Positions 1-34,238 of a stretch of DNA of 34,238 nucleotides are shown here, piece after piece. The notes under the pieces are model-generated. The model ran no database searches, had not been told where the DNA came from, and worked only from the letters and a program-made list of their open reading frames with translations. The DNA is from Candidatus Gallimonas faecavium (GTDB taxonomy: Bacteria; Bacillota; Clostridia; Christensenellales; Borkfalkiaceae). The stretch covers positions 1 to 34,238 of the forward strand of contig CAJFMF010000006.1 of assembly GCA_904391375.1 (NCBI GenBank). The letters are read 5' to 3'. Positions within the stretch are counted from its first letter, which is position 1; the number at the start of each line of letters is the position of its first letter. The position numbers were made by a program, and so were the translations under genes.

Positions 1-2
1 CC

Positions 3-1709
3 CGGACGATCGCCGCACGCATTGAAAATGCCGACGGAAGCTATGTCAATTACAGCACCGTGCAGGGCGCGATCAATGCCGCGAAGGCAAACGACGTCGT
101 AACCGTGATGGCGGGAACGTTTGACGAAGCTCTTGTCATTAACAAGGACATCACCCTTGTCGGTGCGGAGAACGGCGGGACGATCATTGCCGGGCCGAAG
201 GATTATTCCTCCATCTCGGTTGTGAAAGCGTCTGAGAGCGGGAACAACTCCGATCTGTATGCGATTGTCCTTGTGACGGGCGGCGCAAATGTTACGTTGG
301 AAAATATTACCGTACAGGGCAAGATTGACCAGTTCCTTGCAACTTACGGCAGCAAGGGAACGGTTGTCGGACTTGCAGTCTGCAACGCGTCCCTCACGGC
401 GGAGAACGTCAACGTTTACGATATTACGATCGCTGAATCCGACAATGCAAATTATTTCGGCGTGCAGACGGGAATTGCGGTACTGGCTTCTTCCGTGACG
501 CCCGATACTTACACGGTATCCTTCACGGGCGGCGAAGTGAAGGGCTTTGAGAAGGGAGGTTTTGTAATCCGCTCCGGGATCAAACTCTTCACGCTCAAGG
601 ATGCAACCGTTCTCGGCTGCGGCGAAACCGCTCTCATTGCGCAGAATGCGGTGCTGGGCGACGTTGAATATACGGGTGCTGATTCCGCAGCGGCGATCCT
701 GACGGTCGACATGCTGGCAAACGGCAAGACGCTCAACGGGTATTCTTTCGCGCTCGACGGCGACAATTCTGCCCTGGAAGAGGCACTTGCGGCAAGCAAT
801 ACCTTCTCCAACAGTGAAGTGAACTTCAGTGTTTATGACAGTGTGGCTCTGGTTGCCAGAAATGTCACGACCGGTGCTACGTATGCGACCATTTCGGCAG
901 CAATCGCGTCGGCAAGTGCGAACGACGTGTTGGAAGTGGCCAGCGCGGATCTTACGGCGCCTCTTCAGATCTCCGTGTCCATGACCATTCGCGGCGTGGG
1001 AGAGGGAGCAACGCTGTCCTTTGAAAACTGCGCGGCGATCCAACTCATGGCAGACGTCGATTTGACTCTGGAAAACATCACGCTGTTTACCGATGATGCA
1101 CAGGGTACCGAAGCGGGCGCCAATGCGGGTATTTCCTGCGGCGCAGGCAACCTTACCGTCAACCATGCGGTCAACCTGACCTTGACGGATGTTACGATCG
1201 ACGGTTTCGATTACGGCATCTATCTGTATGCGGCCAATAGCGAATCGAACAAACAGGCAACGATCGAGGCAACCCGCCTCACGGTGCAGAACAGCCTCGT
1301 CAAGGGCATTTATGCCGAAAACCTGACCAACTCCGTCTTTACCGACTGCCAGTTTATTGATAACGGAACGGATGCGAATCTTGTGGCAGATTCCTTCAAG
1401 CAGTGGGTGAGCGGTGTGGACATCAACCTGAAATACGGTGACTATGCAAATATCACCTTCACGGGCTGCACGTTCACGGGCAACGGAGCGAACAACGGCG
1501 CGGCGCTTCTCGTTAAGGCGCGTGACGATGGAAGCTATGCTTCCAACCCTGCAACACTTACGGGCGTCACGGTGACGGATTGCACGTTTACCGATAACAA
1601 CCTGAACATCGTTCTCGGCGAGAAAGACAAAAACAACAGCGGACCCGATAATGTCACGATTGACGATGAGACCCTCATCTCGCATGACTATCGTGCGCAG
1701 AATGTATAA
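3..1709 (+). CDS. Right-handed beta-helix / pectate-lyase-like surface protein, 5' truncated by window edge
   Basis: Frame stays open upstream of the listed ORF start (RTIAARIENADGSYVNYSTVQGAINAAKANDVVTVMAGTF...). Repeated I/V-x-N/D-x-T-x-x-G beta-helix rungs (VTLENITVQG, FTGCTFTGNG). Two copies of the 'Y.T...AI..A...D.v.v..g.f' module. Strong terminator follows. Confidence 0.75.
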   Translation, partial: RTIAARIENADGSYVNYSTVQGAINAAKANDVVTVMAGTFDEALVINKDITLVGAENGGTIIAGPKDYSSISVVKASESGNNSDLYAIVLVTGGANVTLENITVQGKIDQFLATYGSKGTVVGLAVCNASLTAENVNVYDITIAESDNANYFGVQTGIAVLASSVTPDTYTVSFTGGEVKGFEKGGFVIRSGIKLFTLKDATVLGCGETALIAQNAVLGDVEYTGADSAAAILTVDMLANGKTLNGYSFALDGDNSALEEALAASNTFSNSEVNFSVYDSVALVARNVTTGATYATISAAIASASANDVLEVASADLTAPLQISVSMTIRGVGEGATLSFENCAAIQLMADVDLTLENITLFTDDAQGTEAGANAGISCGAGNLTVNHAVNLTLTDVTIDGFDYGIYLYAANSESNKQATIEATRLTVQNSLVKGIYAENLTNSVFTDCQFIDNGTDANLVADSFKQWVSGVDINLKYGDYANITFTGCTFTGNGANNGAALLVKARDDGSYASNPATLTGVTVTDCTFTDNNLNIVLGEKDKNNSGPDNVTIDDETLISHDYRAQNV

Positions 1710-1725
1710 GCATAATATCTGAGCC

Positions 1726-1763
1726 AATCAGGGCATATGGTACGCCATATGCCCTGATTTTTT
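1726..1763 (+). terminator. Rho-independent terminator
   Basis: Perfect 15-bp inverted repeat aatcagggcatatgg / ccatatgccctgatt, 4-nt loop tacg, then a T-run. Confidence 0.9.
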
Positions 1764-1836
1764 GCATAAAATATATCATTCGAAATGCAGCAGATTGCGG
1801 GAGACGAAATTGCGCAGGTTATCTTTGGACGAGGGA

Positions 1837-1865
1837 TTGCAAAATGGCGGGAGATATGGTATAAT
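1837..1865 (+). promoter_or_regulatory. SigA-type promoter for the HelD-like gene
   Basis: TTGCAA (1837-1842), 17-nt spacer, TATAAT (1860-1865). Confidence 0.7.
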
Positions 1866-1897
1866 GGGGATAACGCCATGACGAGGAGGGAGAATGC

Positions 1898-4264
1898 GTG
1901 GACAAGCGCAAGTCTTTGCAAGAACTGCTTTGCCCGAAAATCAACGCCGATAAGGCGTGGTATCTCGCGCTCCTCGACGGGGACGCCCAAAGGACGTATG
2001 AGGAGACGCACCTTTCTGCCGTCCTGAAAATGCTCAAGCTCGTCCATATCGCGCGCTACCAGGCGCGCATCGCCAAAACGCGGGAGGAGATCGCCGCCAT
2101 TCGCGCCGGCGAGGACTACAGCGCCGAGGACTTCCGCGCCATTCAGGAAAAAAATGCCGAGATCGCCGCGCTCAAAAAGAAGATCGGCGAGTATCGTCCG
2201 TTCTTCTCCGAGCCGTATTTTGCGCGCATGGATGTCGTCGACGACAAAGAGGGCTACAACAGCTACTATATCGGCAGGCACGGAGACGTCAATCTCGAGA
2301 TCGTCGACTGGCGCGCACCGCTCGCCGTACGCTATTATCAGAAGAGCCGCGTTACCTTCACCATCAACGAATACGAGTACCGCACCGTCCTGCGCCGCGC
2401 GCTCAACGTGCGCAACGGCAAACTCATCGATTTCCGCAACGAATATCTCTCCGTCCGCGACGTCCTTACGCCCGAGGAGATCGGCGGACGGGACGACGAG
2501 ATCCTCTTCGATCCCTATCTGCGCGACATCATCCGCAGCCGCAAGGACGACGTCAAGGTGCGCGACATCATCCGCACCATTCAGGAAAAACAGTTCGACA
2601 TCATCACCCGCCCCGAGCGGGAGAGCTTTGTCCTGCAGGGCTGTGCGGGCAGCGGAAAGACCATGATCATGCTCCATCGTCTGAGCTATCTCATGTACAA
2701 CAACGAGAGCCTCCGCCCCGGCGACGTGCTGGTCATTACGCCGTCCGACAGCTTCAATGCCTTCATCGACGAACTCTCGCAGATGCTCGAACTGGAACGC
2801 GTCCGCACGACTACGTTGGGCGAATATTACTCCCGCGTCCTCTCGGGAGAGGGGATCGACCTCAAATCCCGCCTCGTCTCCGAGCGCGAGAATCCCGATT
2901 ACCTCGCCTATCTGTACTCCTCGGCCTTTACCGCGGACATACAAGCGCGCGTGGGCAGGATGTATGAGGAGATCCGCGGCCTGTTTACCGCCGCAGAGTG
3001 CCGCTCGGTCTCGGAGGCGGTTCTGGAGGACTGCGTACGGCGTCAGCAGAAGTTCGTGCGCGTCAAGAATGCGTCCGTGCGCGTACGCCGCGCCGTTCTC
3101 GGCGAACTGAAAGAGAGCAAGGAAGGGGGATTTTACTTCACCAAGCCCTTCCGCACGCTGATGAGCGCCTTCGTGCAGGCGGAGGACTTTCTGCGCTTTG
3201 TCCTGCAGGAGCCGCCGCGCACGCCCGACTATTTTTTCCGTCAGTTTGCCGAATTTTACCGCTGCGCCCATTTCATTGCCGCGGGCGGGGAGAAGATCTT
3301 TGCCCGTGCGGACGACGACCTCGCGGCGCTGCTCGTCACCATCGACAAGGAGATCTCCGATCTGCGCCGCTATCGGCAGAAGCGCGGAACGGAGGAGATC
3401 CTCACCTACGCCGACCGCATTGCCCGCCGCGAAGAACTCAAGGGCGAGACGGAAAAGATCCGCAAGGTGATCGCGGACATGGCGGAGGGGCTTGCCCTTT
3501 TCGGCGAGTTTTTCGCCGTATTACGCCATGCAAAGTACTGTGTCGACCTCGGAAAATGCGCAAACGGTGCCGATGTCGCCCGATGGCTGTATCGCGAGAC
3601 GGTGCGCAAATACAAGGCTAAATACGGCATGAAAGGTGTGTATCCCTCCGACGGCTATGCGCTCTGCGCCGTCCTGACGGCGGCGGGCAGGAAACTGCTT
3701 CCCCGCTACGGCCTCGTGTTCGTGGACGAGGGTCAGGACATCTCGGAAGGGGAATATGCCCTGCTCAAGGCCATTCATTCCGATGCGGCGTTCAACGTGT
3801 TCGGCGACTTAAAACAGAACATCACCCCGTGGCGCGGTATGAAAACGTGGCAGACGCTGTCGGAAAATGTGTACACGCTCGATCAGAACTACCGCAATAC
3901 CAACGAGATCGTGGCCTATGTCTCTTCGGTGCTCGACGCCGACATGAAGCCCATCGGACTCGAGGGCGCGCCCGTCGAAACCGTTTCGCCGCGCAAGCTG
4001 ACGGCCTTTTTCCGCGACAAGCAGGGGCTCAAAGCCGTCATCACGCGTGAGGAGTATCTCCCGCTCTTTGAAAAGCGCGGCATGAAACGCCCCGCCGCAG
4101 ACGGGAAACTCTCCCGCACGGCCGTCAATGTGCTGACCGTGTTCGAGAGCAAGGGGCTCGAGTTCTCCGCCGTTGCCGTGTACGACAAGGGCATGACCGA
4201 AAACGAAAAATACATCGCCTGTACGCGTGCGCTGCGCGAACTCGCCATCGTGGAGGACGCATGA
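1898..4264 (+). CDS. HelD-like superfamily 1 (UvrD/Rep-type) helicase
   Basis: 788 aa. Walker A QGCAGSGKTMIMLHR, VFVDEGQDIS motif II, LDQNYRNTNEIV, N-terminal coiled coil, and YYIGRHGDVNLEIVDWRAPLAVRYY typical of HelD. GTG start with GAGGAGGG upstream. Confidence 0.88.
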   Translation: MDKRKSLQELLCPKINADKAWYLALLDGDAQRTYEETHLSAVLKMLKLVHIARYQARIAKTREEIAAIRAGEDYSAEDFRAIQEKNAEIAALKKKIGEYRPFFSEPYFARMDVVDDKEGYNSYYIGRHGDVNLEIVDWRAPLAVRYYQKSRVTFTINEYEYRTVLRRALNVRNGKLIDFRNEYLSVRDVLTPEEIGGRDDEILFDPYLRDIIRSRKDDVKVRDIIRTIQEKQFDIITRPERESFVLQGCAGSGKTMIMLHRLSYLMYNNESLRPGDVLVITPSDSFNAFIDELSQMLELERVRTTTLGEYYSRVLSGEGIDLKSRLVSERENPDYLAYLYSSAFTADIQARVGRMYEEIRGLFTAAECRSVSEAVLEDCVRRQQKFVRVKNASVRVRRAVLGELKESKEGGFYFTKPFRTLMSAFVQAEDFLRFVLQEPPRTPDYFFRQFAEFYRCAHFIAAGGEKIFARADDDLAALLVTIDKEISDLRRYRQKRGTEEILTYADRIARREELKGETEKIRKVIADMAEGLALFGEFFAVLRHAKYCVDLGKCANGADVARWLYRETVRKYKAKYGMKGVYPSDGYALCAVLTAAGRKLLPRYGLVFVDEGQDISEGEYALLKAIHSDAAFNVFGDLKQNITPWRGMKTWQTLSENVYTLDQNYRNTNEIVAYVSSVLDADMKPIGLEGAPVETVSPRKLTAFFRDKQGLKAVITREEYLPLFEKRGMKRPAADGKLSRTAVNVLTVFESKGLEFSAVAVYDKGMTENEKYIACTRALRELAIVEDA

Positions 4265-4935
4265 AAAACCTCTTTTTGCTGGACGTGGACGACACGCTCC
4301 TCGACTTTCACCGCGCCGAGCGCGAACAGCTCATCGCCACGCTGCGCGAACACGGTATTCCCGCGGACGAACATACGGCCGATCGGTTCCACGTCATCAA
4401 CGACAGCCTCTGGAAAAAACTCGAGCGGGGGGAGACGACCCGCGCACGGCTTGTCGTCGAGCGCTTCGAGATCCTTCTTGCAGAGCTGGGCGTCGACGGC
4501 GACGCACAGGCGCTTGCGAAGTCCTTCTTCGAGGGAATGCCCGCCCGCGCCTATGCCTATGACGGCGCGATCGGGTTTTTGCGTACGCTCGCAGACAGCG
4601 GCAGAGTGTATGCCGTCACGAACGGCGCAAAGGCCTTGCAGCGCAGACGCATCGCCGCGGCTGGTCTCGCGCCCTACTTTACCGACCTGTTCATCTCCGA
4701 AGAGGTGGGCCACAACAAGCCATCCGAGGAGTACGTCCGATATGTCCTGACCCACATCTCCGACTTTAGCAGACAGTCCGCCGTCTATGTCGGCGACAGC
4801 CTGACCTCGGATATGGTCTGCGCCGAACGCATGGGCGTGGACTTCATCCTCTACCGCCCCGAACGCCCTGACGGCTATACGGGCCTGTATGCGCGCGACT
4901 ATTCCGATGTCCTTCGGTTGCTGCGCTCCCTCTGA
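4261..4935 (+). CDS. HAD hydrolase, YjjG-family noncanonical pyrimidine nucleotidase-like
   Basis: DVDDTLLDF motif I, VTNGA motif II, YVGDSLTSDM motif IV, ISEEVGHNKPSEEYV. ATGA overlap with upstream gene. Confidence 0.82.
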   Translation: MKNLFLLDVDDTLLDFHRAEREQLIATLREHGIPADEHTADRFHVINDSLWKKLERGETTRARLVVERFEILLAELGVDGDAQALAKSFFEGMPARAYAYDGAIGFLRTLADSGRVYAVTNGAKALQRRRIAAAGLAPYFTDLFISEEVGHNKPSEEYVRYVLTHISDFSRQSAVYVGDSLTSDMVCAERMGVDFILYRPERPDGYTGLYARDYSDVLRLLRSL

Positions 4936-5004
4936 TAGAATCTTCCCTTGAAAGTGCGTTTCCCTTGAAATCTTTTCCTCTCGGAATGCGCTGTGTGTGT
5001 TTCT

Positions 5005-5031
5005 AGACCCGCTTTGCGGGTCTGTTTTTTT
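5005..5031 (+). terminator. Rho-independent terminator
   Basis: agacccgc-ttt-gcgggtct followed by gTTTTTTT. Confidence 0.88.
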
Positions 5032-5265
5032 GTCAGGGTTGCGCTCGGAACGCGCGAAGCCGTTGCGCTGTTTCCGCTAGCAGGTATGGTTTTGTCAGGG
5101 GCGTTGCGTCCGAAAAAGGACAGCGCGGGCAAACAGATGGGGCGCAAGAGGGCGAGAAGACGCAGAGAAAAGGGGGGAAGGCGCTGTTTTTTCGGACGAC
5201 GGAGGGCGAACGGGGACGCCGAAACGGATTGTTTCGGGGCGGTCTGTTTTTTTGCGTTCGTATGC

Positions 5266-5296
5266 TTGACAAGACGGGTGGGGTATCGATTATAAT
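5266..5296 (+). promoter_or_regulatory. SigA-type promoter for ABC operon
   Basis: TTGACA (5266-5271) and TATAAT (5291-5296); the 19-nt spacer is longer than optimal. Confidence 0.55.
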
Positions 5297-5331
5297 GAGA
5301 GTGGCCGCGAGAAAGGAGGGACGAAGAAAGT

Positions 5332-6243
5332 ATGGCGGACAAGATCATTGAAGTGGAAAATCTGCAAAAGGCGTACGGCCATGTTCCGGCGGTCAAGGGA
5401 ATCACCTTTTCGGTGGACCGCGGCGAGATGTTTTCCTTTCTCGGCGTGAACGGTGCGGGCAAGAGTACGACGGTCAATATCCTGTGTACGCTTCTGCAAA
5501 AGGATGCGGGGCGCGTGCGCATTGCGGGGTATGATCTCGATACGCAGGCCGAGCACATCCGTCCCGTTCTCGGCGTGGTGTTCCAGGGCAGTCTCCTGGA
5601 CGATCTCCTTTCGGTGCGGGAAAACCTCACCGTGCGCGCGGCGTGCTACGGCATTCGCGGGAGGGCCTGGCTCAACCGCCTTGCGGAACTCGACGATCTC
5701 TTGTCGCTTTCGGACATCCTCAATCGTCCGTTCGGGCGGCTCTCGGGCGGACAGCGCCGCCGCGCGGACATTGCACGCGGACTTGTCAATTCTCCGCAGC
5801 TGCTCTTCCTGGACGAACCGACCACGGGACTGGATCCGCAGACCCGCAAGACGGTATGGGAGACGGTCGGCCGTCTGCGTCTGGAAACGGGCATGACCGT
5901 CTTTCTCACGACGCACTACATGGAGGAGGCCAATGCCTCCGATCGCGTGATCATTCTCGATGCGGGTCAGATCGTCGCCGACGACACGCCCGCACGCCTC
6001 AAAAATGCGTATTCGCGCAACTATCTCTGTCTGTATGGGACGGACATGGCGTCCTTGCAGGAGACGGGCATCCCCTTCGAAGAGGCAAACGGCGGCTTGC
6101 GCGCCGCCATGTCTCCCGCCGAAGCGCGCGCATTTCTTGCAGCGTACCCGGCGCTTTCCCGCGATTTTGAGTTCGTCAAGGGAGATATGGACGACGTGTT
6201 CCTTGCCGTCACCGGAAAAAAACTAGCGGAAGGGAGGGGTTAA
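5332..6243 (+). CDS. ABC transporter ATP-binding protein
   Basis: Walker A GVNGAGKSTT, signature LSGGQRRRADIARGL, Walker B LLFLDEPTTGLD, TTHYMEEA. SD aaaggaggg. Confidence 0.93.
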   Translation: MADKIIEVENLQKAYGHVPAVKGITFSVDRGEMFSFLGVNGAGKSTTVNILCTLLQKDAGRVRIAGYDLDTQAEHIRPVLGVVFQGSLLDDLLSVRENLTVRAACYGIRGRAWLNRLAELDDLLSLSDILNRPFGRLSGGQRRRADIARGLVNSPQLLFLDEPTTGLDPQTRKTVWETVGRLRLETGMTVFLTTHYMEEANASDRVIILDAGQIVADDTPARLKNAYSRNYLCLYGTDMASLQETGIPFEEANGGLRAAMSPAEARAFLAAYPALSRDFEFVKGDMDDVFLAVTGKKLAEGRG

Positions 6244-7149
6244 ATGAACGGATACGCGCTTTTGTCGCTCACGCGCCGTAACTTGAAAATATTCCTTAAA
6301 GACAAGGCAAATGTCTTTTTCTCCCTTCTCGCGCCCCTCATCGTGCTTGCGCTCTATGTGCTCTTTTTGGGAAGACTTCAGGAGGACGGCCTCCTTTCCG
6401 CGCTTGAGGGAATGGGCGTTACGGGGGCGGAGGGTCTCATCTCCGATTTTTCGGACAGCTGGATGCTTGCCGGCTGCATGTCCTGCGCGTGCATTACCGT
6501 GCCGCTCTGTGCATGCGGCATCATGATCCAGGATAAAACGCGGGGCATTTCCTCCGATCTTTTCATCTCTCCCGTCGCGAGATGGGTGACGCCCGCGGCG
6601 TATTTCTGTTCGGTCGTTGCGGCAGGTCTTGTGATCGGCGCCGTAGTGCTCTGCGTGTGCTTTGTCTGGCTTGCGGCGGCGGGCGCGTGGCTTCTGTCCT
6701 TCCGGGACGTGCTCGGCTGCATTGCATCGCTCGTGCTCTCCGTCGTTTCCTCCTCCACGCTGCTCGTCTTTGTAGTCGGGTTTTTCCGCTCGCAGGGGGC
6801 TTTTACGGCGCTCAACGTCATATTCGGTACCGTTGTCGGCTTTCTCATCGGCGCGTACATGCCCATCACCTATTTCCCGGAAGCGATTCAGCAGTTTACT
6901 TTCTTTCTTCCCGGAAGCTATACGGCAGGGCTGTTCCGCAATTTCATGATGCGCGGCCCGCTTGCGGAGATCGCCGGGCTTTCGCCTGCCTTTGCACAGG
7001 GGTTGGAGAGCGAATTTTCTCTCACGTTTGACTTTTTCGGCGCGGAGGTGGGCATCGGCGATATGTTCCTCGCTCTCGCCGTCGCAGCCGTCTTGTTTGC
7101 GGCGCTCAACGTACTCGTTGCGGTTCTGCGCCGCAGAAAAAAATCGTAA
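6244..7149 (+). CDS. ABC-2 type transporter permease
   Basis: Multiple TM segments, follows its ATPase directly (TAAATG). Layout FLKDKANVFFSLLAPLIVLALYVLFLG...GTVVGFLIGAYMP is typical of ABC-2 permeases. Confidence 0.85.
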   Translation: MNGYALLSLTRRNLKIFLKDKANVFFSLLAPLIVLALYVLFLGRLQEDGLLSALEGMGVTGAEGLISDFSDSWMLAGCMSCACITVPLCACGIMIQDKTRGISSDLFISPVARWVTPAAYFCSVVAAGLVIGAVVLCVCFVWLAAAGAWLLSFRDVLGCIASLVLSVVSSSTLLVFVVGFFRSQGAFTALNVIFGTVVGFLIGAYMPITYFPEAIQQFTFFLPGSYTAGLFRNFMMRGPLAEIAGLSPAFAQGLESEFSLTFDFFGAEVGIGDMFLALAVAAVLFAALNVLVAVLRRRKKS

Positions 7150-7160
7150 AGGAGAATCCC

Positions 7161-7967
7161 ATGCAGGAAACAATGTCCTCTCCCATCTGCGGCGAAGAGG
7201 TCGTGCGGGCGGAGAATCTGCGAAAGACGTTTACGCTTTCGCGCAAGCAGCAACGGCTGGAACACACGTCGTTTACGCGCAAAGTTGCCGTGGACGGACT
7301 TTCGTTTTCCGCCTACCGCGGCGAGATCTACGGACTTCTCGGCCCCAACGGCGCGGGAAAGACGACGACGCTGCGCATTTTGTCCACGCTCATCGCCCCC
7401 GATTCGGGCGACGCCCTCGTATGCGGGCATTCCGTCCTTCGGGAGCCGCAGAAGGTGCGCGACGTCATCGGGTTCATGACGAGCGAACTCAAACTGGAGG
7501 GGTTCTTTACGCCGTCCTATCTGTTTGACTTCTTCGGCGCCATGCACGGCGTGGAAAAGAGCGTGCTCGCAAAACGCAAAGGGGAGCTGTTCGAGCGCTT
7601 CGGCATCGACCGCTTTGCCGAGGTCAAGGTGCGCGACTTGTCCACGGGTATGCTGCAAAAAGTCTCCCTCGTCGTCGCCATTGTACACGATCCCGCCGTC
7701 ATCATCTTTGACGAACCGACAAACGGACTGGACGTGCTCACCGCCAAGGTCGTCATCGACTTCCTCGCCGAGCTCAAAAGCATGGGAAAGAGCATTCTCC
7801 TCTCCACGCACATCTTCTCGCTCGTCGAAAAACTGTGCGACAGAGTGGGGATCATCATCGACGGAAAAATGGCCGCGGACGGAAAACTCGCAGACGTATG
7901 CGGGGAAAAGAGCCTCGAGGACGCTTTCTTCGACCTCTACAAGTGCGTTAAGGGGGAGACGATATGA
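7161..7967 (+). CDS. ABC transporter ATP-binding protein (NatA-like)
   Basis: GPNGAGKTTTLRILSTL, DLSTGMLQKVSLVVAIVHDPAVIIFDEPTNGLD, STHIFSLVEKLCDRVGII. Confidence 0.9.
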   Translation: MQETMSSPICGEEVVRAENLRKTFTLSRKQQRLEHTSFTRKVAVDGLSFSAYRGEIYGLLGPNGAGKTTTLRILSTLIAPDSGDALVCGHSVLREPQKVRDVIGFMTSELKLEGFFTPSYLFDFFGAMHGVEKSVLAKRKGELFERFGIDRFAEVKVRDLSTGMLQKVSLVVAIVHDPAVIIFDEPTNGLDVLTAKVVIDFLAELKSMGKSILLSTHIFSLVEKLCDRVGIIIDGKMAADGKLADVCGEKSLEDAFFDLYKCVKGETI

Positions 7968-9118
7968 AACTTCTCGCGCTCATGAAAAAGGAATTTGCGC
8001 GCTTTTTCGGCGATCCGAAACTGCTCGTGACCATGATCTTGCCCGGCGTGCTCATCTATTTCATCTATTCCGTCATGGGCTCTGCCATCTTCGGCGGCAC
8101 GGAGCCGCAGACGTATGCGTTTACGGTGTACGTCTCGGGAGAGTCCGCCGTGACCCGAACCATTCAATCGGCCGTCGAGGAGAACGGCTGGACGGCGGAA
8201 TTTCTCGCCATTCCCGCAGAGGGGGCGCAGACAGTCGATGAGGCGGCCGAAAAGGTGAACAGCGGCGAGGCAACGGCGCTTCTTGTCTTCAGCGAAGGCT
8301 TCGATGACGCGATCGCGGGCGGCGGGACGGCATCCGTTTTGCCTTCAGCCGATCTCTTGTATAACTCGGGCGAGGACGCGAGCAGCGCCTTTGCGTCGCT
8401 CGCGGGTGCGATCCTGGACGCCTACGGCCGGACCTTCGTCTTTACCATGACCGACTCCGCCGACGCTTCCGACATCGCCCGCAACATCGTGGCAGGCATT
8501 CTGCCCATGCTCATCGTCGTCTTTGTGTTCTCTGCCTGTATGTCGGTCACGCTCGAATCGGTCGCCGGCGAAAAGGAACGCGGCACGCTCGCCACGATCC
8601 TCGTCACTTCCGCCCGCCGTACCGATATCGCCCTCGGGAAAGTCCTCCCGCTCTCCTGCGTCTCCCTCATCGGCGCTGCCTCCAGCTTCCTCGGCGTCGT
8701 GCTCTCCCTGCCGACCCTCATGGGAATCTCGGTGGACGCCGCCGTCGCAGGCATCGGCGCTCTCGGCTATTTCCTGCTCTTTTTGCTCATCGTCTCTGTC
8801 GTGCCGCTCATCGTCTCGGCCATCGCCACCGTCTCCACGCTCTCGCGCACCGTCAAGGAGGCCTCCGGCTATACCAGCATCCTCATGATTCTTCTGATGG
8901 TGCTCTCCGTCGTCTCCGCGTTCGTCGCAGGCATCGGCGACTGGGTCGTCGCCGTCCCCGTTCTCAATGCCGTCGTCGCCTTGCAGGGTATCCTCACGGG
9001 CGCTCCCGTCCTCTGGAAATGCCTCGTCGCCTTCGGCTGCAACCTCGTCTATACGGCGCTCCTCGTCCTCGTCATTGCGCGCCTCTTTTCCAGCGAACGC
9101 GTCATGTTCGGGAAATAA
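7964..9118 (+). CDS. ABC-2 type permease (NatB-like)
   Basis: N-terminal TM, large extracytoplasmic domain, SVAGEKERGTLATILVTSARRTDIALGKVL motif, C-terminal TM bundle. ATGA overlap with the ATPase. Confidence 0.88.
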   Translation: MKLLALMKKEFARFFGDPKLLVTMILPGVLIYFIYSVMGSAIFGGTEPQTYAFTVYVSGESAVTRTIQSAVEENGWTAEFLAIPAEGAQTVDEAAEKVNSGEATALLVFSEGFDDAIAGGGTASVLPSADLLYNSGEDASSAFASLAGAILDAYGRTFVFTMTDSADASDIARNIVAGILPMLIVVFVFSACMSVTLESVAGEKERGTLATILVTSARRTDIALGKVLPLSCVSLIGAASSFLGVVLSLPTLMGISVDAAVAGIGALGYFLLFLLIVSVVPLIVSAIATVSTLSRTVKEASGYTSILMILLMVLSVVSAFVAGIGDWVVAVPVLNAVVALQGILTGAPVLWKCLVAFGCNLVYTALLVLVIARLFSSERVMFGK

Positions 9119-9144
9119 CCGTTTTTGCCACGGGCAAAAAATTG

Positions 9145-9391
9145 CGGTTTGAAAGGGATTGTTTTACAGACAGCGAATCAAGGTGCGGAAGAGAGTTCCG
9201 CTCGGGCGGAGATTCGGGACTCGAGAGAGAGTTTCTCTCGGACAGCGAATCGGGACTCGGGAGAGGATCTTGTTTCGGACAGGAAATCGGAGCTTGAAAG
9301 TTTTCTGTTCTGGCTGAGAATCACGGTTTGAAAGAAATTGTGCTTCGGACAAAAAAACGGCTCCGAACGGGAGCATATTCCGACAAAAAAG
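9145..9391. repeat. Seven-unit degenerate tandem repeat, unit ~35 bp (34-37)
   Basis: Units at 9145, 9179, 9215, 9251, 9288, 9322 and 9357, sharing the approximate pattern CGG..T.GAAAG..TT.T.TTCGGACAG.GAAT. Confidence 0.75.
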
Positions 9392-9413
9392 AAGCGGCGG
9401 CGCTTCTTTTTTT
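9385..9413. terminator. Bidirectional-looking rho-independent terminator
   Basis: Perfect 12-bp inverted repeat aaaaaagaagcg-gcgg-cgcttctttttt, with an A-tract on one side and a T-tract on the other. Confidence 0.85.
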
Positions 9414-9459
9414 GTTTGCGCTTTTTTCGCCAAAAACTACTAAATATTGCCCGAAGACC

Positions 9460-9488
9460 TTGCCATCGAACGCAAAATATGGTATAAT
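9460..9488 (+). promoter_or_regulatory. SigA-type promoter for the topoisomerase operon
   Basis: TTGCCA (9460-9465), 17-nt spacer, TATAAT (9483-9488). Lies inside the 5' extension of the listed ORF, so translation should start at 9525. Confidence 0.72.
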
Positions 9489-9524
9489 ATCCGAAACAGC
9501 GATTGTCTTTTTTACGAGGTATCT

Positions 9525-11582
9525 ATGGCTCAGCAGCATTATGACGCGGGCGATATCACCATTCTCGAGGGCTTGGACGCCGTCCGTCTGCGCCCGGGAA
9601 TGTATATCGGCTCGACGGGTGTAAGGGGACTTCATCATATCCTCTGGGAGATCGTCGATAACGCCATTGACGAGGCCGCTAACGGCTACTGCGACAAGAT
9701 CGACGTGCGCATCTATAAGGACGGAAGCGCCTCCGTCGAGGACAACGGACGGGGCATTCCCACCGACATTCACCCCAAGACCAAGGTCTCGGGCGTGCAG
9801 GTCGTCTTTACGCAGCTCCATGCGGGCGGAAAATTCGACGAGCACAACTATTCCTTTTCGGGCGGTCTGCACGGCGTCGGCGCGTCCGTCACCAACGCGC
9901 TCTCCAAATGGCTGAACGTGCGCGTCAACAAGGACGGCGACACCTGGGAGATGCAGTTCCACTCCTACTTCGACAAGGAGAAAAACAAATACGAGTCGGG
10001 GATTCCCGTCGAACCGCTGCATAAGACGGGGAAGTGCGGCAAGGCGCACGGGACGTTCGTGCATTTCATGCCCGACGACGCCGTCTTTTCCACTACGGAA
10101 TTTCAGCTCTCGACCGTTTCGCACCGCCTGCGCGAGCTGGCCTTCCTCAACAAGGGGCTGACCATCACGCTCACCGACGAGCGGATCACCGCGAACGAGT
10201 TCGTCGAAAACGACGACGAGGACCAGACCCGCCAGCTCGATCTCATGGGGGCGACGCAGCCCTATTCCGTGACCTTCTGCTACAACGGCGGGATCGCCGA
10301 TTTCGCGGCCTACCTCAACGAGGGAAAGAGCAAGCTCTATGCCCAGCCGCTCTACTACCGCGGCGAAAAGGACGGCATTCTCGTCGAGTTCGCCATTCAG
10401 CATACGGGCGAGTTCACCGAGAGCCTCTTCTCGTTCGTCAACAACATCCCCACGCCCGAGGGCGGCTATCATGAAATCGGCTTCCGCGGCGGCATTACCC
10501 GCATGCTCAACGACTACGCCCGCGACAGCAAACTGCTCAAGGACAAGGACGCCAATCTCCTCGGTGATGACTTCCGCGAAGGGCTCACCGCCGTGCTCTC
10601 CATCAAGATGAAGAACGTCCAGTTCGAGGGCCAGACCAAGACAAAGCTCGGCAATCCCGAAGCCCGCTCTCCCGTGGAGAGCTGCGTGGTGGAGGGCCTG
10701 CGCTCGCTTGCCGCCGACCCCAAGAACAAAAAGACCTTCGACGACATCATCAAAAAGGCACAGGGCGCCGCCCGCGTCCGAATCGCGGCGCGTCAGGCCA
10801 AGGATACGGCGCGCGCGAAAAACTCCATCGATTCGCTCACGCTCGTCGGCAAACTCGCCGCCTGCTCGGGCCGAAAGGCGGAGCTCAACGAACTGTTCAT
10901 CGTCGAGGGCGATTCCGCAGGCGGTACCGCCAAACAGGCACGCGTCAGACAGTATCAGTCCATTCTCCCTCTGCGCGGAAAACCGCTCAACGTCGAGAAA
11001 AAACGCCTCGATCAGGTGCTCGCCAACGAGGAGATCCGCACCATCATCTCCGCCCTCGGCGCAGGCGTCGGAAATGACTTCAACCTCGATAAGATCAACT
11101 ATCACAAGGTCATCATCCTCTCCGATGCCGACCAGGACGGCTTCCACATCCGCTGTATCCTGCTCACCTTCTTCTACCGCTATATGCGTCCGCTCGTCAA
11201 TGCCGGACACGTCTATATCGGCATGCCGCCGCTCTACAAGGTCTACAAACAGAACGGCAACGTCGAGGAATATGCCTACGACGATGCCGAATTGCAGGAG
11301 AAAATCGAAAAAGTGGGCAGGGGATACCTCATCCAGCGCTATAAGGGCCTCGGCGAAATGAGCGCCGAACAGCTCTGGGATACCACCATGGATCCCATGC
11401 GCCGCAACCTCACGCAGGTCACCATCGAGGACGCCGCCGCGGCAGAGGACATGATCACCACGCTCATGGGCGATCGCGTGGAGGGACGCAAGGAGTTCCT
11501 CAACCGCAACGCCAATTTCAACAAGACGGATACCTTCCTGGACCGCGTGAAACTCAAGAAGGAGGGCGCAAATGAAGACTGA
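9525..11582 (+). CDS. parE: DNA topoisomerase type IIA subunit B (ParE/GyrB-like)
   Basis: [43 protein letters not shown]-type GHKL motifs, [40 protein letters not shown]. Paired with a ParC-like A subunit. ParE versus GyrB is less certain than the family. Confidence 0.85.
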
Positions 11583-14013
11583 TCCCAAAAAACAAGAGAC
11601 GCCAAAGGGGACTTTGTTCGTAACGCCTCTCGAAGAGGTGCTCCCGCAGTCCATGCTCCCGTATGCGGAGTTCGTCATCCTCGACCGCGCGCTTCCGCGC
11701 GTGGAGGACGGACTGAAACCCGTTCAGCGCCGCATTCTCTACACCATGTACGAGATGGGCCTCACGCCCGACAAGCCGCATAAAAAGTCGGCGCGTATCG
11801 TCGGCGATTGCATGGGTAAGTATCACCCGCACGGGGATTCTTCTGTCTACGATGCGATGGTGCGCATGGCGCAGGACTTCAACATGGGCCGCACCCTCGT
11901 CAACGGACACGGCAACTTCGGCTCGGTGGACGGCGACCCCGCCGCCGCCATGCGCTATACCGAAGCAAGACTCGAACCGCTCGCCCTCGAATTGCTGCGC
12001 GACATCGAGAAAAACACCGTTCCGTTCTCTCTCAACTTCGACGACTCCCTCAAAGAACCCGATATGCTGCCCGGCCGCTTCCCCAATCTTCTCGTCAACG
12101 GGGCATCGGGCATCGCCGTCGGCCTTGCCACCAATATTCCGCCGCATAACCTCGCCGAGTGCATCGACGGCATTGTCGCCTACATCGACAAGCCGACCAT
12201 CAGGCTCAACGAGATGCTCAAATATATCCCCGCGCCCGATTTCCCCACGGGCGGGTATATCATCGCCAACGAACTCAATCAGGGCTATAAGACGGGGAAG
12301 GGCCGCATTACCCTGCGCGCCAAGGTGCGCGTGGAGGACGGCGACAACGGCAAGAAAAACATCGTCATCACCGAGCTTCCCTACCAGGTGAACAAGGCGA
12401 CGCTTCTGCGCAAGATCGCCGATCTGCGCGAGGAGAAGAAAGAGGAGCTTGCCGCCATCTCGCGCGTGCAGGACGAGTCCGACCGCGAGGGCATCCGCGC
12501 CGTCGTGGAAGTGCGCCCCGAGGGCGACGTTCAGAAGATCCTCAGATTTCTCTACAAATACACCGATCTCGAGACGACGTTCGGCATCAACATGGTCGCC
12601 ATCGCAGGCGGAAAGCCCATGCTCATGGGCCTCATGGACATCATCCGCTATTACGTCAACTACCAGCGCGAAGTCGTGCTGCGGCGTACGCGGTTCGACC
12701 TCGCCGCCGCCAAGGAGCGCTGCCATATCCTCGAAGGTCTCATCATCGCCGTGCGCAACATCGACGAGGTCGTCAAGATCATCAAGAACGCCGACTCCAC
12801 TTCGGATGCCCGCGACAAACTGCGCAAGCGCTTCGATCTCTCCGAAAAACAGGCGCAGGCCATCCTCGATCTGCGCCTTGCCCGCCTCACCAAACTCGAG
12901 GTCTTCAAGCTGGAAGAGGAGCTTGCCCGTCTCAAAGAACTCATCGAAAAGCTGACGGCCATCGTCAACAGCCAGAGAAAACAGCTCGACGTCGTCAAAG
13001 AGGAGATTCTCGAGATCAAGAAAAAATACAAGACGCCCCGCAAATCCGTGCTCGTCTTCTCCGAGGACGAGGCAGAGGCCGAACGCGCCGACGTCAAGAC
13101 ACCCGGCGTGCAGTCCGTCGCCTGCATTACGGGGGACGGCAAACTCAAATGTATGTCGGAGCGCAACTTCACCGCCTCCAATAAGACGATCGGCGATTCC
13201 TCCAAACCGAATGCCGTCGTCCTCGGCGAGATTCCCCTTAAATCCGACGAACAGATCCTCGTCGTCTCCGACCGCGGCAACGTCTTCCGCCTGTACGGCG
13301 GCAATGCCGCCTGCAAGTTCTCCGATCCCGGCTTTACGCTCTCCGAACTCTTCGAGGACGCCGCCGAGGACGAACGCCCCGTCGCGCTCCTCCCCGGCGA
13401 ACCCGGAAACGGAAATCTCCTGTTCATCACCGCAAAGGGAATGCTCAAAAAGACCGCCTGGTCGGAGTATGCCGTCGGCAAGACCATGTATCAGGGCATC
13501 CGTCTCAATGAGGGCGATCGCGTCCTCACCGTTCAGCCCGACGTGGACGAAGAGGGTGAAACGGTGTTCTTCGTCACGCGCGGCGGGATTTGTCTCAACG
13601 CCAAAAAGGACGATATCCCCCTGCAGGGCAGGGTTTCGGGCGGCGTGAAGGGCATCAACCTGAAAGAGGGCGACGAGGTTGTCTTTGCTTCCCAGATCGA
13701 CGGCGAGGGCGAGATCGTCTTTGCCACGACGGACGGCAGATTCAAACGCGTTATCGCGGCGCAGATCGACCCGCTGCCGCGCTATCGCAAAGGCGTTCAG
13801 ATCTCTGCGTTGAAGACCGAAAAGATCCTCTTTGCCGACTACGTGCGCGAACCCTATGTCCTCGCAATCGTCCGCGACGACGGCACGATGACCGAACTCT
13901 GCACCGAGGACGTCCCCATCGACACCACAAGTACGCGCGGCCGCCCGCTCAAGGGCGTCAAATGGAAGCCGGTCTCTGTCTTTGCCATGAAGTACCGCAA
14001 AGTGGAAAACTGA
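11572..14013 (+). CDS. parC: DNA topoisomerase type IIA subunit A (ParC-like)
   Basis: [31 protein letters not shown], catalytic [12 protein letters not shown]-terminal beta-pinwheel. No canonical QRRGGKG GyrA box seen in blade 1. Overlaps the parE stop. Confidence 0.85.
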
Positions 14014-14192
14014 AAAGCGCGAAACGGAATAGCACGAAACGGACGGCCTTCGGTTTAACGTATTCGGCTTTTGAATGCTCTGCGTGCGCGGAGCGCCTGT
14101 CACGGCGTTCGGAGCGCTGCGCATGGTCAGATTGCCGGATATGTTTTTTAGAAAACTTCGTATGCGCGAAGCGCCTGACATCTTTATTGAAG

Positions 14193-14221
14193 AGCGGCAC
14201 CTTTTTCGGGGCCGCTTTTTT
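14193..14221 (+). terminator. Probable rho-independent terminator
   Basis: agcggc-(acctttttcggg)-gccgct followed by TTTTTT. Confidence 0.6.
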
Positions 14222-14239
14222 CATTTTCCGCAAAAAAGT

Positions 14240-14268
14240 GCATAATCCCTCATGAACCGACATAGGAT
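14240..14268 (+). promoter_or_regulatory. Possible SigE-type sporulation promoter upstream of spoIIID
   Basis: GCATAAT (14240-14246), 14-nt spacer, CATAGGAT (14261-14268), resembling the -35 ATAT-type / -10 CATACAAT sigma-E pattern. spoIIID is sigma-E dependent in B. subtilis. Confidence 0.4.
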
Positions 14269-14292
14269 TTACCAATGTGAATCAGCGGGGGA

Positions 14293-14571
14293 ATGTCTAT
14301 GTGGGAGAGCATTGCACAACGTGCCATTGCGTGCGGAGAGTACATCGTGCGCACAAAATGCACCGTGCGGGCGTGCGCCGAACATTTCGGCATGAGCAAA
14401 TCGACGGTACATAAGGATACGGAACGGCTCGCCGCTTTGAACGGGACGCTCTGGGAACAGGTACGCGACGTCCTCGGCGTCAATCTGCGAGAGCGCCATC
14501 TGCGCGGAGGAGACGCCACGCGCCGAATGTACGCACGCCGCCGCGCCGACAAAACGAAAACGTCGCAATGA
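14293..14571 (+). CDS. spoIIID: Sporulation transcriptional regulator SpoIIID
   Basis: GEYIVRTKCTVRACAEHFGMSKSTVHKD.TERL...RHLRGGDATRRMY matches the SpoIIID HTH and HLRGGEAT tail as remembered. Confidence 0.88.
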   Translation: MSMWESIAQRAIACGEYIVRTKCTVRACAEHFGMSKSTVHKDTERLAALNGTLWEQVRDVLGVNLRERHLRGGDATRRMYARRRADKTKTSQ

Positions 14572-14696
14572 CCGCGCACCGCGGCTTTCCGAAGGAAAAG
14601 CGGGCGAGATTTTTGTGAGGGGTGCGAAAATAAGTCTGCAACGGTTCTTTGAGCGCAAACGGGGAATGCAGAGGGAGAAATTCCGTGAAAGGCGCT

Positions 14697-14962
14697 ACCG
14701 CGCAGGGGGGCCTTGACGTAGAAGCACCGCGAAGGGCGGCTGGTTTGTATGGACGCCCAACACGGGAATGCCGCAAAGACCGTTACTGCGCAGGGGGGCT
14801 CAACGTGTAAACGCCGCGGAGGGCGTCGGCTATCGGTTGGCGGTGCAAACAGGCAGGACTGTCGCGAGCGGCTGATCGGTGCAGGGTGCCTTAATATGGA
14901 AGCGCCGCGAAGAGCGTACTGTCTGAGTGGAGTTGCAAGCGGAAAAATTTGCCTTCGGCGGG
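14697..14962. repeat. Three imperfect ~88-90 bp tandem repeats
   Basis: Unit starts at 14697, 14785 and 14875; shared heads 'acCGCGCAGGGGGGCcttgacgtagaagcaCCGCGaagGGCG', 'actGCGCAGGGGGGCtcaacgtgtaaacgCCGCGgagGGCG', 'atcggTGCAGGGtGCcttaatatggaagcgCCGCGaagaGCG'. Confidence 0.65.
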
Positions 14963-14990
14963 GACGTCGCGACGCGCGTCCCCGCCGAAG
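14953..14990. other. Strong hairpin without T-tract
   Basis: Perfect 14-bp inverted repeat cttcggcggggacg / cgtccccgccgaag with a 10-nt loop. Confidence 0.75.
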
Positions 14991-15039
14991 TGCCGTGTCT
15001 TGCGGAAGAAGTTTCCCGTGTTTTTCACATTGGGAGCGC

Positions 15040-15068
15040 TTGTCAAGGTCTGACGATTGTGCTATAAT
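15040..15068 (+). promoter_or_regulatory. SigA-type promoter immediately upstream of activase ATG
   Basis: TTGTCA (15040-15045), 17-nt spacer, TATAAT (15063-15068); ATG at 15079. Confidence 0.75.
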
Positions 15069-15078
15069 ACACATAACT

Positions 15079-18027
15079 ATGGAAGAGAAAACGACAGAAA
15101 AATATCTCGGGATCGACGTAGGATCCACGACGGTGAAGGCCTGTCTCATGGAGGAAGGGGGGAAGATCCTCTATTCCTCCTATGTGCGGCACTATTCGCG
15201 CGTGCGGGAATGCGTCCTCTCGGAATTGGAGAAGATCCGCCCGCTTGCACAGCGCTTTCATGTCTGTATCACCGGGTCGGCCGGGCTGGGCATCGCACAG
15301 CGGGGCAAAATTCCCTTCGTGCAGGAGGTGCAGGCGGCGTTCGGCGCCATCCGCAAGCTCTATCCCGATACCGACGTCGCCGTGGAACTGGGCGGCGAGG
15401 ACGCCAAGATCATCTTCGTCACGGGCGGCACCGAACAGCGCATGAACGGGAGCTGCGCGGGCGGCACGGGCGCATTCATCGACCAGATGGCCACGCTCCT
15501 AAACCTCTCGGTGGAGGAGATGGACGCGCTCGCCCTGAAAGCGGAGCGCGTCTATCCCATTGCCTCGCGGTGCGGGGTTTTCGCTAAATCCGACATTCAG
15601 CCCCTGCTCAATCAGGGCGTGAGCAAGGCGGACATCGCCGCCTCCATCTTTCAGGCCGTCGTCGATCAGACCGTATCCGGTCTCGCACAGGGACGCAGGA
15701 TCAAGGGAAAGGTGCTCTTCCTGGGCGGCCCGCTCTTCTTTCTCAAGAGCCTGCGCAAGGCGTTCAAGACGACCTTGCACCTCGACGACGAGCACGCCGT
15801 TTTTCCCGATACCGCGCCCTGCTTTATGTCCATCGGCGCGGCGCTCTACGCCGCCGACGAGCGCGAGGAATCGCTCGAGGAGCTCTCTTCCCGTCTCGCC
15901 GTTCTCCCCGACGTCGACAGCATCGCGGTGGGGGATCCGCTCTTTGCCGATCACGCCGAATACGACGCCTTCGTCGCCCGCCATATGCGCAGCGACCTCG
16001 ACTTTGAAAATATTCTCACCTACAGGGGAGACGCGTATCTGGGCATCGACTCCGGCTCGACGACGACCAAGCTCATGCTCATCACGCCCGACTGCAAAAT
16101 TCTCTACTCCCATTATCAGACCAACAACGGACAGCCGCTCGACATCGTGGCGGACAAGCTGCGCGAGATCTATTCGCTGATCGGAGAACGCATCGCCATC
16201 CGCGGTGCGTGCGTCACGGGCTACGGCGAGGACATGATGCGCGCCGCGCTCAAGATCGATTTCGGTGTCGTCGAGACGATGGCCCATTTCAAAGCGGCGC
16301 TTCATTTTAACCCTGACGTCGACTTCATTATCGACATCGGCGGGCAGGATATCAAGTGCTTTAAGGTCAAAAACCGCGCCATTGACTCGATCATGCTCAA
16401 CGAAGCGTGTTCGTCCGGGTGCGGCTCGTTCATCCAGACCTTCGCCAAGGCCATGGGCATGGAGATCGAAGAATTTTCCCGCCTCGGGCTGTTCGCCAAA
16501 CACCCCGTGGAGCTCGGCTCCCGCTGTACGGTGTTCATGAACAGTTCCGTCAAACAGGCGCAGAAGGAGGGGGCAAGCGTCGAGGATATCTCGGCGGGGC
16601 TCTCGTCGTCCATCGTCAAAAACGCCATCTACAAGGTCATCCGCGCGCGGACGCCAGACGAACTCGGAAATCATATCGTCGTCCAGGGCGGCACCTTCCT
16701 GAACGACGCCGTTTTGCGCTCCTTTGAGAAGGAGACGGGCAAAGAAGTCATCCGTCCCGCCATTGCGGGGCTCATGGGCGCGTTCGGCGCCGCACTCTAT
16801 GCCAAGGAAAATACGCCCGCGGACAAACTCATCAGCTCCATCGTCACCGAACCCGAACTGCGCGCCTTTTCTTATGCCTCCCGTTCGGTCACCTGCAAGG
16901 GCTGTACGTCCCATTGCACCGTCAATATTCTCACGTTTGCCGACGGCAGGCGCTTCATTTCGGGCAATAAATGCGAACGCGGGGCAGGCTTGCCCGTGCG
17001 CAAGGACGTCCCCGACATCTACAACTATAAATATGAAAAACTGCTTGCGCTCCCCGCGGAGAATGTCCCCGGCGCGCGCGGAACGGTGGGGCTTCCCGTG
17101 CAGCTCGTCATGTTTGAACAGCTTCCCCTGTGGACGGCCTTCTTCGAGACGTGCGGCTTCCGCGTCGTGCTCTCCGACCGCAGCTCCCGCGAACTCTACT
17201 TCCGCGGTCAGCACACCGTCGCGTCCGATACCGCCTGCTACCCCGCAAAACTCATGCACGGCCATATCGAGTCCCTTTTGGACAAGAACGTCGACTTCAT
17301 TTTCTATCCCTGCGAGAGCTATAACCTCGACGAACACGACTCCATCAACCACTATAACTGCCCTGTGGTCGCCTATTATCCGGAACTCCTCAAGGCAAAC
17401 AACGAGCGCCTGACGGAAGAGAACTTCGTCATGCCCTACCTCGACCCCAACAGCGAAAAGACGACGGTGCGCGCGCTGCACCGTGCGCTCGCACGCTGGA
17501 AACTGCCGTCTTCGCTCATCCGCCGCGCCTGGCGCGAAGGCCTTTCCGCCTATGCCGCCTTCCATGCGGACGTGGTGCGGGAGGGCAGACGCATTCTCGC
17601 GCAGGCTGAACAAGAGGGCAGACAGGTCATCGTCCTCGCCGGAAGACCCTATCACGCCGATCCCGAGATCAACCACGGAATCGGAAAACTCCTCAATTCG
17701 CTCGGGATCGCTGTCCTCTCCGAGGACGCCGTCTATGAGGAGGGCGATCTCGTCAAGGTCAACGTCCTCAATCAGTGGACCTACCACGCCCGCCTCTACC
17801 GTGCGGCCGAATTCGTCACTCGCCACAAGAATATCAACCTCGTGCAGCTCGTCTCCTTCGGGTGCGGCATCGACGCCATCACCACGGACGAGGTGCGCGC
17901 GATCCTGGAGAGCCGCGGAAAACTCTATACCCAGATCAAGATCGACGAGATCAATAACCTCGGCGTCGTCAAGATCCGTCTGCGTTCGTTGCTCGCCGCC
18001 ATTGAAGAACTCGGAAGAAAGTCATGA
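15079..18027 (+). CDS. Acyl-CoA (2-hydroxyglutaryl-CoA) dehydratase activase-related protein, two BcrAD/BadFG ATPase domains plus DUF2229-like region
   Basis: YLGIDVGSTTVKACL and YLGIDSGSTTTKLML repeats; NGSCAGGTGAF...ASRCGVFAKSD and NEACSSGCGSF...GSRCTVFMNSS; CKGCTSHCTVNIL...KCERG. The listed ORF start (14749) runs through non-coding repeats; 15079 is the preferred start. Confidence 0.88.
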   Translation: MEEKTTEKYLGIDVGSTTVKACLMEEGGKILYSSYVRHYSRVRECVLSELEKIRPLAQRFHVCITGSAGLGIAQRGKIPFVQEVQAAFGAIRKLYPDTDVAVELGGEDAKIIFVTGGTEQRMNGSCAGGTGAFIDQMATLLNLSVEEMDALALKAERVYPIASRCGVFAKSDIQPLLNQGVSKADIAASIFQAVVDQTVSGLAQGRRIKGKVLFLGGPLFFLKSLRKAFKTTLHLDDEHAVFPDTAPCFMSIGAALYAADEREESLEELSSRLAVLPDVDSIAVGDPLFADHAEYDAFVARHMRSDLDFENILTYRGDAYLGIDSGSTTTKLMLITPDCKILYSHYQTNNGQPLDIVADKLREIYSLIGERIAIRGACVTGYGEDMMRAALKIDFGVVETMAHFKAALHFNPDVDFIIDIGGQDIKCFKVKNRAIDSIMLNEACSSGCGSFIQTFAKAMGMEIEEFSRLGLFAKHPVELGSRCTVFMNSSVKQAQKEGASVEDISAGLSSSIVKNAIYKVIRARTPDELGNHIVVQGGTFLNDAVLRSFEKETGKEVIRPAIAGLMGAFGAALYAKENTPADKLISSIVTEPELRAFSYASRSVTCKGCTSHCTVNILTFADGRRFISGNKCERGAGLPVRKDVPDIYNYKYEKLLALPAENVPGARGTVGLPVQLVMFEQLPLWTAFFETCGFRVVLSDRSSRELYFRGQHTVASDTACYPAKLMHGHIESLLDKNVDFIFYPCESYNLDEHDSINHYNCPVVAYYPELLKANNERLTEENFVMPYLDPNSEKTTVRALHRALARWKLPSSLIRRAWREGLSAYAAFHADVVREGRRILAQAEQEGRQVIVLAGRPYHADPEINHGIGKLLNSLGIAVLSEDAVYEEGDLVKVNVLNQWTYHARLYRAAEFVTRHKNINLVQLVSFGCGIDAITTDEVRAILESRGKLYTQIKIDEINNLGVVKIRLRSLLAAIEELGRKS

Positions 18028-19325
18028 AAGAGAATACCCCGCAAAAACCGACGGCCGATTTCACCCGTCCTTATCCCGTGTTCACGCCTGCCATGAAGGC
18101 GACGCATACCATCCTCATTCCCGATATGCTTCCCTGGCATTTCGATCTGCTCGTACACGTCATGCGCCGCGCAGGCTACAAGGTGGAAGTGCTTCACAAC
18201 GAGGGCCGTGCCGTCATCGACGAAGGCCTCAAACACGTCCACAACGATACCTGCTTCCCCGCACTCTGCGTCATCGGACAGTATCTCAATGCCCTTAAAA
18301 GCGGCAAATATGACCCCGATCATACGGCGGTTCTCATCACGCAGTCGGGCGGCGGCTGCCGCGCCAGCAACTACATTCCCCTCATCCGAAAGGCGATGGC
18401 GGCGGAGTTTCCGCAGGTCCCCGTCCTCTCCCTGAACTTCTCGGGCCTGGAAAAGGGGAACGGATTAAAGCTCACCGTTCGCGACTTCTTCCGTCTCGCG
18501 TATTCCATTTTCTACGGCGATCTCATCATGACGTGCTTCAACCAGACCAAGCCCTATGAAAAGACGCCCGGAAGCTGCGCCCGCGTCCGCGCGCAGTGCG
18601 TGGAACAGATGAAACGCGCGCTCGATGACGGTTCCTACAAAAATCTCAAAAAGTGCGCGACGTATCTTCTGAAATCGTTCGCGGCCGTTCCTGTTTCCGA
18701 CGAAAAGAAGATCCGCGTCGGCATTGTCGGCGAAATTTACGTCAAGTATTCGCCGCTCGGGAACTCTCACCTCGAGGACTTTTTGCTCTCCGAAGGGTGC
18801 GAACCCGTCGTCCCAGCCCTCATGGATTTCATCTTGTACTGCGTCATCAACAACGTCAACGATGAAAAACTCTACGGCAAGGGGAAAAAGACCGCATGGC
18901 TCTTCGCCGTCGTCTATCGCTGGCTGTATGCGAAACAAAAGAAACTCATCGCCCTCATGAAAAAGACCCGCTTCGAGCCGCTTCATGACTTTGAACACCT
19001 CCGCCGCTGTGCCGATAAGGTGATCAACCAGGGCGTTAAAATGGGCGAGGGCTGGCTCATTCCCGCCGAAATGACCGCGCTCGCCGAGACGGGTACGGAT
19101 AACATCGTCTGCGCCCAGCCCTTCGGCTGTCTGCCCAATCACATTGCCGGCAAAGGTGCCGTGCGCGCCGTCAAACAGCTCCACCCCGACGTCAACATCG
19201 TCCCCGTGGACTACGATCCGTCGGCGACGCGCGTCAATCAGGAAAACCGCATCAAACTCATGCTCGCAACCGCCAAAGAACATACCCTCGATTTGAAATC
19301 TGCCGATCCCGCGAAGGCTCGGTGA
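18024..19325 (+). CDS. HgdB-like component / C-terminal part of the large activase family (COG3581-type)
   Basis: NDTCFPALCVIGQ, TQSGGGCRASNY, AQPFGCLPNHIAGKGAVR, VDYDPSATRVNQENRIKLML. ATGA overlap with the activase. Confidence 0.8.
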   Translation: MKENTPQKPTADFTRPYPVFTPAMKATHTILIPDMLPWHFDLLVHVMRRAGYKVEVLHNEGRAVIDEGLKHVHNDTCFPALCVIGQYLNALKSGKYDPDHTAVLITQSGGGCRASNYIPLIRKAMAAEFPQVPVLSLNFSGLEKGNGLKLTVRDFFRLAYSIFYGDLIMTCFNQTKPYEKTPGSCARVRAQCVEQMKRALDDGSYKNLKKCATYLLKSFAAVPVSDEKKIRVGIVGEIYVKYSPLGNSHLEDFLLSEGCEPVVPALMDFILYCVINNVNDEKLYGKGKKTAWLFAVVYRWLYAKQKKLIALMKKTRFEPLHDFEHLRRCADKVINQGVKMGEGWLIPAEMTALAETGTDNIVCAQPFGCLPNHIAGKGAVRAVKQLHPDVNIVPVDYDPSATRVNQENRIKLMLATAKEHTLDLKSADPAKAR

Positions 19326-19342
19326 TCGTTCTTGGGTTTTAC

Positions 19343-19376
19343 AGACGTGCAGGTTACTCCCTGCGCGTCTTTTTTT
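19343..19376 (+). terminator. Rho-independent terminator
   Basis: agacgtgcagg-ttactc-cctgcgcgtct (one G.U pair) followed by a T-run. Confidence 0.82.
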
Positions 19377-19620
19377 GTGCTGATTCTTTGTCGGGAAGCG
19401 TTGTGTTTGCGCGCGGAGGCGTGTTCCTGCGAAAATCGGGACGAGCAGAAGGGGACAGGGAAGAGAGGGGGGCGGTGTGTCATTTTGCGGGGAAAGCGCT
19501 GACGGGGGTGAGAGCATGGAGCGGGGCGGACGGAAGAGAAATGGAGGAAGGAGGGCTGGGGTGTTGTGCGGACTTTGACGGAGAATGCACTTTGATTACG
19601 GGAAGTTGCGGGTGAGCACA

Positions 19621-19694
19621 ACGGAATGGCAATGGACGGTTGAAGCGGGCGAGAGCAACGGGATGGCAATAGACGGGCAAAAACGGGCGGAGCA
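19621..19694. repeat. Two imperfect 37-bp direct repeats
   Basis: acggaatggcaatggacggttgaagcgggcgagagca / acgggatggcaatagacgggcaaaaacgggcggagca. Confidence 0.6.
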
Positions 19695-19921
19695 AGGTGA
19701 TCGGGTGCGCTTTGGCGGGGCGACGTTACCTCGTGCAGAGTCCGGATTGCGCACGGGGGATAAGAAACGTGGCGGGGAATGGCGTACGGAAAAGAAGGAT
19801 GGCGGCAAACAGAGAAGAGAGAGTGCGGCCAAAGGTGAAAGAATGAAAAAAGCGGGGGGAGCAAGTGAGCGGCGCGGGACAACGGGACAAGACGCGATGC
19901 GCCATACAGAAAATCCGTGAC

Positions 19922-19960
19922 AAAAAGCGCCCCGAAAGCCGATCGGCTTTCGGGGCGCTT
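19922..19960 (-). terminator. Terminator of the minus-strand GH43 gene, perfect 36-bp palindrome
   Basis: aagcgccccgaaagccga|tcggctttcggggcgctt (19925-19960); T-run on minus strand (AAAAA at 19922-19926). Confidence 0.85.
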
Positions 19961-20001
19961 GTCTGCGTCGCCTTGTTTTCAGACGGTTCTGCGGCAGGGT
20001 G

Positions 20002-21018
20002 TCAGTCGTTGATGCCCTTCTGCTTTTCGTTTTCATACGGGGTATTGTAGAGTTCGGCGGGGTTGAGCTTGAAAACGGGCTTTCCGTTTGCGTCGAACCC
20101 GACTTTCAGGACGTGTGCGTGGCGGTTGTGGTCGTCCAGCGGATCGCCGACGATCTTTTCATAGTCGCGGAAGTGCAAAAGCGTGAGCACTTCGTCGTCA
20201 TCGCCGCGTACGAACGTGTTGTGGCCGGGGCCGTAGACCTTGAGCGCCGCGTCCGTTTTGAGAACGGGCCAGCGTTCCTTTTCCCAGCTTCTCGGATCGA
20301 GCAGGTCGGAATTTTCGTCCGCGCTCAACATCCCCAGACAGTAGCACGCGCCCGTCGCCGAGGCGGAATACGTCACATAGATCTTTCCCTTCGTCTCGGG
20401 GCAATGCAGAACGGCAGGCCCTTCGTTTACCCAGAATCCGCCGTCGCGTTCCCAGTCATAATCGGGCGAGGTGATGCGCACGAACACCGTCTTTAACTTG
20501 GTGGGCGTCTCCAGTTCGGCGATCAGAAGATCGGAAATGGGTTTCTCCGCCCGCGCACATCCGAATTTCTGCGCCCAGATCGCATACCACCTGCCCTTGT
20601 TCTCCAAAACCGTCATGTCAAGCGAGAAGTCGGTGAACGGGTAGGGATCGTTGGCGGCGGGCTCGATCGGAACGGCCTCGCCCCAGTCGTCCGTCATCGG
20701 GTCGTCTCCCTTGCAGATGAGCGCATAGGGGCGAATGTCCCAGACGTCCGGCACATGCCCCGCGGAAAAGTAAATGATCCACTTTCCCATGACATAGTGC
20801 AGCTCGGGCGCCCATATGTGCGAGGCAAGTGCTCCCGTCTCGTGCTTCTTCCATACCGTGCGCACGGGTGCGGTCGCAATGCCGTTCACCGTGTCCGCGC
20901 TGGAGAGCTCGATACGGTCATACAGCGGACAGGTCGCCGTAAAATAATATTTGCCGTTGTACTTGCACAGATAGGGGTCTGCTCGCTGCGGCAGAAGAGG
21001 AGAGAGGTAGGTTGTCAT
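20002..21018 (-). CDS. Glycoside hydrolase family 43-like protein
   Basis: QRADPYLCKYNGKYYFTAT, HIWAPELHYVMGKWIIYFSA, FSLDMTVLENKGRWYAIWA, VNEGPAVL. ATG at 21018 preceded by GAGGA; listed GTG at 21030 less likely. Confidence 0.82.
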   Translation of the reverse strand: MTTYLSPLLPQRADPYLCKYNGKYYFTATCPLYDRIELSSADTVNGIATAPVRTVWKKHETGALASHIWAPELHYVMGKWIIYFSAGHVPDVWDIRPYALICKGDDPMTDDWGEAVPIEPAANDPYPFTDFSLDMTVLENKGRWYAIWAQKFGCARAEKPISDLLIAELETPTKLKTVFVRITSPDYDWERDGGFWVNEGPAVLHCPETKGKIYVTYSASATGACYCLGMLSADENSDLLDPRSWEKERWPVLKTDAALKVYGPGHNTFVRGDDDEVLTLLHFRDYEKIVGDPLDDHNRHAHVLKVGFDANGKPVFKLNPAELYNTPYENEKQKGIND

Positions 21019-21078
21019 AAAGTTCCTCACAAGATAGTTTTTTTCGGAATGCGCGCGGGGCGCATCCGTCCTGTCTTT

Positions 21079-21107
21079 ACAATACTACACTTTCTCGCCC
21101 TTGTCAA
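21079..21107 (-). promoter_or_regulatory. SigA-type promoter for GH43 gene
   Basis: Minus strand TTGACA (21107-21102), 17-nt spacer, TATTGT (21084-21079). Confidence 0.6.
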
Positions 21108-21121
21108 CGGGGTCGTGCAAA

Positions 21122-23695
21122 TTATTTGCGCAATTTTTTATACTTTTCCCAGGGGAGCAAGAAGAGATATACCCCGAGAATGACAAGCGCAAGCACCGTC
21201 AGGATGATGATGAGCGAAATGCGCAGAACTTCCGCATTGTCGCGGTCGAGCATGGCTTCCGTCACCACCGCGCTGTATGCGGGATCGCTCACGAGATATG
21301 CCGTGAATGTGCCGTCCTCATTTTCGGCAAGACGCACCTGGACGCGCTCCGTAACCGTCTGCTGTGTCCCGTCTTCCGCCGTGAACACAATGCCGTCCGC
21401 ATTCGCTTTGAGATAGGCGAACTGGTATTCCTCGCCCTCCGTGAGCGAGGCGGGAATGTCCGAAAGATAGGACGCGGGAACCCATCCGCGTACCGTTTCG
21501 CGCGTAACGCTGTCGTCATATTCGATCAGAGCATAGGTGCGGTCGGGCGCTGTAAACGTCCCGAGAAGCTGCACCGCCGTGCCGCGCGCAAGGTTATTTG
21601 TCGCGAGCGGCGGGATTCCCTCCGTCGGCATGGGCTCGAGGCAGGGCGCATATGCGGCGCATACCGCATTGGAAAGCCACCGATCGCCGCTCTGCTCGGT
21701 GAAGGTGCCTTCCCGCGCAAGGATCGACTGCGCCTTGTACAGGCGTGCCGTATAGCTTCCGTCCGCTTCGGGGAACACGACGAGCGCATAGCCGCCCGCG
21801 CCTTCCGACGTCTCTGCCAGCAGGATTCCGCGGCGCTCTTCCACCGATCGGCCGTATCCGCGATAGGGGAAATAGGCGCTTTCCGAGGTGCGGAATTCCT
21901 CCAGATCGGTGTCAATGCCGACCGAACGCGCCGCAACGGTCACAAGAAGACCTTCCGCTTCGTGCAGCGAGAACGTCATCGCGCGCGCGCCGTCTTCCGC
22001 GATCTCGCCCAGCGTCGGGATTCCGTACAACGGCCCCGGCTGTCCCTCCGTGCTCGCATGGCTGACCACGACATAGTCCCCGAAGTTGAAATAGACCGCG
22101 TCGTCTTCGTATCCGAGCGCAAAGGAGCGGGGTGCCGTCTCGCCGCCCGCCGCATAGACAAAATCGCCGCCGTCCACCGAGGCAAACAGGACGCCGTTGC
22201 GGTACATGTCTTTGCCTAAAAGATAATAGAGATTGCCCTCGAAGTCCGCTTTCAGCGAGGTCGCCCCCGATGGCACGGCGTATCCGAGATCGGTCCCTTC
22301 TCCGCCCGCAAGAAAGGCCTCTTCCGTGAAGGAATACGCATTTCCGCTCGCATAGGAGACGTACAGCGAACCGTAGATGTCGCACGCAAGCCCCGTGGGG
22401 ACGGCGCTTCCGACTTCGACCGTCTCACCGCCCACAACGCCGCGCGAGCCGTTGCTCTTGATGTAATAGGTCTCGCCGTACAGCACGGCAAGCCCCGCAA
22501 TGTTCGCCCCCGAGAGCTGTGCCGACGTGAACGCCGTCTCGCCCGCCGCGTAGTCGCAGACATACACCTGCGCGCCCGAGGCATAGGCAATGCGCGATCC
22601 GTCCGTCGCGACCAGCGTGGGAGAGGTCTCGCACGGGACATAGGAATAGCTGTGCGCGGCAAGATCGTACACGCTCACGCGCGCATTGTCGGCGTCCGCC
22701 GTCACCAGAAGATCGCCCGCCCGCGCCGAGTCGGAGGCGTCCGAAAGACGGTTCACCGAGTCCGAGGCCGCCGCGATCTCATAGTCGGTAAAGGCTGCGG
22801 CGTTCTCCGTCACGGCGATCTCATGCACCGACGTCCCGCGGATACAGTAAAAATTGCCGTTCTCATAGGTGAGCGCGGACACGCCGCTCAGCGTCGGATC
22901 GGAGGACAGACAGACAGGGGTATCGCCCACCGCCGTCTGTCTGCGGAAAAATCCCGCCGCCGAGGAAAAATACAGGTACGTCCCGTCCGAACACACCGAC
23001 GAGATCCCGAGCCGATCGTTGTAATCCGCAATGTCAAATCCGTTGTAGTCCACGAACATCCCGTTTCCGTCCGAGTAGTACACCGTCCCGCCGACCACGC
23101 AGTAGAGCATATTGTTCGCCCACGTCAGCCACGGCTCCGTACCCGTCGAAAGGGTTCCGAGCGACGTCCCGTCACTCGAAAGATCGTCCAGCGAACGGCG
23201 CGCAAGCGTCATCTGACTCCCCGCAATGACCGCCGTGTACAGCGTGTTTCCCACAATGAGAAAGGTCGAACAGTTGAGCGGGTCAATGCGCTGCGCCGTC
23301 CCCGCCGTGCAGTCGTACTGCCAGAAGGAATTGGACGTCCCGCGCTGCGTGAAATACAGCTGCTCCCCCGAAAACTGGATCTTCGTGATCGTTGCGTCTG
23401 CCGTGTATGAGAGATAGGTCTCATTCGCTCCCCGTTCGTACAGATAGAGCGTGTTCCCGTCGGCAACGGCAATGTATTTTTCCGAAAATGCAACGTCGGC
23501 AGGATTTTCCAGCGCAAGATATTGCTCATAGCTCGCGGGAAGGAACAGCGACGCGTTCTCGACCGTGAGAACGGCTGGCTGCGTCGGCGCCGTTTCGGCT
23601 GCGGTTGCGGTTGTTCTTTGCGGGATTACGCCCGCCACCGTCCCCATCGCAAGCAGAACGGCAAGCGCGGCGCCCGCACTCTTTCGTATCGTCAT
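21122..23695 (-). CDS. Large secreted, C-terminally anchored protein with beta-propeller-like repeats and an SH3-like segment
   Basis: Signal peptide MTIRKSAGAALAVLLAMGTVAGVIPQRTTATAAE. Repeats of the form 'NxLYxxxxGxxxxYxD' over ~600 aa. SH3-like ARGTAVQLLGTF...VRGWVPASYL. C-terminal TM LRISLIIILTVLALVILGVYLFLLPWEKYKKLRK. Confidence 0.7.
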   Translation of the reverse strand: MTIRKSAGAALAVLLAMGTVAGVIPQRTTATAAETAPTQPAVLTVENASLFLPASYEQYLALENPADVAFSEKYIAVADGNTLYLYERGANETYLSYTADATITKIQFSGEQLYFTQRGTSNSFWQYDCTAGTAQRIDPLNCSTFLIVGNTLYTAVIAGSQMTLARRSLDDLSSDGTSLGTLSTGTEPWLTWANNMLYCVVGGTVYYSDGNGMFVDYNGFDIADYNDRLGISSVCSDGTYLYFSSAAGFFRRQTAVGDTPVCLSSDPTLSGVSALTYENGNFYCIRGTSVHEIAVTENAAAFTDYEIAAASDSVNRLSDASDSARAGDLLVTADADNARVSVYDLAAHSYSYVPCETSPTLVATDGSRIAYASGAQVYVCDYAAGETAFTSAQLSGANIAGLAVLYGETYYIKSNGSRGVVGGETVEVGSAVPTGLACDIYGSLYVSYASGNAYSFTEEAFLAGGEGTDLGYAVPSGATSLKADFEGNLYYLLGKDMYRNGVLFASVDGGDFVYAAGGETAPRSFALGYEDDAVYFNFGDYVVVSHASTEGQPGPLYGIPTLGEIAEDGARAMTFSLHEAEGLLVTVAARSVGIDTDLEEFRTSESAYFPYRGYGRSVEERRGILLAETSEGAGGYALVVFPEADGSYTARLYKAQSILAREGTFTEQSGDRWLSNAVCAAYAPCLEPMPTEGIPPLATNNLARGTAVQLLGTFTAPDRTYALIEYDDSVTRETVRGWVPASYLSDIPASLTEGEEYQFAYLKANADGIVFTAEDGTQQTVTERVQVRLAENEDGTFTAYLVSDPAYSAVVTEAMLDRDNAEVLRISLIIILTVLALVILGVYLFLLPWEKYKKLRK

Positions 23696-23701
23696 GCTCC
23701 C

Positions 23702-23730
23702 ATTATAACACGCGCGCGCGAAAAATACAA
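23702..23730 (-). promoter_or_regulatory. SigA-type promoter abutting the ATG of the propeller-like gene
   Basis: Minus strand TTGTAT (23730-23725), 17-nt spacer, TATAAT (23707-23702); ATG at 23695. Confidence 0.68.
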
Positions 23731-23900
23731 TTCTTCATCGCATTCTTCCCGAAAAAACTTTTCGGGCCTTTTTTTGCCCGAAATTCGCCTTTTCCCGCGT
23801 TTGTCCGTCGGAAACAGCCGAATGATGGGATTTGACAGGGGGCGCGGAAGGGCAGGACAGCGGGAAGGGCCCGAACGGGAAATAAAGGGCGGGGGAGGCG

Positions 23901-23967
23901 CGGAGAGGCGAGGTGCGGAGAGGCGTGACGCGGAGAGGGGGAGGGCGCGGAGAGAGAAGGCACGGAG
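23901..23967. repeat. Degenerate ~15-bp tandem repeats (cggagaggcg...)
   Basis: cggagaggcgaggtg / cggagaggcgtgacg / cggagagggggagggcg / cggagagagaaggca / cggag. Confidence 0.6.
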
Positions 23968-24274
23968 AAATGCAAAAGGGGGCGTAGGAAAGGAGCGAGA
24001 AGAAACACGATAAGGGCGAGCTCAGGAAAGAGGGTAACGAGGGGACGGGAAAAGAGGAGGGGGCGGAAAACGAGGGAGGACGGTCGGCTCAAAGAGGGAT
24101 CGGGCAGGAAACGAGAGCGGCGGACAAGGGGACGCTTAAAAAGAGCATTGACGAAAACAATCAAATTATTTTGGCATACAGGCACCCATCTGGCAACATA
24201 AAATGATATGATAAAAATACAAACAAATGTTCGGATTTCGTTCGCCCCATGGCGGACGAGAAAGGAGGTCCCGA

Positions 24275-24946
24275 ATGGCGTATGAATATGTCAAAGTCAT
24301 TCTGTATGCCTACCCGCATCTGGCGGCGCTTGCCGATGCGGCGGGCGTTGCGGCGGAAAACAAGGCGCTCCTGTCCTTCCGTTCGCGCAGGGGGACACTC
24401 GAGGAGATGGAGCGCGTGACGGAGGAGCTTGCGGTGCGTTCCCGTCTGCTGCGTGTGCGCACGGCGGCCGACGCCTTTGTGCGCAGCTGTTCCGAAGAGG
24501 AATGTTTTTTGCTCGAGTACCGATATTTTCGGCGCAGGAAAAAGCTCAAGGGGTATGCCGAGTTTGTCGTGCCCTGGTCGGAGCGGACGTATTTTCGCAG
24601 ACAGAGCGCTCTTTTGAAACGAGCCGCAAGCAGTTTTGCGGCGCAGGGCTGGACAAAAGAGGCCTATGACGAGGCATTTTCTTCGTATTCGCCCTTTTGC
24701 AAGCTCCTGCGGGCGATCGCGGACGGGCGGGAGAGCGCCGTCACGGCGCGGCGGGAAACGTGCGGATTGGTCTTTGCGGGGCGTCAGAATTCCTGCTGTT
24801 CGCGCGGAGGCTTTTTCCCGCGCAGCAAGATGACGGCAACCGCGACCGCGGCCACGCACGCCAGCACGATGACGACGATCTGCACCGCACCCGGAGCGTC
24901 GTTGCCCGCGGGCGGGACTTCTTCTCCTTCGCCGGACGTGCTCTGA
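24275..24946 (+). CDS. Phage late-regulator-like protein (ArpU/RinA or sigma-region-4-like)
   Basis: Very strong SD aaaggaggt 5 nt before ATG. EEECFLLEYRYFRRRKKLKGYAEFVVPWSERTYFRRQSALLKRA looks like an HTH. Located just before the terminase. The last ~54 codons lie antisense to the convergent gene and look non-native. Confidence 0.5.
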   Translation: MAYEYVKVILYAYPHLAALADAAGVAAENKALLSFRSRRGTLEEMERVTEELAVRSRLLRVRTAADAFVRSCSEEECFLLEYRYFRRRKKLKGYAEFVVPWSERTYFRRQSALLKRAASSFAAQGWTKEAYDEAFSSYSPFCKLLRAIADGRESAVTARRETCGLVFAGRQNSCCSRGGFFPRSKMTATATAATHASTMTTICTAPGASLPAGGTSSPSPDVL

Positions 24947-25458
24947 AGGTAGTCGTCGTTGTGCTCGTATTCGGGCGGCGCGTCGGCGGGGATGTAGCCG
25001 AACTTGTCCCCCGAAAGGACATACAGATACAGCTGATCGCCTTCGTAGCGGTCGCCGTAGTAGACGAACGTGCGCTCGCTGCTCACAAATTCGTCCGTCC
25101 CGAGGCCGCCCGTGTCGGGCAATGTGTACGTCACGGTGATCTGTTTGCGCAGATAGGGACGCACGGGGACAAAGTCCACAAAGGTCAATGCGTCCGTGCG
25201 ACAGTAGCCAAGCAATTTCTTGTAGGGCGCGTCGTCCGTCTGATATTCCACCGTACAGAACAGCTCGCCCTCGTCGAGGACGCGCACATAGTAGGTCTGC
25301 GGCAGAAGAAAGAGCTTTTCGTCTTCGTCCGCGGAGGCGTAAAACCACACGTCCCCGACGGCAACGGCATAGCTGTCCTGCTCCGCCGCGGCGGCCGTCG
25401 TGCGCGCGGGCAGCAAAAGCGCCGCGAGCGCCAGGATAAAAACAATCCATCGTTTCAT
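24784..25458 (-). CDS. Secreted, membrane-anchored protein of unknown function
   Basis: Signal sequence MKRWIVFILALAALLLPARTTAAAAEQ; C-terminal TM VQIVVIVLACVAAVAVAVILLRGKK. ATG at 25458; the longer listed start overlaps the terminase. Confidence 0.65.
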   Translation of the reverse strand: MKRWIVFILALAALLLPARTTAAAAEQDSYAVAVGDVWFYASADEDEKLFLLPQTYYVRVLDEGELFCTVEYQTDDAPYKKLLGYCRTDALTFVDFVPVRPYLRKQITVTYTLPDTGGLGTDEFVSSERTFVYYGDRYEGDQLYLYVLSGDKFGYIPADAPPEYEHNDDYLQSTSGEGEEVPPAGNDAPGAVQIVVIVLACVAAVAVAVILLRGKKPPREQQEF

Positions 25459-25502
25459 ACGCGCTATCGTAGCGCATTCCGACGTGCGGGAGGGGGAGAG
25501 TT

Positions 25503-26951
25503 TTGCCGAATGACAACGAATTATCGCTGAAACTGCGTGCCGTGGAAAAAGAGCTCGCGCGCAGAAGGGCGTCCGATCATCTCGCCCGCTACAATACGGG
25601 CCGAAAAAAACATAAAAAACAGCTTGCCTTTCACAAGTGTAAAAAACGCAATCGCTGGGTGTTCGGCGGAAACCGCTCGGGCAAGACGGAGTGCGGCGCG
25701 GTAGAGGCCGTCTGGATGGCCCGCGGCATTCACCCGTATCGGAAAAACCGCAAAGACGTGTTCGGCTGGGTGGTCTCGCCCACGCTACAGGTACAGCGGG
25801 ACGTCGCACAGAAAAAAATCCTCTACTACCTGCGCCCCGACTGGATCGCCGATATCGTCATGGTGAGCGGCAGAAAGGACAATCCCTCCGCGGGCATCGT
25901 CGATCAGATCGTCGTCAAAAACGTGTTCGGCGGAACGAGCGTCATCGGCTTCAAGAGCTGCGATCAGGGCAGAGAGCGCTTTCAGGGAAGCTCGCTCGAC
26001 TTCGTGTGGTTCGACGAGGAACCGCCCCGCGACATCTACGAGGAATGCCTCATGCGCGTCCTCGACAAGGAAGGGGACATCTTCGGCACCATGACGCCCC
26101 TCAAAGGCCTGACCTTCGTGTATGAGGAGATCTACCTCAACCGCGGCGAAAATCCCGAAGTCTGGTACGAATTCATGGAATGGGGCGACAATCCCTTTCT
26201 CTCCAAAAAAGAGATCGCCATGCTCTCCCAAAGCCTTGATCCCGCCACCCTCGAATCGCGCCGCTACGGCCGCTTTGCCGCACGCGAAGGCCTCGTCTAT
26301 CCCGAGTTCGACGAACGCGTCCATGTCATCGAACCCTTTCCCGTCCCCCCCGAATGGCAGGCAGGCATCGCCATCGACCCCGGCCTTAAAAACCCGCTTT
26401 CGGCTCATTTTTATGCCGTCGACTGGGACGGAAATGTCTACGTCATCGCCGAACATTATGCGGCGGGTCACGATATCGACTACCACGCTCACGCCATTTT
26501 GGAACTCAGCGCCCGCCTCGGCTGGAAACGTGATGCCCGCGGACGCGTGGAGGCGCTCATAGACTCCGCGGCTTCGCAACGCACCCTCGCGGCCGAAAAA
26601 TCGGTGTCGGAACTGTTCGCCGAACGCGGCATCCTCGCCGATATGCACGTCGACAAAGATCTCTTTACGGGCATCGAGCGCGTCAAGAGTTACCTCAATC
26701 GCGAGAACGGATTGCCCGATCTGTATGTCTTTTCGGGTTGTACCAATATGATCCGCGAATTCAAAAGCTACTTCTGGGGAAGCGGCGATACGCCCGTCAA
26801 ACGCGACGACCACGCAATGGACGAACTGCGCTACTTCCTCATGAGCCGACCGCGCCCCGTGCGCGAGGGAGAGACTCCCGGTCCCATTACCCGCGACAAG
26901 GAACGCCGCATCCGCGCTCTCCTGCGCGCCAGACGGACGGGCAGACATTGA
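25503..26951 (+). CDS. Phage terminase large subunit
   Basis: Walker A FGGNRSGKTE, Walker B SLDFVWFDEEPP, GTMTPLKG coupling motif, nuclease-type AIDPGLKNPLSAHFYAVDWDG. TTG start with GGGAGGGGGAG upstream. Confidence 0.9.
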   Translation: MPNDNELSLKLRAVEKELARRRASDHLARYNTGRKKHKKQLAFHKCKKRNRWVFGGNRSGKTECGAVEAVWMARGIHPYRKNRKDVFGWVVSPTLQVQRDVAQKKILYYLRPDWIADIVMVSGRKDNPSAGIVDQIVVKNVFGGTSVIGFKSCDQGRERFQGSSLDFVWFDEEPPRDIYEECLMRVLDKEGDIFGTMTPLKGLTFVYEEIYLNRGENPEVWYEFMEWGDNPFLSKKEIAMLSQSLDPATLESRRYGRFAAREGLVYPEFDERVHVIEPFPVPPEWQAGIAIDPGLKNPLSAHFYAVDWDGNVYVIAEHYAAGHDIDYHAHAILELSARLGWKRDARGRVEALIDSAASQRTLAAEKSVSELFAERGILADMHVDKDLFTGIERVKSYLNRENGLPDLYVFSGCTNMIREFKSYFWGSGDTPVKRDDHAMDELRYFLMSRPRPVREGETPGPITRDKERRIRALLRARRTGRH

Positions 26952-27047
26952 ACGGGTTTTTGCGCCCCCTTGCCCGAAGCGAGGGGAAAGTCGCAAAAAG
27001 CACGGGCGGCGTCAGACAAAACAGGACACAGGGGGTTCCAAGAGGCG

Positions 27048-27224
27048 GGCGGAATGTTGCCCCGCGGGTCGTTGTGTACGGGCGGAAAGTATCCCGAGAG
27101 CGTTGCGCGGTGGGAAAGTGTACCCGTGGGACGCTGCGCAGGGGCGAGAGAGCGCCGCGCGAGCGGAAAGTGTGCCGCGGGACGTCGTTGCGCGGGGGCA
27201 AAAGCGCGCCGCAGGATGCCGCAC
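27048..27224. repeat. About five degenerate GC-rich repeats within the phage cassette
   Basis: ggcggaatgttgccccgcgggtcgttg / gggcggaaagtatcccgagagcgttgcgc / tgggaaagtgtacccgtgggacgctgcgc / gagcggaaagtgtgccgcgggacgtcgttgcgc / ggggcaaaagcgcgccgcaggatgccgca. Confidence 0.65.
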
Positions 27225-27264
27225 AAATTTTTATGCAAGGAGGACGGTCTGTGCAAGACAGCGT

Positions 27265-27537
27265 ATGATGCAGGATGACAAAGTGAGAGACGCGGTACTC
27301 AAAGTCGCCCTCGGCTTTCAGGTGGAGGAGGTGACGGAGGAGTATGACGCGCGGGACGGGGAACTGAAACTCGTCAAACGGCGGGAGACCCGAAAGGACA
27401 TTCCGCCCGACTTAAAGGCAGTCAGGCTTCTGCTGGAGGGGACGGACTATTCCGCGCTCTCCGACGAGGAGCTGGAGGCGGAGCGCGAAAAACTCATCGG
27501 CGCGCTCGCTGCGGAGCAGAAGGAGAAACCATCATGA
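27265..27537 (+). CDS. Small phage protein of unknown function
   Basis: MMQDDKVRDAVLKVALGFQVEEVTEEYDARDGELKLVKRRETRKDIPPDLKAVRLLLEG...; between terminase and portal. ATGA overlap with portal. Confidence 0.65.
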   Translation: MMQDDKVRDAVLKVALGFQVEEVTEEYDARDGELKLVKRRETRKDIPPDLKAVRLLLEGTDYSALSDEELEAEREKLIGALAAEQKEKPS

Positions 27538-29390
27538 CAGAGAAAGAAAAACTCAGGGAACGGCAGGAAAAACAGCGCGTCGAGGCGCTCGTGCGGGACG
27601 TCCGTTCCGACTTCGAGCGGCGGCGCAGGGCCCGCAGGACGCTCGAACGGGGCTGGGAGCTCAACATGAACTTTGTGAGCGGCAACCAGTTCTGCGACAT
27701 CAATCCCGCGGGGGAACTCGAGGAAGAGGCCGCGACGTTCTACTGGCAGTCGCGCCGCTGTTTCAATCACATCGCGCCCACGCTGGATACGCGTCTGGCG
27801 CGGCTCGCCAAGGTGCGCCCGTCGCTCGAAGTGCGCGCCTTCTCGGACGCCGACGACGACATGAAGACCGCGCGGCTTTGTTCCAACATCCTGCGCGCGG
27901 TCAAAAACCGCATCGACCTCGACGGCATTGTCTCGGCCGCGACCCTCTGGTCGGAGACGTGCGGCACGTCGTTTTACAAGATCGTGTGGAACCACGAGGA
28001 CGGAAAGGTCATCGGCGCCGACGCCGAAGGGCATTCGGTGCGCGAAGGCGACGTCAACGTCGTCGCGCTCTCGCCCTTTGAAGTCTACCCCGATGCGCTG
28101 ACCGCCGAGAGCATGCAGGAGGTCAACAGCCTCATCCACGCCAAGGCCGTCCCCGTGTCCTATCTTCGCGATAAATTCGGCGTGGAAGTGCCCGGCACTT
28201 CCATCTCCGATTTCCCGCTCGCACCCTATGCTTCGGCGAGCGGCTGGAAGCGTCCCGCGGACGGGAAAGACCGGCCCGTCCTCGAGGATGCGGTCATTCT
28301 CATCGAACGGTATACCCGCCCCGACGGCGAACATCCCAAGGGGCGGCTGGAAATCGTGGCGGCTGACAAACTGTTGTACGAGGGAGACCTTCCCTACGAG
28401 AACGGCGACCGCGGCGAACGCGTCCTGCCCTTCGTGCGGCAGACGTGCATCGCGCTCCCGGGGGCTTTCTTCGGGACGAGCGTCGTCGATCGCATGATCC
28501 CGCTTCAGCGGGCGTACAATGCGGTCAGAAACCGCAAGCACGAGTTTTTGAATCGGCTCTCGACGGGGGTCATCGCCGTGGAGGACGGCTCGGTGGACGC
28601 CGAGGAACTTGCGGAGGACGGGCTGTATCCCGGGAAGGTGCTCGTCTACCGCAGGGGATCGGAAAAACCGGGCTTCCTCGATTGCGGCAGCATTCCCGCA
28701 GAGTTCGAGAAAGAGGAGGAGCGGCTCGCGAATGAGTTCGTGCTCGTCTCGGGCATGAGCGAGATCTCGCGCAATTCCGCGAACCCGACGAACGTCACGT
28801 CGGCAACCGGACTGCAGCTCCTCCTCGACCAGGACACCAACCGGATGCAGCTGAGCGCGGAGAGCGTCGGACGTGCGGTCAGAGAGGCGGGAAAGCAGAT
28901 CCTGCACCTCTACAAGCAGTTCGCCGGCGCGCGCCGCGTGCTGCGCATGACGGGGACGGGCGGGGATACCGAACTCTTTGCGTTCTCACAGAGCGACATC
29001 TCGGCGGACGACGTTCAGTTCGAGCCGGGATTCGAGCGGACGGCGGATCAGAAAAAGGAGGACATCCTTTCCCTCCTTTCGCTCGGGCTCCTGCAGGATG
29101 CGGAGGGGAAACTCTCGGACGATACCAGAAACCGCGTGCTGGAAGCCATCGGGTTCGGTTCGTTCGAGAACGCGCGGGACATCTCGCATCTCCACCTCAA
29201 AAAGGCGGAACGTGAGAACCTCCTGCTGGCGCAGACCGATGTGGAGGCGGACGCCTACGATGATCACGCCCTGCATCGCACCGAACACGTCCGGGCATTG
29301 CTCTCGGGCGCGGAAAAAGATGAGGCGGTCCGCGCAAGGATCATGCGCCACCTTGCGTCGCACCGCGAAAAAGAAGGAGGAAAAGTATGA
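27534..29390 (+). CDS. Phage portal protein (podovirus/P22-like)
   Basis: 618 aa; ERGWELNMNFVSGNQFCDIN, NHIAPTLDTRLARLAKVRPSLEVRAFSDADDD, VVALSPFEVYPDALTAESMQEV, FGTSVVDRMIPLQRAYNAVRNRKHEFLNRL; position between terminase and scaffold/capsid. Confidence 0.78.
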   Translation: MTEKEKLRERQEKQRVEALVRDVRSDFERRRRARRTLERGWELNMNFVSGNQFCDINPAGELEEEAATFYWQSRRCFNHIAPTLDTRLARLAKVRPSLEVRAFSDADDDMKTARLCSNILRAVKNRIDLDGIVSAATLWSETCGTSFYKIVWNHEDGKVIGADAEGHSVREGDVNVVALSPFEVYPDALTAESMQEVNSLIHAKAVPVSYLRDKFGVEVPGTSISDFPLAPYASASGWKRPADGKDRPVLEDAVILIERYTRPDGEHPKGRLEIVAADKLLYEGDLPYENGDRGERVLPFVRQTCIALPGAFFGTSVVDRMIPLQRAYNAVRNRKHEFLNRLSTGVIAVEDGSVDAEELAEDGLYPGKVLVYRRGSEKPGFLDCGSIPAEFEKEEERLANEFVLVSGMSEISRNSANPTNVTSATGLQLLLDQDTNRMQLSAESVGRAVREAGKQILHLYKQFAGARRVLRMTGTGGDTELFAFSQSDISADDVQFEPGFERTADQKKEDILSLLSLGLLQDAEGKLSDDTRNRVLEAIGFGSFENARDISHLHLKKAERENLLLAQTDVEADAYDDHALHRTEHVRALLSGAEKDEAVRARIMRHLASHREKEGGKV

Positions 29391-29815
29391 CGGAAGAGGA
29401 GAACAAGGCGGAGAAACCCGCGGAGGCCGCAGTGCCCAACCTCGGAAAATTTCAGAACGTGGATGCCCTCATGCGCGCCTATCAGGAGCTGGAGGCGGAA
29501 TTCACCCGTCGCAGTCAACGCCTGAAGGCTCTTGAGGCAGCTGCAAAGCAGCCTGCGCAGGAGCAGGGCTCGCCCGCGACGGCGCCCGAAACGCCCGTCG
29601 CGGAGGCGGACAGCGAAGCGCTGCTGCGCGCCGTCAGAGGGAACGAAGAGGTATGCGCGCGCATCGTGGGGGAATACCTCGCGTCGCTCTCGGGCGTACC
29701 CCTTCTGGCGGGGACGGGCGCAGGAATCGTCGCACCCGTCGAGAGGGCCACGACGCTCAAACAGGCCGGCGCTCTCGCGCTCGGCTATCTCAAACATCGT
29801 AAAAACGGAGGTTAA
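29387..29815 (+). CDS. Putative capsid scaffolding protein
   Basis: LGKFQNVDALMRAYQELEAEFTRRSQRLKALEAAAK; small, acidic, located between portal and major capsid. ATGA overlap. Confidence 0.65.
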   Translation: MTEEENKAEKPAEAAVPNLGKFQNVDALMRAYQELEAEFTRRSQRLKALEAAAKQPAQEQGSPATAPETPVAEADSEALLRAVRGNEEVCARIVGEYLASLSGVPLLAGTGAGIVAPVERATTLKQAGALALGYLKHRKNGG

Positions 29816-29820
29816 TTTTT

Positions 29821-30975
29821 ATGGTTACGACCACTTCGGCAGACGGCGTCCTGAAGTCTTATTACCTGGATGCCGTGGCAGAACAGCTCAACAAGACGGC
29901 AAATCCCTTGCTTGCCGCCATCGAACAGACGTCCTCGGACGTCTGGGGAAAGGACGTCCGCAAGGCCGCCGTGTACGGCGTCCACGGCGGCGTCGGCGCG
30001 GGCACCGAGGACGGAGCCCTGCCCGCTACGTCGGGTGGCGGCTATGCCCAGCTCACCGCAACGCTCAAAAATCTCTACGGCAGGATCGAGATCTCCGATA
30101 AGGCCGTGCGCGCTTCCCGCGGCGACGAGGGCGCGTTCGTCGACCTGCTCAATACCGAAATGGAACAGCTCATCAAGAGCTCGTCCTTCAACTTCGGCAG
30201 AATGCTCTTCGGCGACGGGAGCGGAAAACTCGGCACCGTCAGCAGCGTTTCCGGTACCACTTACACTATGGACAGCGTCCGCAACTTTGCGGTCGGCATG
30301 ATCGTCGACATCATCGGCTCCGGCGGCGAAAGCGTCGCAACGGCACGCACCGTCACGGGCGTCGACTATGCGAACGGCACCATCACGCTCTCGGGCGCTT
30401 CCGCCACGAACGCGGGAAACTGCGGCGTCTACGTCCAGAACTCGCGCGATCAGGAGATCACCGGCCTCGGCGCCATCTTCTCTTCGTCCGAGACCCTCTA
30501 CGGGCTCACGCGTGCCGATCATCCCTGGCTCAATCCCGTCAAGGTCGAGGTCGAAGGCGCCATCACCGAAAATGCCGTCCAGAAGGCCATCGACCTCGTC
30601 GAGGAGAGCGCCGGAAGCAAGGTGAACTTCATCGTCTGCTCGTGGGGCGTACGGCGCGCTCTCTTCAAGGTGCTCTCCGCCTATCGCCAGATCGATACCG
30701 TCGAGCTCGCAGGCGGCGCAAAGGCCATCACCTTCAACGGCATTCCCGTCGTCGCCGACCGCTTCTGCCCTTCGGGAACGATGTACCTTCTGAACACCGA
30801 CGACTTCCGCCTGCACCAGCTCTGCGACTGGCAGTGGCTGGAAGGGGAGAACGGCAGAATCCTCGCACAGGTCCCCGGCAAGCCCGTCTATACGGCGACG
30901 CTCGTCAAGTACGCCGAACTCCTGTGCAGCCGTCCCTGCGGACAGGCCGTCCTCACGGGCATCACCGAAGAATAA
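29821..30975 (+). CDS. Phage major capsid protein
   Basis: AAIEQTSSDVWGKDVRKAAVYG...LKNLYGRIEISDKAVRAS...DLLNTEMEQLIKSSSFNFGRMLFGDG, C-terminal FNGIPVVADRFCPSGTMYLLNTDDF. Confidence 0.8.
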   Translation: MVTTTSADGVLKSYYLDAVAEQLNKTANPLLAAIEQTSSDVWGKDVRKAAVYGVHGGVGAGTEDGALPATSGGGYAQLTATLKNLYGRIEISDKAVRASRGDEGAFVDLLNTEMEQLIKSSSFNFGRMLFGDGSGKLGTVSSVSGTTYTMDSVRNFAVGMIVDIIGSGGESVATARTVTGVDYANGTITLSGASATNAGNCGVYVQNSRDQEITGLGAIFSSSETLYGLTRADHPWLNPVKVEVEGAITENAVQKAIDLVEESAGSKVNFIVCSWGVRRALFKVLSAYRQIDTVELAGGAKAITFNGIPVVADRFCPSGTMYLLNTDDFRLHQLCDWQWLEGENGRILAQVPGKPVYTATLVKYAELLCSRPCGQAVLTGITEE

Positions 30976-30991
30976 GCAAAGGAGGGACGGT

Positions 30992-31555
30992 ATGCTCATC
31001 AAAGACGTACTCATTCTGGCCGCAGAGGAGCTCGGACGGGCGGACTTCGTCCCTCTCATCGAGCAGGCCGCCGCATCGTCTGCCGCGCCCGACGGCGAGA
31101 TCGCGACGCTGCTGCGCTGCTATCAGCTCGTCGAAAACGAAGTCGCCCTCGACCATTTTCCCCTCCGCGCAGAGGAGTCCTTTCTTCCCGCGGATGACGC
31201 CGTGCTCTTTACGCGCTTTTCCAAGGCACCCGTGGACGTGCTCGACGTCCGCGATGCCTGCGGGCGGCGCGTGGCGTTCACCGTCTATCCTTCCCGTCTC
31301 CTCCTGCCGCGCGGAACGGGCGAGGTGACCGTCGTCTATTCCTATGCCCCGACGTGCGCGGAGATCGGCGACCAGACGGCGTTCTCCGACAAGATCTCGG
31401 CGCGCCTGCTCTCCTACGGGGTGGCGTGCGAGTACCTGCTCGCGGGCGGACGGTACGCTGAAGCAGCCGTCTGGGATGAGAAATTCCATGCCGCCCTCAG
31501 CGCCGCAGGCCTGGAGCGCAGGAAACTCTCCGTTCCCGCAAGGAGGTGGGTATGA
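30992..31555 (+). CDS. Putative head-tail connector / adaptor protein
   Basis: 187 aa immediately after the capsid gene; LIKDVLILAAEELGR...LLRCYQLVENEVALDHFPL...ISARLLSYGVACEYLLAGGRYAEAAVWDEKFHAAL. Confidence 0.55.
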   Translation: MLIKDVLILAAEELGRADFVPLIEQAAASSAAPDGEIATLLRCYQLVENEVALDHFPLRAEESFLPADDAVLFTRFSKAPVDVLDVRDACGRRVAFTVYPSRLLLPRGTGEVTVVYSYAPTCAEIGDQTAFSDKISARLLSYGVACEYLLAGGRYAEAAVWDEKFHAALSAAGLERRKLSVPARRWV

Positions 31556-32835
31556 GCGTTCCTTCCAACAGACGGCACATCGTGCGCTTCAAAGCCGCCT
31601 CCATGCGGGCGGGCGAAGGACGCGTGCGCGCCCTCCGCCTCGATCATCTGCGGGAGGAAAAAGGTGCGCTCGTGTGTGCGGAAGGGGAGAGCACGGCGAC
31701 AACACTTCCCTCGCTCACCACCGACATCTGGTGCGTCGGGGACCGACTTCTCGCCTATCGTGCCTCCCGCAAGACGCTCACCGTGCTCATGAACAACCGT
31801 ATGTACCTTGTCGGTGAGGAGGTCATCCGCGTCGCGGAGATCGTCGAATCGAGCGGGGCAAAGAGCATCTTTGTCATCTGCCCCGACGGACTTTACCTGT
31901 TCTCCAATGTCGGCGTTTCGACGACCAAGTACGACCCTGCCCCCACGACGACCAACCTCGTTCTGTTCCACGAGCGCGTCATCGGGGCGGCGGGACAGCA
32001 GATGCGCTATACCGCTCCTTCGGACATCCGAAGCTGGGTGAACTACGGCGAACAGACTGCGGGTTGGTGCGACCTTCTCCCCACGGGCGGGGATGTCGTG
32101 GATGTCGTCGGAATGCGCGGAAATGTGTACTTCCTGCGCGAACACGGTATCACCTGTCTGACGGGCTATGTGGACGTGTATAACTTCCGACTGGAGGATA
32201 TTCCGTTCGGCATGGGACGCATTGTCAGCCATGCGGCGGTGATCGGCGAAAAGGCGTATTTTTTCACCGAGTGCGGCCTGTGCTGCTTCGACGGGTCGCG
32301 GACGGAACGCGCGCCCGGCGCCATGGACGAAGAGATCGATCTGTCCAACATCCTGCGCGTGCAGATGGCGGGGGAGCGGATCTTTGCCGCTTCCGTCGGA
32401 CTGACGGACGGAAGCCAGGCGCTCTATCTCTATGAGCCTGCACGCGAGCGCGGCCGCTTCGTCCGGCGCAACTTTGAGAACTTCACGGCGGGAGACGACA
32501 TCTATCTCATGCGCGGCACCGCGGCGTATCGTCTGACGGGGCGCGCGCTTCCCTCCGGCGGTTCCTGCTGTCTGACGGCAACGTTTGCCCTCGGCGATCT
32601 CGGCGAGGGGGAAAAGCGGCTGGAAGGGGTGTTCCTCGACGGAAAGGGCAGCTTCGAGGTCGAGGCGGTCGGCGAGGACGGCATCGCGCGTTCGCGCACG
32701 GGGGAAGCAGGGCAATGGATCGATTTTCCCGCAAGCGTTCGCGGGGAAACCGTGACATTGCGCATTCAATCCTCCGATGTTGATCTCTCGATCGGGGAAA
32801 TTCTTCTTCGGGTTCGGCGGGAGGACAGAGTATGA
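31552..32835 (+). CDS. Putative tail hub / nozzle or DNA-stabilisation protein (P22 gp10-like by position, beta-propeller-like)
   Basis: Beta-rich repeats (GVSTTKYDPAPTTTNLVLFHERVIGAAGQQMRYTAPSDIRSWVNYGEQTAGW...); ATGA overlap with connector at 31552. Confidence 0.5.
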   Translation: MSVPSNRRHIVRFKAASMRAGEGRVRALRLDHLREEKGALVCAEGESTATTLPSLTTDIWCVGDRLLAYRASRKTLTVLMNNRMYLVGEEVIRVAEIVESSGAKSIFVICPDGLYLFSNVGVSTTKYDPAPTTTNLVLFHERVIGAAGQQMRYTAPSDIRSWVNYGEQTAGWCDLLPTGGDVVDVVGMRGNVYFLREHGITCLTGYVDVYNFRLEDIPFGMGRIVSHAAVIGEKAYFFTECGLCCFDGSRTERAPGAMDEEIDLSNILRVQMAGERIFAASVGLTDGSQALYLYEPARERGRFVRRNFENFTAGDDIYLMRGTAAYRLTGRALPSGGSCCLTATFALGDLGEGEKRLEGVFLDGKGSFEVEAVGEDGIARSRTGEAGQWIDFPASVRGETVTLRIQSSDVDLSIGEILLRVRREDRV

Positions 32836-33323
32836 CCATTGACATCATTGATCTGACCGATCCCGAATACGCCGACCTCAACGCCGTACAGCTCTCGATG
32901 GTGCGCGTGGCGCAGGGGAAAAAGGACGACATTCTCGCCCGCGCGGAAGAGGAAAAGACGCAGCTCAAAAATCAGCTCATCGCCAACAATTTCGCGCGTT
33001 CCTCCGTCTTTGAATACACCGAACAGCGCATCGACGATGCGGCGACGGCAGAGGTGGAGGTCGTCAAAGAGGACCTTCTCTATCAGCTCGCGTATGAATC
33101 GCTCGGCACCGAGGGGAATGAGATGGGGCCTTACCGCTATCCCGAGAATCCCAATTACAACCTCACGGCTTCCCAGCGGTTCCTCGTCGTGCGCAACTAC
33201 TACATGGACGTGACGGACGATCCCAATGCCCGTTTGCAGTCCTATTCGATGGATTCCCTCGCGCGGACCTATCTCGGCGAATTCTATTCGACGCTCTATG
33301 ACCTTCTCGCCTCGTATTGCTGA
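32832..33323 (+). CDS. Last gene of the phage-type cassette, unknown function
   Basis: 163 aa, ATGA overlap with the upstream gene; YRYPENPNYNLTASQRFLVVRNYYMDVTDDPNARLQSYSMDSLARTYLGEFYSTLYDLLASYC. Confidence 0.6.
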   Translation: MTIDIIDLTDPEYADLNAVQLSMVRVAQGKKDDILARAEEEKTQLKNQLIANNFARSSVFEYTEQRIDDAATAEVEVVKEDLLYQLAYESLGTEGNEMGPYRYPENPNYNLTASQRFLVVRNYYMDVTDDPNARLQSYSMDSLARTYLGEFYSTLYDLLASYC

Positions 33324-33423
33324 GCGGGAGCGTTTCTCCTCGTAATGTCAGGAGAACCCCGCTCGCAGAAGGCGGGCGCATACGGCATGCACGGTAAGCC
33401 ATCAAAACCGTTTTCAAACGGCG

Positions 33424-33455
33424 CAGACCCCGAAAGTTTCGGGGTCTGTTGTTTT
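33424..33455 (+). terminator. Terminator closing the phage-type cassette
   Basis: cagaccccgaaa-g-tttcggggtctg perfect inverted repeat followed by ttgtttta. Confidence 0.8.
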
Positions 33456-33482
33456 ATTCTGAAAAATCCGCCCGATTTTATG

Positions 33483-33511
33483 TTGACAACCGCATGGAAA
33501 TATAGTATAAT
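33483..33511 (+). promoter_or_regulatory. SigA promoter for tRNA-Ala
   Basis: TTGACA (33483-33488), 17-nt spacer, TATAAT (33506-33511). Confidence 0.88.
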
Positions 33512-33523
33512 CACATTACCGAT

Positions 33524-33599
33524 GGGGTTATAGCGCAGTTGGTAGCGCGTTTGAATGGCATTCAAAAGGTCAGGGGTTCGACTCCCCTTAGCTCCACCA
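33524..33599 (+). tRNA. tRNA-Ala, anticodon GGC, encoded CCA
   Basis: GGGGTTA/TAGCTCC acceptor, GCGC D-stem, TTTGA-ATGGCAT-TCAAA anticodon arm, AGGGG-TTCGACT-CCCCT T-arm, CCA end. Confidence 0.93.
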
Positions 33600-34161
33600 A
33601 ACGCGACGTATACGCACACTCTGCGTTTATGTCAGAAAAAGAAACCGCTTTGTCGGTTTCTTTTTCATTTTCGGGCATTTTTTGGGCAATTTCGCCGTCG
33701 TCGCCGTGTCCGTCGGGATAATCGGGGAAAAGCAGGTTTAAGAGCAGTTCGCCCTGTTGCCCGCCTTTTAGGTGGAACAACACTTTCATTTTATCGTCGT
33801 ACAGTATCACCCTATAAATGAACGTGTCTATCAGGTCTTTGCGGCTCTTGGTCTTGGAATAGTCAAGTGTGCGGAAGTGCGACAACCCTTTGCGAATGTC
33901 GGCGTAACTGTAATTTATCTGCATTGCCTTTTCGTTGGCGATTGTGTCTTGCAGTTCCTTGTTTTCGTTCTCTAACTTCTCAATTTGCGACAGAATGGTG
34001 TCGGCAATCTTGCCGAGCATTAACGCCTGCATAAGATTGTTTATCGCCTTTTGGTTTTCCGCGACAAGGTTTTCAAGCCGTTTTATCTCGGTGTCGTTCT
34101 GCTCCGACTGGATAAGCAAATAAGTTTCTGCGGCAACAAGGTCAATAAATTCGTCGGTCAA
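33562..34161 (-). pseudogene. C-terminal fragment of a large serine recombinase reading into the tRNA gene
   Basis: Coiled coil IKRLENLVAENQKAINNLMQALMLGKIADTILSQIEKLENENKELQ and SRKDLIDTFIYRVILYDDKMKVLFHL typical of large serine recombinase C-termini. In-frame TAG upstream (34182-34180). C-terminal LVELRGVEPLTF is antisense tRNA. Confidence 0.72.
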
Positions 34162-34238
34162 AACGCCGTATTTAACTGCCTATCCCCGCCGCCGCAGTGA
34201 GATGTCAACGGGATATACTTTTCCGCAACGCGGAAAAG

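Follow-up and report, generated by a model that had tools for sequence, protein, structure and literature searches.

The stretch of DNA that was analysed (the window) is an entire contig of 34,238 bp. It contains a compact cluster of phage-type genes with a conserved left neighbour, and the features are the following:

21122-23695, minus strand: F3, predicted surface protein of 857 aa with a C-terminal membrane segment, the conserved left neighbour
24275-24946, plus strand: U1, regulator-like protein (phrog_248 transcriptional activator, weak match, E 0.013)
24784-25458, minus strand: F31, divergent from TerL, of a membrane protein family whose members in relatives have an SH3-type domain
25461-25475, no strand: inverted repeat GCGCTA-TCG-TAGCGC between the divergent genes F31 and TerL, in their promoter region, read from the sequence by inspection
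25503-26951, plus strand: TerL, large terminase, packaging ATPase and nuclease (Terminase_6N 1.3e-11, phrog_2 1.1e-31)
27268-27537, plus strand: TerS, small terminase of about 89-90 aa without an N-terminal helix-turn-helix (partial match to phrog_309)
27534-29390, plus strand: portal of P22/SU10 type (P22_portal 1.9e-17, phrog_156 3.3e-32)
29387-29815, plus strand: scaffold candidate, from its position between portal and capsid
29821-30975, plus strand: major capsid protein of podovirus type (NCBIfam capsid_maj_Podo 2.7e-78, phrog_14242 3.2e-56)
30992-31555, plus strand: head-to-tail adaptor, gp4-like, of short-tailed phages (AlphaFold2 model, pLDDT 92.8)
31546-32835, plus strand: tail nozzle of a short tail, P22 gp10-like (model pLDDT 90.8)
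32832-33323, plus strand: short form of the DUF7934 family, 163 aa (iterated profile of DUF7934 homologues)
33423-33449, plus strand: rho-independent terminator closing the cluster, with a 12-pair stem and a T-rich tail
33524-33599: tRNA-Ala

All genes from TerL to the last one are open, as a previous sequence-only reading had stated, and the four ATGA overlaps which it listed are indeed found (27534, 29387, 31552 and 32832). Its strong terminator at 33424, followed by a tRNA, corresponds to the last two features above. It counted eight genes, all on the plus strand, and overlooked two others, U1 and the minus-strand SH3/membrane gene F31, which sits between U1 and TerL. Both are co-conserved with the cluster. 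The contig ends 77 bp beyond an unclassified ORF (33562-34161); a recombinase identity for this ORF was rejected, with no database support. Since the window is the whole contig, its end cuts the view to the right of the cluster, and relatives with longer flanks settle which genes are absent on that side. They agree with the earlier statement that integrase and replication genes are absent nearby. The same statement about tail genes does not hold, as an adaptor and a nozzle are encoded.

Genes of the cluster

The large terminase has intact Walker A (GGNRSGKT) and Walker B-type (VWFDEEP) motifs. The PF03354 profile, which corresponds to a different terminase family, has no match in the genome from which the window comes. 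The following gene had been taken for a small unknown of 144 aa, it is actually a TerS of about 90 aa which starts near 27265/27268; this family is found in 39 of 41 loci. The window protein aligns only to positions 194-242 of phrog_309 (319 positions), those of L046 and L053 align from positions 126 and 132. From such alignments, TerS appears to have lost the N-terminal DNA-binding half, which is retained in two basal relatives (G072 and G092). It resembles in this respect the known gene transfer agents (GTAs), none of which has a TerS with a detectable DNA-binding domain (PMC11841831; PMC6854486).

The portal and the scaffold candidate are present in 41 of 41 loci; the latter gives no informative match with protein-family profiles. 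Searches of the PDB with the portal, capsid and adaptor sequences gave no useful match. The structural models are more informative: Foldseek matches the adaptor to adaptors or connectors of KHP30, Shigella B2, P1, Pa223, DEV and SU10, and the nozzle to the Pa223 tail (1.9e-17, TMq 0.72), Pam1, VP1 and P22 gp10. The nozzle, which is the quickest-evolving of the larger structural genes, also has a profile match to a SU10 surface protein (9e-4). The idea of a head-only element must be given up because the adaptor and nozzle folds of a short tail are encoded, in the genes which had been described as connector and nozzle-like. The DUF7934 protein closes the cluster in all 41 loci (iterated profile search), with dN/dS values of 0.06-0.24 for the short form; a full-length homologue matches PF25588 at 1.2e-55. 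It is a putative tail-tip or internal virion protein. The cluster has no recognisable receptor-binding protein, tail fibre, holin or endolysin gene, and BhlA and Phage_holin_1 are missing from all 37 genus genomes searched.

At the left end, F3 occupies an identical position in 26 of 26 genus loci examined, and a related protein is present in L244, of the same family. It gives only weak matches with Pfam and is perhaps part of the particle system. Of the 41 loci, 35 have U1 next to the cluster. One homologue, from another family, matches Sigma70_r4_2 at 8e-4, and U1 is a candidate late activator of the cluster. The F31 family has the same position in 36 of 41 loci: the window copy has no significant Pfam match, while the L050 homologue matches SH3_3 at 1.6e-4. 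Both U1 and F31 remain beside TerL in a family (f28) where the cluster is split. The inverted repeat between F31 and TerL, a candidate operator, is identical or nearly so in the close relatives L032, L033, L034 and L041.

Conservation in the genus and in other families

Of 60 congeners, 57 have the capsid gene, free of internal stops and almost always as a single copy. A 58th congener (G009) contains F3, U1 and TerL before the contig end cuts the cluster, and the two without the gene are assemblies 75% and 66% complete. The full cluster is colinear in 26 genus loci, all those which were read; the structural genes, U1 and F31 are nearly complete across 38 named loci of 20 kb. The left flank is syntenic within the genus, with F3 and often a GH43 gene, and the right flank is variable.

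We have compared a tree of TerL, portal and capsid with that of the host gene parE in 36 genomes. They have 17 of 33 splits in common (with shuffled names the mean is 0.22 and the maximum 3), and 11 of the 15 well-supported host splits are recovered. The correlation of distances is 0.96 overall and 0.70 inside the genus, none of 5000 permutations being as high. The trees are partly discordant, for example in G045 and G048, and in the rest of the order the capsid gene was found in only 17 of 40 genomes, so that horizontal moves may have occurred. Most cluster genes have dN/dS values between 0.05 and 0.3, with a maximum of 0.56, as calculated by the Nei-Gojobori method; a number of synonymous distances are close to 1 or exceed it. 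The cluster genes are under purifying selection, and within the genus the cluster is vertically inherited with the host chromosome at a fixed place.

The sequence-only reading had named several observations that would speak against it. Two of them, neutral dN/dS and sporadic presence among close relatives, are the opposite of what is found in the genus. Another was the presence of tail, lysis and integrase genes just outside: this is not the case in the genus, although two holins are retained at the cluster end in other families. No conserved replication, integration or lysogeny gene is found in the flanks of 41 loci. A single tyrosine recombinase adjoins the cluster in one genome only (L056, read by eye).

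Some other families present a different arrangement. In f28, U1, F31 and TerL are found 40-47 kb away from TerS, portal, capsid, nozzle and holins, with flanks syntenic between species. In f76, TerL, portal and the capsid-nozzle genes are on three separate contigs, also with syntenic flanks. An apparent absence of portal and TerL in f76 was not caused by stop-codon reassignment, nor by runs of N, which are not present; the genes were found at other loci. A set which is spread over two or three fixed loci could not be packaged as a unit by a prophage or satellite. The window cluster, unlike these split sets, is compact.

A probable gene transfer agent and its alternatives

It is quite likely that the cluster encodes a GTA which derives from a short-tailed phage of P22/SU10 type and has become fixed in the Gallimonas-type chromosome of these gut Clostridia. 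Conservation, tree congruence, dN/dS, truncation of TerS and dispersal in relatives all point to a GTA-like retained element, and strongly support the earlier suggestion of a retained or domesticated packager instead of a decayed prophage. The features expected of a GTA are found: intact phage-derived head, packaging and tail genes (the tail is short, with no fibre identified), an element without its own replication, integration or lysogeny module, vertical inheritance at a fixed place, purifying selection and, on sequence evidence, a TerS without a specific DNA-binding domain. Genes at several loci, another such feature, are found in f28 and f76, not in the window.

The putative particle probably packages random pieces of host DNA. 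U1 would turn on the operon, and scaffold and capsid would assemble a prohead on the portal. TerL, with a TerS without a sequence-reading domain, would begin on essentially any host DNA and fill the heads. A short tail closed by adaptor, nozzle and DUF7934 protein would allow delivery to related cells, and the particles might exit by lysis encoded elsewhere or at the death of the producer.

A link of particle production to sporulation would explain the missing lysis genes, because particles would exit at mother-cell lysis. We consider such a link quite improbable: neighbours in other families are housekeeping genes, and two genomes, G311 and G222, have a capsid gene but no spoIIIAA. The co-occurrence of spoIIIAA and capsid is uninformative because spoIIIAA is nearly universal. 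Some neighbours are mere hints in this direction: 8 of the 26 genus loci have spoVAC beside the cluster, the capsid locus of f28 adjoins a germination protease gene and, in four f76 genomes, the portal gene is found on the strand of the spoIIIA operon, directly 3' of it.

Neither purifying selection nor vertical inheritance tells which job a particle has, and a toxin-like or structural role would fit the same conservation. A domesticated particle which does not transfer genes and is selected for another host function, such as killing or an empty-head structure, has a precedent in PBSX, which packages host DNA without injecting it (PMC12946183). Nevertheless, TerL keeps its ATPase motifs and is among the most constrained genes of the cluster (dN/dS 0.05-0.17), an argument for selection on DNA packaging itself. 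There is neither a contractile or long tail nor a bacteriocin-like fibre module, and we regard this explanation as unlikely.

An ordinary or decaying podovirus prophage, merely common in the genus, would account for the plain phage homology, and prophage relatives in other families (L239 and L240) do have a replication helicase, DnaB in L239, or tail fibres. It hardly fits a cluster which is near-universal in the genus, with a host-like tree, a syntenic left flank, purifying selection and a truncated TerS, and whose homologous set is divided, in other families, between two or three fixed loci. Replication, integration and lysogeny genes are absent from the cluster, and no single excisable unit with integration, replication and lysis modules was found; there is very little chance that this is a prophage. 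The compactness of the head and packaging set, with no replication or lysis genes, would also suit a capsid-forming satellite (cf-PICI-like), which packages itself and uses the tails of a helper phage. Such a satellite should have an integrase, a primase and its own regulator, which are found neither in the cluster nor in its conserved flanks, and a TerS able to recognise its own DNA, for which the TerS of the window lacks the domain. The window cluster encodes instead its own adaptor and nozzle, and is vertically inherited and almost always single-copy. The satellite origin suggested in the sequence-only reading is extremely improbable.

Comparison with known systems

To our knowledge, GTAs are well studied in Alphaproteobacteria only, and FpGTA, published in January 2026, is the sole podovirus-type example. 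FpGTA is encoded in an operon of about 10 kb in Faecalibacterium, also gut Clostridia (Nat Commun 2026, PMC12946183), and was found in 12 of 12 genomes of this genus examined. The operon codes for TerL, portal, scaffold, capsid, short-tail proteins and a TerS in which no DNA-binding domain is obvious, with no replication genes; tail fibre, holin and endolysin are in a second operon (PMC12946183). The first operon, FpGTA I, lies at positions 2536737-2546346 of CP030777. By this published description, the window cluster is similar in TerS type, gene content and absence of replication genes. The portal-scaffold-capsid order of FpGTA, as far as its accession numbers are consistent with it, is also the same. 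On the other hand, TerS precedes TerL in FpGTA and comes after it in the window, where there is also a divergent SH3/membrane gene; the host lineage is different, and the genus cluster has no lysis genes. Among 391 class genomes, no match was found for a Faecalibacterium 16S probe site or, in a search without a positive control, for MAM, a protein of F. prausnitzii.

GTA-like packaging has been reported in Christensenellaceae without a gene cluster (PMC12946183). At the level of genes, the present cluster is a strong candidate for packaging of this type, in a large group of uncultured gut Clostridia. Together with its relatives it forms a natural series: prophage-like relatives with a complete TerS, compact clusters with a truncated TerS, and clusters split over two or three loci. 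The route from phage to GTA, and the movement of genes by GTAs in animal guts, become directly testable questions.

The GTA of Rhodobacter capsulatus and its relatives (RcGTA) is alphaproteobacterial and long-tailed, while the window cluster is of podovirus type. They share vertical inheritance, phage-derived packaging genes and the absence of self-replication, and RcGTA also has a TerS without a DNA-binding domain (PMC11841831; PMC6854486). The likeness to PBSX is that of a phage particle domesticated by a Gram-positive bacterium; contractile-tail genes are absent from the window cluster. PBSX is a long-tailed killing particle. It packages chromosomal DNA of Bacillus subtilis (PMC12946183).

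The portal family, adaptor fold, nozzle fold and capsid family are common to P22, SU10, Pa223, VP1 and Microbacterium phage Shocker. All these are complete viruses, with replication, lysis and receptor-binding genes. Free phages are distant: the capsid identity to podoviruses and actinobacterial phages such as Shocker is about 24-31%, and at most about 31%. A single scan of species genomes detected at least 517 capsid relatives.

Gene content and predicted particle

The window is one entire contig of 34238 bp, from a 1.64 Mb, 88%-complete genome divided into 120 contigs. The sequence-only reading described here a phage-derived cluster with intact terminase, portal, capsid and smaller genes. 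All of them are found and all are open, and the gene overlaps, the terminator and the tRNA are as described. Its list was not complete, as two genes were overlooked:

24275-24946, plus strand: U1, regulator-like; it matches phrog_248 (E 0.013), and one of its homologues has a match to sigma region 4 (8e-4)
24784-25458, minus strand: F31, whose family has membrane segments and a domain of SH3 type

The start codons of F31 and TerL are 45 bp apart, with a 15-base inverted repeat in between.

The particle had been considered tailless. This has to be corrected: structure models give adaptor and nozzle folds, so that the predicted particle is short-tailed.

30992-31555: adaptor (connector), model pLDDT 92.8; top structural matches are adaptors/connectors of short-tailed phages and P1
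31546-32835: nozzle, model pLDDT 90.8; structural matches are the nozzles of Pa223, Pam1, VP1 and P22, in agreement with a weak profile match to the SU10 surface protein

The last gene codes for a 163 aa short form of DUF7934 (PF25588), while other families have forms of 290-350 aa in the same position. No tailspike or fibre has been identified in the genus. Two families have extra genes of 310-626 aa, not assigned to any family, between nozzle and DUF7934 (12.3-15.0 kb in locus L045, 10.6-13.5 kb in L051, both turned to have the capsid gene on the plus strand), and genome G092 has beta-helix-like proteins (L046, L047). All these are possible receptor-binding candidates.

In other families the cluster ends with BhlA and Phage_holin_1 holins. 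A search of 37 genus genomes gave no member of either family. In the genomes whose cluster we retrieved, all BhlA matches lie inside that cluster. Particle release in the genus might depend on an unrecognised lysis gene, on a second operon as in FpGTA, the gene transfer agent (GTA) of Faecalibacterium, or on the death of the producer.

Some other features of the contig should be noted. The gap between TerL and TerS (26952-27264) has about 260 bp of extra imperfect GC-rich repeats, absent in most congeners. At the right end, a minus-strand coiled-coil ORF (33562-34161) extends into a tRNA-Ala gene; it looks like a serine recombinase C-terminus, with no match in Pfam, NCBIfam or plasmid searches. 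At the left end (60-1709) there is a predicted right-handed beta-helix surface protein (PF13229), unrelated to the cluster.

Conservation and inheritance

Of 60 congeners, 57 have a stop-free capsid gene, as do 17 of 40 further genomes from the order. The gene is present in one copy, except in G044 (two copies) and G016 (gene divided by contig ends). Of the three negative congeners, G009 has U1, TerL and F3, the conserved left neighbour, immediately before a contig end; the other two genomes are 75% and 66% complete. The sequence-only reading had suggested comparing synteny and dN/dS, and both comparisons agree with its proposal of a retained element. Gene order is colinear across 41 loci of about 20 kb each. 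Each of the 38 named loci with a length above 20 kb has TerL, TerS, portal, scaffold, capsid, connector and DUF7934; U1, F31 and nozzle each occur in 37 of them. Nei-Gojobori estimates from seven congeneric pairs give low dN/dS values for TerL (0.05-0.17), as well as for portal, capsid and the last gene; the highest values, up to 0.56, belong to scaffold, adaptor and nozzle. The TerL catalytic motifs are intact.

A tree of TerL, portal and capsid from 36 genomes has 17 of 33 splits in common with the host parE tree (mean 0.22, maximum 3 with permuted names), and recovers 11 of the 15 well-supported parE splits. Cluster and host distances correlate at 0.96 over all genomes and at 0.70 inside the genus, with none of 5000 permutations as high. 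Rare horizontal transfers are possible, since a species tree built from parE only is weak and there are discordant pairs (G045/G048).

Sixteen IMG/VR "viral" contigs (L072-L087) also carry the capsid gene, most of them with several cluster genes. They are mostly short, and may be chromosome pieces misfiled as viruses.

TerS truncation, dispersal and probable function

TerS is 83-95 aa long across the genus, as it is in most of the other families, and this short form aligns solely to positions 194-262 of the 319 in phrog_309. In most loci, the gap 3' of TerL is too small for a longer TerS. In G092 (L046) and G072 (L053), TerS has 173-177 aa and its alignment starts at 126-132, with helix-turn-helix-like matches in L053. 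These two group together in the tree, apart from the rest, and in both TerS precedes TerL. In published GTAs, TerS consistently has no detectable DNA-binding domain (PMC11841831, PMC6854486).

In some relatives the genes are dispersed. In family f28, with genomes of 0.8-1.2 Mb, U1-F31-TerL lie together, and TerS-portal-scaffold-capsid-connector-nozzle-holins form a second locus at a distance of 40-47 kb; both loci keep the same flanking genes from species to species. In family f76, from another order, TerL, portal and scaffold-capsid-connector-nozzle are on three different contigs, and here too the flanks are shared between species. In G445, a distance of about 53 kb separates capsid from portal. 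Such a fixed, dispersed gene set cannot be packaged as a unit. U1 and F31 stay with TerL when the set is split, which indicates that both are parts of the system.

Prophage-like relatives also exist: L240 has an internal virion protein and tail fibres, and L239 (G259 contig 18) has a DnaB helicase, in a genome where genes of these protein families are also present as the dispersed set. The free phages of the reference collection are only distantly related.

The closest system, compared by its published description, is FpGTA, which may be homologous to this cluster or a parallel domestication. Its 10.5 kb operon includes TerS, TerL, portal, scaffold, capsid and short-tail proteins, its TerS has no obvious DNA-binding domain, a second 5.5 kb operon carries fibre and lysis genes, and its 40 nm particles contain about 9 kb of DNA (PMC12946183). 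GTA-like packaging has been reported in Christensenellaceae, without a gene cluster (PMC12946183); our other literature searches turned up no published GTA gene cluster from this bacterial group.

By every genomic criterion we have tested (anatomy, folds, vertical inheritance, constraint, TerS truncation and dispersal), the cluster looks like a GTA. The last four back the GTA-like retained packager of the sequence-only reading. Its main predicted function is quite probably the packaging of host DNA for transfer; the main rival is a domesticated function other than gene transfer.

In several loci the neighbours include sporulation genes, which may be chance. The f28 capsid locus adjoins gpr and groES-groEL, and 8 of the 26 genus loci have spoVAC close to the cluster. 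In four f76 genomes the portal gene directly follows the spoIIIA operon (SpoIIIAA, AB, AE, AF, AH) on the same strand:

L269, L271, L272: about 6.7-9.6 kb
L270: minus strand
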